Below, one piece after another: positions 1 through 64,000 of a stretch of 64,000 nucleotides of DNA. This DNA comes from Maribacter sp. (GTDB lineage Bacteria; Bacteroidota; Bacteroidia; Flavobacteriales; Flavobacteriaceae), in assembly GCA_024643345.1 (NCBI GenBank), contig JAHENB010000002.1:89465-153464 (forward strand). The letters run 5' to 3'. The translations under genes and the position numbers were made by a program. Positions within the stretch are counted from its first letter, which is position 1. Every line of letters begins with the position of its first letter. The notes beneath the pieces were generated by a model that was given only the letters and a program-made list of their open reading frames with translations, was not told the origin of the DNA and ran no database searches.

Positions 1-1130
1 GAAGAACCTCCCGAGCTTCGATAGCTGCCCCCACTGCTGCGCGAAGAACCTCCCGAGCTTCTGTAGCTGCCCCCGTTGCTTCTGGAAGAACTGCCTGAAC
101 TCCTGTATGTAGAGGTGCGGGGTACCGCACTTCCAGTACGATAACCTGACGATGGGGAACCACCGCGATAGGTAGTACTACTCCTGCTCGATCTGTTATA
201 GTTGGGCACGGCACGTGTACTGCGACTGGTGCGATAGGCGCGATTTTGATCGACACCAACGCTTCTTCCTGAGGCGTACCCGTTCCTGTAAGTATTGGAA
301 CTCCTCGAACTACTGTTCCTGCCTGCCAAAGTAGAATTTGCATTGGACCTGTACCTGGCCGTATTGCTGCTTCTAGTATTGGCACTCAAATTAGATCGGC
401 CGCGCAGCGAACTGCTCCTATAATTGTTTGCATAACCGTTATTGCCATAATAACCACGTCTGCTGCGGTTGTAGCCATATGTTCCATAACCGTAACCGTA
501 ACCATAACCGTAATACGGATGACCGTAATAGCCTCCCCAGCCGTAATAGGGATATCCATAATAACCTCCCCATCCCCAACTCGGTCCGTAATAACCTCCC
601 CATCCCCAACCCGGGCCGTAGTAACCGCCCCAGCCGTAGTAGGGATATCCATAATAACCTCCCCAGCCCCAACTATTCCATAACCAAGGAGATCCAAAAC
701 CAATGCCCCATGACCAACTGTTGTCGTAGACGTTGATACTTACGTTGCTGGGGTTATCGCCCCATCCCGACTGACCAACATAATCGTTTCCGTTGTTATA
801 GTAATCGGTAAGTCGCCCATCATTGATACTGTCGTTTTCCATCCGGCTGGAATAGGAATCCACATCGGTAAAAATATCCCCATCCGAAATGTTATCGTAT
901 TGAGTGGCTTGCTGCCCAAAATAATCCGAATAGACATTATTTTGAGGTTGCTCTTGAACAACAACCCTAGTAGGTCTTTCAGTGGTGACTTGTCTGTTAC
1001 CTGAAGTGTAGATGCCATCATTGTCGTAATAAGACGCTTGTTGGTAGGAACCACAGGAGGCCATAAAAACCGCGATAAATAGTGAAAAGGCGTAAGTGGC
1101 CATTTTATGGTGGGGTTGGGAATGTATCAT
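1..1130 (-). CDS. Gly/Tyr/Ser-rich repeat lipoprotein, C-terminus cut by window edge
   Basis: The reading frame is open on the reverse strand from an ATG at 1130 (alternative ATG at 1103) to base 1, so the C-terminus is missing. The N-terminus has a short hydrophobic stretch followed by FMASC, a lipobox with the acceptor Cys at residue 26, so the protein is probably an exported lipoprotein. A polar, Asn/Asp-rich segment follows. Next come about 60 residues built from WGGYYG and YGYP units. The visible tail is Ser/Arg/Gly-rich, with SSRSSGGS and SYRSSGGS repeats. Such composition suggests an extended, low-complexity surface or adhesive protein, but this is inference. It is not a recognised enzyme family. 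It is transcribed divergently from proS. Short ORFs on either strand here are shadows of the repeats. Confidence 0.75.
   Translation of the reverse strand, partial: MIHSQPHHKMATYAFSLFIAVFMASCGSYQQASYYDNDGIYTSGNRQVTTERPTRVVVQEQPQNNVYSDYFGQQATQYDNISDGDIFTDVDSYSSRMENDSINDGRLTDYYNNGNDYVGQSGWGDNPSNVSINVYDNSWSWGIGFGSPWLWNSWGWGGYYGYPYYGWGGYYGPGWGWGGYYGPSWGWGGYYGYPYYGWGGYYGHPYYGYGYGYGYGTYGYNRSRRGYYGNNGYANNYRSSSLRGRSNLSANTRSSNTARYRSNANSTLAGRNSSSRSSNTYRNGYASGRSVGVDQNRAYRTSRSTRAVPNYNRSSRSSTTYRGGSPSSGYRTGSAVPRTSTYRSSGSSSRSNGGSYRSSGGSSRSSGGSYRSSGGS
531..672. repeat. Short tandem repeats coding for Trp-Gly-Gly-Tyr-Tyr units
   Basis: Units of 30 bp are visible: the segment at 571-600 recurs at 601-630 with few changes. 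A 32-base segment at 541-572 recurs at 634-665 with one difference. The repeats encode the WGGYYG/YGYP block of the lipoprotein gene. The pattern is in-frame protein repetition, with no spacers. Confidence 0.8.
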
Positions 1131-1226
1131 CGTTTCAGATTTATATTGTTGAACATATTAAAAATAATTAGTTTTACCCAAATATTTTCTTAACATAAGC
1201 ACAAGATTTGTGCCAAACTTTGATCT

Positions 1227-2702
1227 ATGGGTAAAAATTTGACCACACGCAGTGAGGATTATTCCAAATGGTACAATGAACTGGTCGTAAAGGCCGACCT
1301 TGCCGAAAACTCGGGCGTTCGGGGCTGTATGGTCATCAAACCCTATGGTTTTGCTATCTGGGAGAAGATCCAGGCCGGATTGGATAAGATGTTCAAGGAG
1401 ACGGGCCATGAGAATGCATATTTCCCCTTGTTCATTCCAAAATCGTATCTCAGCAAGGAAGCGAGCCATGTAGAAGGTTTTGCCAAAGAATGCGCCGTGG
1501 TGACCCACTATCGACTCAAAAATGCGGAAGATGGAAGCGGAATCATCGTCGATCCGGAAGCCAAATTGGAGGAGGAACTCATTGTAAGGCCCACTTCGGA
1601 GACCATAATTTGGGATACCTATAGAAGATGGATTCAGTCATACAGGGACCTACCCCTATTGATCAACCAATGGGCCAATGTGGTTCGTTGGGAAATGCGC
1701 ACAAGGTTATTTCTCCGTACTTCGGAGTTCCTTTGGCAAGAGGGCCATACGGCCCATGCCACGGAAAAGGAGGCAGTGGCCGAAGCAGAATTGATTCTCG
1801 ACATATATGCAGATTTTGCCGAAAACCATATGGCGGTGCCCGTGATCAAGGGTACTAAGACCGAAAGTGAAAGATTTGCGGGCGCCATTGAAACGTATTG
1901 CATAGAGGCACTCATGCAAGATGGAAAGGCCTTGCAGGCAGGGACGTCCCATTTTTTGGGCCAGAATTTCGCTAAGGCCTTTGATGTGAAATTTGCGACC
2001 AAGGAAGGAAATCAGGAATATGTTTGGGCCACTTCATGGGGTGTTTCCACACGATTGATCGGGGCTTTGATCATGGCGCACAGCGATGACAACGGTTTGG
2101 TGCTTCCCCCAAAATTGGCGCCCATACAGGTAGTCATCATACCCATATATAAGGGATTGGACCAATTAGAGGCTATCTCTGAAAAAGTAAACCCTTTGGT
2201 AAAACAATTGCGTGCCAAAGGGATATCGGTGAAATATGATGATCGGGACACCCAAAAACCGGGATTTAAGTTCAACGAATACGAATTGAAGGGAGTCCCC
2301 GTTCGATTGGCCATTGGCCAACGCGATCTGGATAACGGCACCTTTGAAGTGGCACGTAGGGATACCCTTGCCAAAGAAACCGTGCTTGCAGAAGATTTGA
2401 TTTCCAAAATCGAATTTTTGATGGAAGATATACAAAGTAATATTTTTCAACGCGCATCGGATTTTAGAAATGCCAATATCACCGAAGTCAACTCTTATGA
2501 TGAGTTTAAGGATATTCTGGAAAAAAAAGGGGGGTTCATCGCTGCTTATTGGGATGGGACCAGTGAGACCGAAGAACGAATCAAGGAGGAAACCAAGGCA
2601 ACGATACGCTGTATACCACTGGAAGCGAAATCAGAAAGTGGCAGTTGTATGGTCACCGGAAAACCCTCGGCGCGAAGAGTTCTTTTTGCCAAGGCGTATT
2701 AA
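1227..2702 (+). CDS. proS: Prolyl-tRNA synthetase, archaeal/eukaryotic-like short form
   Basis: Class II aminoacyl-tRNA synthetase that charges tRNA-Pro with proline in the cytoplasm. At 491 residues it is the short form without the bacterial editing insertion. Class II signatures are visible as RPTSE at 121-125 and [14 protein letters not shown] at 164-177. The anticodon-binding domain lies around residues 290-390. The protein ends in a C-terminal Tyr (FAKAY), as is usual for the archaeal-like group. It stands alone, divergent from the repeat lipoprotein. A weak promoter-like AAACTTTG ends 4 nt before the ATG, so the leader may be very short. Family assignment is secure. Confidence 0.97.
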
Positions 2703-2794
2703 GAAAGTTTTGCCTGAAACCATATATTGATCAGAGGCTAAATCGCTTGCCGCTACTTAATTTCGGGATACTGCCAAAAAATAATAGTAAGCTG

Positions 2795-2824
2795 TTGCGG
2801 TAGTAAAAAATAATTGTATTTTTG
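2795..2824 (+). promoter_or_regulatory. Bacteroidota-type promoter for the tRNA-Glu genes
   Basis: TTG at 2795-2797 is followed after 19 nt by TATTTTTG at 2817-2824. This fits the established Bacteroidota promoter form, TTTG near -33 and TAnnTTTG near -7. The first tRNA starts about 108 nt further on, which leaves a 5' leader to be processed. Confidence 0.7.
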
Positions 2825-2932
2825 CATCCGCAATTAACGGAAGTTTTTTTGACATTTGAGAGATACCGCAACACCCATGATGCCTTGTTTTACATGGATA
2901 AATGGATGTTCATTTGCTTTCAAACCAAAAAT

Positions 2933-3004
2933 GGCCCGTTCGTCTAGGGGTTAGGACGCCAGGTTTTCATCCTGGTAACAGGGGTTCGATTCCCCTACGG
3001 GCTA
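2933..3004 (+). tRNA. tRNA-Glu (anticodon TTC), copy 1
   Basis: A 72-nt cloverleaf. The acceptor GGCCCGT pairs with ACGGGCT, with G1:U72 as a wobble and A73 as discriminator. The anticodon stem CCAGG/CCTGG encloses the loop TTTTCAT, giving anticodon TTC. The T loop is GGTTCGATTCC. The encoded 3' end is followed by CGA, so CCA is not encoded and must be added after transcription. Confidence 0.97.
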
Positions 3005-3087
3005 CGAAATACACAGGGAACGGAAAATACGTTTATATCAATATCCCGACAGTTCAAGGGCGTTGGGAACTAAGTTTTCTATGTTAA

Positions 3088-3159
3088 GGCCCGTTCGTCT
3101 AGGGGTTAGGACGCCAGGTTTTCATCCTGGTAACAGGGGTTCGATTCCCCTACGGGCTA
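3088..3159 (+). tRNA. tRNA-Glu (anticodon TTC), copy 2
   Basis: Identical over all 72 nt to the copy 83 nt upstream, with the same TTC anticodon. Unlike copy 1, the discriminator A is followed by genomic CCA at 3160-3162. Both copies probably derive from one transcript driven by the promoter at 2795-2824, since no terminator is visible between them. Confidence 0.97.
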
Positions 3160-3216
3160 CCAATAGTTCGAGGGAGGAATTGATAGGAAAGTTATTAAAT
3201 ATAATTAGGAAATAAG

Positions 3217-3468
3217 ATGGCAAATCACAAGTCGGCATTAAAGAGGATCAGAAGAAACGAAGCGGTAAGGTTGCGCAACAGGTACCAGCATAAAACTACC
3301 CGTAACGCGATAAAAAAATTGAGAAGTCTGGAAGATAAGAAGGAAGCTGAAACTCTTTTCCCCACAGTTATGAGTATGATCGACCGTTTGGCAAAACGCA
3401 ATATCGTACATTCAAACAAGGCGGCCAATTTGAAGAGCAAATTGGCAAAGCACGTAGCCACACTATAA
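3217..3468 (+). CDS. rpsT: 30S ribosomal protein S20
   Basis: Small basic protein of 83 residues that binds 16S rRNA in the 30S subunit. It begins MANHKSALKRIRRN, typical of S20, and is rich in Lys and Arg throughout, with an all-helical pattern. It lies 54 nt after the second tRNA-Glu gene and may be co-transcribed with it. A hairpin terminator follows at 3492. The length is usual for the family and the call is secure. Confidence 0.97.
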   Translation: MANHKSALKRIRRNEAVRLRNRYQHKTTRNAIKKLRSLEDKKEAETLFPTVMSMIDRLAKRNIVHSNKAANLKSKLAKHVATL

Positions 3469-3491
3469 GATTTTCACTTTTTTAAAATATT

Positions 3492-3524
3492 AAAATGCCC
3501 TTGCTGAAAGTGGGGGCATTTTTT
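3492..3524 (+). terminator. Rho-independent terminator after rpsT
   Basis: Inverted repeat AAAATGCCC (3492-3500) and GGGCATTTT (3514-3522), followed by more T. It lies between the convergent rpsT and the membrane-protein gene at 3543 and may serve both. Confidence 0.75.
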
Positions 3525-3542
3525 GTTTCCTAGTGATCGTTT

Positions 3543-4232
3543 TTATTTTCCCAAGATATTCACCAGCCTCCCTTGCATGCGCAAGAAGCCTAGAGCAAAA
3601 CATCCATACATGACCGTGATCGCGATATGGAGCAAGTACCGCAAATTTAATTTCATATAAAGTTCCGTGTTCAAAAGACCGACCATCATTATAATGGGGT
3701 ATAGGGTATGAAACCCAATGATGCCTATACAGATCCAAAACATCAGGTTTCTTTGAGCTGGAATTTTTCCCTTTTCCGATTTCAATTCCCCTAGATAAAA
3801 TAGTGCGCTTCCTACCAAAGCAGTTGAACCAACCGCAATCCCAAAGTATTGCGGATATAGGATAGGGTCATGAAAAAAGGGATCGATAAGGCTCGCCAAT
3901 ATAAAAAGCGCGGCACCATAGTACGCAAACTTTTTATGGATCGGTTTGCGGAACGTTTTCCAAAAAACATACAAAAAGTACAAGTAAAAAACGATATCGA
4001 AAATATTGAACACCAATGAATTATAGTTCGAAAAACCTTCTTTATAAACGATTTGAAAACCTTCTACTTCTCTGATCAAAAAACCCAAAAGTTCGCCCAA
4101 CAATGCATAGGCTATAATAATGGGAAGATTGCGCAACACCGAGTCGTAGTACCATCGATAGCGCATGATCGACAGCACCAGTGCCACGGCATATAGCATC
4201 ATGAAATAGTTGTTTTCTATAAAATTCAACAC
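3543..4232 (-). CDS. Seven-helix integral membrane protein, unknown function
   Basis: A 229-residue protein with seven hydrophobic segments, approximately at residues 9-22, 36-53, 73-93, 103-121, 131-149, 165-187 and 196-218. Loops are short and no catalytic motif is visible. The start is a GTG; a TTG one codon later or an ATG about nine codons later are alternatives. It follows the lipoprotein gene (4280-5026) by 47 nt on the same strand, so the two probably form an operon and may work together in the inner membrane and periplasm. I do not recognise the family. It resembles seven-TM sensor or diverse-signalling membrane domains only in topology. Confidence 0.75.
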   Translation of the reverse strand: MLNFIENNYFMMLYAVALVLSIMRYRWYYDSVLRNLPIIIAYALLGELLGFLIREVEGFQIVYKEGFSNYNSLVFNIFDIVFYLYFLYVFWKTFRKPIHKKFAYYGAALFILASLIDPFFHDPILYPQYFGIAVGSTALVGSALFYLGELKSEKGKIPAQRNLMFWICIGIIGFHTLYPIIMMVGLLNTELYMKLNLRYLLHIAITVMYGCFALGFLRMQGRLVNILGK

Positions 4233-4279
4233 CTATTCGTTTTTTTTTGAATTGATCCTGCAACAATAAGGGTCCTGCT

Positions 4280-5026
4280 TTAGTTATAGGGCGGCGGAAC
4301 GCCGTTGCCCCTATTTAAGGTCAGGCTTTTACCTTCTTGGATAAGTACTGCGGCATTGGGATGTGTCGTGCCAAGACTTGGGACAAAGGATGCGTGCGAT
4401 TTCCCATCTTGGGTCGAGGCACCACCCATGCCCGAAGGCTGCATCGGCCCGAAATCATTGTTGAGCAAAACGGCCTCCGCCTTTCCATCCAACTCCCCGA
4501 TATAGAAAAGATAATCCCTGTCTCCCCTTTTTACCGTAGGGGAAAGCATAATGGAGTTCTGTCTTGGATGGACGTATTTGGAATCATCGGGATAGTTTGA
4601 AAAATAGAGCCGCATCGTTGAAATTTCCACATTGGCCAGTTTGGCTTCCTGTTCTAAATAAGCCATGTATTGCTTCAAAGTGGCGTAGTCGTAATACACA
4701 TAACGGGCCACATCGAATTTAGCCCCTTCCGCAACACCTGCGTCAGTTGCCTTTTCATTGTCCTTATTGTGCTGCATTTGCCGATTGGTGCCCGTTGCCC
4801 GTTCTTGATTGATGGAGTCCTCATATTTTTGGATCAGCGGCACCCGCCTAAGGGTATAATCATCGTAGAAACTTTTGGCCTCGTCTATTTCAATAATCTG
4901 GTTCGGTGCTTTGACCGATGCGGCCTCGGGCATCTCCCGATCTACTTTTGTGTTGCAACCGCTGGATCCGATGAGGATCAGTAGCCCTAACATTAGGGTT
5001 ACGGATTTTTTGCCATAGTTTTTCAT
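4280..5026 (-). CDS. Lipoprotein of unknown function
   Basis: A 248-residue protein with an N-terminal signal ending in IGSSGC, a lipobox with acceptor Cys at about residue 24. The mature part has a charged helical region (about residues 45-130) and a region with a repeated strand pattern near 150-190. The C-terminal tail is rich in Gly, Ser and Pro. There is no recognised catalytic motif. It is first in an apparent two-gene unit with the seven-helix membrane protein downstream. Function unknown. Confidence 0.75.
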   Translation of the reverse strand: MKNYGKKSVTLMLGLLILIGSSGCNTKVDREMPEAASVKAPNQIIEIDEAKSFYDDYTLRRVPLIQKYEDSINQERATGTNRQMQHNKDNEKATDAGVAEGAKFDVARYVYYDYATLKQYMAYLEQEAKLANVEISTMRLYFSNYPDDSKYVHPRQNSIMLSPTVKRGDRDYLFYIGELDGKAEAVLLNNDFGPMQPSGMGGASTQDGKSHASFVPSLGTTHPNAAVLIQEGKSLTLNRGNGVPPPYN

Positions 5027-5150
5027 GCTATCTTTTTTAAGTTATATAATTAAAATCGCCATGTCTTGTAGGGGAATATCTGCATCACGATGACATAAAG
5101 ATATTAATTTTGACCTATCCGGTCTTGAATTTGAAGTTTTCCCGATAAAA

Positions 5151-5195
5151 AAAATCCAAATCCCAACGGTTGTACCGAATTGGAATTTGGATTTT
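5151..5195 (-). terminator. Hairpin terminator downstream of rho
   Basis: AAAATCCAAATCC (5151-5163) pairs with GGAATTTGGATTTT (5182-5195) with one bulged base. On the reverse strand the stem ends in a T-rich stretch. It lies 27 nt beyond the rho stop codon. Confidence 0.65.
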
Positions 5196-5221
5196 AAGAT
5201 CATTAATTTCAGGAGGCCTTT

Positions 5222-6814
5222 TTACTGGCTCATCGTCATTAAGAACTCTTCGTTGTTTTTTGTTTGTTTGATGCGCTGTTCAATGAACTCCATCGCTTCC
5301 ACCGGGTTCATGTCGGCCAGGTATTTTCGAAGGATCCACATGCGCTGAATGGTATTTTCATCCAACAATAGATCATCCCTCCTAGTACTTGACGAAGTAA
5401 GATCAATGGCTGGGAAAATTCTTCTGTTCGAGATTTTACGGTCGAGCTGTAATTCCATATTACCGGTTCCTTTGAACTCCTCAAAAATCACCTCGTCCAT
5501 CTTAGATCCCGTTTCGGTGAGCGCCGTGGCGATGATGGTCAATGACCCACCGCCTTCAATGTTACGGGCCGCCCCAAAAAAGCGCTTGGGCTTGTGCAAG
5601 GCATTGGCATCAACACCCCCGCTCAAGACTTTTCCGGAGGCTGGTTGCACGGTGTTGTATGCCCTTGCCAATCTGGTGATCGAATCCAAAAGGATGACCA
5701 CATCGTGGCCGCACTCTACCAAACGTTTTGCCTTTTCCAATACAATGTTGGCCACGCGAACATGTTCGGTGGCTTCCTTATCAAAGGTGGAGGCCACAAC
5801 CTCCCCACGCACGTTTCGCTGCATATCGGTCACCTCTTCCGGGCGTTCGTCGATCAATAATATGATCTGGTAAACTTCGGGATGGTTGGCCGCTATCGCA
5901 TTTGCCACATCCTTCAACAAGGTTGTTTTTCCTGTTTTGGGCTGGGAAACGATCATGCCCCTCTGACCTTTTCCTATAGGGGCAAAGAGATCGATGATAC
6001 GTGTAGATATATTGCTTTGGCGTTCGGCTATGTTAAACTTTTCTTGAGGGAAAAGTGGGGTCAAATGCTCAAATGACACCCTGTCCCGAACCACTTGGGG
6101 GTCGATGCCGTTGATTTTATTGACCTTGATCAACGGAAAATATTTTTCGCCTTCCTTAGGCGGACGAACATTGCCCAGAACGGTATCCCCTGTTTTTAGT
6201 CCGAATAACCGAATTTGGGATTGGGAAACGTATATATCATCAGGGGAGGAGAGGTAATTGTAATCCGAGGAACGCAGAAAACCGTAGCCATCCTGCATAA
6301 TGTCAAGAACCCCTTCACTCTCGATAATACTATCGAATTCGAACTCCGGTTCCTTATAGCGGTTTTTTAGGTCTTTGTCAAAATTGCTTTTGTCATAGGT
6401 TGGCGCCTTTGCCGGTCGTTGCGGTTTGTTGGGGCTTTTATGCTGTGGCGTATTTTTATGTTGCTCCCTTCGATTGGGAATATTTTGGGTTTCCTCCTTT
6501 TTTACCTCTTTCACAGGAGAATGCTTCGGCTTGCTTTCCGATTTTTGGGCCTCTTCATTGCTGCTGGGCTTATCTTTAATAAGACGCTCCCTTTTTATCG
6601 GTTTATGCTTGGGCCGTTCTTTTTCGACCGGGGTTCTGCTTTCCACAATGGGGGCGACCGCCGCGACGACTTTAGGATCGGAGGCTTGAAGGTCCAAAAT
6701 TTGATAGACCAAATCGAGTTTTTTAAGGGTTTTGAACTTGGGTACCTTTAAACCCTCGGCAATATCCTGAAGCTCAGGAAGCTTTTTTGCTTTTAAATCT
6801 GAAATTTCAAACAT
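5222..6814 (-). CDS. rho: Transcription termination factor Rho
   Basis: ATP-dependent RNA helicase that terminates transcription; acts as a hexameric ring. The 530-residue protein has a Rho N-terminal helical domain (residues 1-43). A low-complexity insertion rich in Lys, Pro and Gln follows (about 50-145). The cold-shock-like RNA-binding domain lies at about 165-235 and contains DGYGFLR. The ATPase core has Walker A QPKTGKTT at 291-298, and further on the Walker B region [15 protein letters not shown] and the Q/R-loop region [13 protein letters not shown]. It is about 110 residues longer than E. coli Rho because of the insertion, a feature common in Bacteroidota. It is divergent from the DUF4293 gene. 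Confidence 0.97.
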
Positions 6815-6970
6815 TAAATGTTGTGTAAGTTATACTTGTCTTAAAAACGATATTGAAGTGAATGTTTTTTGGGTATTACTGGGGATTGAAATCCCAGCGG
6901 GTGAGTGCTTGTAACGGTGTAAAATTACAAATTATTTTCAACTTAATGTACATATTTTTAAAAAGACCTG

Positions 6971-6978
6971 TATTTTTG
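6971..6978 (+). promoter_or_regulatory. TAnnTTTG promoter element for the DUF4293 gene
   Basis: TATTTTTG ends 23 nt before the ATG at 7002. No clear -33 TTG is visible at the expected distance. Confidence 0.5.
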
Positions 6979-7001
6979 CCTACCAAAAGCAATAAAAGGC
7001 A

Positions 7002-7412
7002 ATGATTCAGAGAATACAAACCATTTATATGCTGCTAACGGCAGTGGTTTCGGGTTTGTTGCCTTTTTGGGTAAACCTTTGGTCTGAGCCCGATGGAACC
7101 GAAATTTATGCGCGCAATGAAATCTTGGTTTCGGTACTTTTTTATGGTGCCGCTATCTTGGCCCTAGTCGCAATAGTGCAATATAAAAATCGAAAAAATC
7201 AATTTGTTTTGAACAGGTTGAACATGATATTAAGTCTTTTTTTACTGGGTTTTTTCGTTTACCGGTCGCTAAACATATCTGGAGAAACTTCGGTTTCCGA
7301 GAAGGGTATTGGGATGTTGATTCCTGTATTTTCTATCGTTTTTTTGGTCCTTGCCAATAGGGCCATCAAGAAGGATGAAGATCTCGTAAAATCTGTTGAC
7401 CGTTTGCGTTGA
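7002..7412 (+). CDS. DUF4293 family membrane protein
   Basis: A 136-residue protein with four hydrophobic segments, about residues 7-25, 43-60, 71-88 and 103-121. It starts with MIQRIQTIYM, typical of the Bacteroidota family DUF4293. Function is unknown. The gene is commonly found beside rho in this phylum, as here, where it is divergent from rho. It is followed by a strong bidirectional terminator. Confidence 0.85.
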   Translation: MIQRIQTIYMLLTAVVSGLLPFWVNLWSEPDGTEIYARNEILVSVLFYGAAILALVAIVQYKNRKNQFVLNRLNMILSLFLLGFFVYRSLNISGETSVSEKGIGMLIPVFSIVFLVLANRAIKKDEDLVKSVDRLR

Positions 7413-7440
7413 ACCTTATATCTTAGTTGTATTAGTGCGT

Positions 7441-7471
7441 AAAAAACCCCGTTGGAAGCATCGGGGTTTTT
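7441..7471. terminator. Bidirectional hairpin terminator
   Basis: AAAAACCCCG (7442-7451) pairs with CGGGGTTTTT (7462-7471) around a 10-nt loop. It sits between the convergent DUF4293 and phosphoesterase genes. Confidence 0.8.
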
Positions 7472-7553
7472 GTTTTATTGATTTCAGCCTCATTCTGCAC
7501 CTGATCATACATCTGCCCTTTAGGGCCATGCCTTTATCTGTTGGCTTTTGAAC

Positions 7554-8051
7554 CTAGCCCCGCTTACCCAGTTCCACGATTTCCAAATTTTTGATATCGG
7601 CCCCGTCGATTTCGAACCGCAACATGGTGCGAACCTGGTGAAATCCGTTTTTGCCACAGGCGCCAGGGTTCATGTGCAATAGCCCTAAGTTTTTGTCCCA
7701 CATAACTTTCAAAATGTGGGAATGCCCACAAATGAACAGTTTGGGCGGATGGCGCTTGATCTCCTCCCTGGTGCGGGTATTGTATCTTGGGGGATAGCCC
7801 CCGATGTGGGTCATGAACACATCGACCTTTTCGCAAAGAAAGCGCTGGTTTAAGGGAAATTCACTTTGTATAATGGCATCATCTATATTTCCATGAACGG
7901 CTCTTAGGGGTTTTAACGCTTGGATAGCATCGGTAATCGCTAGATTCCCAATATCGCCGGCATGCCAAACCTCATCGGCCTGGGCCACATATTTCAATAT
8001 GGCCGGATCGATATGTGAATGGGTATCCGAAAGTAACAAAATCTTGGTCAT
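7554..8051 (-). CDS. YfcE/MJ0936-type metallophosphoesterase
   Basis: Calcineurin-like metallophosphoesterase of 165 residues that probably hydrolyses phosphodiesters with two bound metals in the cytoplasm. Metal-binding motifs appear in order: SDTHSH (DxH) near residue 8, HAGDIGN near 30, HGNID near 54, THIGG near 83 and CGHSHI near 109. Size and motif order fit the small YfcE family, whose natural substrate is uncertain. It is divergent from truA, 86 bp away. Confidence 0.9.
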   Translation of the reverse strand: MTKILLLSDTHSHIDPAILKYVAQADEVWHAGDIGNLAITDAIQALKPLRAVHGNIDDAIIQSEFPLNQRFLCEKVDVFMTHIGGYPPRYNTRTREEIKRHPPKLFICGHSHILKVMWDKNLGLLHMNPGACGKNGFHQVRTMLRFEIDGADIKNLEIVELGKRG

Positions 8052-8104
8052 TTGGGTTGCATCATTTTCTTGGAGGGCAGCTGGCTCTTTCCCTTAAAGA
8101 AGGG

Positions 8105-8112
8105 TATCTTTG
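8105..8112 (+). promoter_or_regulatory. TAnnTTTG promoter element for truA
   Basis: TATCTTTG lies 25 nt before the TTG start of truA, which leaves a leader of about 20 nt. Confidence 0.55.
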
Positions 8113-8137
8113 CAACTTACAAAACTAAGGGTTTGGT

Positions 8138-8890
8138 TTGAGATACTTCGTTCAATTTTCTTACTTTGGAGAGGCTTATCATGGTTGGCAAAACCAGCCC
8201 AATGCGGTAACCATACAATCGGTGATGGAGGATGCCTTTTCCAAATTATTGGGCAATCCGATTTCCCTTACGGGTGCGGGCCGCACCGATGCCGGGGTGC
8301 ATGCCCGACAGATGATTGCCCATTTTGAGTTCGATGGTATAGTCGATATTGATGATTTTATCTATCGCGCTAATGCCTTTTTACCAAAGGATATTGCCAT
8401 ACAGGCCATCTTTGAAGTGGCTCCGGATGCTCATTCCCGATTCGACGCTGTGGCACGCACCTACGAATATTGGATTGTAACACACAAAGACCCGTTCATG
8501 GCCCGGGGAAGCCATTATATCAAGCACCCTCTAGATCTTCAAAAGATGAACCAGGCGGCCTCGATACTTTTGGGGTATACCGATTTTGAATGCTTCTCCA
8601 AGTCGAACACCGATGTAAAGACTTATTGTTGCCGCATAACCAAGGCGCATTGGGAATGGAAAACCAATACGCTGGTATTTACAATATCCGCCGATCGGTT
8701 TTTGCGCAATATGGTGCGTGCCATCGTGGGTACCTTACTGGAAATTGGAGCGGGTAAAAGGGAGCCGGAAGTGATCCATACCATCATTGAAAGTCGAGAT
8801 CGATCAAATGCCGGGGCTTCCGTGCCAGCAAAAGGTTTATATTTGACCCAAGTCTTATATCCCGATCATATTATGGAAAAACATGGATAA
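8138..8890 (+). CDS. truA: tRNA pseudouridine synthase A
   Basis: Converts U38-40 in the anticodon arm of many tRNAs to pseudouridine. The protein has 250 residues and begins MRYFVQFSYFGEAYHGWQ, matching family N-termini. To achieve this, the start codon must be TTG at 8138. The active-site motif GAGRTDAGVHA contains the catalytic Asp at about residue 51. RFLRNMVRAIVGTL is the conserved C-terminal motif. Its end overlaps the downstream ABC exporter gene by 8 nt, so the two are co-transcribed. Confidence 0.96.
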   Translation: MRYFVQFSYFGEAYHGWQNQPNAVTIQSVMEDAFSKLLGNPISLTGAGRTDAGVHARQMIAHFEFDGIVDIDDFIYRANAFLPKDIAIQAIFEVAPDAHSRFDAVARTYEYWIVTHKDPFMARGSHYIKHPLDLQKMNQAASILLGYTDFECFSKSNTDVKTYCCRITKAHWEWKTNTLVFTISADRFLRNMVRAIVGTLLEIGAGKREPEVIHTIIESRDRSNAGASVPAKGLYLTQVLYPDHIMEKHG

Positions 8891-10652
8891 AAGCTCAGGA
8901 ACCGCTTTTGATTACGATTTGTTTAAAAGGCTAATGGCCCATACAAAACCCTATATGCTCACTTTTTATGGGGTTGCATTGGCAGCCATACTGTTATCGG
9001 TGTTCGCGGTATTGACAGCGACCATTGCCGGAGATATCGTTAACGATGCCATCAAAATAAATGATCCGGAAAAATTATTGTACCTGACCCTTGCCATGTT
9101 GGGGGTACTCATTGGGCAGGTGGTAAGTCAATTGGCATTTAACTACTATGCGAACTGGTTGGGCGAATCGGTGATCAAGGATGTTCGTATCGCCCTCTTT
9201 AAAAAAATGTTCGGTTTTCGGATGCAATATTTCGATACTTCCTCCATTGGGGTCTTGGTTACCCGCGCAGTGGCCGATATGCAAAGGATCGGGGAAATTT
9301 TCAGCCAGGGTTTTTTTGTGATTGTATCCGATTTGCTGAAAATGCTTACCGCTGCCCTGGTAATGGTTTATCTTAATTGGAAACTCGCGCTTCTTGTCTT
9401 TGTATTATTGCCCATTATCCTCTATGCCACCAGACTGTTCCAAAAGGCCATGAAAGTCGCCTTTACTGAGGTAAGGGCAGAAGTCTCCAACCTCAATTCG
9501 TTTGTTCAGGAACGTATTACGGGCATGAAGATCGTTCAATTGTTCACCAGGGAAAAGATTGAAAAGGAAAAATTCAGGATCATCAATGAAAAGCATCAAA
9601 ATGCATGGTTAAAAACAGTTTGGTACAATTCCATTTTCTTTCCGATTGCGGAGATTGTTACTTCAATTGCGATTGGCTTGGTCGTATGGTTTGGGGTACT
9701 TCAAAATATCGCCGGTATTGGGGCAGATAATGTCGGGGTCATTTTTTCCTTCTTTTTTCTGATTGATTTGTTGTTTCGACCCCTACGACAGATTGCCGAT
9801 AAGTTCAACACCTTACAAATGGGCATGGTAGCCGCCAACCGAGTCTTTCGTATCCTGGATACCGATAGCCATATCCAAGATTCCGGGACCATCATAAAAG
9901 AAAAGGTATTTGGGAATATTACATTTTCCGATGTACGATTTGGTTATTTGGAGAACGAAGAAGTGTTGCATGGCATTTCTTTTGAGGTAAAGGCTGGAGA
10001 AACTGTCGCGATCGTTGGTGCCACCGGGGCCGGTAAATCTACGATTATCAATTTGTTGAACCGTTTCTATGAAATCAATTCTGGAAGTATTCTGATCGAT
10101 GGGTTGAATATTAAGGAATTTACCCTGGCTTCCCTGCGGTCCCATATTGCGGTGGTACTACAGGATGTTTTTCTTTTTGCCGATACCATTGCCAATAACA
10201 TTTCCCTGAAAGATGAGACCATTTCCCTGCAAAATATTGAACAGGCGGCCAAACAAATCGGAGTCCATGAATTTATCGATAGTTTACCCGGGGCGTATAC
10301 CTATAACGTAAAGGAAAGGGGGACCATGCTTTCAAGCGGGCAAAGACAGCTCATCGCTTTTTTGAGGGCCTACGTGAGCAATCCCAGTATTTTGGTTTTG
10401 GATGAGGCGACCTCTTCGGTCGATACCTATTCTGAGCAACTGATCCAACGGGCCACCGAAAAGATTACCGAAGGCCGCACCTCGATCATCATCGCCCATC
10501 GACTGGCCACAGTTAAAAAAGCAGATAAAATTCTGGTGATGGATGCCGGAAAAATAGTGGAGACCGGTACTCACAAACAATTGCTGAAAAAAGGAGGTTA
10601 TTACAATGCCCTGTATGAAGCGCAATTCTTGGCAGAGGAGGAGGTTGCATAA
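8883..10652 (+). CDS. MsbA-like ABC exporter, fused permease and ATPase
   Basis: A 589-residue half-transporter, expected to act as a homodimer in the inner membrane. The N-terminal six-helix transmembrane domain spans about residues 20-310. The ATPase domain follows with Walker A GATGAGKST near 378-386, the signature LSSGQRQ near 482 and Walker B ILVLDEATSS near 502. The family includes lipid A and multidrug exporters; the substrate cannot be told from sequence. It overlaps truA by 8 nt and converges with the DUF3667-like gene 4 nt downstream. Confidence 0.92.
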   Translation: MDKSSGTAFDYDLFKRLMAHTKPYMLTFYGVALAAILLSVFAVLTATIAGDIVNDAIKINDPEKLLYLTLAMLGVLIGQVVSQLAFNYYANWLGESVIKDVRIALFKKMFGFRMQYFDTSSIGVLVTRAVADMQRIGEIFSQGFFVIVSDLLKMLTAALVMVYLNWKLALLVFVLLPIILYATRLFQKAMKVAFTEVRAEVSNLNSFVQERITGMKIVQLFTREKIEKEKFRIINEKHQNAWLKTVWYNSIFFPIAEIVTSIAIGLVVWFGVLQNIAGIGADNVGVIFSFFFLIDLLFRPLRQIADKFNTLQMGMVAANRVFRILDTDSHIQDSGTIIKEKVFGNITFSDVRFGYLENEEVLHGISFEVKAGETVAIVGATGAGKSTIINLLNRFYEINSGSILIDGLNIKEFTLASLRSHIAVVLQDVFLFADTIANNISLKDETISLQNIEQAAKQIGVHEFIDSLPGAYTYNVKERGTMLSSGQRQLIAFLRAYVSNPSILVLDEATSSVDTYSEQLIQRATEKITEGRTSIIIAHRLATVKKADKILVMDAGKIVETGTHKQLLKKGGYYNALYEAQFLAEEEVA

Positions 10653-10656
10653 TCTT

Positions 10657-11433
10657 CTAGCCGCTTCTTTTAGGAATAAAATCCTGAATTTCCAACACCC
10701 CGGTAACCAATAATATGATGTCGAGTAACAGGCTTATCCCAAAAAATCCGACTATAAAAATTAGGACGAACAAAATGGACCTCCCAATGTCCCATCCATT
10801 GAGCCTATTGGCGACATAGGTTGCATAAAGCACCATGACCAAGATCATGGGAAAGGCAAAGGCCAAATAATATTTGGGAACCATTGCCAGCAACAGCAGA
10901 CTGACCGGAAATGAAAAAATACCATAATGGGCCAAGGTGTATATCCCAACCACCAAATATTCTGAAAAAAAATATTTTTTTTGATTCAAAAAAAGCCAAC
11001 CTGAGAGGGCCAATATGGGGATATAGAGTACATAAATGAAACTGCTGATTTCCAAGGTGCTCGATGTGATTTTTTTAAGCAGTTCCGTTGACGTTCCGAA
11101 TAGTCCAAGTATTCCAAAATCGATTTTGTCCAGGAATACTTTCTGTAACAGCAATACAAAAATCCCCGAAAGGGTCAAGGCAATACCCAAATAGCTGATC
11201 GGATCCAGGTACTTTTTTCTTGTACCCCCGATATAACCGCCTATAACCACTTCAGGTTGTTGGAATAGACCAAGAAAAGTCCTCAAAAAAGTATTGTCCA
11301 GATTAAAATGCATTTCCGTGATATCGAACCAAAGGTTTTTGAACGTGATGCGGTTGCGGATTATTTTGGCCCCGCAAACCGGACAGTATCTATCATTGGC
11401 TTTTAAGTTATTTCCACAGTTTTTGCAATTCAT
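10657..11433 (-). CDS. DUF3667-like zinc-ribbon membrane protein
   Basis: A 258-residue protein. The N-terminus carries a zinc ribbon with Cys at 3, 6, 17 and 20 (CKNC and CPVC). It is followed by a DUF3667-like segment with FNLDNTFLRT and GTRKKYLDPISY, then about five hydrophobic segments. The C-terminus resembles YIP1-like membrane proteins. The function is unknown. It is the last gene of an apparent folP-cdaA unit, with 9 nt separating it from cdaA. Confidence 0.8.
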   Translation of the reverse strand: MNCKNCGNNLKANDRYCPVCGAKIIRNRITFKNLWFDITEMHFNLDNTFLRTFLGLFQQPEVVIGGYIGGTRKKYLDPISYLGIALTLSGIFVLLLQKVFLDKIDFGILGLFGTSTELLKKITSSTLEISSFIYVLYIPILALSGWLFLNQKKYFFSEYLVVGIYTLAHYGIFSFPVSLLLLAMVPKYYLAFAFPMILVMVLYATYVANRLNGWDIGRSILFVLIFIVGFFGISLLLDIILLVTGVLEIQDFIPKRSG

Positions 11434-11442
11434 GAATAGAAC

Positions 11443-12228
11443 TTATATGAGGTCTTCTTTCAGTAGGGAGGCCAATGCTGCCAAATCTTTGTAGAACACA
11501 AATTCCCCATTTTTGAGATAGGAGATCTCTCCGGTTTCTTCGCTCACAACCAGGGCCAGTGCATCTGTTTTTTCAGTGATTCCCAAGGCGGCCCGATGGC
11601 GGAGTCCAAATCTAAGCGGAATGTTGCGTTCATTGGAGACCGGAAGGATGACCCTGGTTGCGGTGATATAGTTGTTCTCGATGATGGCCGCCCCGTCGTG
11701 CAAAGGACTGTTCTTATAGAAGATGCTCTCAATGATCGGTTGGGTTATCTCGATGTACATTTTATCTCCTGAAGCCTTTACGAAATCGAGAGAATTGCTT
11801 CGCTTGAAAACCAAAATGGCACCTGTTTTGCTAATGCCCATATTTTTACATGCCGCGAGCACCGCCTCGATATCGGTACTTGTGGTTAAGCCTTCTTGGC
11901 GCAGAAATTTAAAATGTTTGACGAAGTTTCGTTTATTGGCAAAATTGGTGGAGCCGATCATGAGCAGAAACTTTCTTATTTCCTGTTGAAAAACAATGAT
12001 CAGTGCAATAAGCCCCACTTGCATGAAGGCACCCACCATACTGCTTATCATTTTCATGCCGACCAATTCGGTGAGTTTCCAAAACCCCCAAACGATCACA
12101 ATACCGATAAAGATGTTGATGGCGACCGTACCGCGCACCAGTTTGTATATGTAGTACAGGAGAATGGCGACAAGGACTATGTCGAGGACATCCGTAATTT
12201 TAAAGTCGATAAAATCCAAAAAATCCAA
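11443..12228 (-). CDS. cdaA: Diadenylate cyclase (cyclic-di-AMP synthase)
   Basis: Makes the second messenger c-di-AMP from two ATP. The N-terminus has three transmembrane helices (about residues 12-32, 35-52 and 62-87). A DisA_N cyclase domain follows, with the catalytic DGA at about 178-180 and RHRAA at about 210-214. I chose a TTG at 12228, which gives the homologue-like start MDFLDFIDF. An in-frame TTG at 12255 would add nine residues. It lies between folP and the DUF3667-like gene. The folP neighbour differs from the glmM neighbour usual in Firmicutes. Confidence 0.93.
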   Translation of the reverse strand: MDFLDFIDFKITDVLDIVLVAILLYYIYKLVRGTVAINIFIGIVIVWGFWKLTELVGMKMISSMVGAFMQVGLIALIIVFQQEIRKFLLMIGSTNFANKRNFVKHFKFLRQEGLTTSTDIEAVLAACKNMGISKTGAILVFKRSNSLDFVKASGDKMYIEITQPIIESIFYKNSPLHDGAAIIENNYITATRVILPVSNERNIPLRFGLRHRAALGITEKTDALALVVSEETGEISYLKNGEFVFYKDLAALASLLKEDLI

Positions 12229-12274
12229 GCCTTGCCTTTTTGGTAAAATTAGCAAAAAATAGGTGAACTATGTT

Positions 12275-13108
12275 TTAATCATTGTAAGGGGCCAAGCGTT
12301 GCATCAGCTTAATACATTGGATCGCTTCCTTAACATCGTGCGTCCTCAAGATTTGGGCACCTTTGGTCAGTGCATAGGCATGTAAGGCCGTAGTGCCGTT
12401 CAAGGCGTCCTTGGCATCGGTGTCTATAACTTTTTGTATCATCGATTTTCTGCTTACCCCCACCATTAAAGGAAGCTCAAAAGTATGAAAAAGCCGCAGC
12501 TGTCCAAGAAGCTCATAATTTTGCGATAAGGTTTTGGCAAACCCAAATCCAGGGTCAATGATCAGGTCTTTCATTCCATGGGTTCTTGCGGCGGCGATGC
12601 GTTCGGAAAAATAATAGAGCACCTCCTGCACAAGATTACCGTACCCTGTTTGTTGTTGCATGGTTTGGGGTGTGCCGCGCATATGCATCATAATATAGGG
12701 TACTTGAAACGCTGCGACAGTGGGCAACATCTCCGAATCGAGGTGACCGGCGGAAATATCATTGATCATTGCGGCACCTTCGCCCAAACAGGCCTTGGCG
12801 ACCTTTGCGCGAAAGGTGTCGATTGACATCAGGATATCCGGGAACTCCTTTAACAAAAGGGTCACTACCGGAACGATCCTTGACAATTCTTCGGTTTCAG
12901 AAATGTGTTCCGACCTGGGGCGCGAACTATAGGCGCCCAAATCGATAAAAGTGGCCCCAGCTTGCAGCATTTGATCTACCTGCCCCAATAGGGCCTCCAC
13001 ATTTTTATATTTCCCACCATCGTAGAACGAATCTGGAGTAACATTGAGGATGCCCATTACCTTGGGCGTTGAAAGATCGATGAGTTGGCCTTTGCAGTTA
13101 AGGGTCAT
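12275..13108 (-). CDS. folP: Dihydropteroate synthase
   Basis: Condenses p-aminobenzoate with dihydropterin pyrophosphate in folate synthesis; the sulfonamide target. Motifs include MGILNVTPDSFYDGG near residue 18, IDLGAYSSRP near 54, SIDTF near 90, and DPGFGFAK near 185. I chose ATG at 13108 (277 residues). A TTG at 13132 would add eight residues, but it lies at or above the start site implied by the promoter-like TAATCTTG at 13135-13142 (reverse strand). It heads the folP-cdaA-DUF3667 unit and is divergent from the DUF1599 gene. Confidence 0.95.
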   Translation of the reverse strand: MTLNCKGQLIDLSTPKVMGILNVTPDSFYDGGKYKNVEALLGQVDQMLQAGATFIDLGAYSSRPRSEHISETEELSRIVPVVTLLLKEFPDILMSIDTFRAKVAKACLGEGAAMINDISAGHLDSEMLPTVAAFQVPYIMMHMRGTPQTMQQQTGYGNLVQEVLYYFSERIAAARTHGMKDLIIDPGFGFAKTLSQNYELLGQLRLFHTFELPLMVGVSRKSMIQKVIDTDAKDALNGTTALHAYALTKGAQILRTHDVKEAIQCIKLMQRLAPYND

Positions 13109-13203
13109 ATTTGGAAGGGAATTGTTTGACAAACCAAGATTATAGCGCGAACTTTGAGCATCTCAATATTTTGAGCGAAATTTACGCAAATTAGATCGAG
13201 TAG

Positions 13204-13764
13204 ATGCAGCGAACCCCTGAACAATACGATGCCATCATTAATATGTGTAGGAATCTCTATGAGAAAAAAATGAGCGATTATGGCAGTGCGTGGCGTATTT
13301 TACGTCTTCCGTCACTGACCGATCAAATCTACATAAAGGCCCAACGTATCCGCAGTCTTCAGGAGAACGCAATTCGTAAAGTCGATGAAGGCGAACGGTC
13401 GGAGTTCATCGGAATCATCAATTATTCCATCATGGCCCTGATACAGCTTGAAAAGGGTGTGGCAGACCAGCCCGATCTTTCACTAGATCAGGCCCTAACC
13501 CTATTCGATGTGCATACCCGACAAACCAAGGCACTGATGGAAAATAAAAACCACGATTATGGTGAGGCGTGGCGGGAAATGCGCGTGAGTTCGCTTACAG
13601 ATCTGATCCTTCAAAAATTGCTAAGGGTAAAACAAATAGAGGACAACAAGGGCAAAACCCTTGTGAGCGAGGGTATAGCCGCCAATTATCAAGATATTGT
13701 GAACTATGCGGTTTTCGCGCTCATACACTTAAATGCACATTCTAAACCTGAAAATTCTAAATGA
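13204..13764 (+). CDS. DUF1599 family protein
   Basis: A 186-residue cytoplasmic protein made of two similar halves. Each half contains the pattern KNxDYGxAWR..R..SLTD followed by LQKxLRxxQ-like helices (YGSAWRILRLPSLTD near residue 26, YGEAWREMRVSSLTD near 120). This internal duplication is typical of DUF1599, a Bacteroidota family with nucleotide-modification-associated relatives. The biochemical role is unknown. It heads a likely operon with the BT_3928-like gene, overlapping it by 4 nt (ATGA), then tpiA and prmA. Confidence 0.9.
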   Translation: MQRTPEQYDAIINMCRNLYEKKMSDYGSAWRILRLPSLTDQIYIKAQRIRSLQENAIRKVDEGERSEFIGIINYSIMALIQLEKGVADQPDLSLDQALTLFDVHTRQTKALMENKNHDYGEAWREMRVSSLTDLILQKLLRVKQIEDNKGKTLVSEGIAANYQDIVNYAVFALIHLNAHSKPENSK

Positions 13765-14858
13765 GATACCTTGTTAGCTTTGCCCGAATTGTAGTGGGCA
13801 TTTTATTTATGATCAGCGGCTTTATCAAATTGAACGATCCGGTAGGATTTTCCTTTAAGTTAGAGGAATATTTTAGCCAAGGGGTATTGGACTTGCCCTT
13901 TTTCGAACCCTATGCCCTGACCATATCTGTGGTGGTCGTTATTTTGGAAGTGCTTTTAGGCGTGATGCTGCTATTGGGTTTTCGTGTAAAATTTACGGTT
14001 TGGAGTCTGCTTTTGATGATCATCGGCTTCACCTTCCTAACTTTTTATTCGGCCTATTTCAACAAGGTGACCGATTGCGGCTGTTTCGGCGATGCCTTAA
14101 AACTAACGCCATGGCAATCGTTCACGAAAGATGTGGTATTGCTGGTTTTGATCATAATTCTCTTTAAAGGAAGTAAACTGATAACGCCTTTTATTGGCGC
14201 CATGGCCCAGCGCGTGGTTACCTTAATCGCTGTGGTCCTTTGCGGGATATATGTGAACTTCGTGCTGAACCATCTGCCGGTCATCGATTTCAGGCCCTAT
14301 AAGATCGGTGCGAATATAGAAGCGGGGATGGGCTTTCCGGAAGGGGCGCCCCAACCGATTTATGATTATGCATGGCGCTTCATGGTCGATGGAAAGGAGC
14401 AGATCTTTGTCACCCAGGGCGATTATCCTTCGGTGGACGGGGAATATTTGGGCGTAGAGACTACTGAGGTCCAAAAAGGCTATGAGCCGCCCATCCACGA
14501 TTTTACCATAGAGCAAGACGGTGAAGACTTTGCAGCTTCTTTATTGCAGGAGCCGAAGTTGGTAATGGTCATTGCCTACGATTTGCGCAAAACCAATTAT
14601 AATGTGTATTCCGAAGTAAAAAAGGTTACCGATGAGGCCATGAAAAAGGGATATGAAGTGATTGGCATGTCGGCTTCCGATACAGGCCAAGCGGCCAAAT
14701 TGATCAAAGACCACCAACTTGGGTTTCCATTTTATTTTACAGATGAAACAACCTTAAAAACCATTGTTAGGTCGAATCCCGGGGTATTGGTTTTAGAGAA
14801 GGGCACCATCAAACAAAAAGTGCATTACAACGATTTGGATGCGCTGAAATTTGAGTAG
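13761..14858 (+). CDS. BT_3928-like protein: DoxX/MauE-type membrane domain plus thioredoxin-like domain
   Basis: A 365-residue protein. The first half has four transmembrane helices of the DoxX/MauE type, with TDCGCFGDALKLTPWQSF near residue 103, where CGC is a conserved redox-like pair. The second half, from about residue 190, is extracytoplasmic and resembles a thioredoxin fold with a regular peroxiredoxin-like pattern but no CxxC. Together they suggest transfer of reducing equivalents across the inner membrane, which is inference. It overlaps DUF1599 by 4 nt and precedes tpiA by 88 nt. Confidence 0.85.
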   Translation: MRYLVSFARIVVGILFMISGFIKLNDPVGFSFKLEEYFSQGVLDLPFFEPYALTISVVVVILEVLLGVMLLLGFRVKFTVWSLLLMIIGFTFLTFYSAYFNKVTDCGCFGDALKLTPWQSFTKDVVLLVLIIILFKGSKLITPFIGAMAQRVVTLIAVVLCGIYVNFVLNHLPVIDFRPYKIGANIEAGMGFPEGAPQPIYDYAWRFMVDGKEQIFVTQGDYPSVDGEYLGVETTEVQKGYEPPIHDFTIEQDGEDFAASLLQEPKLVMVIAYDLRKTNYNVYSEVKKVTDEAMKKGYEVIGMSASDTGQAAKLIKDHQLGFPFYFTDETTLKTIVRSNPGVLVLEKGTIKQKVHYNDLDALKFE

Positions 14859-14946
14859 GCCCCTTTGGCTGAACACAAAAACTAGGGTATTTGTCAAAAG
14901 GAATCAAGATAGATTTATGTACCATCATAAAAATTAAACGTCAAAA

Positions 14947-15696
14947 ATGAGAAGCAAAATAGTAGCAGGTAATTGGAAAATGAACAAAAACGCCATGGAA
15001 ACGGCAACGCTATTGAAGGAAATAAGCGGCAAATTGCCAAATGTCAAGGCCGAGGTGATGGTCGCACCCGCCTTTGTGAACTTGGCGGAAGCGGTGAAAC
15101 AACTGAAGGGTTCAAGAATTTCCGTGATCGCCCAAAATATGCACTTTGCCGAAAGTGGGGCCTTTACCGGTGAAATATCTGCCGACATGCTGCTTTCCAT
15201 TGGCATTGATACGGCTATTATTGGCCATTCAGAGCGAAGGGCCTTTTTTCATGAAACGGATGAGATCTTGGCAAAAAAAGTAGTGGCGGCCCTGGCCAAG
15301 AAAATGCGCGTGATGTTCTGTTTCGGCGAAGAACTCAACGAGAGAAAATCGGGGCAACATTTTACTGTAGTTAAGAATCAACTGAAAAATGCACTTTTTT
15401 CCTTGGATGCCAGTGCATGGAAACACATTATCCTGGCCTATGAACCGGTTTGGGCCATAGGTACAGGTGAGACCGCTTCCCCCGAGCAGGCGCAAGAAAT
15501 GCACGCTTTTATCCGAAAGACCATTGCAGGGGCTTATAATAGCGCCATCGCCGATGAGGTATCCATTCTTTATGGAGGCAGCGTAAAGCCTTCGAATGCG
15601 GCCGAAATATTTTCCAAGCCCGATGTGGATGGAGGTCTCATAGGTGGCGCATCTTTGGTGGCCGATGATTTTCTGGCGATCGTCAAGGCCATTTAA
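14947..15696 (+). CDS. tpiA: Triosephosphate isomerase
   Basis: Interconverts dihydroxyacetone phosphate and glyceraldehyde 3-phosphate in glycolysis. The 249-residue protein has GNWKMN at 9-14 with the active-site Lys, IIGHSERR near 95 with the catalytic His, and YEPVWAIGTG near 165 with the catalytic Glu and flexible loop. GGSVKPSNA and GGLIGGASL form the phosphate-binding loops. It is followed directly by prmA, with one base between stop and start. Confidence 0.98.
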   Translation: MRSKIVAGNWKMNKNAMETATLLKEISGKLPNVKAEVMVAPAFVNLAEAVKQLKGSRISVIAQNMHFAESGAFTGEISADMLLSIGIDTAIIGHSERRAFFHETDEILAKKVVAALAKKMRVMFCFGEELNERKSGQHFTVVKNQLKNALFSLDASAWKHIILAYEPVWAIGTGETASPEQAQEMHAFIRKTIAGAYNSAIADEVSILYGGSVKPSNAAEIFSKPDVDGGLIGGASLVADDFLAIVKAI

Positions 15697-15697
15697 T

Positions 15698-16540
15698 ATG
15701 TCCGATACGGTTTATATCGAGGTCCATTTCAAGGTTGATCCGCCCCAACCGGCCTCCGATATTTTGATCGCTGAATTGGGGGAAGCCGGTTTTGAAAGTT
15801 TCGTGGAACAGGAAGACGGCATTTTGGCCTACATACAAAAAGAGGCCTGGTCGAACGATATTTTGAACGCCATACAAATACTCTCCAGCCCGCTTTTTAA
15901 AATACAGCACCACCTTAGGGAAATAGAACAGCAAAACTGGAATGCGACCTGGGAACAACATTTCGAGGCCATACAGATCAATGACCAATGTATGGTAAGG
16001 GCCCCTTTCCACGATGCCCCCAACGTACCTTATGATATCGTGATCATGCCCAAAATGAGTTTCGGCACCGGCCACCACGAGACCACCCATATGATGTTGC
16101 AGCACATTTTGAACCATGATTTCAAACAAAAAGGAGTTTTGGATATGGGCAGTGGTACCGGGGTCCTGGCCATATTGGCCGAGATGCGCGGCGCCGACAG
16201 GGTCGATGCAGTGGATAACGACCATTGGTGTTATCTCAATGCCTTGGAAAATGTGGAACGAAACCGTTGCCGAAACATCTCTGTGCACGAAGATGACGTA
16301 CATTTTTTAAAAGACCAACAATATGATGTGATCCTTGCCAATATCAATCGAAATATTTTACTTGCCGACATTCCTGCCTATGCAAGGGCCCTCAAAAAGA
16401 AGGGTTTGTTGTTCGTCAGTGGATTTTATAGGGCCGATATAGATTTAATTTCCGAAAAATGCGGAGAGGCGGGATTGCTATATCAAGAGCAATTGGAAAG
16501 AAACGATTGGGTTTCCGTTAAATACCTGAAATCTTCTTAA
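15698..16540 (+). CDS. prmA: Ribosomal protein L11 methyltransferase
   Basis: SAM-dependent enzyme that trimethylates ribosomal protein L11. The ATG at 15698 gives MSDTVYIEVHF and 280 residues; an upstream in-frame start would lie inside tpiA. The N-terminal substrate-recognition domain covers about 1-100. The Rossmann domain has PKMSFGTGHHETT near 113, DMGSGTGVLAI near 149 and ILANINRNIL near 212, the NxN-type motif seen in PrmA. A terminator follows at 16673, which separates it from clpS. Confidence 0.94.
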   Translation: MSDTVYIEVHFKVDPPQPASDILIAELGEAGFESFVEQEDGILAYIQKEAWSNDILNAIQILSSPLFKIQHHLREIEQQNWNATWEQHFEAIQINDQCMVRAPFHDAPNVPYDIVIMPKMSFGTGHHETTHMMLQHILNHDFKQKGVLDMGSGTGVLAILAEMRGADRVDAVDNDHWCYLNALENVERNRCRNISVHEDDVHFLKDQQYDVILANINRNILLADIPAYARALKKKGLLFVSGFYRADIDLISEKCGEAGLLYQEQLERNDWVSVKYLKSS

Positions 16541-16672
16541 ATGGGTATCGTAAACTAATTCCAGAACATAGAGATCTACCAATTTAAAAACGGTTTTAAA
16601 GAAATAATCAACAGAAACAGGACCTAATTGCAATATGCACAGAAGTTGGTTTCGAAATCGGTCAGACTGTTA

Positions 16673-16698
16673 AAAATGCTCTCGATGGCATTTTTTTT
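16673..16698 (+). terminator. Rho-independent terminator after prmA
   Basis: AAAATGC (16673-16679) pairs with GCATTTT (16688-16694), followed by a run of T to 16698. It lies 132 nt after the prmA stop. Confidence 0.75.
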
Positions 16699-16758
16699 AG
16701 CCTATCTACCTTATATTTAAACTGGAAATAGGAACTCGAACCTAAAAAATTGATTTCT

Positions 16759-17034
16759 ATGGGCACTAAAGAAAAGATTCACGAAGACCTGCTCTTGGCA
16801 GAGGAAACGGTAAAGCAAAATGAAATTGTTCTATTTAACGATGAGGTAAATACCTTTGAACATGTGATCGAGACCTTGGTCGAAGTCTGTGAGCATTCCC
16901 CAGAACAGGCCGAACAGTGTTCCTTAATTGTACATTATAATGGAAAATGCACCGTTAAAACCGGGGAATATACCGATTTAAAACCCCGTTGCAGCCGCCT
17001 GCTCCAAGCGGGTTTGAGTGCTGAAATAGTCTAA
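16759..17034 (+). CDS. clpS: ATP-dependent Clp protease adaptor ClpS
   Basis: Delivers N-degron substrates to the ClpAP-type protease. The ATG at 16759 gives 91 residues; a TTG three codons upstream is less likely. The core motif VLFNDEVNTFEHVIETL contains the conserved N-degron pocket residues (NDE and the following His), and HYNGKCTVKTG is the second conserved block. It stands alone after the prmA terminator. Confidence 0.94.
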   Translation: MGTKEKIHEDLLLAEETVKQNEIVLFNDEVNTFEHVIETLVEVCEHSPEQAEQCSLIVHYNGKCTVKTGEYTDLKPRCSRLLQAGLSAEIV

Positions 17035-17226
17035 TTCCTTATATAAAAGACCATTATCCCCCTACCCGATTAGTAATTTAGCTAATTATGCCGCCCCATT
17101 TCATGGTGATGGCAAAAAATATTTTTACATTCCCTTGTATTTAAATTTTTCTGCCATCCATCTTTTAAAGCAGCCTGTTTTCTTGGAGACTTGGCAACAC
17201 TGAAACCTTTAATAACTGACCTTAAA

Positions 17227-19515
17227 ATGAAAAAGTACATATTGGGATTAGGCCTATTTTTCATCTTGCAGCTGACTTGTGCACAAGGCACATTATCCAA
17301 TGAGGCGGCAAGAAACATGGAGATCACACAAAAAGTAGATTCAGTGCTGTCGCTGATGACCCTTCCCGAGAAAATCGGGCAGATGAATCAATATAATGGA
17401 TTTTGGGAGGTCACCGGGCCAACGCCCAAGGATGGGGATGCTGCTAGGAAATATGAGCATTTGAAAGCCGGATTGGTCGGGTCGATGCTCAACGTTAGGG
17501 GCACCGAAGAAGTTGAAAAATTGCAAAAAATAGTGGTCGAGGAAACCCGATTGGGAATTCCGTTGATCATCGGTTTCGATTTGATGCACGGTTACAAAAC
17601 CATAAGTCCTATACCGCTTGCCGAAGCGGCCAGTTGGGACCTTGATGCCATTGGAAACTCGGCTGCTGTGGCAGCGGAAGAGGCGGCGGCCAGTGGCATC
17701 AACTGGACCTTTGCCCCCATGATCGATATTTCAAGGGATGCCCGCTGGGGAAGGGTTATGGAAGGAGCCGGTGAAGACCCTTATTTGGGTAGTAAAATAG
17801 CCTATGCCCGGGTCAAGGGTTTTCAGGGCGATGATCTTGCGGCAACCAATACCATCGCGGCTTGTGCCAAACATTTTGCCGGGTATGGGTTCTCAGAATC
17901 GGGAAGGGATTACAATACGGTCGATGTAGGTACTTCTACCTTGTACAATACCATTTTTCCACCGTTCATGGCCGCCATTGATGCCGATGTGAAAACCATT
18001 ATGAACTCTTTCAATGAACTCAATGGAATACCTGCTACCGGCAACGGCTTCCTCCAAAGATCGGTCCTCAAAGAGGAATGGAAATTTAAGGGATTTGTGG
18101 TCTCCGATTGGGGCTCAATCAATGAAATGATCAACCATGGTTATGCCAAAGATGGGAAGCAGGCTGCTGAACTGGCGGTGAATGCAGGGTCCGACATGGA
18201 CATGGAGTCTTACCACTATGTCAAGTATTTGGAGGGATTGGTCGACTCGGGTGCAGTGGATGAAGCATTGGTCAATGATGCCGTAAAACGGATCTTGCGT
18301 GTAAAATTTGAGCTCGGACTGTTCGATGATCCCTTTAAATATTGCGATCGTGAGCGGGAGAAACAGCTCATAGGGAGCAAAAAAAACATGGATGCTGTCC
18401 TTGACATGGCAAAGAAGTCCATCGTGTTGTTAAAAAACGAGGGCGGACTCTTACCCTTGCAAAAGAGCGGCCTGAAGATTGGGCTCATCGGTCCGTTGGC
18501 CGATGACAAGGATAGTCCACTGGGGAGTTGGCGGTTGGCCGCCGATGACAATTCAGCCGTTTCGGTCTTGGAAGGTCTGAAGGCCTATCCGGGGAATGCC
18601 ATCACCCATAAACAAGGGGTGGCGCTCACCTTGGAGAAACCTTCTTTCATTCTGGAGACCAAGATCAATACCACGGATAGATCCGGTTTTGAAGAGGCCG
18701 TTCAGGCGGCGCGCAACCAAGATGTGGTAATCATGGTTTTGGGCGAACATGGATTCCAGACAGGGGAGGGCAGAAGCAGGGTGTCCTTGGATTTGCCTGG
18801 ACTGCAGCAAGAACTTTTGGAGGCGGTGTACAAGGTAAATAAAAATATTGTCTTGGTACTGATGAACGGCAGGCCATTGGCCATCAATTGGGCCGACACG
18901 AACGTTCCGGCCATTGTGGAGGCCTGGCATTTGGGAACCCAGAGCGGGCATGCCATTGCCCAAGTGCTCTATGGTGATTATAACCCAAGCGGTAAGTTAC
19001 CGATGACCTTTCCAAAAAATGTGGGACAGGTTCCGATCTATTATAACTTTAAGAATACGGGCAGACCAACCATTCCTGCACCTGATTTGGTTTTTTGGTC
19101 GCACTACACCGATATGGACAATGATCCATTGTATCCTTTCGGTCATGGTTTGAGCTACTCCAAGTTCAAGTATGGAGATTTAAAGCTCAGTGAAAATCGC
19201 TTAATCGGGGAAGGAAAGATGGAAGTCTCCTTTACCCTCACCAATATAGGAAAGTACGAGGGTAAAGAAGTGGTACAGTGTTACCTTCGGGATTTGGTCG
19301 CCAGTGTTACCAGACCTGTCAAGGAATTAAAGGATTTTAAAATGGTCTCTTTAAAACCTGGGGAATCGCGGGAGGTGATATTCACTTTGGACAAGTCGAG
19401 CCTGGCCTTTTATTCCGCCAATAATAAGTGGGAAACAGAACCAGGGGACTTCAAGGTATTTGTCGGTGGGAGTTCCAAAACGGTGCTCGAAGGCGATTTT
19501 TCCTATGAACGTTAA
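17227..19515 (+). CDS. bglX: Secreted glycoside hydrolase family 3 (beta-glucosidase type)
   Basis: A 762-residue exported enzyme that probably removes terminal beta-linked glucose or related sugars from oligosaccharides in the periplasm. An N-terminal signal peptide (to about residue 20, CAQG) precedes the GH3 N-domain with CAKHFAGYG at 213-221 and VVSDWGS at 291-297, where Asp294 is the expected nucleophile. The C-domain contains GEHGFQTGEGRSRVSL. A fibronectin-III-like domain ends the protein. The ATG at 17227 is preferred because the signal peptide starts there. Substrate specificity is not readable. The symbol reflects similarity to BglX and is tentative. The nearest SusCD pair is about 18 kb away. 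Confidence 0.92.
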   Translation: MKKYILGLGLFFILQLTCAQGTLSNEAARNMEITQKVDSVLSLMTLPEKIGQMNQYNGFWEVTGPTPKDGDAARKYEHLKAGLVGSMLNVRGTEEVEKLQKIVVEETRLGIPLIIGFDLMHGYKTISPIPLAEAASWDLDAIGNSAAVAAEEAAASGINWTFAPMIDISRDARWGRVMEGAGEDPYLGSKIAYARVKGFQGDDLAATNTIAACAKHFAGYGFSESGRDYNTVDVGTSTLYNTIFPPFMAAIDADVKTIMNSFNELNGIPATGNGFLQRSVLKEEWKFKGFVVSDWGSINEMINHGYAKDGKQAAELAVNAGSDMDMESYHYVKYLEGLVDSGAVDEALVNDAVKRILRVKFELGLFDDPFKYCDREREKQLIGSKKNMDAVLDMAKKSIVLLKNEGGLLPLQKSGLKIGLIGPLADDKDSPLGSWRLAADDNSAVSVLEGLKAYPGNAITHKQGVALTLEKPSFILETKINTTDRSGFEEAVQAARNQDVVIMVLGEHGFQTGEGRSRVSLDLPGLQQELLEAVYKVNKNIVLVLMNGRPLAINWADTNVPAIVEAWHLGTQSGHAIAQVLYGDYNPSGKLPMTFPKNVGQVPIYYNFKNTGRPTIPAPDLVFWSHYTDMDNDPLYPFGHGLSYSKFKYGDLKLSENRLIGEGKMEVSFTLTNIGKYEGKEVVQCYLRDLVASVTRPVKELKDFKMVSLKPGESREVIFTLDKSSLAFYSANNKWETEPGDFKVFVGGSSKTVLEGDFSYER

Positions 19516-19544
19516 GGGTAGATTGAATTTCCGTGGGGTGCGGT

Positions 19545-19958
19545 TCAATGTGGCAACTTGTCTTTCAGGAGTCCATAGGCAAAGGTGCCCAAAACGGCTG
19601 CTGCAATCACGATCGCCATACTTAAGGCCCCCGTTCCCAACAAAATATACATGGGTCCCGGACATGCACCCGCCAAGGCCCAGCCCAGACCAAAGATCGT
19701 TCCGCCGAGCAGATAGCGCACAATTCCCATATTTTTTGGGGTGAAATGAATTTCTTTGCCTTCGATGCTCTTGATTTTCGATTTTTTCAAAAACCAAACC
19801 GAAAGCGCACCAAGCACTACGGCCGAGCCAATGATTCCGTACATGTGAAAAGACTGGAACTTGAACATCTCATAGATTCGGTACCAGGAAACCGCTTCGG
19901 ATTTCACCAAGACTATCCCAAAGAAAATGCCCACCAATAAAAATTTTAGATATTTCAT
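19545..19958 (-). CDS. YeeE/YedE-type membrane protein, short partner (DUF6691-like)
   Basis: A 137-residue inner-membrane protein with four hydrophobic segments (about 5-22, 33-55, 73-95 and 109-130). It contains GWALAGACPGPMY near residue 90, the second conserved Cys motif of the YeeE/YedE sulfur-transport family. I chose ATG at 19958, which overlaps the upstream partner by 4 nt (ATGA); an earlier start would lie within the partner. Together the pair likely form a thiosulfate or sulfur-compound uptake channel; the precise substrate is inferred. Confidence 0.85.
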   Translation of the reverse strand: MKYLKFLLVGIFFGIVLVKSEAVSWYRIYEMFKFQSFHMYGIIGSAVVLGALSVWFLKKSKIKSIEGKEIHFTPKNMGIVRYLLGGTIFGLGWALAGACPGPMYILLGTGALSMAIVIAAAVLGTFAYGLLKDKLPH

Positions 19959-20518
19959 ATACCAAAAATTAAGGGTAACAATACATGGGTCATGAACAAC
20001 CCACCGATAAAAAAGCCGATTACCGCGATCAGGGAGGGCAATTGCAAGTTGCTTAGCCCCGTGATGGCATGGCCAGAGGTGCATCCTCCGGCATACCGGG
20101 TCCCGAAGCCCACCAGAAAACCGCCCACGATCAATATGGCCAGACCTTTCAAGCTTAATACGGCAGACCAGTCGTATATTTCCGCTGGCAACAAAGATTC
20201 TCCGACATGTTCAAAACCGAGCGCTCCTAAATCGCTTACCGTTTTGGGATTCAAATCGATCGTTGCGCCGTTCGATAAAAAATTGACGGCGATAAAACCA
20301 CCGATCATGGCGCCAAGGACCACGATGAGATTCCATCGCTGGGCCTTCCAATCGAACTTAAAGAAATCGGCATATTTGGCACCGCCTCCAATGGCACACA
20401 AGGTCCTGAGGTTAGAAGACATGCCAAAGGTCTTGCCAAAATAAATCAGCAAGAACATGATGGCAGCGATCAAAGGGCCGGAAACATACCATGGCCAGGG
20501 TTGTAAGAGAAAATCCAT
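19955..20518 (-). CDS. YeeE/YedE family transporter, long partner
   Basis: A 187-residue inner-membrane protein with about five transmembrane segments. It contains GTRYAGGCTSGHAITG near residue 140, whose conserved Cys is known in YeeE to handle thiosulfate. ATG at 20518 gives MDFLLQPWPWYVSG; an in-frame start 13 codons upstream gives a Cys/Lys-rich extension that looks untranslated. It is the first gene of a two-gene unit with the DUF6691-like partner. The two halves are a split version of the fused E. coli protein. Confidence 0.87.
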   Translation of the reverse strand: MDFLLQPWPWYVSGPLIAAIMFLLIYFGKTFGMSSNLRTLCAIGGGAKYADFFKFDWKAQRWNLIVVLGAMIGGFIAVNFLSNGATIDLNPKTVSDLGALGFEHVGESLLPAEIYDWSAVLSLKGLAILIVGGFLVGFGTRYAGGCTSGHAITGLSNLQLPSLIAVIGFFIGGLFMTHVLLPLIFGI

Positions 20519-20695
20519 AAAATTTAATTTTTTGCAAATATAGCATGATTTGGACAAGCGGGATGTAACGCTTGTTACATTGATGCAGAAATACGAGAAA
20601 TAAAGAACCCAATCTTAAAAAGACGTGGTTTTCTGAGTGTCGTGACCCCGACAAGATTACCGATGGTTTTCTTTGGACTTCAGTGTTGCAAATAG

Positions 20696-20725
20696 AAAAC
20701 CACGGGCTATCGCCCTGGTTTTTTT
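20696..20725. terminator. Hairpin with GGGC-TATC-GCCC core
   Basis: AAAACCA (20696-20702) pairs with TGGTTTT (20716-20722), with an inner stem GGGC/GCCC and loop TATC. A run of T follows on the forward strand. It could be a second terminator behind tRNA-Arg or a mobile palindrome; no gene ends into it on the forward strand. Confidence 0.5.
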
Positions 20726-20764
20726 GATTCCAAGGCATCAAGCTATCGCTCTGCCTTTCCATAA

Positions 20765-20795
20765 AAAAGAACCACGTCTAAAAAGACGTGGTTTT
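20765..20795 (-). terminator. Terminator of tRNA-Arg
   Basis: AACCACGTCT (20770-20779), loop AAAA and AGACGTGGTT (20784-20793) form a perfect 10-bp stem 10 nt beyond the tRNA 3' end. On the reverse strand a T-rich run (reading 20769-20762) follows. Confidence 0.75.
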
Positions 20796-20805
20796 CTGAG
20801 TGTCG

Positions 20806-20879
20806 TGACCCCGACAAGATTCGAACCTGTAACCTTCTCATTCGTAGTGAGATGCGCTATCCAGTTGCGCCACGGGGCC
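20806..20879 (-). tRNA. tRNA-Arg (anticodon ACG)
   Basis: A 74-nt cloverleaf on the reverse strand. GGCCCCG pairs with CGGGGTC and the discriminator is A. The anticodon stem TCTCA/TGAGA encloses loop CTACGAA, giving ACG. The T loop is GGTTCGAATC. CCA is not encoded. Confidence 0.96.
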
Positions 20880-21000
20880 GTTATTGTTAATATTCACCCT
20901 GTTCGCGCTTTTCCCAGCAAGCAAACATATTTGGTATTTGCAAAGGAGCGCAAATATATTTCTTTTTACATTTAACCACAAACTAACGGCAATCTAAATC

Positions 21001-21516
21001 ATGGATTTAAAAAGCTATATCAGGGATATCCAAGACTTTCCCACACCTGGAGTGGTATTCAAGGATATTACCCCACTACTGCAAGACAAGCACGCCTTTG
21101 ACGCGGCGCTCAAAGCTCTGGTTCAATTGATCGGCACCCATCATATCGATAAAGTGGTAGGAATGGAAAGTAGGGGTTTTTTCTTTGGGCCACTTTTGGC
21201 CTCACATTATAAAGCGGGCTTCGTTCCAGTTCGTAAAATAGGGAAACTACCGGCACCTAAAATAGGCCAGACCTATCAACTGGAGTATGGTATGGATACC
21301 CTGGAAATCCATGAAGACAGTATTCAAAAAGGGGAGAAGGTAATGATCCATGATGACGTGCTGGCCACAGGAGGTACCGCAAGGGCTGCATGCCAGCTGG
21401 TAGAACGGTTGGGTGGGAAAATTGTACTCTGTAACTTTTTGATAGAACTCGATTTTTTGAAAGGACGGGATAAATTAAAAGACCAACATCTGTTAAAATC
21501 ATTGCTGCACTATTGA
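21001..21516 (+). CDS. apt: Adenine phosphoribosyltransferase
   Basis: Salvages adenine to AMP with PRPP in the cytoplasm. The 171-residue protein has DFPTPGVVFKDITPLL near residue 12, GMESRGFFFGPLLA near 57 and the PRPP-binding motif VMIHDDVLATGGTARA near 115. Length and motifs are typical. Its 3' end overlaps by 7 nt the end of a small convergent gene. Confidence 0.96.
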   Translation: MDLKSYIRDIQDFPTPGVVFKDITPLLQDKHAFDAALKALVQLIGTHHIDKVVGMESRGFFFGPLLASHYKAGFVPVRKIGKLPAPKIGQTYQLEYGMDTLEIHEDSIQKGEKVMIHDDVLATGGTARAACQLVERLGGKIVLCNFLIELDFLKGRDKLKDQHLLKSLLHY

Positions 21517-21665
21517 TCCAGCGCCCTTGTCGTTACAAAATAACGCCATGCGATAAGGGCCAATTGCAATTTGGTGGCTTTGGCGAGATCCAAGCTTTTT
21601 TTGGAAAAGGACGGCAGCAGTGCCTTGTTCAATTTGGCCACGAATTTAAAAATCGTATTTTTCAT
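21510..21665 (-). CDS. Small conserved basic protein, unknown function
   Basis: A 51-residue protein from the ATG at 21665, beginning MKNTIFKFVAKLNKALLPS. It is basic and helical, and ends with a more hydrophobic patch containing ALIAWRYFVTTRALDQ. I recall similar small proteins in other Flavobacteriaceae, sometimes named as SsrA-binding protein; the sequence does not resemble the SmpB core, so I do not adopt that name. It converges on apt with a 7-nt overlap. An in-frame ATG nine codons upstream is possible. Confidence 0.6.
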   Translation of the reverse strand: MKNTIFKFVAKLNKALLPSFSKKSLDLAKATKLQLALIAWRYFVTTRALDQ

Positions 21666-21756
21666 CCTTGTACTTTTCTTCAAATATAGCATCTTCTTTC
21701 AAGGAAAGCAGTTCTATGGTGGCAAGTATATCTCAGAATTCAAGCAGGCACTTGAT

Positions 21757-21819
21757 TTATAAATAGGTCAAGACCAAGGCAAGCAACAAGATCAATAGCA
21801 ATTTTACGAAGGCAATCAT
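21757..21819 (-). CDS. Possible 20-residue hydrophobic peptide
   Basis: An ATG at 21819 opens a 20-residue frame, MIAFVKLLLILLLALVLTYL, stopped by TAA. The composition is a single transmembrane helix with one Lys. It lies in a non-coding stretch, on the same strand as the small gene at 21510. It could be a membrane micropeptide or chance; no promoter motif was confirmed. Confidence 0.25.
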   Translation of the reverse strand: MIAFVKLLLILLLALVLTYL

Positions 21820-22383
21820 TTTATTAAATATTTTGGTTAATCTCCATTTTTTAGCGTGCAACGGAATCATAGCACAGATTCATTCAGCACGATTTGGATT
21901 CAAGATATAAAACAATAATGCTTGGTCACTAATGATTGACCGTATATTAATGAGATTGAATACAATATTGTAAGTAAAAAGATGGTATCGATGCAAAAAT
22001 GTCAATGTTTCCCTTATGTGAAGTAATAAAATGTAATTATAAAACAGGCTTACTATTTCAGAAAAGAACATTTGAAGGGGCTTTTTCTTCAATATCTGTA
22101 ATGCCAAGGCCGATTTTCTCAAAAAAAAGGACCTTTTCGCTCTTTTGATTCCTGAACGGAAAAAATCCGATCCTTTTTTAATTGGATATTTTTGTGCAAC
22201 GATCAATAATAAAATGATCGTGTTGGCTCATTCTAGTTTTTTGGTAGTGATTTCGACCATGCCTTCCTCGGTTTTACTGTCATATTGTTTAGTTAATCAA
22301 CCAAATTAATAGTTATTGAGCATATAGATAATTCGTAAGTAAATTGGTAAAGAACGCGCCCAAAGAAACAGTCGGGCATAGGT
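21820..22383. other. AT-rich intergenic region without a convincing gene
   Basis: This 560-bp stretch holds only a reverse-strand frame of 108 codons (21880-22206) with no recognisable domain and an amino acid make-up of AT-rich DNA. No tRNA or clear structured RNA was recognised. The promoter for the exchanger gene starts at its right end. Confidence 0.5.
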
Positions 22384-22391
22384 TATATTTG
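22384..22391 (+). promoter_or_regulatory. TAnnTTTG promoter element for the exchanger gene
   Basis: TATATTTG lies 16 nt before the ATG at 22408. No well-spaced -33 element is seen. Confidence 0.5.
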
Positions 22392-22407
22392 TAAAAAAAA
22401 AATTGCT

Positions 22408-23346
22408 ATGCTTCATCTGCTGCTCATTATTTCCGGATTGACCTTTTTGATTCTGGGCGGCAATTGGCTACTGAAGTCGGCGGTATCCCTGGCCCTAAGT
22501 TTAAATGTCCCCAAAATTGTGATTGGAATGACTGTGGTGTCATTTGCCACTTCCGCTCCTGAATTGATCGTTAGTGTCAATGCGGCCATTGAAGGTTTTC
22601 CGGATTTGGCGCTGGGCAACGTGGTAGGGTCCAACATTGCCAATCTGGCCTTGGTGTTGGGCATAACCGTTATTTTAGGACACATTGATGTGAACAGAAG
22701 TTTCTATATAACCGACTGGCCCATGATGATGCTTGCCTCGTTGTTGTTTTTCGGCTTTATCTATTTTGACGGCACGCTGCAACGGTATGAAGGTATCATC
22801 ATGGTCATTTTTCTCTTTCTGTTCTTGGTGTATCTTCTGCGTTTTCAGAAACCGGCGGTATTCGACGAGCTACCCGAAGATGACGTGCCCTTACCTTGGT
22901 TTAAGACTGCACTTTTTTTTGGTATGGGCGGCATGGCCCTCTGGGGTGGCTCTGAGCTATTGATACAGGGATCGGTGGGCCTTGCCAATGCATATGGGGT
23001 AAGTGAGCGGGCGATAGGGGTTACCGTGGTTTCCGTAGGCACCAGTATTCCAGAATTGGCCGCCTCGGTCATTGCCATGCTCAAAAAGGAAAAGGCCATT
23101 TCGGTGGGTAATTTGATCGGTTCCAACATTTTTAACCTCTTGGCGGTTTTGGGCATCACCGCGATCATAACGCCTATTACGGCAATGGATCCAAGACTCT
23201 TGGACAGTGATATTTTTTGGATGTTGGGCGTTTCTTTTTTAATGCTTCCTCTGGTTTTTTTGCCCAAGGGTATGCGACTGGGCTGGCAAGACGGCATAGT
23301 TCTTCTTGCGGTCTATTGTATATTTCTCTATTTTACGTTGCTCTAA
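22408..23346 (+). CDS. Calcium/sodium antiporter, YrbG/CaCA family
   Basis: A 312-residue inner-membrane protein with about ten transmembrane helices. It shows the two inverted alpha repeats of Na/Ca exchangers: SFATSAPELIVSV with GNVVGSNIANL near residues 48-85, and SVGTSIPELAASV with GNLIGSNIFNL near 210-250. The acidic residues in the PEL motifs bind the ions. It is followed 16 nt later by the carboxypeptidase-regulatory-domain gene, so the two may share a transcript. Confidence 0.93.
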   Translation: MLHLLLIISGLTFLILGGNWLLKSAVSLALSLNVPKIVIGMTVVSFATSAPELIVSVNAAIEGFPDLALGNVVGSNIANLALVLGITVILGHIDVNRSFYITDWPMMMLASLLFFGFIYFDGTLQRYEGIIMVIFLFLFLVYLLRFQKPAVFDELPEDDVPLPWFKTALFFGMGGMALWGGSELLIQGSVGLANAYGVSERAIGVTVVSVGTSIPELAASVIAMLKKEKAISVGNLIGSNIFNLLAVLGITAIITPITAMDPRLLDSDIFWMLGVSFLMLPLVFLPKGMRLGWQDGIVLLAVYCIFLYFTLL

Positions 23347-23362
23347 TATACTTACCATCAAT

Positions 23363-24946
23363 ATGTGCCGTAAACTTGCCGCTACCATGTTAATATTCCT
23401 GTTGGCATGGCAGACCTATGCACAACAAGAATTCTTAAGGGGAAGGCTCCTCGACGCCCAGTCCCGGGAACCCGTCCCCTTTGCCACCGTTCGGGTCAAG
23501 GGCTATGCCCTGGGCGTCATCTCCAATAGTGACGGGGGTTTTCAGATTCCACAAAAGTATAAGGACCTAGGCGGGTTTTTGGTCATCTCCTGTATGGGAT
23601 ACGAAACCAGGGAAATACCTTTGGCCGCTTTTTCAACCAACCAAATTAGTATCATTGGACTTGGGCCGGGGGTTTTTCGATTGTCGGAAGCCGTGGTGCG
23701 CGCCGAAAAGAAAAAAAGGCTTTCGGCACGTGCGATCGTGCGCAGGGCCATTGCCGCCATTTCGAAAAACTATCCCACCAATACCTTCTCCACCGTGGGT
23801 TATTATCGCGATTACCAGTTGCGGGAAAGTAACTATGTGAATTTGAACGAGGCCATCCTCGAGGTTTTTGATCAGGGTTTTCAGATGCCCGATCAAACCA
23901 CTTCTCAGGTCAAGTTCTTTGAGTACAAAGAAAATATCGAATTTGAGCGCGACTCGCTGGCACAGCGATCTTACAACTATGAAAGTTGGGAAAAGGTGAT
24001 CGATAAGGCCTTTCTCAAAAATTATGGAGGCAACGAATTTACCATCTTGAGGATACACGATGCGATAAGAAACCACCAAATCAATTCCTACGATTTTGTG
24101 AACCGCTTCGACAAGGATATGTTAAACAACCATTCCTTCAAAAAGGAGGCCAATACACTATTGGGCGATGAGGTCCTGTATACGATCAAGTTCAGTAAAG
24201 TGTTACCTGCCTATAGCGCCATGGGCACCTTGTATATTTCAAAACGTGATTTTGCCATCCATAAAATGGTTTATGCCCTATATGACAACACCAGGCAATA
24301 CAAAAGTATTGGGGGCAGTAATCAACTTCTAAAGGATAAAAAATTGATTTTCGAGGTAAGTACCGAATACCATAGAAATGGGGATAAAATGTATCTGAGC
24401 TACATTTCGTTCCACAACACTTTTCAACTCCGTTTGCCGCCTTTGTTCAATGTAAGGTATTTGGTAGTAAATTCAGAATCGGAATACTTTGAAGTAGAAT
24501 TCGATGAAATACCAAATTTTGAAACGGCAATTTCGCCTGAAAATTATAAATTCAAGTTTAAGGGCGACAGGCTGAAGTTCAAAAAAATCGTAGGGGATTC
24601 AAGGCAGGTGCGCCTGTATCCCGATCTCAATAAGGCCCGATCCGAAATCATGTTCCGGGAACTTTATACGGCCGGAATAAAGAAATCGATAGGGAAAGAA
24701 TTGCTCAGTGCCGAATTTCGTAATATTGTCGACCTTCACGGCAATCTGCTCCATTCCCCCAGATATCAAGATTATGACCAGTTCCGGGAGTTTTTTGTAC
24801 AACAGCTGAAGCCTTTTGTCACCATGCCGACCGACAGCCTGTTGATGAAGAAAGACAGGCCCATATTTAAAGGCCAGCCCATTATGAAACCAGACAATTT
24901 TAAAGACTATTGGATGAACACGCCCCTTCAAAAAGTGGCAAACTAA
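23363..24946 (+). CDS. Secreted protein with carboxypeptidase-regulatory-like domain
   Basis: A 527-residue protein with a signal peptide (MCRKLAATMLIFLLAWQTYAQ). The N-terminal CarboxypepD_reg-like domain (about residues 24-100) has GRLLDAQSREPVPFATV and the SCMGYETRE strand. The rest is a long beta-rich region with no identified catalytic motif. It resembles the many envelope-associated proteins with this domain in Bacteroidota, which often lie in the periplasm or outer membrane. I chose ATG at 23363, which keeps it clear of the upstream gene. Function unknown. Confidence 0.8.
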   Translation: MCRKLAATMLIFLLAWQTYAQQEFLRGRLLDAQSREPVPFATVRVKGYALGVISNSDGGFQIPQKYKDLGGFLVISCMGYETREIPLAAFSTNQISIIGLGPGVFRLSEAVVRAEKKKRLSARAIVRRAIAAISKNYPTNTFSTVGYYRDYQLRESNYVNLNEAILEVFDQGFQMPDQTTSQVKFFEYKENIEFERDSLAQRSYNYESWEKVIDKAFLKNYGGNEFTILRIHDAIRNHQINSYDFVNRFDKDMLNNHSFKKEANTLLGDEVLYTIKFSKVLPAYSAMGTLYISKRDFAIHKMVYALYDNTRQYKSIGGSNQLLKDKKLIFEVSTEYHRNGDKMYLSYISFHNTFQLRLPPLFNVRYLVVNSESEYFEVEFDEIPNFETAISPENYKFKFKGDRLKFKKIVGDSRQVRLYPDLNKARSEIMFRELYTAGIKKSIGKELLSAEFRNIVDLHGNLLHSPRYQDYDQFREFFVQQLKPFVTMPTDSLLMKKDRPIFKGQPIMKPDNFKDYWMNTPLQKVAN

Positions 24947-24980
24947 AAAACCGCTCCTGCATGAACAGGAAGCGGTTTTT
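24945..24980. terminator. Bidirectional terminator between the 23363 gene and glnA
   Basis: AAAAAACCGCT-CCTG (24945-24958) pairs with CAGGA-AGCGGTTTTT (24966-24980) around a short loop. It lies between convergent genes. Confidence 0.8.
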
Positions 24981-25004
24981 GATTTAACAACAAAATAGGC
25001 AATT

Positions 25005-26021
25005 TTATACCTTGGCCGATTTTACGGTTTTAATGATTCTACCGGCTATTTTATATGGATCTCCATTGGAGGCGGGTCGCCTATCTTCCAGCCATCCTTT
25101 CCATCCACTTTCAACAGTGGCGATCGGAATTCGGATCGAGGCGCCCCTGTCGGAAATACCATAACTGAAATCATGGATAGAAGCGGTTTCGTGCTTCCCG
25201 GTCAAACGCTGGTCATTGAATTCCCCATATACGGCAATATGCTCTTCGACCACTGGCCTGAAGGCTTCACATATTTTTTCATAGATCGCTTTGGAACCTG
25301 CGGTACGCAAAGTGGAGTTCGAGAAATTGGCGTGCATGCCCGATCCGTTCCAGTCCATATCCTTGCCCAATGGTTTTGGGTGGTACTCAATATAGTAGCC
25401 GTATTTTTCGGTCAAACGATCCAGAAGGTAACGTGCCACCCATAATTCATCCCCGGCCAGTTTGGCACCTTTGGCGAACAATTGGAATTCCCACTGCCCA
25501 CAGGCCACTTCCTGGTTAATGCCTTCAAAGTTGATGCCGGCCGCAATGCAAAGATTTGCATGCTCTTCCACCAATTCCCTACCATGGGTATTTTTACCAC
25601 CGACCGAGCAATAGTACATGCCCTGAGGTGCAGGGTAACCGCCTATTGGGAAGCCCAACGGTAGTTGGGTATGGGTGTCCATGATAAAGTATTCTTGTTC
25701 AAAACCGAACCAGAAATCATTGTCATCATCGTCAATGGTTGCCCTGCCATTAGATATGTGCGGTGTTCCATCTGCATTCATTACTTCGGTCATTACCAAA
25801 AAACCGTCCTTTCTTTCCGGGTCTGGGAAAAGGGCCACGGGTTTCAACAAACAATCTGACGAACCGCCTTCGGCCTGCCTTGTTGAACTTCCGTCGAAAG
25901 ACCATACCGGACAATCTTCCAATTTGCCGCCAAATTTATTTACGACTTTCGTTTTGCTACGCATGTTCTGGGTGGGGAAATATCCATCTAACCAGATGTA
26001 TTCTAATTTAGTTTTGCTCAT
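25005..26021 (-). CDS. glnA: Glutamine synthetase, type II (eukaryotic-like)
   Basis: Makes glutamine from glutamate and ammonium using ATP. The 338-residue length and motifs (WSFDGSST near residue 42, WFGFEQEYF near 107, GINQEVACGQWEF near 165, WNGSGMHANFS near 224) identify type II, which forms a decamer. Type II is unusual in bacteria overall but frequent in flavobacteria. The gene is divergent from the type III gene glnN; the 211-bp space holds the TACCCC-N10-GGGGTA site. The symbol is used loosely for GSII. Confidence 0.94.
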   Translation of the reverse strand: MSKTKLEYIWLDGYFPTQNMRSKTKVVNKFGGKLEDCPVWSFDGSSTRQAEGGSSDCLLKPVALFPDPERKDGFLVMTEVMNADGTPHISNGRATIDDDDNDFWFGFEQEYFIMDTHTQLPLGFPIGGYPAPQGMYYCSVGGKNTHGRELVEEHANLCIAAGINFEGINQEVACGQWEFQLFAKGAKLAGDELWVARYLLDRLTEKYGYYIEYHPKPLGKDMDWNGSGMHANFSNSTLRTAGSKAIYEKICEAFRPVVEEHIAVYGEFNDQRLTGKHETASIHDFSYGISDRGASIRIPIATVESGWKGWLEDRRPASNGDPYKIAGRIIKTVKSAKV

Positions 26022-26094
26022 AATATGCGGTTGTTAATTTTAATTTTTTGGATTAGCAAAAATATGTTTTTTGTTTAATTATGCTAAATATTCA

Positions 26095-26101
26095 GGGGGT
26101 A
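26095..26101. promoter_or_regulatory. Half-site of the nitrogen-locus palindrome
   Basis: GGGGGTA (26095-26101) without a matching left arm. If it is a half of TACCCC-N10-GGGGTA, its centre lies 51 bp from the full site at 26131. Confidence 0.35.
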
Positions 26102-26128
26102 AAATTGAATAAATTGAAAATTATTTCC

Positions 26129-26154
26129 AATACCCCCAATAAGCTAGGGGTATT
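26129..26154. promoter_or_regulatory. Inverted repeat AATACCCC-N10-GGGGTATT, putative operator
   Basis: An 8-bp perfect inverted repeat with a 10-bp spacer sits in the 211-bp region between the two glutamine synthetase genes, 78 bp before glnN and 107 bp before glnA. The same core recurs upstream of PII. A weaker repeat, TTTAAC-N8-GTTAAA (26173-26192), lies closer to glnN. The binding protein is not known to me. Confidence 0.65.
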
Positions 26155-26232
26155 TTGTGGGAAATTAATTTTTTTAACGATATATTGTTAAATCTCTAAT
26201 TACTAATTTAGCGCCAAATAAAATAGTGATCC

Positions 26233-28419
26233 ATGTCGAAACAACGCTTTGATGCCATTTTAGAAAGCAACAACAGAAGCCATATTAAAATCACGGAAAA
26301 GGCGAAGCGCTCAGCGTACTTTGCGATCAATGTGTTCAACGAAGAGCGCATGCTGCAACATTTGACCAAAGATGCCCTGGAAAGTGTAAAGAGCGCCGTT
26401 TATTCGGGTTCCAAGATCGACCGTAAAATTGCAGATCAAGTGGCCGAGGCCATGAAAGGATGGGCCATTGCCATGGGGGCGACCCACTATACCCATTGGT
26501 TCCAGCCCCTTACCGGTTCAACAGCGGAAAAGCATGATGCTTTTTTCGATCTTTTGCCCAATGGAAAGGCTTTGGAAAAATTTGGGGGAGGGCAATTGGT
26601 ACAGCAAGAACCAGATGCCTCGAGTTTCCCCAGCGGTGGCATACGCAATACTTTTGAGGCCAGGGGCTATACTGCCTGGGACCCTACCTCGCCCGCCTTC
26701 GTTTATGATACCACACTTTGCATACCCACCATTTTCGTGTCCTATACAGGGGAGGCCCTGGACAATAAAGCTCCTTTGCTTAGGGCCCTCAGTGCCGTTG
26801 ATGAAGCCGCTACCGCTGTGGCGCGTTATTTCGATAAGAACGTTTCGAAGGTGAATGCTACCTTGGGCTGGGAACAGGAATATTTTTTGGTAGATAAGGC
26901 TTTGGCCTATTCACGACCCGATCTTTTGATGACAGGACGAACCTTGATAGGCCATACGGCGGCGAAAGGCCAACAATTGGATGACCATTACTTCGGGGTA
27001 ATCCCGCAACGGGCCATCGCTTTTATGAAAGCCTTGGAAAAAGAATGTACAAAATTGGGCATCCCGGTAAAGACCCGCCATAATGAGGTTGCGCCGAACC
27101 AATTCGAGCTCGCGCCGGTTTATGAAGAGGCCAATTTGGCGGTAGACCATAACCTCTTGCTGATGGACGTCATGGAAAAAATCGCTGACAGGCACCATTT
27201 CAAAGTGCTCTTCCATGAGAAGCCCTTTGCCGGAATCAATGGATCTGGCAAACACAATAATTGGTCATTGGCGACCGATACCGGGGTAAACCTGCTTAGT
27301 CCGGGATCTACGCCCATGAAAAATCTGCAGTTCCTTACTTTTTTCATCAACACCATCAAAGCGGTCGATTCTTATGAAGAACTGTTGCGTTCCTCGATCG
27401 CTTCCGCAAGCAATGACCATCGATTGGGTGCCAATGAAGCGCCTCCGGCAATCTTTTCCATATTTATCGGGAAACAGTTGAGCGAGGTCTTGGACGAATT
27501 GGAAGGGGTGTCCCATGGAAAACTGTCCCCGGAGGAAAAAACCGAGCTTAAACTCAATGTTGTGGGTAAAATCCCCGAAATCTTATTGGACAATACCGAT
27601 CGCAACCGTACTTCCCCTTTTGCGTTCACCGGAAACAAATTTGAAATGCGAGGGGTAGGGGCCAAGACCAATTGTGCCAAACCCATGACCGTTTTGAATA
27701 CCATTGTGGCGAAACAGCTATTGGCATTCAAAAAAGAGGTCGATAGTTTGATCGATAAGAAAAATCTAAAAAAAGATGAAGCTGTTTTCAATGTACTGCG
27801 CGAATACATCAAAACCTCGAAGCGTATTCGTTTTGATGGGGATGGCTATAGCGAGGCTTGGGAAAGGGAAGCTCAAAAAAGAAAGCTGAGCAACAATAAA
27901 AGTACACCGACGGCCCTACGGGTACTCACCTCCAAAGAAAGCTTGGAACTCTTCAAATCGATGCAGGTCATGAGCGAGACCGAGGTTAGGGCCCGGCAGG
28001 AAGTAGAACTGGAGGCTTATATTCTCTATTTGCAAATCGAAGGAAGGGTGCTCAATGAGCTGGTCTACAATCATGTGCTGCCCGCTACCATCAATTACCA
28101 GAACCAACTTATCACCAATGTGCTGGGGCTTAAAGAAATCTATGGAGCTGCGCACAAGGCATTGTCCAGTGCACAATTATCGGTCATTGAACAGATCGCC
28201 GAACATGTTGCCGAGTTGAAAAAGAAGACCGATGCCATGACCGAAGCCAGGAAAAAAGCGAACAAATTGGTGGATAGCCATAAAAAAGCCTTTGCCTATT
28301 GCGACAACGTGAAGCCGTATTTCGAAGAAATAAGGTTGCACTGCGATAAACTCGAGCAACTGGTCGATAACCAATTATGGCCCTTGACCAAATACCGCGA
28401 ATTATTGTTTATCAAATAA
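26233..28419 (+). CDS. glnN: Glutamine synthetase, type III
   Basis: A 728-residue glutamine synthetase, the length usual for type III, which forms dodecamers and is typical of Bacteroidota. Characteristic motifs include THYTHWFQPLTG near residue 80, GGIRNTFEARGYTAWDP near 136, GWEQEYFLV near 218, RHNEVAPNQFELAP near 283, and NGSGKHNNWSL near 336. It is divergent from the type II gene and shares its regulatory region. Two glutamine synthetases allow differential use, presumably under nitrogen control. Confidence 0.96.
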   Translation: MSKQRFDAILESNNRSHIKITEKAKRSAYFAINVFNEERMLQHLTKDALESVKSAVYSGSKIDRKIADQVAEAMKGWAIAMGATHYTHWFQPLTGSTAEKHDAFFDLLPNGKALEKFGGGQLVQQEPDASSFPSGGIRNTFEARGYTAWDPTSPAFVYDTTLCIPTIFVSYTGEALDNKAPLLRALSAVDEAATAVARYFDKNVSKVNATLGWEQEYFLVDKALAYSRPDLLMTGRTLIGHTAAKGQQLDDHYFGVIPQRAIAFMKALEKECTKLGIPVKTRHNEVAPNQFELAPVYEEANLAVDHNLLLMDVMEKIADRHHFKVLFHEKPFAGINGSGKHNNWSLATDTGVNLLSPGSTPMKNLQFLTFFINTIKAVDSYEELLRSSIASASNDHRLGANEAPPAIFSIFIGKQLSEVLDELEGVSHGKLSPEEKTELKLNVVGKIPEILLDNTDRNRTSPFAFTGNKFEMRGVGAKTNCAKPMTVLNTIVAKQLLAFKKEVDSLIDKKNLKKDEAVFNVLREYIKTSKRIRFDGDGYSEAWEREAQKRKLSNNKSTPTALRVLTSKESLELFKSMQVMSETEVRARQEVELEAYILYLQIEGRVLNELVYNHVLPATINYQNQLITNVLGLKEIYGAAHKALSSAQLSVIEQIAEHVAELKKKTDAMTEARKKANKLVDSHKKAFAYCDNVKPYFEEIRLHCDKLEQLVDNQLWPLTKYRELLFIK

Positions 28420-28546
28420 TTGCCTAGCTGTAATATATTCGATCAAAGAAAGTAGGGTATTAAGGATAGGTTTGTAATTTTTTGGTTCAACTCAAAATTT
28501 TATAATTATCATCCAATGATTTAAGGGGTCTTTTTAAGGATTCCCT

Positions 28547-28554
28547 TATTTTTG
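28547..28554 (+). promoter_or_regulatory. TAnnTTTG promoter element for purM
   Basis: TATTTTTG ends 14 nt before the ATG at 28569, implying a short leader. Confidence 0.5.
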
Positions 28555-28568
28555 ACAAAACATCATTT

Positions 28569-29750
28569 ATGGATACGTCAAGTAGCGAAAGATATAACAG
28601 AAGGGGCGTTTCCGCCGACAAGGAAGATGTGCATAACGCTATCAAATTTATAGATAAAGGCTTATTTCCCAAGGCTTTCTGCAAAATTGTCCCAGATTAT
28701 CTCACCGATGACGAGGACTATTGCTTGGTGATGCATGCCGATGGCGCAGGGACGAAATCTTCATTGGCGTATATGTACTGGAAAGAAACCGGTGATAGTT
28801 CTGTCTGGAAGGGCATTGCCCAAGATGCCTTGATCATGAACCTAGACGATCTTATCTGTGTCGGTGCCACCAACAATATCCTCTTGTCTTCCACCATTGG
28901 ACGAAATAAAAATTTAATCCCAGGGGAGGTGATTTCTGCCATCATCAATGGCACCGAAGAACTGATCATGGATTTGAAGAAACACGGTATCATCATCCAT
29001 TCTACCGGGGGAGAAACGGCCGATGTGGGAGATCTTGTACGCACCATCATTGTAGATTCCACGGTTACCGCACGCATCAAACGCGATGAGGTGATCGATA
29101 ATGCCAATATACGGGCTGGGGACGTAATCGTTGGCCTGGCTTCTTTTGGACAGGCCACCTACGAAAAGGAGTACAATGGCGGAATGGGCAGTAATGGCCT
29201 CACCTCTGCGAGACACGATGTTTTTTCGAAGTATTTGGCCCAAAAATATCCGGAAAGCTATGATGCTGGCGTACCGGAAGACTTGGTATATTCGGGCGCT
29301 ATCAAACTCACGGATGGGGTACCCGAATCTCCATTAAATGCGGGTAAATTGGTGCTGTCCCCAACAAGGACCTATGCCCCGATCATCAAGGCCATCCTAA
29401 AAAAATACACTGCTGCAAATATCCATGGTATGGTGCATTGCAGTGGTGGGGCACAGACCAAAATCCTGCACTTTGTCGATGATCTTCATGTGATCAAAGA
29501 CCATCTTTTTCCCATACCCCCATTGTTCAAACTGATCCAAGAGCAGTCTGGTACCGACTGGAGAGAAATGTATCAGGTCTTCAATTGTGGGCACCGCATG
29601 GAACTTTACGTAAACCCGGAAGTGGCCGACCCATTGATCCAGATCGCGGCAGGTTTTGGGGTCGATGCCCAAATTGTAGGTAAAGTTGTTGCAAGTAAGG
29701 CCAAAAAACTCACCATCGAAAGCGAGTTCGGGACTTTTGTTTATGAATAA
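28569..29750 (+). CDS. purM: Phosphoribosylformylglycinamidine cyclo-ligase (AIR synthase), Bacteroidota type
   Basis: Fifth step of de novo purine synthesis: ATP-dependent ring closure of FGAM to AIR. The 393-residue protein starts SSSERYNRRGVSADK, the usual N-terminal nucleotide-binding region. It has HADGAGTKSSLAY near residue 56, NLDDLICVGA near 91, and GGETADVGDLV near 144. It is longer than E. coli PurM and its C-terminal half is diverged, as in other Bacteroidota, where it is often named AIR synthase related. Confidence 0.93.
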   Translation: MDTSSSERYNRRGVSADKEDVHNAIKFIDKGLFPKAFCKIVPDYLTDDEDYCLVMHADGAGTKSSLAYMYWKETGDSSVWKGIAQDALIMNLDDLICVGATNNILLSSTIGRNKNLIPGEVISAIINGTEELIMDLKKHGIIIHSTGGETADVGDLVRTIIVDSTVTARIKRDEVIDNANIRAGDVIVGLASFGQATYEKEYNGGMGSNGLTSARHDVFSKYLAQKYPESYDAGVPEDLVYSGAIKLTDGVPESPLNAGKLVLSPTRTYAPIIKAILKKYTAANIHGMVHCSGGAQTKILHFVDDLHVIKDHLFPIPPLFKLIQEQSGTDWREMYQVFNCGHRMELYVNPEVADPLIQIAAGFGVDAQIVGKVVASKAKKLTIESEFGTFVYE

Positions 29751-29918
29751 CAATTGCAGAAGAAAGTAGGGATTTCCATGTAAAAAAGGGCTTTGGGAAG
29801 CCAATCTTTTAAGGCCTGTGCGGAATCTCTTATTTACCGTTTGTCGAATATCCATAATTAATGCAAATAGCCATACGATTCGGGTATTTAATACGTTCTT
29901 TTTATATAAAAAAATGTT

Positions 29919-30359
29919 ATGGAAAGAAAGGAATTTTTAAGAAGTTTGGGGGCCGGTGCGGCTTTTGCGGTCATTTTCCCTTGTGTTCAGGGCTGCTCCA
30001 AAGACGAATCCCCGGGTGAGGTAAAACAAGTGCCCACTAATGTCGATTTTACCATAGACCTCAATTCCGCCGAGGCGGCAGCCCTAAAGAACAACGGCGG
30101 GTTTATTTTAAAAAATAATGTAGTCGTGGTGAAGAACCTACAAGGGGTATACATAGCTGCGAGCCAGATTTGCAGCCATCAGGCATATGATCAAGTACGA
30201 TTCATCGATCAGCAAGGTGGTATTTTTTATTGCGATGTACATGGATCTCGTTTCGAACAAGATGGGAGTCCGTTGAACCAAGTCGATAATGATCCTGCCA
30301 AACCTTTGAAAATTTTTGGCACGGAACTTTCCGGAGACCTTTTAAGGGTGTTCGAATAA
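29919..30359 (+). CDS. Rieske [2Fe-2S] lipoprotein
   Basis: A 146-residue exported protein with a lipobox (VQGC, Cys26) and a Rieske domain. The cluster ligands are visible as C85-S-H87 and C105-D-V-H108 in the pattern CxH...CxxH. It probably carries electrons at the periplasmic face. It precedes thioredoxin, ApbE, DUF4266 and DUF3570 genes, but an internal promoter at 30369 means it may be a separate unit. Its redox partner is unknown. Confidence 0.9.
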   Translation: MERKEFLRSLGAGAAFAVIFPCVQGCSKDESPGEVKQVPTNVDFTIDLNSAEAAALKNNGGFILKNNVVVVKNLQGVYIAASQICSHQAYDQVRFIDQQGGIFYCDVHGSRFEQDGSPLNQVDNDPAKPLKIFGTELSGDLLRVFE

Positions 30360-30368
30360 TGTTGGCAC

Positions 30369-30376
30369 TAATTTTG
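30369..30376 (+). promoter_or_regulatory. TAnnTTTG promoter element for the thioredoxin-apbE unit
   Basis: TAATTTTG ends 5 nt before the ATG at 30382, so the transcript would begin at or just before the start codon. Confidence 0.5.
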
Positions 30377-30381
30377 TATTT

Positions 30382-30828
30382 ATGCAACCCATGATAAGAC
30401 TTCTGCTCGGTATCACCATGTTTTCGTTGTCGATATTTGCTTCCGCACAAGATTGGCAGGCCGATTTTTCAATGGCCCTAACGAAAGCCGAGCAGACCCA
30501 GAAGCCCTTGATCGTGGTATTTGCTGGGACCGACTGGTGTGCCCCCTGTATGAAACTGGATCGGGAAATTTGGCAATCGGAAACCTTTCAGGCCTATGCC
30601 AAGGAAAACTATGTGCTCTATCGCGCCGATTTTCCTAGAAAAAAGGCCAATCAACTTTCGCAGGAACTCACCCTTTCGAACGAGAAATTGGCAGAGCGTT
30701 TCAATCCACAGGGCCATTTTCCCCTGGTGGTGGTCTTGGATTCCGATCAGAAATTACTGGGAACCACCGGATACCAGAAACTGCCGCCCGAAAAGTATAT
30801 CTCCCTCTTAAATTCATTTTTAAAGTGA
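30382..30828 (+). CDS. Exported thioredoxin-family protein
   Basis: A 148-residue protein with an N-terminal signal sequence (to about residue 23) and a thioredoxin fold. The active site is DWCAPCMK, with Cys53 and Cys56. It is likely periplasmic and reduces or oxidises disulfides. It begins a tight unit with apbE, whose GTG start overlaps its stop by 4 nt, then DUF4266 and DUF3570. The neighbours suggest a partner for a small Cys-containing lipoprotein or for flavin attachment. Confidence 0.88.
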   Translation: MQPMIRLLLGITMFSLSIFASAQDWQADFSMALTKAEQTQKPLIVVFAGTDWCAPCMKLDREIWQSETFQAYAKENYVLYRADFPRKKANQLSQELTLSNEKLAERFNPQGHFPLVVVLDSDQKLLGTTGYQKLPPEKYISLLNSFLK

Positions 30829-31823
30829 AGGCCCTGATGCCCTTGCTTTTTTGTTTGCTTGCCTTCAATTTAAATGGGCAGGAGCGGAAATATGTCACCG
30901 TGAGCAAGACCCTAAAACTTATGGGCAGCCGGTTCGATATTACCGTGGTAGCGGTGAACGAGGAACTGGGCTACATCAATATCGATGAGGCGGTTGCCGA
31001 AATTACGAGAATCGAGAAACTCATCTCGGCATGGGATGAAGCCTCGGAGACCTCGCTCATCAATCGCAATGCCGGTATCAAACCCGTCAAAGTAAGTCTG
31101 GAACTCTTCAAACTGATAGAACGTGCCAAACAGATTTCGGAAATTACCGACGGGGCCTTCGATATTTCATATGCCTCGATGGATGCGATCTGGAAGTTCG
31201 ATGGTACGATGAAGAAGATGCCCTCTGAGGACGAAATAAAAAAATCGGTTGCCCGGGTAGGCTATCAGAAAATCATATTGAACAAGGAAGACCGTACTGT
31301 CTTCCTAAAACAGCCTGGAATGAAGATTTCTTTTGGTGCGATCGGCAAGGGCTATGCGGCCGATAAGGCCAAAGAACTATCGATTTCCAATCAAGTCGTC
31401 GCGGGCATTATCAATGCGGCCGGTGATCTTACCACTTGGGGCACCAAAGTGAGCGGCGAAAAATGGCTGATCGGTATTGCCAATCCACTGTCTAAAGATA
31501 AGATTTTTTCTTGGCTACCTATCTTCGAATCTTCAGTGGCCACCTCGGGGAACTATGAAAAGTACGTCATTTTCGGAGGCAAAAAATATACCCATATCAT
31601 TGATCCCAGAACGGGCTATCCGGCATCGGGAATCAACAGCGTATCCATTTTCGCCAAGAGTGCGGAATTTTGTGATGCCTTGGCAACGTCAGTGTTCATC
31701 ATGGGCAAAGATGCCGGTATCTCATTGATCAACCAATTGCCGGATACCGAGGTGATTTTGGTAGATGACCATAATAAGATCTATAAAAGCAATGGCATTT
31801 TATTCGAAAGTGAACCACAATAA
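30825..31823 (+). CDS. apbE: FAD:protein FMN transferase
   Basis: Attaches FMN through a phosphoester to Ser/Thr of target proteins, outside the cytoplasm. The 332-residue protein has a signal sequence ending near NLNGQ. Motifs include FGAIGKGYAADKA near residue 172, ATSGNYEKYV near 238 and THIIDPRTGYPA near 252. The start is GTG at 30825 (GTGA overlap with the thioredoxin stop); an ATG lies four codons later. Known targets include NqrB/C and FMN-bind proteins; none is present here, which points to a neighbour as target. Confidence 0.93.
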   Translation: MKALMPLLFCLLAFNLNGQERKYVTVSKTLKLMGSRFDITVVAVNEELGYINIDEAVAEITRIEKLISAWDEASETSLINRNAGIKPVKVSLELFKLIERAKQISEITDGAFDISYASMDAIWKFDGTMKKMPSEDEIKKSVARVGYQKIILNKEDRTVFLKQPGMKISFGAIGKGYAADKAKELSISNQVVAGIINAAGDLTTWGTKVSGEKWLIGIANPLSKDKIFSWLPIFESSVATSGNYEKYVIFGGKKYTHIIDPRTGYPASGINSVSIFAKSAEFCDALATSVFIMGKDAGISLINQLPDTEVILVDDHNKIYKSNGILFESEPQ

Positions 31824-31887
31824 AAAAAGGTTGTCAATTTCGAGTTTTTGATACTAATGCGCAAAAATTAATTAGTACCTTTCCTTT

Positions 31888-32097
31888 ATGAAAAAGTTTT
31901 TCTTGCCCTGTTTATTTGTTATGCTGTCCTCTTCCTGTGTGGCGGTAAAGGAATATGAAATGGTGTACATCAACGATGAGGAAATGTTGTTATCGGCCAA
32001 AGTATCGGAACAGTTTGAGACCAATTTTCAAATCTATCGTGAAGCCGCCGCAGGTGCAAATGGCGGAAAGGCGGGAGGCGGTTGCGGATGTAATTAG
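31888..32097 (+). CDS. DUF4266 small lipoprotein
   Basis: A 69-residue lipoprotein with a signal sequence ending LSSSC (Cys17). The mature part is a short acidic helical stretch ending in a Gly-rich tail, KAGGGCGCN, with two Cys. This fits DUF4266, found in Bacteroidota and Proteobacteria next to DUF3570. The tail could bind metal or form a disulfide, which would suit the neighbouring thioredoxin, but this is inference. Confidence 0.85.
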   Translation: MKKFFLPCLFVMLSSSCVAVKEYEMVYINDEEMLLSAKVSEQFETNFQIYREAAAGANGGKAGGGCGCN

Positions 32098-32190
32098 AAT
32101 TGATCGGATCCATTGGAATTAAAAATATTCAAGGGGGTTGGCCTTCTTATTAGAGCGACCTAGTCCATACGAATTAACTCGAATAACGAT

Positions 32191-33471
32191 TTGAAAACCT
32201 TTTTAGCCCTCTTGATGATACTTTCTTGTTTGGCGGGAGCGGCCCAAGCGGATGCCACGACCTATAAGAAAAGGGTTTTGGAAACCGCCGAAATAGATTT
32301 GTTGTTCAGTTATTATGGTCAGGATGGTCAGAATGCAGCGGTTACCGGAGGTCAGGGTACCGAAGAATTGACCGATGCCACCTCAAGCATTGTGGTGCGC
32401 ATTCCCATGAACGAAGATGCCGTTTTAACGGTCGATGTTGGGATTTCTGCTTATAGTTCCGCTTCCTCCAGCAACATCAATCCTTTTGATGGTGACCCCA
32501 ATAGGCCCGCGAGTCCGTTCAGCGCCTCATCAGGGGCATCGCAGAGCGATGCGCTCGTCCATTTTAATCCCAGCTACGCCTACAGTTCCGACGATCGCAA
32601 CTCGGTTTGGTCGGGTAATCTTTATGTTTCCTCTGAATATGATTATTTTTCACTAGGTTTTGGTGGGGGCTACGCCCGTTTGTTCAACGAAAAGAACACC
32701 GAGTTGAGTCTGAGTGGCAAAGTGTATTTGGATAAATGGAACCCACAGTATCCCATTGAATTGAGAAGCGGTTTTTTCGATTCCCGTATCACGGGCATCG
32801 GCATTTACGACCCATCGTTCACCCCTTTCGATAAAGTGAACCGAAATACCTACACCCTTTCGCTTGGCCTTTCACAAATTTTGGGAAAAAAGCTTCAAGC
32901 ATCCATTTTTATGGATTTGGTGCGGCAGAACGGTCTCTTGAGCACCCCTTTTCAAAGGGTATATTTTTCGGACACCAACGATTTTTTTATTGAAGACTTT
33001 CAATTGGCTGATGATGTGGAACGCCTTCCCGATAATCGTTTGAAGATACCCATAGGGGCCAGGCTCAACTATTATTTGAACGATACTTTTATTTTGCGCA
33101 GCTATTATCGTTATTATTTTGATGATTGGGGCATCAGTGCGCATACTGCAAGTATGGAAATTCCTATTAAATTGGGGGATTCCTTTGTGGTCTATCCTTC
33201 GTATCGCTATTATACCCAAACCTCGGCCGATTATTTTTATCGAAAGGATGCGGCTTCGTCTACGGGCGTTTTTTATACTTCCGATTACGATCTTTCGGCC
33301 TTTAGCGCCCACCAATATGGTATGGGCTTTCGCTATAAGGACATCTTTACCCGTGCCAAGATCTTGATGTTCGGCCTCAAGGCAGTAGATCTGCGTTTGA
33401 ACAAATATGATCGAAGCGATGGTCTCAATTCGTTCATTATTACCTTGGGCACCACCTTTATTGGGGACTAA
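32191..33471 (+). CDS. DUF3570 outer-membrane protein
   Basis: A 426-residue exported protein from a TTG at 32191 (MKTFLALLMI), with a signal sequence ending around residue 20. The rest is rich in Tyr, Ser and alternating hydrophobic residues, typical of a beta-barrel. It contains SSGASQSD at residues 113-120; SGAS (114-117) resembles the ApbE attachment pattern [S/T]GA[S/T]. It follows DUF4266 by 93 bp. DUF3570 genes commonly accompany DUF4266 and ApbE, suggesting a single envelope redox system. Confidence 0.85.
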   Translation: MKTFLALLMILSCLAGAAQADATTYKKRVLETAEIDLLFSYYGQDGQNAAVTGGQGTEELTDATSSIVVRIPMNEDAVLTVDVGISAYSSASSSNINPFDGDPNRPASPFSASSGASQSDALVHFNPSYAYSSDDRNSVWSGNLYVSSEYDYFSLGFGGGYARLFNEKNTELSLSGKVYLDKWNPQYPIELRSGFFDSRITGIGIYDPSFTPFDKVNRNTYTLSLGLSQILGKKLQASIFMDLVRQNGLLSTPFQRVYFSDTNDFFIEDFQLADDVERLPDNRLKIPIGARLNYYLNDTFILRSYYRYYFDDWGISAHTASMEIPIKLGDSFVVYPSYRYYTQTSADYFYRKDAASSTGVFYTSDYDLSAFSAHQYGMGFRYKDIFTRAKILMFGLKAVDLRLNKYDRSDGLNSFIITLGTTFIGD

Positions 33472-33570
33472 GTTGAAACGCTGTTTTGTTCTTCCCTTTC
33501 CACTGCCCAAAAGATTACGGAAGAATAGCTCAAAAATATCGTAAATTCGCAGTCCAAGCGAAGGAAATAC

Positions 33571-34647
33571 ATGATTGATAAGTTAAACATAGTAAAACAA
33601 CGTTTCGATGAGGTTTCCGACCTGATCATCCAACCCGATGTGATTTCCGATCAGAAGCGTTATGTGCAGCTGAACAAGGAATATAAGGATTTGAAAGCAC
33701 TTGTTGATAAACGCACACAATATCTCGAACTGACCAATAATATCAACGAAGCGGAGGAAATAATTTCAGATGGCAGTGATGCCGAAATGATTGAAATGGC
33801 CAAACTTCAATTGGAAGAGGCCAAAACTGCGCTTCCCCTGTTGGAGGAGGAAATTAAATTTTTACTTGTACCCAAAGACCCGGAAGATGCCAAAGACGTT
33901 GTGATGGAAATCCGCGCGGGTACGGGCGGTGATGAGGCGAGCATCTTTGCGGGCGATTTATTCAGGATGTACACCAAATTTTGTGAATCTAAAGGATGGA
34001 AGACCAATGTGATCGACCTCAGTGAGGGCACAAGTGGCGGGTACAAGGAAATCCAGTTTGAGGTTACGGGGGAAGATGTCTATGGCACCCTGAAGTTTGA
34101 AGCAGGGGTGCACCGTGTACAGCGCGTTCCCCAAACGGAGACCCAGGGAAGGGTGCATACTAGCGCGGCCACGGTGATGGTGCTTCCTGAAGCGGAAGAT
34201 TTTGATGTGCAGATCGATCCAAAGGATGTAAGGATTGATTTTTTCTGTTCCTCGGGGCCAGGAGGCCAGTCGGTGAACACCACGTATTCGGCGGTACGTT
34301 TGACCCACCTTCCCACAGGTTTGGTGGCCCAATGCCAAGATCAGAAATCTCAGCACAAAAACAAGGATAAGGCCTTTATGGTTTTGCGATCCCGCTTATA
34401 CGATATGGAGCTGGCCAAAAGGCAGGAGGCGGATTCCGCTAAAAGAAATTCTCAGGTGAGCAGTGGCGACCGGTCTGCAAAGATAAGGACTTACAATTAT
34501 CCTCAAGGAAGGGTTACCGACCACAGAATAGGACTAACCCTGTATGACCTCCAGAATATTATTGATGGCGATATTCAAAGAATTATAGAAGAATTGAGAC
34601 TGGTAGAGAATACTGAGAAGTTAAAAGAGGCCTCGGAGATTTTCTAA
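33571..34647 (+). CDS. prfA: Peptide chain release factor 1
   Basis: Recognises UAA and UAG stop codons on the ribosome and releases the protein. The 358-residue protein has a GGQ motif, [10 protein letters not shown], near residue 230, which acts in the peptidyl transferase centre. The upstream codon-recognition region [16 protein letters not shown] near 190 fits RF1. It is followed by pyrF after 11 nt. Confidence 0.96.
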
Positions 34648-34658
34648 TTACATATCAA

Positions 34659-35480
34659 ATGACCACCCAAGAACTCATAACCCAAATCCAACAAAAAAAA
34701 TCATTCCTCTGTATTGGGTTGGACACCGATTTAGAAAGGATTCCGCCACATTTATTGGAAGAAGAAGACCCTTTGTTTGCCTTTAACAAGGCCATCATTG
34801 ATGCCACACATCACTTGTGCGTGGCATATAAGCCCAATACGGCCTTTTATGAAGCTTATGGTATCAAAGGATGGAATGCTTTGGCCAAGACCATTCAATA
34901 TATCAATCATAACCATCCTGAAATCTTTACCATAGCCGATGCCAAAAGGGGCGACATTGGAAACACTTCCACCCGTTACGCCAAGGCCTTTTTCGATGAA
35001 CTTCAATTTGATGCCGTTACCATATCGCCGTATATGGGAAAAGACTCAGTGGAGCCGTTTCTGGCATTTAAAGGAAAACACACCATATTGTTGGCTTTGA
35101 CTTCCAATGAAGGTGCCTTTGACTTCCAGACCCAAAAAATCGATGGTGTTGCCCTCTACAAAAAAGTGTTGGAGGTTTCACAAACCTACTCGCATGCCGA
35201 TCGGCTTATGTATGTGGTAGGCGCTACCAAAGCGGAGCATTTGGCGGAAGTCAGGAAAATGGTGCCCGAAAGTTTTCTATTGGTGCCCGGAATTGGTGCA
35301 CAAGGGGGAAATTTAACGGAGGTCTGCAAATACGGAATGAACCCTCAGGTGGGCCTACTGGTCAACTCTTCGAGGGGCATTATCTATGCTTCAAATAAAA
35401 GGGACTTTGCGGCGGTCGCCGCTATAAAAGCAAAGGAAATTCAAGGACAGATGATGGGGGAACTGGAAAAATTGAGGTAA
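34659..35480 (+). CDS. pyrF: Orotidine 5'-phosphate decarboxylase
   Basis: Last step of de novo UMP synthesis: decarboxylates OMP. A 273-residue long-type enzyme, as common in Bacteroidota. The active-site motif [11 protein letters not shown] lies near residue 95, with Lys and Asp of the catalytic array. VGATKAEHL and VPGIGAQGG are the phosphate-binding loops. Downstream of prfA by 11 nt and directly abutting a convergent small gene. Confidence 0.95.
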
Positions 35481-35783
35481 TTATTGTACCAGATTTTCCA
35501 ATATCCTTTTTATTTTTTCTGCCTTCAGTTCAAAAAATTCCACCAATCTTGAGTCGGTAACTTCCAAATTGGAAGCCTTTTCCATAAAACTTTGATACTG
35601 GTATTCCAAAATGCTGATCGCATGGTTTCCAGTTGTGATCGGCGTAACCGTTCCCACTTTACAATATTGATTTTCCATGATCTTATAACTTGTTCTTTCA
35701 AATATACGGAGCAGATCTTTTTTTGGATTTACCAAATCGTCATATTTAACATAAAACCGGTTCATTTGATGATTGGTTAACAT
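35481..35783 (-). CDS. Hypothetical 100-residue cytoplasmic protein
   Basis: A predominantly helical, soluble-looking protein with no signal peptide or membrane segment. It starts at ATG 35783 and its stop abuts that of pyrF, one base apart. It contains TSYKIMENQYCKVG and a C-terminal helix rich in Lys, Glu and Leu. I do not recognise a family. The compact fit beside pyrF suggests a genuine gene. Confidence 0.55.
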   Translation of the reverse strand: MLTNHQMNRFYVKYDDLVNPKKDLLRIFERTSYKIMENQYCKVGTVTPITTGNHAISILEYQYQSFMEKASNLEVTDSRLVEFFELKAEKIKRILENLVQ

Positions 35784-35908
35784 ATTCTTATCATAGGGAA
35801 TAAGAAATTCCCTATGAAATTGTTAAAATAATCGATAAAACGTTTTTGCCTTTAAAAAGTTTAATACATTGCCGAGTTGTCTAAAGAACTGCGATTTTTA
35901 AGAATTTT

Positions 35909-36694
35909 ATGCTAAGCCATACCTCCTATCTTCATGCCAATTCAGATGTTTGGGTAACCTTTGTGCATGGGGCTGGCGGCAGTTCTACCATATGGTACAA
36001 ACAGTTAAAGGCATTTAAGGAACATTTTAATGTGCTTTTGCTAGATCTTAGGGGACATGGTAATTCTAAATCGACCTTAAAGGAGGCTTTTAAAGACCAT
36101 TATACCTTCGATGCCATTACGGACGATATTGTGGAAGTAATCGATCATAAACGGATAGAGAAATCACATTTTGTAGGTATATCCCTGGGTACGATCCTCA
36201 TTCGAAACCTTGCCGAACGTTATCCGGAACGTGTTGAGAGCATGATCATGGGAGGGGCGATAATGAAGTTGAATTTCAAATCACAGCTATTAATGGGCAT
36301 GGGCATCATCTGTAAATCGATCATTCCCTACTTATGGCTATACCGTTTTTTTGCTTTCATCATGCTGCCGCATAGGAATCACAGGGAATCCCGTTTGCTT
36401 TTCGTTCGGGAAGCGAAGAAGTTGTACAGACAGGAATTCATTAAATGGTTCAAACTCACCTCAGAAATCAACCCTTTGCTACGGTTGTTTCGATCGGCGG
36501 ATATTAAAATACCGACTTTATATGTGATGGGCGGGGAAGACTACCTGTTTTTGCCCTCCATAAAAAAGGTGGTTCAAAATCATAGTATGAGCAGCCTGGT
36601 GATGATTGAATATTGCGGTCATGTGGTGAACGTGGAACAGCCGCTGCTTTTTAACAATATCGTTATCGGATATCTGAATAACGTGACCAGATAA
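35909..36694 (+). CDS. Alpha/beta-fold hydrolase
   Basis: A 261-residue cytoplasmic hydrolase. HGAGGSST near residue 20 forms the oxyanion region, and GISLGTILI near 94 contains the nucleophile Ser96. A conserved GGEDYLFLP near 209 provides the Asp. The catalytic His is likely at YCGHVVNVE near 233. The fold is clear but the substrate is not. Confidence 0.88.
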   Translation: MLSHTSYLHANSDVWVTFVHGAGGSSTIWYKQLKAFKEHFNVLLLDLRGHGNSKSTLKEAFKDHYTFDAITDDIVEVIDHKRIEKSHFVGISLGTILIRNLAERYPERVESMIMGGAIMKLNFKSQLLMGMGIICKSIIPYLWLYRFFAFIMLPHRNHRESRLLFVREAKKLYRQEFIKWFKLTSEINPLLRLFRSADIKIPTLYVMGGEDYLFLPSIKKVVQNHSMSSLVMIEYCGHVVNVEQPLLFNNIVIGYLNNVTR

Positions 36695-36734
36695 GCAGTT
36701 AGGGCTTATAAACAGTTAGATACAATCATGCCTT

Positions 36735-37250
36735 ATGGGTCAGAACAGAAAATATTTCTTTTTTTTTGCCTTGTTACTTTTTGTTTTCTTTGGATTGGCG
36801 CAGGACAGTGGATGTGCCTGTTGTACCAAAAATCATGAGGCCTTTGATTTCTGGATTGGCCAATGGGAAGTGACCAACCCCGATGGTTCGGTTGCCGGGA
36901 CCAACCGCATCGACAAGATACAGTCGGGCTGCATTATCCAAGAGCATTGGATCAGCGCCAATGGGAATTTGACCGGAAGCAGTTTCAATTTTTACAACAC
37001 CAAATCCGGGCAATGGGAGCAGCTTTGGATCGATAATTCGGGCAATGCCTTAAAACTGTTCGGGAACCGTATTGAAGACAGAATGGTACTGACTTCAGAA
37101 CCCTTCACGCTTACCGATGGCAATACCTATATCAATCGGATTACTTGGACCGACCTATCCGACGGTAGCGTACGTCAGTTGTGGGAATTGCTGCAAGACG
37201 ATCAAGTGGTCAATATATTGTTCGATGGACGCTACACCAAAGCACAATGA
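36735..37250 (+). CDS. Secreted DUF1579-like protein
   Basis: A 171-residue protein with an N-terminal signal sequence (to about residue 23, GLAQ) followed by a Cys-rich stretch (GCACC). The rest contains FDFWIGQWEV near residue 37, typical of DUF1579-like beta proteins. It may bind a small lipophilic ligand, as lipocalin-like folds do; this is inference. It has a good terminator after it. Confidence 0.78.
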   Translation: MGQNRKYFFFFALLLFVFFGLAQDSGCACCTKNHEAFDFWIGQWEVTNPDGSVAGTNRIDKIQSGCIIQEHWISANGNLTGSSFNFYNTKSGQWEQLWIDNSGNALKLFGNRIEDRMVLTSEPFTLTDGNTYINRITWTDLSDGSVRQLWELLQDDQVVNILFDGRYTKAQ

Positions 37251-37252
37251 AA

Positions 37253-37279
37253 AAAGTCGACCCTATAAGGGTCGACTTT
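37253..37279 (+). terminator. Terminator after the DUF1579-like gene
   Basis: AAAGTCGACCC (37253-37263), loop TATAA, GGGTCGACTTT (37269-37279): a perfect 11-bp stem. It lies between convergent genes. Confidence 0.85.
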
Positions 37280-37308
37280 CCTGAATTAGCCCGAACAAGT
37301 ATTTTTTT

Positions 37309-38673
37309 TTAACCTCCGTAACCGGGATTCTGCACAATAGAAGGGTTGGTATCGGTTTCCGCTTGCGGAATAGGAAATACCAAGCTATCGTCATCGAAGG
37401 GTAAACTGCCTACGTTGTTTTCAAATCTTTTGATGTCATGGATCAAAAAGCCTTCAAAGGCCAATTCGAGCTGACGTTCGTTAAAAATAAGGTCAAGCGT
37501 CAAGGGTCCTGCCAAAGGTGCCGCATTCGATCGAGCACGCAAGGCATTGATTTCGGTCAACGGGTCTAACCCTACCGCGGTCCCTTCCCTGAAATTGCAT
37601 TCCAAGCGGATCAGGTGCATTTCGGCTATCCTAAAAATGGTAACGTTCGCAAACTGATTGGTGTATTTAGAACTCAACACTTGATCATTATCCGGACTGA
37701 TATAAAAGAAGTTGGCCCTTTCATCATTCAAAGGATCGTCAAATAGGTTGTAATAGGCCTCCTGGATCCTAACGTCACCCCCACGGCCCCCATTTTCCTG
37801 GGAGGCGTAAAAGTTCACCAATTGGTTGATTCCTGTTTGGCTGGTCACCTGAAAGGTGAAGATATCCTCTGAGCTATCGGTATCGTTGTTAAAGGCCCCG
37901 TCGAAGGTGGTTGTCAAGACATGTCCGGAATTGGCCAGCACATCATTGGCGGCGTCACGCGCAGCGGCATAATTACCTTGTTGCAGGTATGTCCTCGCCA
38001 ATAAGGCCTGGGCAGCATATTTATCGGCATAGAAACTATTGACACTGGGCAGCAGGTCATAGGCACTTTGGGCATCGGCAATAATCTGAGCATAAACGTC
38101 ATCGACCGTGCTGCGTGCCACATCCAGGGGCACGGAATAATCCAATATTCCCGACAGTCTCAGGGGTACGCCCGGTTGGGTGTTGGGTTGTCCCGCAATG
38201 TAAGGGGCTCCATAGTTACGGACCAAATCGAAATAAGCCAGTGCCCTTAGGAATTTTGCCTCGCCCTCGATTCTGTCTTTCTCTTCATCACTGCTGGTTA
38301 CGATATCGATATTATCAATGACCAGGTTGGCTTGGTTGATGCTTTCATAGCTATTCTGCCAGATGGTTTCTACAAAGAAATTATCTACCAATAGGTTTTT
38401 GGTATAGGCTTGTCTCGGTTCGGAAAAGGTGCCGCCCCAGGCCACTTGATCGGTGGTGCCCAATAAGTCGGTCATCAATGGCAATTCCCCTCCATAAGTT
38501 TCGGCTTGACCCATTTCATCATAGGTTCCGATTAAAATTGCCGAAATATTGGCCTCCGAGGTAATCGCCAGTTCGCCTGGTAAATTATCGGTAGGGTTTA
38601 TTTCCAATCTGTTCTCACATCCCATGAATATTATGGAACATAACGCTAGAAATGATACTTGATATGATTTCAT
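37309..38673 (-). CDS. susD: SusD/RagB outer-membrane lipoprotein
   Basis: Surface lipoprotein that captures a ligand for the SusC transporter. The 454-residue protein has a lipobox (IIFMGC, Cys19), then TPR-like helices typical of SusD (EGEAKFLRALAYFDLVR near residue 136; RTYLQQGNY near 235). It is downstream of susC, 9 nt apart, so both share a transcript. No substrate-cleaving enzyme adjoins it. The ligand is unknown. Confidence 0.93.
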   Translation of the reverse strand: MKSYQVSFLALCSIIFMGCENRLEINPTDNLPGELAITSEANISAILIGTYDEMGQAETYGGELPLMTDLLGTTDQVAWGGTFSEPRQAYTKNLLVDNFFVETIWQNSYESINQANLVIDNIDIVTSSDEEKDRIEGEAKFLRALAYFDLVRNYGAPYIAGQPNTQPGVPLRLSGILDYSVPLDVARSTVDDVYAQIIADAQSAYDLLPSVNSFYADKYAAQALLARTYLQQGNYAAARDAANDVLANSGHVLTTTFDGAFNNDTDSSEDIFTFQVTSQTGINQLVNFYASQENGGRGGDVRIQEAYYNLFDDPLNDERANFFYISPDNDQVLSSKYTNQFANVTIFRIAEMHLIRLECNFREGTAVGLDPLTEINALRARSNAAPLAGPLTLDLIFNERQLELAFEGFLIHDIKRFENNVGSLPFDDDSLVFPIPQAETDTNPSIVQNPGYGG

Positions 38674-38682
38674 AACTTTTTT

Positions 38683-41600
38683 TTAAAAATTAATGTTAAG
38701 ACCAATGGTATAAGTTTTAGCTGGGGGTGCTGAATAAAACGTTTCACCTGGACTATTTGATCCGTTTACATCACTTCTTGCCTCAGGATCTTCAAAAGCG
38801 TAATCGGTAAAAGTGAGCAGGTTCAAGCCCGTAAAATAAAGTCGTAACCTGCTGAAGCCCATTTTATCCACTACCGAACTGGGAAGTGAATATCCAAGGG
38901 TCAGGTTCCGCAAGCGTATAAAATCGGCCTTATCCAAAAATCGGGTTGAGTTCGCCGTACCATTGCCGCCAAAGAGCCTGGCCTGGGGAATATCCGTAAT
39001 ATCACCTGGTTGCTGCCATCTTCGCAATTGGTTCCTGTCTTGGTTGTCGTAGAAATCTCCGTTCACCGATTGGTACACACCGCCTCCATTATAGATACTG
39101 GCGCCCCATTCGCCCTGGAAGGTAAAGGAGAAATCCAGGCCTTTATAGGTCATGGAGTTGGTAAGGCCTCCGATCCATTCAGGGAAGGGGTTCCCCGCCA
39201 CGATGCGTTGGGCCTCATTGGGATCGGTCGTCGTATTCCTATTAAGGGTCCCGTCACCATTGTCGCTGTTGATGTAGTATAGGGCATCCCCATTTTCTGG
39301 ATTAACTCCAGCATATTCCCTTAAATAAAATGCGGCCACACTGTTTCCAACCCGGTTGATGTTTTGACCGTTGACGATATCTGCATTGGCATTGGGCAGT
39401 GAAAGGATTTCGTTCACGTTTTGGCCCAAGTTGAAATTGGTGGTCCAAGAAAAATCATCGGTTTCCATGTTTCTGGTGTTGAGTACGATTTCAACCCCTT
39501 TGCCCCTGAGCTTTCCAATATTTCGATTGATGATATCGGACCCACTACTTGGTACCAAGGGCACTGCAAAGAGCAAACCATCGGTGTCCTTAATATAATA
39601 ATCCAATTCCCCGGTGATTCTATTATCAAGAAAGCCAAATTCAGCGCCAAAATCGGATTGTCTCGATTTCTCCCAGGTCAGGTCAGGATTTCCGGGTTGA
39701 AAGGGCGCAAGACCCGGACGTTGGTTGTAGGAAACGGCCGTGAACAAAAAGCGAGAGGCGAAATTCCCGATTTCGGCGTTCCCCAACTCTCCATAACTGG
39801 CGCGAAGCTTTAGGAAAGAAAGGGTGCTCGAATCTTTTAAGAAATTTTCCTCGGACATTATCCAACCTGCAGAAATCGCGGGGAAAGTACCAAAACGTTG
39901 GTTTTCCCCAAAACGGGACGACCCATCCCTTCTGATACTCGCCTTTATGAGATATTTGTTGTCCAAGCTGTAGGTGGCCCTCGCAAAGTAGGAAAGAAAT
40001 GCATTTTTTTGCTCGATGCCGGTACCAGAACTCACTTCTGCACCGCCACTTACGGTGGGCAAATCGTCTCCAGGAAATTGTTGGCTGGTGACGCTGGTGA
40101 TCCTTCTGTTGTTCTGGGTATATTCGGTACCCAATATCACATTGATATTATGCCTTTCGGCAAAAAGTTTGTCGAAGGTCAGGTAGTTGCTGTACACATA
40201 GCTTTCAGAACCCAGATCGGAGGCAAAGGCCTGTCCGTTGGTAGATTGGAACAAGGCATTCTGACCCCTATAGTTATCTTCCGTCTGGGAAAAATAATCA
40301 TAAGAAAAATCCGAATTGAATTTCAGGGAGGGGATGAACTGGTATTCCCCATAGACCTTGCCGGTAATCCTTCTTACGATGGTCTTAAAAAAGGCATTTT
40401 CATCATCCAATAAAAAGTTGCCGTAGAGGGTATCCGGGTTGGGCGAGCCATCGGGTAAAAATGCCGGTGACAGTGGTGATTGTGCAATGGCTTGTAAAGG
40501 GGTGGCAAAAGCATTGTCGTTGGCAATACGATCTATTTCAGTTCTTGAGAGCCCCAAATTCATACCCGCGGTAAACTTATCGTTGAATTTATGGCTTACG
40601 TTAGACCTGGCCGTAGCCCTTTCCAATTCATTGCTTCGAATAATACCTGTGGTGTTATTGTAGGCCCCAGAAAAGAAATAGGAGGTTTTGGCATCTGCGC
40701 CCGACATGGAAAAGTCTGCATCGGTCTGATACCCATTTTGAAATGCAAGATCGCTCCAATTGGTGTCCACTTCCCCTGTCCTCCAATCGGTATCCCCGGC
40801 CAGGAAGTCAAATGTGGCCTCCGCTTCGGCCCTGCCGTCGGCTTCGCCGAAACTATTGATTGCGGCCTCTGTGAATAGTTCAACATATTCCGCAGAATTC
40901 AGCCATTCCCTTTTATTGGTGGGTTCACTAAACCCCTGCGACAAATTCAAGGAAAAGCTTGCCTTACCTTGTTTTCCACGTTTTGTGGTGATCAAAACCA
41001 CCCCGTTGGCACCTCTGGCACCATATATTGCGGCCGAGGAGGCATCTTTTAAAATGTCTATCGATTCTATTTCGTTGGCACTCAGTGTCAATAAAGGATT
41101 GGTTTGGGCTCCGTTACCCACATCTTCATTGCCGCCAACGGGATCTATCAAGGGAATGCCATCGAGTACGTATAAAGGCTGTGTGCCCCCACTGATACTG
41201 GCCGCGCCCCTTACCCTAATGTTGATACCGCCTTCTACCTTTCCGTTGGTCTGCGTGACCTGAACCCCCGCAGCTTTGGCCACCAAAGCGTTTTGCAGGT
41301 TGGGATTGGGCACTTCGGAAATGTCATCCGAGGTTAGTTTGGCAATGTTGTCGGTCAAGGTTCGTTTGCTTTGGGTACCATAGCCCACGACGATCACTTC
41401 TTCCAATTGAGAAGCATCTTCCACCATTTCTACATTGATGGTGTTGGTACTTCCGATTGTTCTCTCAACCGTTCTTTGGCCAAGATAGGAGAAGACCAAG
41501 GTTTGCCCTTCGCTGGCCTCGATGATATAATTACCGTCGAAATCGGTTTGGGTGCCATTGGTGGTTCCTTTGACCAAAACGTTGACCCCTGGTAGGGGCA

Positions 41601-41709
41601 GACCATCCTGATCGTTGACCATACCTGAAATCGATTTTTCCTGCCCAATGGAAAATTGGGTCATCAACACCAGTAACAGTGTTAGTAAGCCATATATTTT
41701 TGGTTTCAT
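38683..41709 (-). CDS. susC: SusC/RagA TonB-linked outer-membrane transporter
   Basis: A 1008-residue TonB-dependent transporter. The signal sequence (to about residue 22) is followed by a CarboxypepD_reg-like domain (about 25-100). The TonB-box-like motif EEVIVVGYGTQ is near 105, and the plug domain carries NIRVRGAASISGG and LYVLDGIPL. A beta-barrel makes up the rest, ending with the C-terminal aromatic residue (IGLNINF). It lacks the STN domain, so there is no sign of direct anti-sigma signalling. The ligand is unknown. Confidence 0.95.
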   Translation of the reverse strand: MKPKIYGLLTLLLVLMTQFSIGQEKSISGMVNDQDGLPLPGVNVLVKGTTNGTQTDFDGNYIIEASEGQTLVFSYLGQRTVERTIGSTNTINVEMVEDASQLEEVIVVGYGTQSKRTLTDNIAKLTSDDISEVPNPNLQNALVAKAAGVQVTQTNGKVEGGINIRVRGAASISGGTQPLYVLDGIPLIDPVGGNEDVGNGAQTNPLLTLSANEIESIDILKDASSAAIYGARGANGVVLITTKRGKQGKASFSLNLSQGFSEPTNKREWLNSAEYVELFTEAAINSFGEADGRAEAEATFDFLAGDTDWRTGEVDTNWSDLAFQNGYQTDADFSMSGADAKTSYFFSGAYNNTTGIIRSNELERATARSNVSHKFNDKFTAGMNLGLSRTEIDRIANDNAFATPLQAIAQSPLSPAFLPDGSPNPDTLYGNFLLDDENAFFKTIVRRITGKVYGEYQFIPSLKFNSDFSYDYFSQTEDNYRGQNALFQSTNGQAFASDLGSESYVYSNYLTFDKLFAERHNINVILGTEYTQNNRRITSVTSQQFPGDDLPTVSGGAEVSSGTGIEQKNAFLSYFARATYSLDNKYLIKASIRRDGSSRFGENQRFGTFPAISAGWIMSEENFLKDSSTLSFLKLRASYGELGNAEIGNFASRFLFTAVSYNQRPGLAPFQPGNPDLTWEKSRQSDFGAEFGFLDNRITGELDYYIKDTDGLLFAVPLVPSSGSDIINRNIGKLRGKGVEIVLNTRNMETDDFSWTTNFNLGQNVNEILSLPNANADIVNGQNINRVGNSVAAFYLREYAGVNPENGDALYYINSDNGDGTLNRNTTTDPNEAQRIVAGNPFPEWIGGLTNSMTYKGLDFSFTFQGEWGASIYNGGGVYQSVNGDFYDNQDRNQLRRWQQPGDITDIPQARLFGGNGTANSTRFLDKADFIRLRNLTLGYSLPSSVVDKMGFSRLRLYFTGLNLLTFTDYAFEDPEARSDVNGSNSPGETFYSAPPAKTYTIGLNINF

Positions 41710-42237
41710 ATTTATGGAATTGAATTAATCGTTCAAAGATGATTATAAAACATTAAACAATAAAACATTGGGCGAATAAAATGAACTCTCATTTTAAAAT
41801 TTGTATACACAAGAGTGTAATTGTTAAATAATTATTTAATTCGCAATTCCAACCTTAGGAAAATACAAGGACAGACGCCCAAAAGGAAACCATTTTAGGA
41901 AAGCATGCCGAAAAGAGGTAGTTGATTGATGATGCAATAGCAATACTGAAATTACCCAAATCTGGGAAAGAAATCTTAAATGAGTAAATCCCGATAATGA
42001 TTTACTCGGTTTTCCTTTGACTTAAAGTTGTTGGCCAAGAAGTATCCGAAATTAAAAAAACCGGCGCTCCCACCGGTTTTTTAGACTAACTAACTCAAAA
42101 AATTACTAACTCAAATATTTTATGATGAAAGGTTTTACGACTGGATAAAAACAGCTTCGGTTTGACCTTTTCGTTGCTCCTTTAATTCTTGAACGTATTT
42201 ATTTTCAGCTTATTGTACGTTGTATTTTTTTTTTGGA
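41710..42237. other. Intergenic region upstream of susC
   Basis: A 528-bp gap. It holds CATCTTTG (41734-41741, reverse strand), one base off the TAnnTTTG consensus and a likely susC -7 element. It also holds TACAC-N4-GTGTA (41806-41819) and the perfect 16-bp palindrome TTAAATAATTATTTAA (41824-41839). The latter two are possible operators but are AT-rich, so chance is likely. No gene is visible. Confidence 0.5.
42055..42082. terminator. Hairpin terminator with strong GC stem
   Basis: AAAAAACCGG (42055-42064) pairs with CCGGTTTTTT (42073-42082). It lies 150 nt beyond the DUF4197 stop codon on the reverse strand and may end the DUF4197/purU transcript or a forward-strand RNA. Confidence 0.65.
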
Positions 42238-42945
42238 CTAGTCCTGTAACCCGAAAACACTTCGCAACAAATCCGTGGAACGGGCGGAGACCTTGGTCCT
42301 GATTTCCTTTTCTTCCACCGCTATCATGGCATATACCCCTTCGAGGGCTTCTTGGGTCACATAATCGGTAAGGTCTGGGTTTACATTTTTGGTCAAAGGA
42401 AGGGCATTGTAACGATCGATAAGGCCTTTCCAAATGTCATCTGCCCCTACTTTTTGAAAGGATTGCTGAATAACGGGGCTGAATTTCTGGTACAAAGCCG
42501 ACGCTGTTTTTTGATTCAGATATTGGGTTGCGGCATCTTCACCACCCATCAGTATTTGTTTGGCGTCTTCAAAATCAATACCCTTCACCGCATCGACAAA
42601 AATAGGTGTCGCTTCCCCTACGGCATCTTCGGCGGCACGGTTCAATATTTTTAAGCCTTCATCTGCCAGTTCTGCCAATCCAATGTCCCTTAGGGTCTGA
42701 TCAACCTTTTGCAGTTCTTCGGGAAGTAAAATTTTCACCAATTCGTTTTTATAGAATCCATCGGTTTGGGTCAATTTTTTTACTTGTTTTGTGATCCCCA
42801 TCTCCAAAGCTTCCCGCAGACCATTTGCGATTTCCGTATTGCCCAAAGTTGTAGATCCCTGAGGTAATTGGTTTACGACCTGCTGCAGCTCCCCGCATGC
42901 CAAAAACTGAAAAATGATCAAGAATAAGAATGCCTTTTTTTTCAT
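42238..42945 (-). CDS. DUF4197 family lipoprotein
   Basis: A 235-residue protein with an N-terminal signal and a possible lipobox (FQFLACGE, Cys17). The body is helical, with ANGLREALEMGITKQVKKL near residue 40, typical of DUF4197. Function unknown, but the domain occurs widely in Bacteroidota and Proteobacteria. It follows purU, separated by 15 nt, on the same strand. Confidence 0.88.
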   Translation of the reverse strand: MKKKAFLFLIIFQFLACGELQQVVNQLPQGSTTLGNTEIANGLREALEMGITKQVKKLTQTDGFYKNELVKILLPEELQKVDQTLRDIGLAELADEGLKILNRAAEDAVGEATPIFVDAVKGIDFEDAKQILMGGEDAATQYLNQKTASALYQKFSPVIQQSFQKVGADDIWKGLIDRYNALPLTKNVNPDLTDYVTQEALEGVYAMIAVEEKEIRTKVSARSTDLLRSVFGLQD

Positions 42946-42960
42946 TATTTGATGTTTTTG

Positions 42961-43812
42961 TTAGGCAAAAATAACGGTCTTGTTATTGTAAACCATGGTT
43001 TTACGGTGCACATGCAGTCTTACCGCCCGGGCCAATACAATTTTCTCAAGATCACGGCCCTTGGCGATAAAATCTTCTATACTGTGGGCATGGGAAACCG
43101 TGGCGACATCTTGTTCAATGATTGGTCCGGCATCGAGTTCTTCGGTCACATAGTGGCTTGTGGCCCCAATGATCTTTACACCCCTCTTAAAAGCGGCATG
43201 GTAGGGTTTTGCCCCGGCAAAGGCGGGGAGAAAGGAATGGTGGATATTGATGATCTTGTTCGGATAAGCCGAAATGAGCCTACTCCCAATAATTTGCATA
43301 TACCGTGCCAGCACAATAAAATCAACTTCATGCGATTTCAAAAGCTCCAACTGTCTATTTTCCGCCTCCTGCCTGTTTTCCTTGGAAATGGGAATGGTGT
43401 AAAAAGGAATTTTAAATTGATCGGCTATTGGCTTCAGTTCGTCATGATTACTAATGATAAAAGGTATTTCGATCTGTAATTCACCGGAATGGAAACGACT
43501 CAAAAGATCATAAAGACAATGGTTATATTTTGAAACAAAAAGACCCATTTTGGGTTTTACATTATCCAAGTGCAAGCTCCATTGCATGCGATACGGAATT
43601 GCCAGCGATTTTTCAAAATCAAATTTTAAATCTTCGATGTTCGGAATAGTTTGATCAAAATCGGTTTCCAATCGCATAAAAAATACGTTGGCCTCCTTGT
43701 CTACATGTTGATCGAGGTAAACCACATTGCCTGCACGGGCTTGGATGAAGCCGGTTACTGCATGGATGATTCCCACTTGGTCGGGACAATGAATTAGAAT
43801 GGTGGTCTTCAA
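42961..43812 (-). CDS. purU: Formyltetrahydrofolate deformylase
   Basis: Hydrolyses 10-formyl-THF to formate and THF. The 283-residue protein has an N-terminal ACT domain (CPDQVGIIHAVTGFI near residue 9) and a formyltransferase-like domain with HHSFLPAFAGAKPYHAA near residue 225, where the His is catalytic, and DAGPIIEQDV near 257. The start is a TTG. A promoter element lies just upstream at 43831. Confidence 0.94.
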   Translation of the reverse strand: MKTTILIHCPDQVGIIHAVTGFIQARAGNVVYLDQHVDKEANVFFMRLETDFDQTIPNIEDLKFDFEKSLAIPYRMQWSLHLDNVKPKMGLFVSKYNHCLYDLLSRFHSGELQIEIPFIISNHDELKPIADQFKIPFYTIPISKENRQEAENRQLELLKSHEVDFIVLARYMQIIGSRLISAYPNKIINIHHSFLPAFAGAKPYHAAFKRGVKIIGATSHYVTEELDAGPIIEQDVATVSHAHSIEDFIAKGRDLEKIVLARAVRLHVHRKTMVYNNKTVIFA

Positions 43813-43830
43813 AAGATTGTTTTAAAGCCC

Positions 43831-43838
43831 CAAAATTA
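43831..43838 (-). promoter_or_regulatory. TAnnTTTG promoter element for purU
   Basis: On the reverse strand reads TAATTTTG and ends 18 nt before the TTG start at 43812. Confidence 0.5.
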
Positions 43839-43923
43839 GGATAATAAAAATAACCGACTTAATATCGAAAAGCCTTTTTTGATATTGCAGGAAAACAGAA
43901 GGTATTTATTAGCCCCAATACCC

Positions 43924-44316
43924 TTAACTCGAAAGATTCTGGCGCCACTTTCTAAAAGATGCCCTAAAACTTTTGATTTCCTTACGCAAGAGATTAAGGT
44001 ATTCTTTTTCCCTTACCCCGTCTTTCTCAAGCCCCGTACAATAAGAGTTGATGTTTCGAATCATAATATTGATAAACGAGGCGCTCTTCATGCGTTCGGA
44101 ATGGGATTGGGAAAACTCGGCATGCGCAATTTGCTGAGGAATTAAAATGGCATCGGTCAGCAAGGCTTCGGCGATGATATCCCTTAAGCTTTGTGATTGA
44201 TACAGTTTAAGCAGGTCTTTATTAAAGGAAACATAAGAAGCAATTTCCCTGCTCATAAGACAAAGCTCCAATGCTTTCTTATAAATGGGAACCGATTTTA
44301 GATTTTTGTGGGACAT
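43924..44316 (-). CDS. Four-helix-bundle protein
   Basis: A 130-residue helical protein. It fits the four-helix-bundle family (related to 23S rRNA intervening-sequence proteins) by the pattern of alternating hydrophobic and charged residues, and by segments such as LRDIIAEALLTDAILIPQQI near residue 44. It has no membrane segment. Function unknown. It is divergent from the Lrp-type regulator. Confidence 0.72.
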   Translation of the reverse strand: MSHKNLKSVPIYKKALELCLMSREIASYVSFNKDLLKLYQSQSLRDIIAEALLTDAILIPQQIAHAEFSQSHSERMKSASFINIMIRNINSYCTGLEKDGVREKEYLNLLRKEIKSFRASFRKWRQNLSS

Positions 44317-44398
44317 CTTTCCTTTTTCAAGAATTTATTATAAAGTTACGCTCAAATTTCAAAATAAATCTTTAAAATAAATAGTTAATACGTAGTTT

Positions 44399-44406
44399 TA
44401 CCTTTG
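44399..44406 (+). promoter_or_regulatory. TAnnTTTG promoter element for the Lrp-type regulator
   Basis: TACCTTTG. It overlaps a TTG at 44404 that could be read as a start, so the true start must lie further on; it decides the choice of TTG at 44434. Confidence 0.55.
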
Positions 44407-44433
44407 ATTACAAATAAAAAATACAATATAATT

Positions 44434-44886
44434 TTGAATGTAAAGATAGATGATTTAAACTGGAGTATACTGACCTGCCTGCAAGAGAATGCACGTGAAT
44501 CTTTCGCGACCATTGGCCGTAAAGTGGGCTTGACCCCGCCTGCCGTGGCAGAACGGGTCAAGAAGATGGAGGATATGGGAATACTGGAAGGATATCATGC
44601 TATGGTTTCCCACGCAATGACCGGACATCAGCTCAGGGCCATCATTACCCTGCGCGCATTTATGGGAAAGTTAAAACCATTTTTGGCAGTCGTACCCACT
44701 TTTGAGGAGGTTATCAATTGTTATAGGATAACTGGCAACGAGAACATTGTGATGGAGGTGGTCCTCAAAGATCAGTTCCATCTCGAAAAATTTATCGATC
44801 GATTGATTCAATATGGAGAAACACGAACCCACATTATCTTATCGAACGTGGTGCGAAATGCCCATCTAAAAAAAAGAAAACCATAG
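44434..44886 (+). CDS. Lrp/AsnC-family transcriptional regulator
   Basis: A 150-residue DNA-binding regulator. The N-terminal winged helix-turn-helix (about residues 5-60) has RESFATIGRKVGLTPPAVAERVKKME. The RAM/AsnC ligand domain follows with YRITGNENIVMEVVLKD. I chose a TTG at 44434, giving MNVKIDDLNWSIL like homologues, because the earlier TTG lies within the promoter element. Target and effector are unknown; amino acids are usual effectors. Confidence 0.9.
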   Translation: MNVKIDDLNWSILTCLQENARESFATIGRKVGLTPPAVAERVKKMEDMGILEGYHAMVSHAMTGHQLRAIITLRAFMGKLKPFLAVVPTFEEVINCYRITGNENIVMEVVLKDQFHLEKFIDRLIQYGETRTHIILSNVVRNAHLKKRKP

Positions 44887-44976
44887 TTAACTTTAACTTA
44901 TAATTGTAATTATCCCCAAACCCAACAACTAAAGCGTAAAAATATTAGTTAATTTTATTGATCTGGTTTTTGGCCC

Positions 44977-44984
44977 TATTTTTG
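44977..44984 (+). promoter_or_regulatory. TAnnTTTG promoter element for the secreted hydrolase
   Basis: TATTTTTG ends 15 nt before the ATG at 45000. It falls after an earlier in-frame start at 44958, which therefore is probably not used. Confidence 0.5.
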
Positions 44985-44999
44985 ATTAACCGAAATGAT

Positions 45000-46412
45000 A
45001 TGAAGCAACTTTTATTGGTATTGTCTTTCGTGACCTGCTTTTTGGTTTCGGCCCAAGAGCTGACCCTCAAAAAGGGAATTGTTATTGATTCCCTGGTCGT
45101 AAACGATTCCTTGTCCGAGACTTTTGCGGTATATCTCCCCAAACGATTTGAGGTTTCAAAATTATGGCCCATTGTTTTTGTATTTGAAATGGAGGGCAAA
45201 GGCCGACAGGCCATTGGCATGTTGCGCGAAGCCGCTGAAGAAGAAGGCTATGTGCTGGCCGCCTCCAATAATCTCAGCGATACCTTGTCCATAACCGATA
45301 ATGTGCTCATTACCGGCAGGCTTATCAAAAAGGTTGCGGAATTACTGCCGATCGATGCAAATAGGGTATATACCGCCGGCTTTTCAAATGGGGCGCGCAT
45401 GGCGTCCTTGATCCCGACATTTATCAGAAAGATCGAAGGGGTGATTTCCTGTGGGGCATCCATTACCAATATAGAGGTCTTGAACATGAAAAACCCCTTT
45501 CATTTTGTTGGCATCGTTGGCATGTCAGACTACAACTACCCGGAGATGCTCAGTGTTGCGAAGTCCCTGAATAAAATGAAGTTACCCAATCAACTCCTGA
45601 TTTTTGATGGAGTCGCCGAATGGCCTTCGACACAATATTTATCCCAGGCCCTTGAAATTTTTACCATGTCGGCAATGACCAAAAAAAATATTCTGAAAGA
45701 CAGTGCTTATATCGAACAATCGTACAGGCAAAATTTGGACATGGTTGGTAAGCTCGTTGCCACACAAAAACCGTTGCGCGCCAATTTTCTTTTGGAAGAA
45801 ATGATGGGCGTTTATCGTTCTCATTTGGCAACTGATTCATTGCAAGACCTCAACAAATCTTTGAAGAAAGATAAACTGTATCGAAGTCAAGTCAGAAGTC
45901 AGAACAGTGCATTTTTCAAGGAAGCGTTGATCAAGGAAGATTATTCCTATTATTTGGAAGAAGATGTGCTCACTTATAATTACAATAATTTGGGTTGGTG
46001 GAACCATCAGATGGAGGAACTTTCTAAATATGGGAAAAGTGCCAATATTTTCGAACAGCAGATGGGCAAAAGGCTTCGCGGCTATATCAATGCCCTTATC
46101 GAGGATAATATTGATTTGTTGATCGCTGAAACCCCAATTGATGTTGAAGCCGTCAATTTGCTTTATATGCTAAAAACCATCACGGAACCCTTGGCTTATG
46201 ATTACTATTTAAAGGTAATTTCAGGTAGCGCCGCAATTGATGATTATGGTACGGCCCTATTTTATTTGGAGGAGCTTTTGAAGAATGGATATGCTAATAA
46301 AGGAGCACTCTATGCGTTGGAAAATACTGCCCTTTTGAGAATAACCCCAGAGTTCAACGCGATTGTCGAAAAGTACCTGAAAGAGGCCCGATACGACGTT
46401 ATTGAGGAATAA
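45000..46412 (+). CDS. Secreted alpha/beta-hydrolase-fold protein
   Basis: A 470-residue protein. The ATG at 45000 gives a clear signal peptide (MKQLLLVLSFVTCFLVSAQ). The N-terminal domain has TAGFSNGARMA near residue 126, a nucleophile-elbow GxSxG-like motif of esterases and depolymerases. The rest (about 230-470) is helical with TPR-like repeats. Its 3' end overlaps the convergent DJ-1/PfpI gene by 14 nt. Substrate unknown. Confidence 0.78.
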   Translation: MKQLLLVLSFVTCFLVSAQELTLKKGIVIDSLVVNDSLSETFAVYLPKRFEVSKLWPIVFVFEMEGKGRQAIGMLREAAEEEGYVLAASNNLSDTLSITDNVLITGRLIKKVAELLPIDANRVYTAGFSNGARMASLIPTFIRKIEGVISCGASITNIEVLNMKNPFHFVGIVGMSDYNYPEMLSVAKSLNKMKLPNQLLIFDGVAEWPSTQYLSQALEIFTMSAMTKKNILKDSAYIEQSYRQNLDMVGKLVATQKPLRANFLLEEMMGVYRSHLATDSLQDLNKSLKKDKLYRSQVRSQNSAFFKEALIKEDYSYYLEEDVLTYNYNNLGWWNHQMEELSKYGKSANIFEQQMGKRLRGYINALIEDNIDLLIAETPIDVEAVNLLYMLKTITEPLAYDYYLKVISGSAAIDDYGTALFYLEELLKNGYANKGALYALENTALLRITPEFNAIVEKYLKEARYDVIEE

Positions 46413-47136
46413 GGCAGGGTAACGCTTGCAAGTTCCAGTCGATGACCAGGCCCTTTGCAATCGATCTTGCGACCTCTGCCCCATATAACCTTTCGCAGAC
46501 ATATAGCGCCGCTTCGAAACTTTTGGCACCTCCCGCAGAAGTAATATATTTTCCGTCATGAACGAATAATACACTGTCTTTTACCTTTAATTGGGGGAAC
46601 ATCTTCCGATATTTCTCTATATCACTGGGAAAGGTGGTCGATACCACCTTATCGAGCAGTCCGGCCTTTGCCAAAATAAAAGCACCGTCGCAATGGCTGG
46701 TTACGAAAAGGGCTTTCGCATCTACCTTCCGGACAAATTCTAAAAGTTGGGCATCCTCTAGATCGGTGTCTAAATGATGTTCGGCGCTGGGCACCACCAA
46801 TATGTCTATGGCCGGGAGACCATCTTGGGTATAGTCGTAATCGGGTAAGATGCGCAGCCCTTCAAAAGTGGTAATCGGCTCTAATGTGTTCGCTACAGTG
46901 AAAGTATTCATGGCCTTGATGTTATCGCGGTATCTTGTATGCTGAAAAATGTCGAAAGGCGCCGTAAATTCTGTGTTATAGGTACCGTTCATAATCAAAA
47001 ACCCAACGTTGTAACGGTTCGGTGGTATTGGTTTTACATGGTTTTGTTTTTGCTGGGCTGCCTTCGGATTTTCCTTTTTGGGACTGCATCCCAATGAGAT
47101 CAGGACAAACGACATTGCAAGGATTATGGTTTTCAT
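46399..47136 (-). CDS. DJ-1/PfpI-family lipoprotein
   Basis: A 245-residue protein with an N-terminal lipoprotein signal ending SLGC (Cys16). The DJ-1/PfpI domain (about 38-245) has the nucleophile-elbow motif TSHCDGAFILA near residue 141, where the Cys is the expected active site. An extracytoplasmic, lipid-anchored member is unusual. I chose ATG at 47136; an upstream in-frame ATG lies in the MFS gene. Next to it, 8 nt away, is the MFS gene. Function is not evident. Confidence 0.82.
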   Translation of the reverse strand: MKTIILAMSFVLISLGCSPKKENPKAAQQKQNHVKPIPPNRYNVGFLIMNGTYNTEFTAPFDIFQHTRYRDNIKAMNTFTVANTLEPITTFEGLRILPDYDYTQDGLPAIDILVVPSAEHHLDTDLEDAQLLEFVRKVDAKALFVTSHCDGAFILAKAGLLDKVVSTTFPSDIEKYRKMFPQLKVKDSVLFVHDGKYITSAGGAKSFEAALYVCERLYGAEVARSIAKGLVIDWNLQALPCLIPQ

Positions 47137-47144
47137 GAATTTAT

Positions 47145-48335
47145 TTAAAGGGTTCGCTTCAGCCATAAAAGTAACAAAATACCGAAGAAGCAGACCAGGC
47201 CAATGCCGTACCATGTAAGTTCGTAGCCAAAAAGGGAAATAGACCGCATGCCGGAATTATGCGCAAAAATATGGGAAATGGAGAAGGCGATGCTGTAAAG
47301 TGCCATATACTCGCCCTGATTGCCTCTTTTGGCCCGATCCATGGCATAGGCGTTTGAAAAGGGGAAAGTGATCATTTCCCCGAAGGTCATCAACATAATG
47401 CCCACGACCAATATGCCGTGCCCTGATGATAAGTTTAGGATCAAGAAACTAAATCCCAGAAGCAGGAAACCGATGATCATATAACCAATTTTCGACCCGG
47501 CGCGACCTTCCATAAATTTGATCAAGGGCATTTCAAGCAGAAATATGGTGAATCCGTTTAAGGCGAGCAGCAAACCGATCTGAAAGGCACCCAAGCCATG
47601 CACTTCGTTGTAATAAAGTGGTACGGTTGAAAAATACTGTACAAAAGCAAATCCAAATAAGACCATGCTTCCGATAAACAGAAGGTACTTACCGTCAGCG
47701 TAGGCCGATTTTGGAGATAATTGACCAATGGCATCGGATAGTTTGGTCTTTTTTGGATGCAAAATGTAAAGCAACATCAAGCCCGCCATTAAACAGGTGG
47801 TTCCATCTATCCAGAACAAGCCGCCGTAACCCACAGTGGCGATAATAAGTCCGCCCAAGGCGGGACCTGCTGAAAAACCCAAATTGATGGCCAGCCTGAT
47901 CAAGGTCACCGATCTGGTCTTGTTTTCCGGTTTGCTGTAGGCACTCAGGGCAACGAAGGCCGCCGGTCGAAAGGCATCGGCTATGGTCATCAAAACAAAA
48001 ATTCCAATACACATTGGCCAAAAGCCTTCCAAAAATTGGATAGTGATAAAAAGAATCCCTGCGCCAATGAGACTGATGAGCATAATCCTGTAGTATCCCA
48101 TGATATCGGTGAGTTTACCTCCCAGCCAGGCGCCCAGCAAAGAACCCAATCCGAAACTTGTCATGATACTGCCCACATTTTCCAAGGTAAATCCCATGTT
48201 TTGGGTGAGGTAAAGCGACAAGAAGGGCACCACCATGGTGCCCGCCCTGTTGATCAAGGTAATCAAGGCCAACCACCAGACCTCTTTTGAGAGGCCTTGA
48301 AAGGAATTCAAATAGGAAAGGTAGAGCTTTTTCAT
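47145..48335 (-). CDS. Major facilitator superfamily transporter
   Basis: A 396-residue protein with about twelve hydrophobic segments. A GxLADRxGRR-like loop occurs as LGGKLTDIMGYYR near residue 75, and a second one in the middle near residue 270. It acts in the inner membrane, probably with a proton-coupled small-molecule substrate. It precedes the DJ-1/PfpI lipoprotein gene. The substrate cannot be told. Confidence 0.9.
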   Translation of the reverse strand: MKKLYLSYLNSFQGLSKEVWWLALITLINRAGTMVVPFLSLYLTQNMGFTLENVGSIMTSFGLGSLLGAWLGGKLTDIMGYYRIMLISLIGAGILFITIQFLEGFWPMCIGIFVLMTIADAFRPAAFVALSAYSKPENKTRSVTLIRLAINLGFSAGPALGGLIIATVGYGGLFWIDGTTCLMAGLMLLYILHPKKTKLSDAIGQLSPKSAYADGKYLLFIGSMVLFGFAFVQYFSTVPLYYNEVHGLGAFQIGLLLALNGFTIFLLEMPLIKFMEGRAGSKIGYMIIGFLLLGFSFLILNLSSGHGILVVGIMLMTFGEMITFPFSNAYAMDRAKRGNQGEYMALYSIAFSISHIFAHNSGMRSISLFGYELTWYGIGLVCFFGILLLLWLKRTL

Positions 48336-48510
48336 CGATAGGACAGTTCATTAAAACCCCAATATTGACGCGTTGGGGTTGCTTTGCGTTCAAGGGCCGT
48401 TGAAAAAAAGCAAAGTCCCCTTTAATTACGGGTGGCAAATATCGGCGGTTTCTGTAGGAAAACGGTTTTAAGTTGTTGCAATCAAAACTAGCTAAAAATG
48501 GATTATATCG

Positions 48511-48518
48511 TATTTTTG
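48511..48518 (+). promoter_or_regulatory. TAnnTTTG promoter element for the DUF1684 gene
   Basis: TATTTTTG ends 12 nt before the ATG at 48531. It argues against an in-frame start at 48498, which lies upstream. Confidence 0.55.
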
Positions 48519-48530
48519 AATTATAAACAA

Positions 48531-49187
48531 ATGATAATGCGACTTCCACTATTTGTGTTGCTGCTGATTGGTATTGGCTGCAGGCAAGAAAAAAAATACC
48601 ATGATTTAGAGGAAAAACGGCCAGACTTGGTGGTGACCGGAGCGGTGGAGGGGATTTTGGAATTCCAACAAGGGCTCAACGCTTCTTTCAAAGATCCAGA
48701 AACTTCCCCTTTGCCAGATAGGTATCGAAAGGATTTTGAGATGTTGGATTTTTTCGAACCCGATACTTCCTATATCGTTCGGGCAAAAATGGTACGGACA
48801 CCTGAAGCCTTACCTTTTTTAATGCCCACGACCACGGACCGAAAATCTACAGAAGTGGTCTATGGGATAGTACAGTTTTCTTTGGATGGTGAAATGCATC
48901 GACTTGAAATCTATCAGAACAAGGAATTAATGCTGCAAGAGGGCTTTGAGGACTATTTATTCTTGCCCTTTACCGACCCTACCAATGGATCGCAAACCTA
49001 TGCAGGGGGTCGTTATCTCGATTTGAGGGTTCCCAAAGGCGATTCGATCACCATCGATTTCAACAGGGCCTATAATCCCTATTGTGCTTACAACAAGAAA
49101 TATTCCTGTCCGATCGTGCCAAGTGTAAATACGTTGAACGTTCCAATTTTTGCAGGTGTAAAATCTTTTAAACAAGGAAAGGAATAA
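48531..49187 (+). CDS. DUF1684 lipoprotein
   Basis: A 218-residue protein. MIMRLPLFVLLLIGIGC is a lipobox signal with Cys17. The DUF1684 domain covers most of the protein, with YLFLPFTDPTNGSQTY and GGRYLD near residues 140-165 and YNPYCAYNKKYSCPIV near 182. Function is unknown. The promoter position and lipobox fix the start at 48531. Confidence 0.87.
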   Translation: MIMRLPLFVLLLIGIGCRQEKKYHDLEEKRPDLVVTGAVEGILEFQQGLNASFKDPETSPLPDRYRKDFEMLDFFEPDTSYIVRAKMVRTPEALPFLMPTTTDRKSTEVVYGIVQFSLDGEMHRLEIYQNKELMLQEGFEDYLFLPFTDPTNGSQTYAGGRYLDLRVPKGDSITIDFNRAYNPYCAYNKKYSCPIVPSVNTLNVPIFAGVKSFKQGKE

Positions 49188-49215
49188 AAAACCCCGACCA
49201 AAAGATCGGGGTTTT
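49188..49215. terminator. Terminator between DUF1684 and porin genes
   Basis: AAAACCCCGA (49188-49197) and TCGGGGTTTT (49206-49215), loop of 8 nt. It lies between convergent genes. Confidence 0.8.
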
Positions 49216-49256
49216 AAAGTAAATCAAACTATAACAAACAACCAATTAATCCATTC

Positions 49257-50330
49257 TTAAAAAGAGTATATCGCTGCCAATACAAAGCTCGATAGGCTTC
49301 CCATGGGTTCACCATCGGCATTGGTAAAGAAATCTTCTGATCCACTGTCCAATCTCAATTCAGGTTTAATCATCAGGTCGCCTATGGTGGCGCTTCCCGT
49401 TAAGGTTACGGCAAAGACACTGGCATCCCCATTGGCATCCGTGGCCTGCAAGGCGCCAAAGAATCCGTTTTCTGCAAAATATTCGCCCCTGAGTCCGATG
49501 GCAAAATTTTCGGAAGTGGTAAGCTGTGGATATACCGCCACGCCCGTGAATCCAGATCCATCCGTATCTTGATAGGATGCGTTCAGGCCAAGAAAGAAAG
49601 TGTCGGTTACATCGAATCCACCGGTATAGTCAATTTGGAATAGATTTTCCAATCCGAGTCCCTGTTTGCCATAAATCAAATTAAGGAACTGGCCACTATA
49701 CCCCAATTGTGCCCCATAGGTATATAAGCCTTCGGTATTGAATTCGGTCAGATCGGTGGGGTTCATAATGGCCACCATGGCGGACCAGTCGCTTCCCAGA
49801 TCAAAATCGGCCCTTATGCCGGTATGGCTGAACGGACCATAGGAGAACAAATAAGAAGTACTGTAGTTGAAATTGGCTACTGGTGAAATTACTTCATACC
49901 CCAGAAAAGTATTGAAATTTCCGAAGGTCAACTTCACTTTGTCGCTAACGTTCCAGTATACGTACAGTTGGTTGATGATATCCCCCGTGTTCGAATACAT
50001 GGGTGATGCAAATACCGCATCGGTGCCTCTGGGACCAAATACCAAATCGGCAACAAATCCTACTTTTTCGCCTTCATATTTAGCGATTACATTGGCCATG
50101 CCCAAGGCAAAGCCCGGAAGGTTGGCGAATGAACTTGTTGGGGCCGAATAGCTGTCACCTGAATTTGCCGAATTCAGATTGGCCCTATAGTAGGCGTCAA
50201 TGCTACCGCTCAATGAAAATTTCGGTTTGGCGTCCTCTTCCTCCTCTTGCGCAAAAGTTGCCCCGATAATGAACATAAATGCCAGCGGCAAAAGAATTTT
50301 TTTGTAATTTGTATTGATAAATGTTTTCAT
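49257..50330 (-). CDS. BBP2-type outer-membrane beta-barrel porin
   Basis: A 357-residue protein with a signal peptide (to about residue 26, TFAQ), then alternating hydrophobic strands ending in Phe (AAIYSF), the signature of outer-membrane barrels. It contains KVGFVADLVFGPRG near residue 87 and resembles the OmpL-like porin-2 (BBP2) family. I chose ATG at 50330; the reading frame is open upstream but within amt on the same strand in another frame. It follows amt, suggesting a nitrogen-linked outer-membrane entry route. Confidence 0.85.
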   Translation of the reverse strand: MKTFINTNYKKILLPLAFMFIIGATFAQEEEEDAKPKFSLSGSIDAYYRANLNSANSGDSYSAPTSSFANLPGFALGMANVIAKYEGEKVGFVADLVFGPRGTDAVFASPMYSNTGDIINQLYVYWNVSDKVKLTFGNFNTFLGYEVISPVANFNYSTSYLFSYGPFSHTGIRADFDLGSDWSAMVAIMNPTDLTEFNTEGLYTYGAQLGYSGQFLNLIYGKQGLGLENLFQIDYTGGFDVTDTFFLGLNASYQDTDGSGFTGVAVYPQLTTSENFAIGLRGEYFAENGFFGALQATDANGDASVFAVTLTGSATIGDLMIKPELRLDSGSEDFFTNADGEPMGSLSSFVLAAIYSF

Positions 50331-50401
50331 AAATTTAGATTTAAGTGTCCCTTTTGGGGATGGTTTGAATTGTTCGAAATGAATTTTTGAAAAACAAGAG
50401 C

Positions 50402-50429
50402 AACGGAGCGTTCTGCAAAACGCTCCGTT
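50402..50429 (-). terminator. Strong hairpin between amt and the porin
   Basis: AACGGAGCGTT (50402-50412) pairs with AACGCTCCGTT (50419-50429), 11-bp stem, 6-nt loop. It lies 5 nt past the amt stop on the reverse strand. It could terminate, or stabilise the 3' end of, the PII-amt transcript. Confidence 0.6.
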
Positions 50430-50434
50430 AGCTT

Positions 50435-51679
50435 TTAAGGTCGCTCGTTCATGAAATCGGGATAGGCATCCATACCATGCTCGTGAATATCGAGTCCTTC
50501 GACTTCTTCTTCTTTGGATACCCGAATTCCTACGGTCTGTTTCAAGGCAAAAATGATTATAAACGCCGTCAGCGAACAGAAGGTGGCAGCGGCCCCGACA
50601 CCTGCCAACTGATATAGGAACTGATCTCCACCGGCTTTGGCTCCAAAGATTCCAACGGCAAGGGTGCCCCAAATACCACATATTAGGTGAACAGCTATCG
50701 CTCCTACGGGATCGTCCAATTTCATTCTATCGATCAGGGCTACCCCAAGCACTACAATGGCGCCTGCCAATAGTCCGATCAAAATCGATTCAAAAGGAGA
50801 CATTAGGTCTGCCCCCGCGGTAATTCCTACCAATCCGCCCAATATTCCGTTCAAGAACATGGTGAGGTCATAATTTTTATATAATAACGATGAGAACAAA
50901 AAGGCTCCTATACCGCCTGCAGCGGCCGCCAAGGAGGTCGTTACAAGGACAAGGGAGGTGACTGCCGGATCGGCAGACAATACAGAACCCCCGTTGAATC
51001 CAAACCATCCCAACCAGAGGATAAGTACCCCGGCGGCGGCAAATGGAATACTGTGGCCGGGTATGGCTTGTGGTTTTCCTTCCTCGGTGAATTTGCCAAT
51101 TCTAGGACCCAGAAGATATACCGCGATCAAAGCGGCCCAGCCCCCTACGGAGTGTACCAGGGTTGAACCTGCGAAATCATGGAAGCCACCCTCGTCACCG
51201 CCCAAGGTGGAAAGGAAACCACCACCCCATTGCCAAGAGCCGACAATCGGATAGACCAATCCTACGTAGATAATGGTAAAAATCATAAAAGGGCCTATTT
51301 TGATGCGCTCGGCAACGGCCCCGGAAACAATGGTGGCGGCCGTAGCTGCGAACATGGCCTGAAACAAAAAGTCGGTCCAGTAGGTGTAGCCACCACTAGC
51401 GTAATCCGGGGTCATTCCATTTTCGCCTGGATCAAGACCGAACCCTGCAAAACCAAGATAACCGTTAAAATCACCTGGGTACATCAGGTTAAAACCACCC
51501 ATATAATATAACAGGAGGCCAATGCAAATGATAAATACGTTTTTGAATAAAATGTTGATCGTGTTTTTTTGTCTGGTGAGACCAATTTCCAAAAAGGAAA
51601 AGCCCAAATGCATGAAGAACACCAAAGCGGTACAAATCATCATCCAAACATTGTTAGCTGTAAATAATCCTGCGTCCAT
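50435..51679 (-). CDS. amt: Ammonium transporter
   Basis: Inner-membrane ammonium channel of 414 residues with about eleven helices. Characteristic motifs include DFAGSTLVHSVGGWAAL near residue 165, where the conserved His of the pore sits, and FNGGSVLSAD. It follows the PII gene by 27 nt on the same strand, the usual glnK-amtB pairing, so PII can gate it. The operator sites lie upstream of PII. Confidence 0.96.
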   Translation of the reverse strand: MDAGLFTANNVWMMICTALVFFMHLGFSFLEIGLTRQKNTINILFKNVFIICIGLLLYYMGGFNLMYPGDFNGYLGFAGFGLDPGENGMTPDYASGGYTYWTDFLFQAMFAATAATIVSGAVAERIKIGPFMIFTIIYVGLVYPIVGSWQWGGGFLSTLGGDEGGFHDFAGSTLVHSVGGWAALIAVYLLGPRIGKFTEEGKPQAIPGHSIPFAAAGVLILWLGWFGFNGGSVLSADPAVTSLVLVTTSLAAAAGGIGAFLFSSLLYKNYDLTMFLNGILGGLVGITAGADLMSPFESILIGLLAGAIVVLGVALIDRMKLDDPVGAIAVHLICGIWGTLAVGIFGAKAGGDQFLYQLAGVGAAATFCSLTAFIIIFALKQTVGIRVSKEEEVEGLDIHEHGMDAYPDFMNERP

Positions 51680-51706
51680 AATTATTATCGTTAGTTAGTT
51701 TATAAT

Positions 51707-52045
51707 TTAATTGATACCTGCTTGTCCATTTTCTTTGGTCCGTATCCTATATGCTTCCAACATGTCTGAGACAAAGATTTTGCCATCGCCAACGTTTCCG
51801 GTATAGGCTGCTTCTAAAATGGCATTCACGGTGCGCTCCAAGAATTCGTCCGATACTACGATAGAGAGGTACCTTCGTTGGATGTCCGAAGTGCTATAGG
51901 AAATGCCGCGATAAACATGCCCTTGTTTTTCGTTCCCCACTCCCGTTACATCCCAGTAGCTGAAGAAATTTACCTCAATTTGATGCAAAGCCTTTTTGAC
52001 CTCATCAAATTTGGATTTTCTGATAATTGCCTCGATTTTTTTCAT
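51707..52045 (-). CDS. glnK: PII-family nitrogen regulatory protein
   Basis: A 112-residue signal protein that senses ATP, 2-oxoglutarate and ADP and regulates Amt. The T-loop region has YRGISYSTSDIQRRY near residue 44, which differs from the usual RGxEYxVDF core, although a Tyr remains near position 50. VGDGKIFVSDML near residue 87 is the conserved C-loop signature. It is the first gene of the PII-amt unit. The symbol reflects pairing with amt. Confidence 0.94.
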   Translation of the reverse strand: MKKIEAIIRKSKFDEVKKALHQIEVNFFSYWDVTGVGNEKQGHVYRGISYSTSDIQRRYLSIVVSDEFLERTVNAILEAAYTGNVGDGKIFVSDMLEAYRIRTKENGQAGIN

Positions 52046-52093
52046 TTGTTTGATTTTTGTTTACGGCAGCAAATATATTTTAATTTACTTAAC

Positions 52094-52166
52094 CCCCTAA
52101 AAAAATTGGGGTGTCTCATATAATTTTTATGGTAATGATAAATATACCCCTACTATTTTAGGGGTA
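52094..52166. promoter_or_regulatory. Two CCCC-N10-GGGG inverted repeats upstream of PII
   Basis: The full site TACCCC-N10-GGGGTA lies at 52145-52166, 100 bp before the PII start. A weaker site, CCCC-N10-GGGG, lies at 52094-52111, 49 bp before the start. Their centres are 53 bp apart. The full site has the same arms and spacer length as the one between the glutamine synthetase genes, which suggests one regulator. Confidence 0.65.
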
Positions 52167-52335
52167 TTGAATTTTAAACAATAAATAATTGTTTATTTAA
52201 CGGAATGTTAACAGCCGGAAATACCAAATCCTTAAAAAATGGATCGAAGAGGTCATTTTTTTTAAGATATCGCTAAATATGTAGGGATAGTACTATAAAT
52301 TTTGTAAAAGAAGGTATTGGCAAGAGCGGGCTGTC

Positions 52336-52707
52336 CTATACCATTTTGGCCAGCCAAATACCCAAGGCAACTGCTGCGACGCCGATTACAATGCTAAGGA
52401 TGGTATAAAAAGAAAAATAGAACAATTCTCCAGTACGGAGCATGGAATGATTTTCCAGGGCAAAGGCGGAAAAAGTAGTAAATCCACCACAAAAGCCCGT
52501 TGAAAGGAGCAAGGTTTGATTTTGGGACATCAATTGACCTTTTAAGGATAGCCCAAATAAGAGCCCGATCAAAAGACAGCCAACGATATTCACAAAGAAG
52601 GTCCCTAAAAAAAAGTGTTGGAAATAACCGTTGAGGTTTTTGGAAATTAGGTATCTGAGCAAAGTGCCAAAACCCCCACCCATAAAAACAAGCAAAAACT
52701 GTTTCAT
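52336..52707 (-). CDS. crcB: Fluoride efflux channel CrcB/Fluc
   Basis: A 123-residue membrane protein with four helices, acting as a dual-topology dimer to expel fluoride. Motifs include GGGFGTLLRYLIS near residue 9, FFVNIVGCLLIG near 35, and GFCGGFTTFSAFALE near 65, containing the conserved fluoride-pathway Phe residues. I chose ATG at 52707; an earlier in-frame ATG gives an extension unlike the family. No fluoride riboswitch was recognised upstream. Confidence 0.92.
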   Translation of the reverse strand: MKQFLLVFMGGGFGTLLRYLISKNLNGYFQHFFLGTFFVNIVGCLLIGLLFGLSLKGQLMSQNQTLLLSTGFCGGFTTFSAFALENHSMLRTGELFYFSFYTILSIVIGVAAVALGIWLAKMV

Positions 52708-52818
52708 TTTATAAAATAAAGAAAAGGCAGTATTGGGTGCCCGATGAAATATCCTGGACATTCGCCTTTATCAATCTTCAAAAACCCAAGCGGCCTTTAT
52801 ACCTGTGAAGGCATAAAA

Positions 52819-52998
52819 TTACATCGCTTTTTTATATTTTGAAGGAAGTAAATCTATTGGATAGATTTTGGCGTCATCGGCATCCGTAATGCTGTTTTGG
52901 GTACTGCGTTCTTTAGAATCAAAAGTGTTAAGTGAGAAGAACATTACCACGGCATTTACGCCGATCAAAATAAAAAGAATGGTAAAAAAAGTCATCAT
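52819..52998 (-). CDS. Small single-pass membrane protein (59 residues)
   Basis: From ATG 52998 the frame encodes 59 residues. It starts MMTFFTILFILIGVNAVVMFF, a single transmembrane helix, followed by a polar segment (DSKERSTQNS) and the tail IYPIDLLPSKYKKAM. The hydrophobic-then-polar layout and the clean codon structure support a real gene. It is too short for standard 60-codon searches. Its ATG is 115 bp from the next gene's stop. Function unknown. Confidence 0.55.
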   Translation of the reverse strand: MMTFFTILFILIGVNAVVMFFSLNTFDSKERSTQNSITDADDAKIYPIDLLPSKYKKAM

Positions 52999-53112
52999 TT
53001 ATTGCCCCCTTTGGATGAATAACGCAAAATTACGTTAATTGTTATGATATACGGGCAATTTTAAAATAATGTTGTTAAAACATCAATTTTTGATGTATAG
53101 GCAAATTTTGTG

Positions 53113-53301
53113 TTAATTTTTGATCAAATATTTAATGCAGAAAAGGATAATTATGAATAACATGAAAAATATGGCTACCCACTTAACGCCTTTGTAATTC
53201 TGGCGATGAAGTTTTTTATCCTTCATATAGGTATAAGCGACTATCGCTGTGAAGAAAATAACGAAAAGAACTGCGAAAACCAGTTGCCCTTTACTGAACA
53301 T
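53113..53301 (-). CDS. Small two-helix membrane protein
   Basis: A 62-residue protein with two hydrophobic segments (about residues 8-24 and 40-58) separated by a charged loop, MKDKKLHRQNYKG. It probably lies in the inner membrane. I recognise the layout from small flavobacterial membrane proteins but no function. It is divergent from the MazG-like gene. Its start overlaps that gene's promoter region. Confidence 0.65.
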   Translation of the reverse strand: MFSKGQLVFAVLFVIFFTAIVAYTYMKDKKLHRQNYKGVKWVAIFFMLFIIILFCIKYLIKN

Positions 53302-53315
53302 ATTGATTATTTTTG
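53284..53315 (+). promoter_or_regulatory. Bacteroidota-type promoter for the MazG-like gene
   Basis: TTG at 53284-53286, 21 nt spacer, TATTTTTG at 53308-53315. The start codon follows 28 nt later. Confidence 0.6.
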
Positions 53316-53343
53316 TATAAACTTAATTTAATTATCGCTCACC

Positions 53344-53730
53344 ATGAAAAGTAAGATCTCTGCCGTTGAATTATTTCATATGTCTTTTGGTCTTGGTGTA
53401 TCCGAAACCATGCGCGCCAATTTAAGCGTGGAAAAAAACCAACTACGTTACGATTTGATGGCCGAGGAAAATAGGGAATATTTGGAAGCGGCCAACAACA
53501 ATGACATCATAGAGGTTGCCGATGCTCTGGGGGATATGCTTTATATTCTCTGTGGCACCATCCTGGAACACGGAATGCAACATAAGATAGAAGCCGTTTT
53601 TGAAGAAATACAACGCAGTAACATGAGCAAATTGGGGAGTGATGGCAAACCCATTTACCGGGAAGACGGGAAGGTTCTTAAAGGACCCAATTATGTAAAG
53701 CCGAACATCCAAAGTGTTTTGGATAAATAA
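53344..53730 (+). CDS. MazG/HisE-like nucleoside triphosphate pyrophosphohydrolase
   Basis: A 128-residue helical protein of the all-alpha NTP pyrophosphohydrolase superfamily. The metal-binding motifs are EENREYLEA near residue 40 and EVADALGDMLYI near 57 (the ExxE and ExxD pattern). Probably hydrolyses an NTP to an NMP and pyrophosphate, for cleaning the nucleotide pool or for a biosynthetic step. The substrate is unknown. Confidence 0.85.
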   Translation: MKSKISAVELFHMSFGLGVSETMRANLSVEKNQLRYDLMAEENREYLEAANNNDIIEVADALGDMLYILCGTILEHGMQHKIEAVFEEIQRSNMSKLGSDGKPIYREDGKVLKGPNYVKPNIQSVLDK

Positions 53731-53756
53731 AAAGGGGCCTTGGGCCCCTTTTTATT
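53730..53756. terminator. Terminator between the MazG-like gene and ilvE
   Basis: AAGGGGCC (53732-53739) and GGCCCCTT (53743-53750), flanked by A and T runs. It lies between convergent genes. Confidence 0.8.
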
Positions 53757-53773
53757 TTTTAAATCTTTTGTTA

Positions 53774-54835
53774 TTATACCCTATAACGCCATCCGAACGG
53801 ATCTTCTGTGCGGTTATATTGTATGTCGGTTATCCTTTTTTTAAGTCTGGCCCCATAGCTGTTCGCCAGTTCGGGAAGTTCGTAATCTTTGTTGCGATAC
53901 CCGAAACCTGAAATAGGGGAGATTACCGCGGCGGTGCCCGCGCCGAACATTTCCATGAGAGTACCGTTTTTTGCAGCTTCCACCACTTCGGAAACGTTAA
54001 TTTTTCTTACTTCGGTTTGCATTCCTTCGTCTTTGGCGATGTCCAAAATGCTTTTTCTTGTGATTCCGTCCAATATCCTGTCACTGGTTGGCGCCGTGAT
54101 CAATGTATCCTTGATGCGCACAAAGATGTTCATGGCACCTGCTTCCTCGATATATTCATGGGTATTGTCATCGGTCCAGATTACTTGGTTATAGCCCTTT
54201 TGGATCGCCAATTGGGTGGGATAGAATTGCCCTGCATAATTTCCTCCCGCTTTCGCATAACCAACGCCCCCGTTGGCCGATCTTGAATAGGTCTCTTCTA
54301 TCAATACCTTGACCTTTCCAGAAAAATAGGCGCCCGAGGGGGCACTGGCAATGATGAATTTGTACTCATCGGCAGGTGATGCGTGAAAACCCTTGCCCGA
54401 AGCGAACATAAAAGGCCTGATATAAAGGGAACTTCCCTCTTTTTTAGGTATCCAGGCCTCATCTACGCGCAACAAGGTTTTAAGGCCCTCAAGAAAGAAT
54501 TCTTCTGGCAATTCGGGCATGGCCATCCTTTTGGCAGAAATATTGAATCTTTTATGATTGTCCAACGGACGAAAAAGCCAAATGCTGCCCTCTTTATCTT
54601 TATAGGCTTTCATTCCTTCGAAAATCGACTGCCCGTAATGGAAAATCTTGGAAGCGGGATCTAATGATATCGGTTGATAAGGTATGATTTTTGGTAATTC
54701 CCATGCACCATTCCGATAATCGCAAACCAACATATGGTCTGAAAATATATTGCCAAACGATAAATGATCAAAATCAACCTGCCCAATCTTTGAAGATTTA
54801 GTCTTCTCAACAACAATTTGTGCTATACTGTTCAT
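53774..54835 (-). CDS. ilvE: Branched-chain amino acid aminotransferase
   Basis: Transfers amino groups between Val/Leu/Ile and 2-oxoglutarate, with PLP. The 353-residue class IV enzyme has GYAKAGGNYAGQ near residue 200, containing the PLP-linked Lys, and EYIEEAGAMNIF near 231. The C-terminal EMFGAGTAAVISPI fits the family. Substrate binding RPFMFAS near 142 is visible. It is divergent from the DUF4920 gene. Confidence 0.95.
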   Translation of the reverse strand: MNSIAQIVVEKTKSSKIGQVDFDHLSFGNIFSDHMLVCDYRNGAWELPKIIPYQPISLDPASKIFHYGQSIFEGMKAYKDKEGSIWLFRPLDNHKRFNISAKRMAMPELPEEFFLEGLKTLLRVDEAWIPKKEGSSLYIRPFMFASGKGFHASPADEYKFIIASAPSGAYFSGKVKVLIEETYSRSANGGVGYAKAGGNYAGQFYPTQLAIQKGYNQVIWTDDNTHEYIEEAGAMNIFVRIKDTLITAPTSDRILDGITRKSILDIAKDEGMQTEVRKINVSEVVEAAKNGTLMEMFGAGTAAVISPISGFGYRNKDYELPELANSYGARLKKRITDIQYNRTEDPFGWRYRV

Positions 54836-54937
54836 TAGTTCTAAATTTCAAATAAAATTAATGAAATATCCCAACCAGTTCTTCTTTTTTCCTCTAAAAA
54901 TGACCAATTTTACAACTTGGGCGAAAAATTGGCAAAT

Positions 54938-55441
54938 ATGAAAAGAATTAACATTTTACTTGTCTTTACCATGGCCATATGGGCTTCCCAAGGCCAAAAT
55001 TCACAACCGGAAATCGGTAAATTGTCGGCGAAATCTCAGGAATTCGTGACTTTTGGTCAAAAAATTGATGCATCGGGCGTAAAAAACACCGGGGAGATGT
55101 TACAGCACTATGCGCAGTTATCGGTTGGCGATACCATCCTGACCAAGTTCACTGCCACGGTAACCGATGTCTGCAAGGCCAAGGGATGTTGGATGACCCT
55201 TGCGTTGCCCAACGGGCAGCAGGCCATGGTTCGTTTTAAGGATTATGGGTTTTTTATGCCAAAGGATATTTCCGGGAAAGAGGTTATCGTTAATGGTTTG
55301 GCATTCATTGAATTGATGGGTCTGGAAGACCAAAGACACTTTGCCAAAGATGCCGGAAAATCGGATGAAGAAATCAATCGAATTTCTCAGCCAAAGAAAT
55401 CTTACTTGTTCGAAGCCGATGGCGTGCTCTTAAAGCAATAA
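54938..55441 (+). CDS. Secreted DUF4920 protein
   Basis: A 167-residue protein with a signal peptide (MKRINILLVFTMAIWASQGQ). The DUF4920 region contains CKAKGCWMTLAL near residue 83, a conserved Cys pair, and FKDYGFFMPKD near 104. This resembles a small OB- or NlpE-like fold. I chose ATG at 54938, seven codons after an earlier in-frame ATG that is not part of the signal peptide. It is followed by mnmD after 1 nt. Confidence 0.85.
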   Translation: MKRINILLVFTMAIWASQGQNSQPEIGKLSAKSQEFVTFGQKIDASGVKNTGEMLQHYAQLSVGDTILTKFTATVTDVCKAKGCWMTLALPNGQQAMVRFKDYGFFMPKDISGKEVIVNGLAFIELMGLEDQRHFAKDAGKSDEEINRISQPKKSYLFEADGVLLKQ

Positions 55442-55442
55442 T

Positions 55443-56105
55443 TTGAAACGCGAAATCATCACCACTGCCGATGGCTCGAGCACCATACGTATAGCCGATT
55501 GGGACGAAACCTACCATTCAAGGCATGGTGCCATCCAAGAAGCGTACCATGTGTTCATCAAAAATGGGCTATCCGTTGTAAACAAACCGGTACTTGCGAT
55601 TCTTGAAATCGGATTTGGGACGGGCCTAAACGCCTTGATCACTTTGCTGGAAGGATCTAAACGACATACCCACATTCATTATACCGGCGTTGAGGCTTAT
55701 CCTGTGGTCGAAAGCGAATTGCAAAAGCTCAATTATATCAAAGCTTTGCAAATGGAAGACAAGACCCAAGAGTTCAACCTTATGCATATGGCACCTTGGG
55801 GTCTCGATGTACAGATATCCGAATATTTTGTGCTTCACAAACTAAAGAAGGATTTTGCCGAAATCTCCGATTTTCAGAAGTACGATTTGGTCTACTATGA
55901 TGCTTTTGGTGCCAGGGTGCAACCTGAACTCTGGTCCGAGGCCATGTTCTTAAAAATGTTCAACGCGATGAAAACCGATGGCGTTTTGGTCACCTATGCA
56001 GCTAAGGGTAGTGTGCGAAGGGCGATGCAGTCTGTAGGTTTTACAGTGGAACGCCTTCCAGGCCCCCCGGGAAAACGGGAAATGTTGCGGGCGACCAAGT
56101 TTTAA
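55443..56105 (+). CDS. mnmD: tRNA (mnm5s2U34)-methyltransferase
   Basis: A 220-residue SAM-dependent methyltransferase that completes the mnm5 modification at wobble U34 of some tRNAs. The SAM motif is LEIGFGTGLNAL near residue 57 and YDLVYYDAFGARVQPELWSE near 144. The start is a TTG, one base after the preceding stop, so the two genes are co-transcribed. It corresponds to the MnmC methylase domain without the oxidase domain, as in many bacteria. Confidence 0.9.
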   Translation: MKREIITTADGSSTIRIADWDETYHSRHGAIQEAYHVFIKNGLSVVNKPVLAILEIGFGTGLNALITLLEGSKRHTHIHYTGVEAYPVVESELQKLNYIKALQMEDKTQEFNLMHMAPWGLDVQISEYFVLHKLKKDFAEISDFQKYDLVYYDAFGARVQPELWSEAMFLKMFNAMKTDGVLVTYAAKGSVRRAMQSVGFTVERLPGPPGKREMLRATKF

Positions 56106-56208
56106 CAATGGAAGCATTTGGAAATTAATTCCTACACAACATTAACTTGTCTTTAACCAACACTGTTAAATCGGAATTAAACCTGCATTCGATTTCTTTT
56201 AAAACCTA

Positions 56209-56216
56209 TACTTTTG
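56209..56216 (+). promoter_or_regulatory. TAnnTTTG element immediately before the start codon
   Basis: TACTTTTG ends 4 nt before the ATG at 56221. With a normal spacing, transcription would begin at the ATG, giving a leaderless mRNA. Confidence 0.55.
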
Positions 56217-56220
56217 AGTC

Positions 56221-57177
56221 ATGAAGATTTTAATCACAGGGGCCACCGGGCTTATCGGCAGTGAAATAACGTCTCAATGCCATCAACATAACATATCGGT
56301 TCATTATTTGACTACCAGTACCGATAAACTGGTGTCAAACGAAAACCATAAAGGATTTTATTGGAACCCGACAACGGGCGAGATCGATGGGAAATGTTTT
56401 GAAGGGGTTACGGCCATTATCAATTTGGCAGGTGCAAGCATTTCAAGGCGTTGGACCAAGAAGTACAAGGCCGAGATATTGAACAGCCGCATCAATGCCT
56501 TGCGAACGTTAAACGAGGGGCTCAAGCAAAGCGATACCCGTAAAATCAAATCCTTCGTATCTGCATCGGCAATAGGCATTTACCCCAATTCATTGTCAAA
56601 TTATTATGAAGAAACCGAATCTGGAGTCGATGACAGCTTTTTGGGCGAGGTGGTAAAACGATGGGAAAAAGAGGCCGATACCTTCGAATCGTATGGATTT
56701 TCAGTCTCCAAAATACGCATTGGGCTCGTGATGGCCAGTGATGGAGGAGCCTTGCCAGAGATGGCCAAACCCATAAAATATGGTCTGGGCGCGGCCTTCG
56801 GGGCAGGTACCCAATGGCAATCTTGGATACATGTCAGCGATTTGGCGCGTATGTTCCTTTACGTAATCGAAAATCAATTAAAAGGGGTATACAACGGTGT
56901 TGGCCCCAATCCGGTGACCAACCTTAAATTGACCAAGGAGTTGGCAAGGGTTTTGAATAAGCCATTGATTTTACCCAATATCCCAAAGTTTGTTATGCAG
57001 ACGGCATTGGGGGAGATGTCCTATATTTTGTTCAACAGCCAGCGTGTGAGTTCCAAAAAAATAGAGGAAGAAGGTTTTGTATTTAGCTATCAGAATATAT
57101 GCAGGGCCCTGGAAGATTTAGTTGGTAAATCTGGAACAAATTCTTCAAAAGCCCTTTATACCAAGGAATACGTTTGA
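56221..57177 (+). CDS. TIGR01777-family NAD(P)-dependent epimerase/oxidoreductase-like protein
   Basis: A 318-residue Rossmann-fold protein. The N-terminal motif GATGLIGSE at 7-15 binds the nucleotide. It matches the TIGR01777 family by ISRRWTKKYKAEIL with SRI near 75-92, and by a C-terminal DUF1731-like region near 245-300. The reaction is not established for this family. It may be translated from a leaderless mRNA. Confidence 0.9.
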   Translation: MKILITGATGLIGSEITSQCHQHNISVHYLTTSTDKLVSNENHKGFYWNPTTGEIDGKCFEGVTAIINLAGASISRRWTKKYKAEILNSRINALRTLNEGLKQSDTRKIKSFVSASAIGIYPNSLSNYYEETESGVDDSFLGEVVKRWEKEADTFESYGFSVSKIRIGLVMASDGGALPEMAKPIKYGLGAAFGAGTQWQSWIHVSDLARMFLYVIENQLKGVYNGVGPNPVTNLKLTKELARVLNKPLILPNIPKFVMQTALGEMSYILFNSQRVSSKKIEEEGFVFSYQNICRALEDLVGKSGTNSSKALYTKEYV

Positions 57178-57246
57178 TAAAAGAATGTTGCACTTTACCG
57201 TTTTTTTTAATTATCCGCCCTGTGCGGATATTTTATTAAGTGACAT

Positions 57247-57279
57247 TTTGACATTTTAATAAAATTGGCAGTACTTTTG
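57247..57279 (+). promoter_or_regulatory. Promoter for grpE-dnaJ
   Basis: TTTG (57247-57250), 21-nt spacer, TACTTTTG (57272-57279), then the grpE ATG 33 nt later. This is the best match to the Bacteroidota promoter consensus in the window together with the tRNA-Glu promoter. Confidence 0.7.
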
Positions 57280-57312
57280 CCATCCCTGTAAAGGAAAAAT
57301 AAGATTAATTTC

Positions 57313-57864
57313 ATGAGTGATTTACAAAATGAGGAAGATTGGGACGAAACTACTCCCGATACGACCCTTAATACAGAGGATGACGACCCAGAGCTAAATG
57401 GGGGAGGAGTCTTAAGCCCGGAAGCGGAAATACAAGAAGCACTGGCCAAGGAAAAAGAAAAATTCTTGCGTTTGTTTGCCGAATTTGAAAACTACAAGAA
57501 GCGCACGTCCAAAGAGCGGTTGGAATTGTTCAGAACGGCAGGGCAGGAAGTAATGGTTTCATTGTTACCCGTACTGGATGACTTCGAAAGGGCGATGAAA
57601 GAACTTTCAAAAAACAACGACGAGGAAACTTTCAAGGGTGTGGAACTCATTCAGAACAAACTTAAAGAGACCCTTAGATCAAAAGGTTTACAGGAAATTG
57701 GCACCAAAGTGGGAGATGCCTTCGATCCTGATGTACATGATGCCATCACCCAAATTCCGGCTCCGAACAAAAAAATGATTGGCAAAATCATCGATGTGGT
57801 GGAAAAAGGTTTTTCATTAGGGGATAAAATAATTCGACACCCAAAAGTCGTGGTCGGTAACTAG
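57313..57864 (+). CDS. grpE: Nucleotide exchange factor GrpE
   Basis: Releases ADP from DnaK in the heat-shock chaperone cycle. The 183-residue protein has an acidic N-terminal tail, a long coiled-coil helix (about 45-110) with AEFENYKKRTSKERLELF near residue 56, and the C-terminal beta domain with GDAFDPDVHDAITQIP near 137. It is upstream of dnaJ by 9 nt. Confidence 0.95.
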   Translation: MSDLQNEEDWDETTPDTTLNTEDDDPELNGGGVLSPEAEIQEALAKEKEKFLRLFAEFENYKKRTSKERLELFRTAGQEVMVSLLPVLDDFERAMKELSKNNDEETFKGVELIQNKLKETLRSKGLQEIGTKVGDAFDPDVHDAITQIPAPNKKMIGKIIDVVEKGFSLGDKIIRHPKVVVGN

Positions 57865-57873
57865 TAATTGCAT

Positions 57874-58992
57874 ATGAAAGAAGATTATTACGACATACTG
57901 GGCATTAACAAAGGGGCTTCCAGTGCCGAAATCAAAAAGGCATACCGAAAAAAGGCAATAGAGCACCATCCCGATAAAAATCCAGGGGACCCAAAAGCGG
58001 AGGAACAGTTCAAGAAGGCTGCTGAAGCCTATGAGGTATTGAGCGATTCCGATAAAAAATCGCGTTATGACCAATTCGGTCATGCGGCCTTTGAAGGAGG
58101 GGGTTTTGGCGGCGGCGGGATGAATATGGAAGATATTTTCAGTCAGTTTGGTGATATTTTTGGCAGTGCTTTTGGTGGCGGAGGTTTTAGCGGATTTGGC
58201 GGTTTTGGCGGTGGTGGTCAGCGACGCGTAAAGGGCAGTAATCTGCGTATTCGCGTAAAATTGAACCTTGAGGAAGTGGCGCATGGTGTCGAGAAGAAGG
58301 TAAAGGTTCGTCGAAAGGTCCAGGCTGAAGGTGTAAGCTTTAAAACATGCAGTACATGTGGCGGTAGGGGTCAAGTGACCAAGATCACCAATACCATTTT
58401 GGGCAGAATGCAGACCGCAGCGGCCTGCAACGTATGTGGAGGGAGTGGACAAATACTGGATAAAAGACCATCTGATGCAGATGCCGATGGTTTAAAGATT
58501 TTTGAAGAAACCGTATCGATCAAAATACCCGCAGGGGTGGAAGAAGGCATGCAGCTCAAAGTAAGCGGTAAAGGAAATGAAGCCCCCGGGAATGGTGTTC
58601 CTGGAGATTTATTGGTGGCCATTGAGACCGAAGACCACGATACTTTGAAACGTGAAGGCGATAATTTGCATTATGACCTCTATATCAGTATTTCTGAGGC
58701 GGTCTTGGGAACCTCCAAAGAAATCGATTCCGTTGGGGGAAAAGTAAGGATTAAGTTGGAACCTGGAATACAATCCGGTAAAATACTCAGATTGAGGGGC
58801 AAGGGGATTTCTAACCTCAATGGATATGGCAGCGGGGACTTGCTGGTTCATATCAATGTCTGGACCCCCAAAGAACTCAATAAAGAACAGCGGGAGTTCT
58901 TTGAACGAATGCAGGAGCATGATAACTTTGTTCCTAAACCAGAAAAATCTGACAAATCTTTCTTTGAGAAGGTTAAAGATATGTTCTCATAG
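57874..58992 (+). CDS. dnaJ: Chaperone DnaJ with reduced zinc-binding domain
   Basis: Co-chaperone that stimulates DnaK. The 372-residue protein has a J domain with HPD at 32-34, and a Gly/Phe-rich linker (74-115). The zinc-binding domain has only two of the usual four CxxCxGxG motifs, at 159-166 and 185-192, so it can bind one zinc at most in the known manner. The C-terminal beta domains follow. The ATG at 57874 gives MKEDYYDILG; the earlier in-frame ATG adds two residues only. Confidence 0.95.
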   Translation: MKEDYYDILGINKGASSAEIKKAYRKKAIEHHPDKNPGDPKAEEQFKKAAEAYEVLSDSDKKSRYDQFGHAAFEGGGFGGGGMNMEDIFSQFGDIFGSAFGGGGFSGFGGFGGGGQRRVKGSNLRIRVKLNLEEVAHGVEKKVKVRRKVQAEGVSFKTCSTCGGRGQVTKITNTILGRMQTAAACNVCGGSGQILDKRPSDADADGLKIFEETVSIKIPAGVEEGMQLKVSGKGNEAPGNGVPGDLLVAIETEDHDTLKREGDNLHYDLYISISEAVLGTSKEIDSVGGKVRIKLEPGIQSGKILRLRGKGISNLNGYGSGDLLVHINVWTPKELNKEQREFFERMQEHDNFVPKPEKSDKSFFEKVKDMFS

Positions 58993-59083
58993 CACATTTT
59001 AATTTCACTTTTAAAATAAAAACGTATATTTGGCCTAGTGTTGGGATACCAATACTAATTTTCTTTTTCATAGCAATTTTTTT

Positions 59084-59114
59084 CCCATCCTTATTCATTT
59101 AAGGGTGGGTTTTG
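59084..59114 (+). terminator. Probable terminator after dnaJ
   Basis: CCCATCCTTA (59084-59093) pairs with TTAAGGGTGGG (59099-59109) with one mismatch, then TTTTG. The flanking 300 bp between dnaJ and the ABC genes has no gene. A 6-bp palindrome ATTCCA-AAA-TGGAAT lies at 59243-59257. Confidence 0.55.
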
Positions 59115-59270
59115 TTATTCTAGGGCATAGGGAAGGTCACTCAAGGTGTAAATGGTATGATTTGAGGTTTCATTAGATATAATGTTTGAATCATTTTGAC
59201 CATTCCATAGAATCCCAATTTCCAAGACCTAATAGGCGTTAAATTCCAAAATGGAATAGATCCATTTCTC

Positions 59271-59278
59271 TATCTTTG
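59271..59278 (+). promoter_or_regulatory. TAnnTTTG promoter element for the ABC-2 operon
   Basis: TATCTTTG ends 14 nt before the ATG at 59293. Confidence 0.5.
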
Positions 59279-59292
59279 ACAAAATTGCTTGA

Positions 59293-60225
59293 ATGAATAC
59301 TATTTTGGTAACCAACGAGGTTTCTAAAGACTTTGGAACCTTTAAGGCCCTTGACAAGATTTCCTTGGAAATCCCCAAAAATAGCATATACGGACTTCTC
59401 GGTCCCAATGGTGCTGGCAAAACAACCCTGATCAGGATCATCAACCAAATCACATACCCAGACAGTGGCACCGTTTATTTTGATGGCGAAAAACTAAAAC
59501 CGGAACATATTGCTCTGATCGGATATTTACCGGAAGAAAGGGGCCTTTACAAAAGTATGAAGGTGGGCGAACAGGTCTTGTACCTGGCTCAGCTAAAAGG
59601 ATTGACAAAAACGGAGGCCAAGAAAAGACTGAAATATTGGTTCGACAGACTTGACATAGGGGATTGGTGGAATAAAAAAATTCAGGAGCTCTCTAAGGGA
59701 ATGGCACAAAAGATTCAGTTTATCGTAACGGTTTTACATGAACCGAAACTATTGATTTTTGACGAGCCCTTTAGTGGTTTTGACCCCATTAACGCCAATT
59801 TGATCAAAGATGAAATTATTCATTTAAAGGAAAAGGGTGCCTCCATCATATTTTCGACCCATCGCATGGAATCGGTGGAAGAATTATGTGAGCATATTGC
59901 CTTGATACACAAAGCGGAGAAAATTTTGGATGGAAAACTCTCCGATATTAAACGAGCCTATAAAAATAATAGTTTTCATATAGGTATGACAACCACGAAG
60001 GGGGAGGAGCTGCTCAAGGAAATCTCGGAAAAATTTTCCCTTTCCGCATCGCATTATAATCAAATTGAGGCCCAGCTCAATATTACGGTTCAGATGCATT
60101 CAGAAGATTCCAGTGAATTGTTGACCTATCTGTCGAGCAAAGCCAACGTAAACCGTTTTGAGGAAAAAATTCCTTCAGTCAGCGAAATTTTTATACAAAC
60201 CGTTCAAAGTAAAGGTAAATCATGA
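59293..60225 (+). CDS. ABC-2 type transporter, ATP-binding subunit
   Basis: A 310-residue ATPase. Walker A LGPNGAGKTT near residue 36, signature LSKGMAQK near 136, Walker B LLIFDEPFSGFDP near 154. The C-terminal extension of about 90 residues beyond the core is typical of NatA-like proteins. It pairs with the permease that overlaps its stop by 4 nt. The cargo is unknown. Confidence 0.93.
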   Translation: MNTILVTNEVSKDFGTFKALDKISLEIPKNSIYGLLGPNGAGKTTLIRIINQITYPDSGTVYFDGEKLKPEHIALIGYLPEERGLYKSMKVGEQVLYLAQLKGLTKTEAKKRLKYWFDRLDIGDWWNKKIQELSKGMAQKIQFIVTVLHEPKLLIFDEPFSGFDPINANLIKDEIIHLKEKGASIIFSTHRMESVEELCEHIALIHKAEKILDGKLSDIKRAYKNNSFHIGMTTTKGEELLKEISEKFSLSASHYNQIEAQLNITVQMHSEDSSELLTYLSSKANVNRFEEKIPSVSEIFIQTVQSKGKS

Positions 60226-61562
60226 GTAAGCTGCTTTTGATCATCAAGCGTGAGTATTTGGCAAAGGTCAGAAACAAATCATTTGTGGTCATGACCTTCC
60301 TGAGTCCAATATTGATGGTAGGCATGGTGGTCTTGATCGCCTATTTGACCAAAGTGAACGATAGTGAGAAAAGGATCATTGGAATTTTGAATAACAGCGA
60401 CTATTTTTCGAACGATTTTAACACTACGGAGAGTATGTCGTTTGTTCGTTTCAAGGGAATCAGTTTGGAATCTGCAAAAGACTCCACTGAAAATATGGGC
60501 TATTCGGGAATATTGTTCATCCCAAAGGCGGTGAACTTGGAGGAGGTGGCCAAAAATTCATTCTTTTATTCAAAAGGGGCGCCCAGTACAGTTGTAATAG
60601 ATAAGCTTGAATCGGTTTTCAAAGAGCGTCTGCGGCAACGAAGACTTCAGGAAATGGAGGTTTCTACAACTGATTTGGCTGCATTGGACAGTCATTTTGA
60701 AATCAATACCGCTTCCTTTTCCGGAGAACAGAACCTCAAGGGAATCAATGAGATCAAGGCTTTTATAGGAGGCGGGTTTGGATATTTGATCATGATGTTC
60801 ATTATCATCTATGGCGGTTTTGTAATGAGGAGCGTCATCGAAGAAAAGACCAGTCGTATTATTGAAGTGATCATTTCATCGGTCAAACCCTTTCAATTGA
60901 TGCTCGGTAAAATTATTGGCACCTCTTTGGCGGGAATTACCCAATTTGCCATTTGGATCGTTTCGGCGAGCTTCCTTTTGTTTTTGGCGCTTGCCATATT
61001 CGATATCGAACCCAATACGATCAATCCGGGCCAAGAATTACTTTCAGGAGCCGCTGATAATTTGGCCCCGCCCATTCCTTCGGCCAATGAAACGATGATG
61101 TTGTACACCCAAGAATTATTTAACATTCCATGGCTCATGCTTTTGAGCTTTTTTCTGGTTTATTTTGTTTTGGGTTATTTGATCTATAGTTCTATTTATG
61201 CTGCCATAGGTGCAGCGGTGGATAACGAAACCGATACCCAGCAATTTATTTTTCCGATCATTTTGCCGCTGATGTTGGCGATATATGTGGGCTTCTTTTC
61301 GGTTTTCGGAAATCCCCACGGGCCCATTGCGGTTGGTTTTTCCCTGTTCCCGCTCACTTCGCCCATCGTAATGATGATGCGTTTGCCGGGGGGCATTGGG
61401 GAAGGGGGCGTTCCCATTTGGCAATTACTTGCCTCTATCGTACTTTTGATTGGAACATTTATCGGAATTGTTTGGCTGGCCGCAAAAATTTATCGTGTCG
61501 GTATATTGATGTACGGAAAAAAGCCAAGTTATAGGGAACTGTTCAAATGGTTAAAATATTGA
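60222..61562 (+). CDS. ABC-2 type transporter, permease subunit (NatB-like)
   Basis: A 446-residue inner-membrane protein. One N-terminal helix (about 20-40) is followed by a large extracytoplasmic region (40-180) and then about five helices. EEKTSRIIEVIISSVKPFQLMLGKIIG near residue 206 is the typical NatB region. Acts with the upstream ATPase, possibly exporting sodium or a small molecule. It is followed 1 nt later by the MscS-type channel. Confidence 0.92.
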   Translation: MSKLLLIIKREYLAKVRNKSFVVMTFLSPILMVGMVVLIAYLTKVNDSEKRIIGILNNSDYFSNDFNTTESMSFVRFKGISLESAKDSTENMGYSGILFIPKAVNLEEVAKNSFFYSKGAPSTVVIDKLESVFKERLRQRRLQEMEVSTTDLAALDSHFEINTASFSGEQNLKGINEIKAFIGGGFGYLIMMFIIIYGGFVMRSVIEEKTSRIIEVIISSVKPFQLMLGKIIGTSLAGITQFAIWIVSASFLLFLALAIFDIEPNTINPGQELLSGAADNLAPPIPSANETMMLYTQELFNIPWLMLLSFFLVYFVLGYLIYSSIYAAIGAAVDNETDTQQFIFPIILPLMLAIYVGFFSVFGNPHGPIAVGFSLFPLTSPIVMMMRLPGGIGEGGVPIWQLLASIVLLIGTFIGIVWLAAKIYRVGILMYGKKPSYRELFKWLKY

Positions 61563-61563
61563 T

Positions 61564-62469
61564 ATGGAACAATTGGAAAATATATTTTCCTGGCTCAAGC
61601 ATCTTCTGAGTTATAAGATATATGATGGTGAAAGTGCAATCATCAGCGTGGGAACGCTGCTACTCATCATTATTGGCCTATTGATCACCTCGTTGATCTT
61701 GAAAATTGTCCATAAACTGGTTACCGCCAAATTGCCCGAAGCGGACAAGAACAAGTTCGTAAGCATATTTAGTTTTCTCAAATACCTTCTTTACATATTT
61801 GTGGTTGTCACGGTACTTCACACCTCAGGGATCAATCTTACCGTATTGTTGACAGCTTCGGCGGCGCTCTTCGTTGGTTTGGGCTTTGCACTACAATATC
61901 TTTTTCAGGATATCATCTCCGGCATCTTGATCATCTTGGACCAATCCCTGCACGTGGGCGATGTAATCGAAGTGGAAGACAAAGTGGCCAAAGTCTTTGA
62001 AATTCGTTTGAGAACTACGCGTGCCCTCACCAGGGACGATAAAGTCGTGGTAATCCCCAATCATATCTTTCTGACCAACAGTATCTATAATTATACCCAG
62101 AACCATCCTTCCACAAGGGAATCGGTTAAGGTGGGCGTAGCATATGGCAGCAATGTTGGTTTAGTCACCAGAATTCTCGAAGATGTCGCAAATAATCAAA
62201 AAGGAATACTAAAAAACCCCAAACCCTTTGTGCAATTTGATGATTTTGGAGATTCTGCCTTGATGTTCTCCCTCAATTTTTTTATCAACGATAGTTTTGG
62301 GGATCCAAAATTAAAAAGTCAGATGCGATATGCCATAGATGCCAAGTTCAGGGAAAACAGTGTCGTAATTCCCTTTCCCCAGCGCGATGTGCACGTATAT
62401 CAGCAAAGCCCGTTTCAACATACTGCGGTAGAAAACTCAACTGAGGAATGGGGATTGGGAGAGGATTGA
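61564..62469 (+). CDS. Small-conductance mechanosensitive channel, MscS family
   Basis: A 301-residue inner-membrane channel that opens on membrane tension. Three N-terminal helices include the pore helix with ASAALFVGLGFALQYLFQDIISG near residue 98. The MscS beta domain has GDVIEVEDKVAKVFEIRLRTT near 134. The C-terminal domain follows with the usual alpha/beta pattern. It is co-transcribed with the ABC-2 genes and its end overlaps the next gene by 22 nt. Confidence 0.93.
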   Translation: MEQLENIFSWLKHLLSYKIYDGESAIISVGTLLLIIIGLLITSLILKIVHKLVTAKLPEADKNKFVSIFSFLKYLLYIFVVVTVLHTSGINLTVLLTASAALFVGLGFALQYLFQDIISGILIILDQSLHVGDVIEVEDKVAKVFEIRLRTTRALTRDDKVVVIPNHIFLTNSIYNYTQNHPSTRESVKVGVAYGSNVGLVTRILEDVANNQKGILKNPKPFVQFDDFGDSALMFSLNFFINDSFGDPKLKSQMRYAIDAKFRENSVVIPFPQRDVHVYQQSPFQHTAVENSTEEWGLGED

Positions 62470-63329
62470 GGCTGGCATGTATATTTTCGTTCCTATTTGG
62501 TGTAGTCCTCCTCAAAGCACAGACTCCCGATATATTTAGGGTTGAATACATGCTCATGCCAAAAAATGAGGCAGAGACCAGTTTATCACGAATTCGATTG
62601 TTGGTCAATTTGCCCATAAAGGTAAAAGATTCGAACGCCATTATCATTGGGTCAGAATACAATCGCTTGCGCTATGATTTGCCGAAAAATAATCCGTTTG
62701 GGGAAGAGGGCCTGACCAACTTCCATGTAGTGGATCTTCATATGGCCTATGTTTATAAGCACAGCAAGGACTGGAGATTCGTAGGAGTATTGACGCCTCG
62801 ACTGGCCTCTACCTTAACCAACGGTATCGAGAACGGGGATTTTTCAATTAATGCCACCATAGGGGCGTTCAAGGACAGACAGGATATAGACAAGCCTATG
62901 CGATTGGTTTTGGGAATATCCTATAATTCAACCGTGGCCCTGAGGATACCGCTTCCGGTAATATATTACGAAAAGCGGTTTCATCCGAAATGGACCTATG
63001 TAATTGGCGTGCCAAAAACCGGAATGAAATATCATTATAACGAAAAACACACTTTTCAAACCGAATTTATTTTAGATGGGTATTATGTGAACCTTCAGAA
63101 TACCACCGTGCTGCCCGATACGGGTATTGCCTCTTCCATATCCTCCTCGGCTGCACTGGTGACGCTTGGCTATCAATACAACATCACCAAAGTCATGGGC
63201 ATTTATTCATACTTTGGCCATACGGTACTGCAGTCTGGCGTTTTGAGGGATAAAAATAGAAACGATATATTTATTTTAAATGATAAGGCCAGCTTTTATT
63301 TCAGGACTGGTTTCAGAATTGGACTTTAA
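62448..63329 (+). CDS. DUF6268-like outer-membrane beta-barrel protein
   Basis: A 293-residue exported protein. The signal sequence (to about residue 24, LKAQ) is followed by alternating hydrophobic strands and a C-terminal pattern ending FRTGFRIGL. This fits the DUF6268 family of Bacteroidota outer-membrane proteins, of unknown function. It overlaps the mscS gene by 22 nt. It ends 12 nt before the response regulator gene, so it may belong to the same transcript. Confidence 0.8.
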   Translation: MGIGRGLRLACIFSFLFGVVLLKAQTPDIFRVEYMLMPKNEAETSLSRIRLLVNLPIKVKDSNAIIIGSEYNRLRYDLPKNNPFGEEGLTNFHVVDLHMAYVYKHSKDWRFVGVLTPRLASTLTNGIENGDFSINATIGAFKDRQDIDKPMRLVLGISYNSTVALRIPLPVIYYEKRFHPKWTYVIGVPKTGMKYHYNEKHTFQTEFILDGYYVNLQNTTVLPDTGIASSISSSAALVTLGYQYNITKVMGIYSYFGHTVLQSGVLRDKNRNDIFILNDKASFYFRTGFRIGL

Positions 63330-63341
63330 AAAAGTAAAAAA

Positions 63342-64000
63342 ATGTCAAGAATATTGGTAATTGAAGATGAAGCGGCCATCAGAAGGGTTTTGGTGAAGAT
63401 TCTTTCTGAGGAAAACGAAAACTACACGGTAGAGGAGGCCGAAGATGGGCTGAGAGGTTTGGAGGCCATTAAAAACAATGATTTTGATCTGGTGCTCTGT
63501 GATATTAAGATGCCAAAAATGGATGGGGTCGAGGTATTGGAGGCGGCACGAAAATTTAAACCGGAAATACCCTTCATCATGATTTCGGGCCATGGCGACT
63601 TGGAGACCGCAGTAAGTACGATGAGGGCCGGTGCTTTCGACTATATTTCAAAACCGCCCGATTTGAATCGATTGCTCACCACGGTTCGCAACGCTTTGGA
63701 CCGAAAGGAACTTGTGGTCGAAAATATCATTCTTAAGAAAAAAGTTAGTAAAAACTATGAAATGGTGGGCCAGAGCGAGGAAATTGCCAAGATTAAGGAG
63801 ATGATCGAAAAAGTGGCGCCCACCGATGCCCGGGTCCTTATTACCGGGGATAATGGAACCGGCAAGGAATTGGTGGCCCATTGGATCCATGAAAAGAGCC
63901 AAAGGAGCAATACCTCTTTCATCGAAGTGAATTGCGCCGCCATTCCCTCGGAATTGATAGAAAGCGAATTGTTCGGTCATGTTAAGGGTGCCTTTACCTC
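63342..64000 (+). CDS. Sigma-54-dependent response regulator, NtrC type (C-terminus beyond window)
   Basis: The first 219 residues are visible. The receiver domain (1-120) has the acidic pocket at 8-10, the phosphoacceptor Asp54, and Lys104. The AAA domain has Walker A GDNGTGKE at 169-176. The sigma-54-contact motif at 216-220 reads GAFTS, while the standard is GAFTGA; the partial last codon (TC-) can only be Ser. The remaining ATPase, and any DNA-binding domain, lie beyond the window. The histidine kinase partner is not visible. Confidence 0.9.
   Translation, partial: MSRILVIEDEAAIRRVLVKILSEENENYTVEEAEDGLRGLEAIKNNDFDLVLCDIKMPKMDGVEVLEAARKFKPEIPFIMISGHGDLETAVSTMRAGAFDYISKPPDLNRLLTTVRNALDRKELVVENIILKKKVSKNYEMVGQSEEIAKIKEMIEKVAPTDARVLITGDNGTGKELVAHWIHEKSQRSNTSFIEVNCAAIPSELIESELFGHVKGAFT

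Follow-up and report, generated by a model that had tools for sequence, protein, structure and literature searches.

The DUF3570 protein encoded in the analysed window, a stretch of 64,000 nucleotides from a Maribacter genome, is predicted to be an outer-membrane β-barrel. In the reading that we regard as reasonably probable, it carries FMN on two serines, Ser92 and Ser117, attached by ApbE before insertion of the barrel, and would form the end of a thiol-to-flavin relay to an acceptor at the cell surface. Flavin attachment to DUF3570 is well supported by homology. Gene content, conservation, co-occurrence and a predicted fold come from computation, and flavinylation of a homologue from the literature; we infer the electron path to the cell surface, and likewise the modification of the window protein itself, the orientation of the loop with both serines, the timing of attachment, the relay with its acceptor, and any role of a Rieske protein.

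The DUF3570 gene occupies positions 32191-33471 of the forward strand, with a TTG start at 32191, and encodes 426 amino acids. The product matches the DUF3570 profile (PF12094) at 150.4 bits (gathering cut-off 25; E = 8.6e-44), the sole match listed in a Pfam scan with E-values up to 1, in which FMN_bind (PF04205) and NQR2 (PF03116) gave no match. As regards a possible signal peptide, the N-terminus is hydrophobic by eye, and residues 2-17 form a helix in the model. An earlier note had drawn attention to SSGASQSD at residues 113-120 as an ApbE-type motif. The string is present, SGAS being residues 114-117, and occupies 32527-32550; the note placed it one codon late, at 32530-32553, a span that encodes residues 114-121 (SGASQSDA). 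Only two [ST]GA[ST] strings occur in the 18,311 amino acids of 59 non-overlapping open reading frames of the window, DUF3570 included, or 0.047 per 426 residues; by this rarity and by the conservation of Ser117, SGAS in DUF3570 is more than a chance occurrence. It forms likely flavinylation site 2 (S114-G-A-S117, 32530-32541 of the forward strand, with the acceptor Ser117 at 32539-32541). The idea of a single site at SGAS stands as far as that site goes, but there are two likely sites, of which SGAS is the less constant; the one that had been missed is site 1 (S86-A-Y-S-S-A-S92, 32446-32466, same strand, with the acceptor Ser92 at 32464-32466).

The flavinylation reading of DUF3570 is correct but already published at the family level, and it is not new because Meheust 2021 (PMC8238504) showed it for the family. 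According to that paper, ApbE-associated DUF3570 proteins have two conserved [S/T]GA[S/T] motifs; the DUF3570 protein of Chlorobium (C. luteolum) is flavinylated in E. coli by its cognate ApbE, and Ser-to-Ala replacement at both motifs was needed to abolish flavinylation. This family-level result, together with two matching serines in one loop of the window protein, supports SGAS as an ApbE site, and it overturns the statement that no known ApbE target is nearby, DUF3570 being itself a published one. Clusters of ApbE, DUF3570, Thioredoxin_7 and DUF4266 were counted in the same work, 227 with DsbD and DUF3570, and 316 without DsbD. The window unit likewise has apbE in the gene cluster. Two [S/T]GA[S/T] motifs are not found in the window protein: site 2 reads SGAS, and site 1 reads SSAS, which fits only a wider consensus. 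In the open-licence literature DUF3570 and DUF4266, searched by name or Pfam accession, were found in Meheust 2021 only, and no description of DUF3570 as an outer-membrane barrel was found there; the words "barrel", "Rieske" and "porin" are absent from the main text of PMC8238504, and "barrel" is absent from a second main paper on flavinylation too. What the analysis adds is a second site, a pattern in how the motifs vary, a predicted outer-loop topology and a Rieske gene that recurs; the sequence logo in Figure 3C of PMC8238504 may already include Ser in place of the Gly.

DUF3570 is predicted to fold as a 16-strand outer-membrane β-barrel. The AlphaFold2 model, built from an alignment of 78 sequences (A2; the window protein and 77 of 119 others), has a mean pLDDT of 90.8 and 16 strands, an even number that closes a barrel, in keeping with the earlier description of the protein as barrel-like. 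All 50 of the 50 matches listed by Foldseek are outer-membrane barrels by title, with E-values down to 5.2e-12 and a low TM-score, 0.38, for the first. In VIA-align the protein scores Z 21.4 against a BamA model (278 residues, 3.6 A) and Z 21.0 against 4y25, which we take to be PgaA (256 residues, 3.4 A); alignments to solved outer-membrane barrels span DUF3570 residues 30-426. Both acceptor serines lie between strand 3 (residues 77-90) and strand 4 (121-132) of the model, in a loop of residues 91-120 (32461-32550, forward strand) that is modelled at lower confidence, with blocks of 57-72. The model of a distant homologue from family f31 (L041; pLDDT 83.0) also has 16 strands, and its two serines (96 and 117) again fall in the strand 3-4 loop, whose pLDDT is partly below 50.

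This loop is probably extracellular, because both termini are periplasmic in the general topology of such barrels. Unlikely, though deserving of serious attention, is the reading that places the flavin loop within the barrel or facing the periplasm, in which case the protein would be a periplasmic reductase or a gated porin and not a surface electron donor. The loop is long and could fold into the lumen, since it is modelled with lower confidence, and the published text leaves the function of DUF3570 open, suggesting iron assimilation for some clusters (PMC8238504). Against it stand the even strand number and the disposition of the model, with the termini on one side together with short turns and the long loops opposite, which puts the strand 3-4 loop outside. 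The 78 proteins of A2 contain 66 [ST]GA[ST] strings, of which 62 fall in this loop, three in other outer loops and one in the N-terminal stretch, and the 35 proteins of a further alignment (A3) contain 51, with 48 in this loop and three in other outer loops, but the mapping is uncorrected for length and motifs would often fall in outer loops anyway, because these are the longest stretches. Invariant or nearly invariant positions are in excess on the outer side, as defined by a half-way split of our choosing (29 of 35, against 250 of 392 positions overall; binomial p 0.012), which fits a conserved outer mouth; mean conservation did not differ significantly between outer and inner strand halves (p 0.14).

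Conservation of the two sites was assessed in a close-relative set of 81 proteins, i.e., the window protein and those of the best 80 of 576 loci, nearly all from Flavobacteriaceae by title; the nearest named ones (75-77% identity) belong to an uncultured Flavobacteriaceae bacterium, Ulvibacterium marinum and a Maribacter MAG. Both Ser92 and Ser117 are kept in 81/81 of this set. Site 1 reads TSAS in 73 proteins and SSAS in eight, i.e., [ST]SAS in 81/81, and site 2 reads SGAS in 55, TGAS in four, SGES in 21 and SGQS in one, i.e., [ST]GA[ST] in 59/81. The 22 SGES or SGQS loci (L060, L064-L066, L068, L069, L071-L079, L082-L085, L087, L115 and L117) have apbE in the locus in 21 cases, L082 starting too near the gene to tell; 21 of the carriers are, by title, Allomuricauda, Muricauda or Flagellimonas, the remaining one being an Ulvibacter. 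Conservation of SGA[S/T] next to apbE, proposed earlier as a check, is thus borne out for the acceptor serine and fails for the full motif in these 22 proteins.

At greater distances the same serines persist. When the window protein was aligned with eleven others of its order and five members of family f31, which belongs to its phylum, the Ala-Ser pairs 91-92 and 116-117 proved invariant in 17/17. Family f31 is probably Chlorobia-like, judging from motifs and multiple copies; site 1 of this family is D-x-x-[ST]-G-A-S, which aligns with S-A-Y-S-S-A-S of the window protein. Each f31 genome has several DUF3570 matches, up to nine rows in G253, some of them pieces of one gene, which looks like paralogue expansion. 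In A2, where the strand 3-4 loop aligns poorly, site 1 is [ST][GS]AS in 74/78 sequences, ASAS in three and TVPA in one. Site 2 is [ST]GA[ST] in 54/78, and the other 24 are nine SSAS, five SGES and two SSPS, with one each of SGQS, STPS, TSAS, SALT, SGLT, AGAS, GGAK and a gap. The motif Asp is missing at both window sites; position 86 is Ser, and Asp is found there in 24 of the 78 sequences. Replacement of this Asp with Ala is reported to have only a minor effect in one substrate (PMC12052999), and the residue is called essential for V. cholerae ApbE (PMC10722498). As a side observation, the DUF3570 proteins of L160, L161 and L163, with apbE downstream, have two to three D-x-x-[ST]-[AS]-A-S sites, possibly allowing three flavins on one barrel.

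It appears rather unlikely that only site 2 (SGAS, Ser117) carries FMN and that site 1 has decayed, losing Asp and Gly, with SAYSSAS kept for structure. Site 2 is the sole [ST]GA[ST] in the DUF3570 protein, and Gly-to-Ala replacement in another ApbE substrate lowered flavinylation to about half (PMC12052999). Site 1 is, however, the more constant of the two in the window and the best 80 of 576 loci, and the published consensus D(g/s)x(s/t)(s/g)A(S/T) admits Ser at the Gly position (PMC8065229), for which reason Ser-for-Gly is not new in principle. A further argument against decay comes from five distant genomes, in which D-x-x-[STA]-S-A-S is what DUF3570 offers their only apbEs. These genomes (G040, G075, G091, G130 and G223) have one, one, one, two and one apbE, respectively, each within about 3 kb of the DUF3570 gene; FMN_bind, DUF2271 and NqrB/RnfD gave no match in them, and none of their six DUF3570 proteins contains [ST]GA[ST]. 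The three from G040, G075 and G091 read D-x-x-[ST]-S-A-S at site 1 and SSAS at site 2, and the three from G130 and G223 read D-x-x-A-S-A-S and S[ST]PS. apbE is absent from the DUF3570-less relatives G053 and G266, which share a genus with G040, and G066, which shares a family with G075 and G091. Genus g48 includes five genomes with [ST]SAS-type DUF3570 and two apbEs, and three that lack DUF3570 and possess a single apbE. The lack of known substrates is weak proof, because some ApbE substrates clearly go unrecognised: G083, G227 and G301 (genus g48) and G061 have one apbE each and neither DUF3570 nor FMN_bind, so that an unrecognised substrate is likely there, and G211 has two apbEs, one FMN_bind and no DUF3570. 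Accepting Ser at the Gly position would add proteins to searches that use the strict [S/T]GA[S/T]. A specificity switch in ApbE for Ser versus Gly was considered and dropped; 20 positions separate 105 operon ApbEs from 18 ApbEs of another clade, and no switch can be named because these positions follow clades, several being shared with f31 ApbEs whose substrates have Gly.

The converse, that FMN sits on Ser92 only and that the SGAS of site 2 is a remnant or has a structural role, seems improbable. It would account for the SGES and SGQS variants, which occur next to an invariant site 1 among the best 80 of 576 loci and nearly always with apbE in the locus, and for S[ST]PS at site 2 in G130 and G223. 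Yet Ser117 is as invariant as Ser92 in the same 81 proteins, and both C. luteolum sites had to be mutated before flavinylation was lost (PMC8238504). Flavinylation of both serines is the reading that we retain.

The operon ApbE appears to be dedicated to DUF3570. On another contig of the window genome (C61) a second apbE lies within about 6 kb of FMN_bind and NqrB matches, and a further FMN_bind match is found on contig C46. In a tree of 135 ApbE sequences, 20 of them fetched away from DUF3570 (midpoint root), the operon ApbE groups with ApbEs of DUF3570 operons, apart from 18 found elsewhere in related genomes; these 18 of the 20 form one clade with support 1.0, and the other two, L184 and L186, fall among the operon ApbEs and belong to a group of six genomes (G001, G003, G009, G010, G020 and G034) whose DUF3570 gene is elsewhere in the genome. 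Among 60 genomes (the window genome and 59 relatives), at most one apbE is found in the 38 without DUF3570, and two or three in 20 of the 22 with it, two rows of G041 being pieces of one broken gene and counted as one. It is thus highly improbable that the operon ApbE acts on NqrB and NqrC of Na+-NQR and that the DUF3570 motif is incidental, for, although the genome does have FMN_bind and NqrB matches, it is the second apbE that adjoins those genes, the operon ApbEs are another clade, apbE number goes with DUF3570, and DUF3570 has been flavinylated experimentally (PMC8238504).

The co-directional unit runs in the order Rieske, thioredoxin, ApbE, DUF4266, DUF3570, all on the forward strand, and is followed by prfA at 33571. 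The membership of the DUF3570 gene in a tight group with apbE, a thioredoxin and DUF4266, as claimed before, was confirmed by Pfam matches to all three. The thioredoxin-like protein, predicted to be periplasmic (Thioredoxin_7, PF13899; 30382-30828; 7.6e-17), has the active site C-A-P-C at 30538-30549; 74 of 75 homologues have WCxxC (66 WCAPC, eight other WCxxC, one neither), and the NCBIfam DsbH model gives 76.5 bits, under its cut-off of 190. The ApbE FMN transferase (30825-31823; 1.1e-82) has a GTG start that overlaps the end of the thioredoxin gene, and an N-terminus that looks like a signal peptide by eye. DUF4266 (PF14086; 31888-32097; 9e-18) is a small putative lipoprotein with a lipobox-like SSSC (Cys17); the lipobox pattern fits 67 of 79 homologues, and GGGCGCN forms the C-terminal end in 79/79, C-G-C of the window protein being at 32083-32091. 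DUF3570 and DUF4266 share exactly the same 22 of the 60 genomes. A conserved partner downstream of DUF3570 was considered and dropped, as next-gene families did not recur beyond four loci, besides prfA (29 loci) and an opposite-strand gene (8 loci), with products judged by eye. Two loci are of separate interest. In Aquimarina mytili (L124), thioredoxin, DUF4266 and DUF3570 occur without apbE in a 19 kb locus, and the genome has two apbEs. Muricauda yonaguniensis has a second DUF3570 unit (L110) with no Rieske gene within the stretch, followed by a sequence that resembles the DsbD N-terminus by eye, and a Rieske-type unit (L071) in the same genome.

The first gene of the unit, on which the earlier note is silent, encodes a Rieske [2Fe-2S] protein (29919-30359, forward strand, start chosen by eye; Pfam Rieske 1.5e-07) with a lipobox-like beginning and the cluster ligands C85-x-H87 ... 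C105-x-x-H108 at 30171-30242; the C-x-H and C-x-x-H residues are at least 98% conserved in 36 homologues. The gene is found upstream in 36 of the best 80 of 576 loci, all in a group that shares synteny with prfA; two more loci belong to this group, L084 without Rieske and L082, which is cut off. Outside these 80 loci, 39 others with DUF3570 were examined, and in seven a Rieske gene also precedes the thioredoxin gene; families f17 and f23 and genus g48 are represented among the seven. All seven proteins score above the Pfam Rieske cut-off, and six, L145 being the exception, have C-x-H ... C-x-x-H. Among the loci with this arrangement outside the prfA-syntenic group are L145, L147, L150, L153, L168 and L171. 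Another arrangement is seen in L202-L207 (from G009, G001, G003, G010, G020 and G034), where purM, Rieske, thioredoxin, apbE and prfA occur without DUF4266 or DUF3570 between. The Rieske protein may feed or drain the relay, or it may form a separate system with thioredoxin and ApbE, to which the six loci lacking DUF3570 point.

The relay that we propose would proceed as follows. The neighbouring ApbE would flavinylate DUF3570 on Ser92 and Ser117 in the periplasm, ahead of barrel insertion; ApbE being taken as periplasmic, an outer loop would have to be modified before insertion. An engineered LOV protein was not flavinylated in vitro, and hiding of the motif from ApbE in the folded protein was proposed (PMC10722498). 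Electrons would pass from DsbD in the cytoplasmic membrane to Thioredoxin_7 in the periplasm, on to the CxC tail of DUF4266, a lipoprotein of the outer membrane, and then to the covalent FMNs of DUF3570, the terminal carriers, which would reduce a surface acceptor, perhaps ferric iron. The part of DsbD rests on its published co-localisation, because it is unlinked here and nearly universal: the single DsbD_TM match of the genome is on contig C67 and the operon on C34, 58 of 60 genomes have DsbD, whether or not they have DUF3570, and among the 22 DUF3570 genomes only G019 has the two less than 1 kb apart. If both flavins are on the outer loop, many Bacteroidota, and the green sulfur bacteria for which flavinylation was shown, would own a redox system at the surface that needs no multi-haem cytochromes, and the role of DUF3570 flavins would become directly testable. 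More speculatively, and with considerable doubt on our part, DUF3570 and DUF4266 could form a cytochrome-free electron conduit across the outer membrane, in which the glycine-rich CGC tail of DUF4266 enters the 16-strand barrel and reduces the two FMNs at its outer mouth, with the Rieske protein as a second entry in several lineages. Thiol electrons from DsbD and thioredoxin would then exit the cell via flavin instead of haem.

Among known systems, the nearest is the DsbD-type flavinylated system (Meheust 2021, PMC8238504), which has the same four genes, ApbE, DUF3570, Thioredoxin PF13899 and DUF4266, and in which DUF3570 is likewise an ApbE substrate with two acceptor sites and DUF4266 ends in CxC. 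The window unit differs in that it has no adjoining DsbD and is led by a Rieske gene, that site 1 has Ser for Gly, and that neither site has the Asp. The FMN_bind and NqrB/NqrC substrates are reported to be alike in that ApbE, acting outside the cytosol, attaches FMN to Ser or Thr of a [ST]GA[ST]-like motif. DUF3570, however, is a predicted outer-membrane barrel, and not a soluble domain or an inner-membrane protein. In porin-cytochrome conduits of the MtrCAB type, a barrel helps electrons to cross the outer membrane. The likeness of the proposed DUF3570 conduit to these is one of function only: whereas they employ haem, the DUF3570 unit, among whose products no haem protein was identified, would rely on FMN and thiols.
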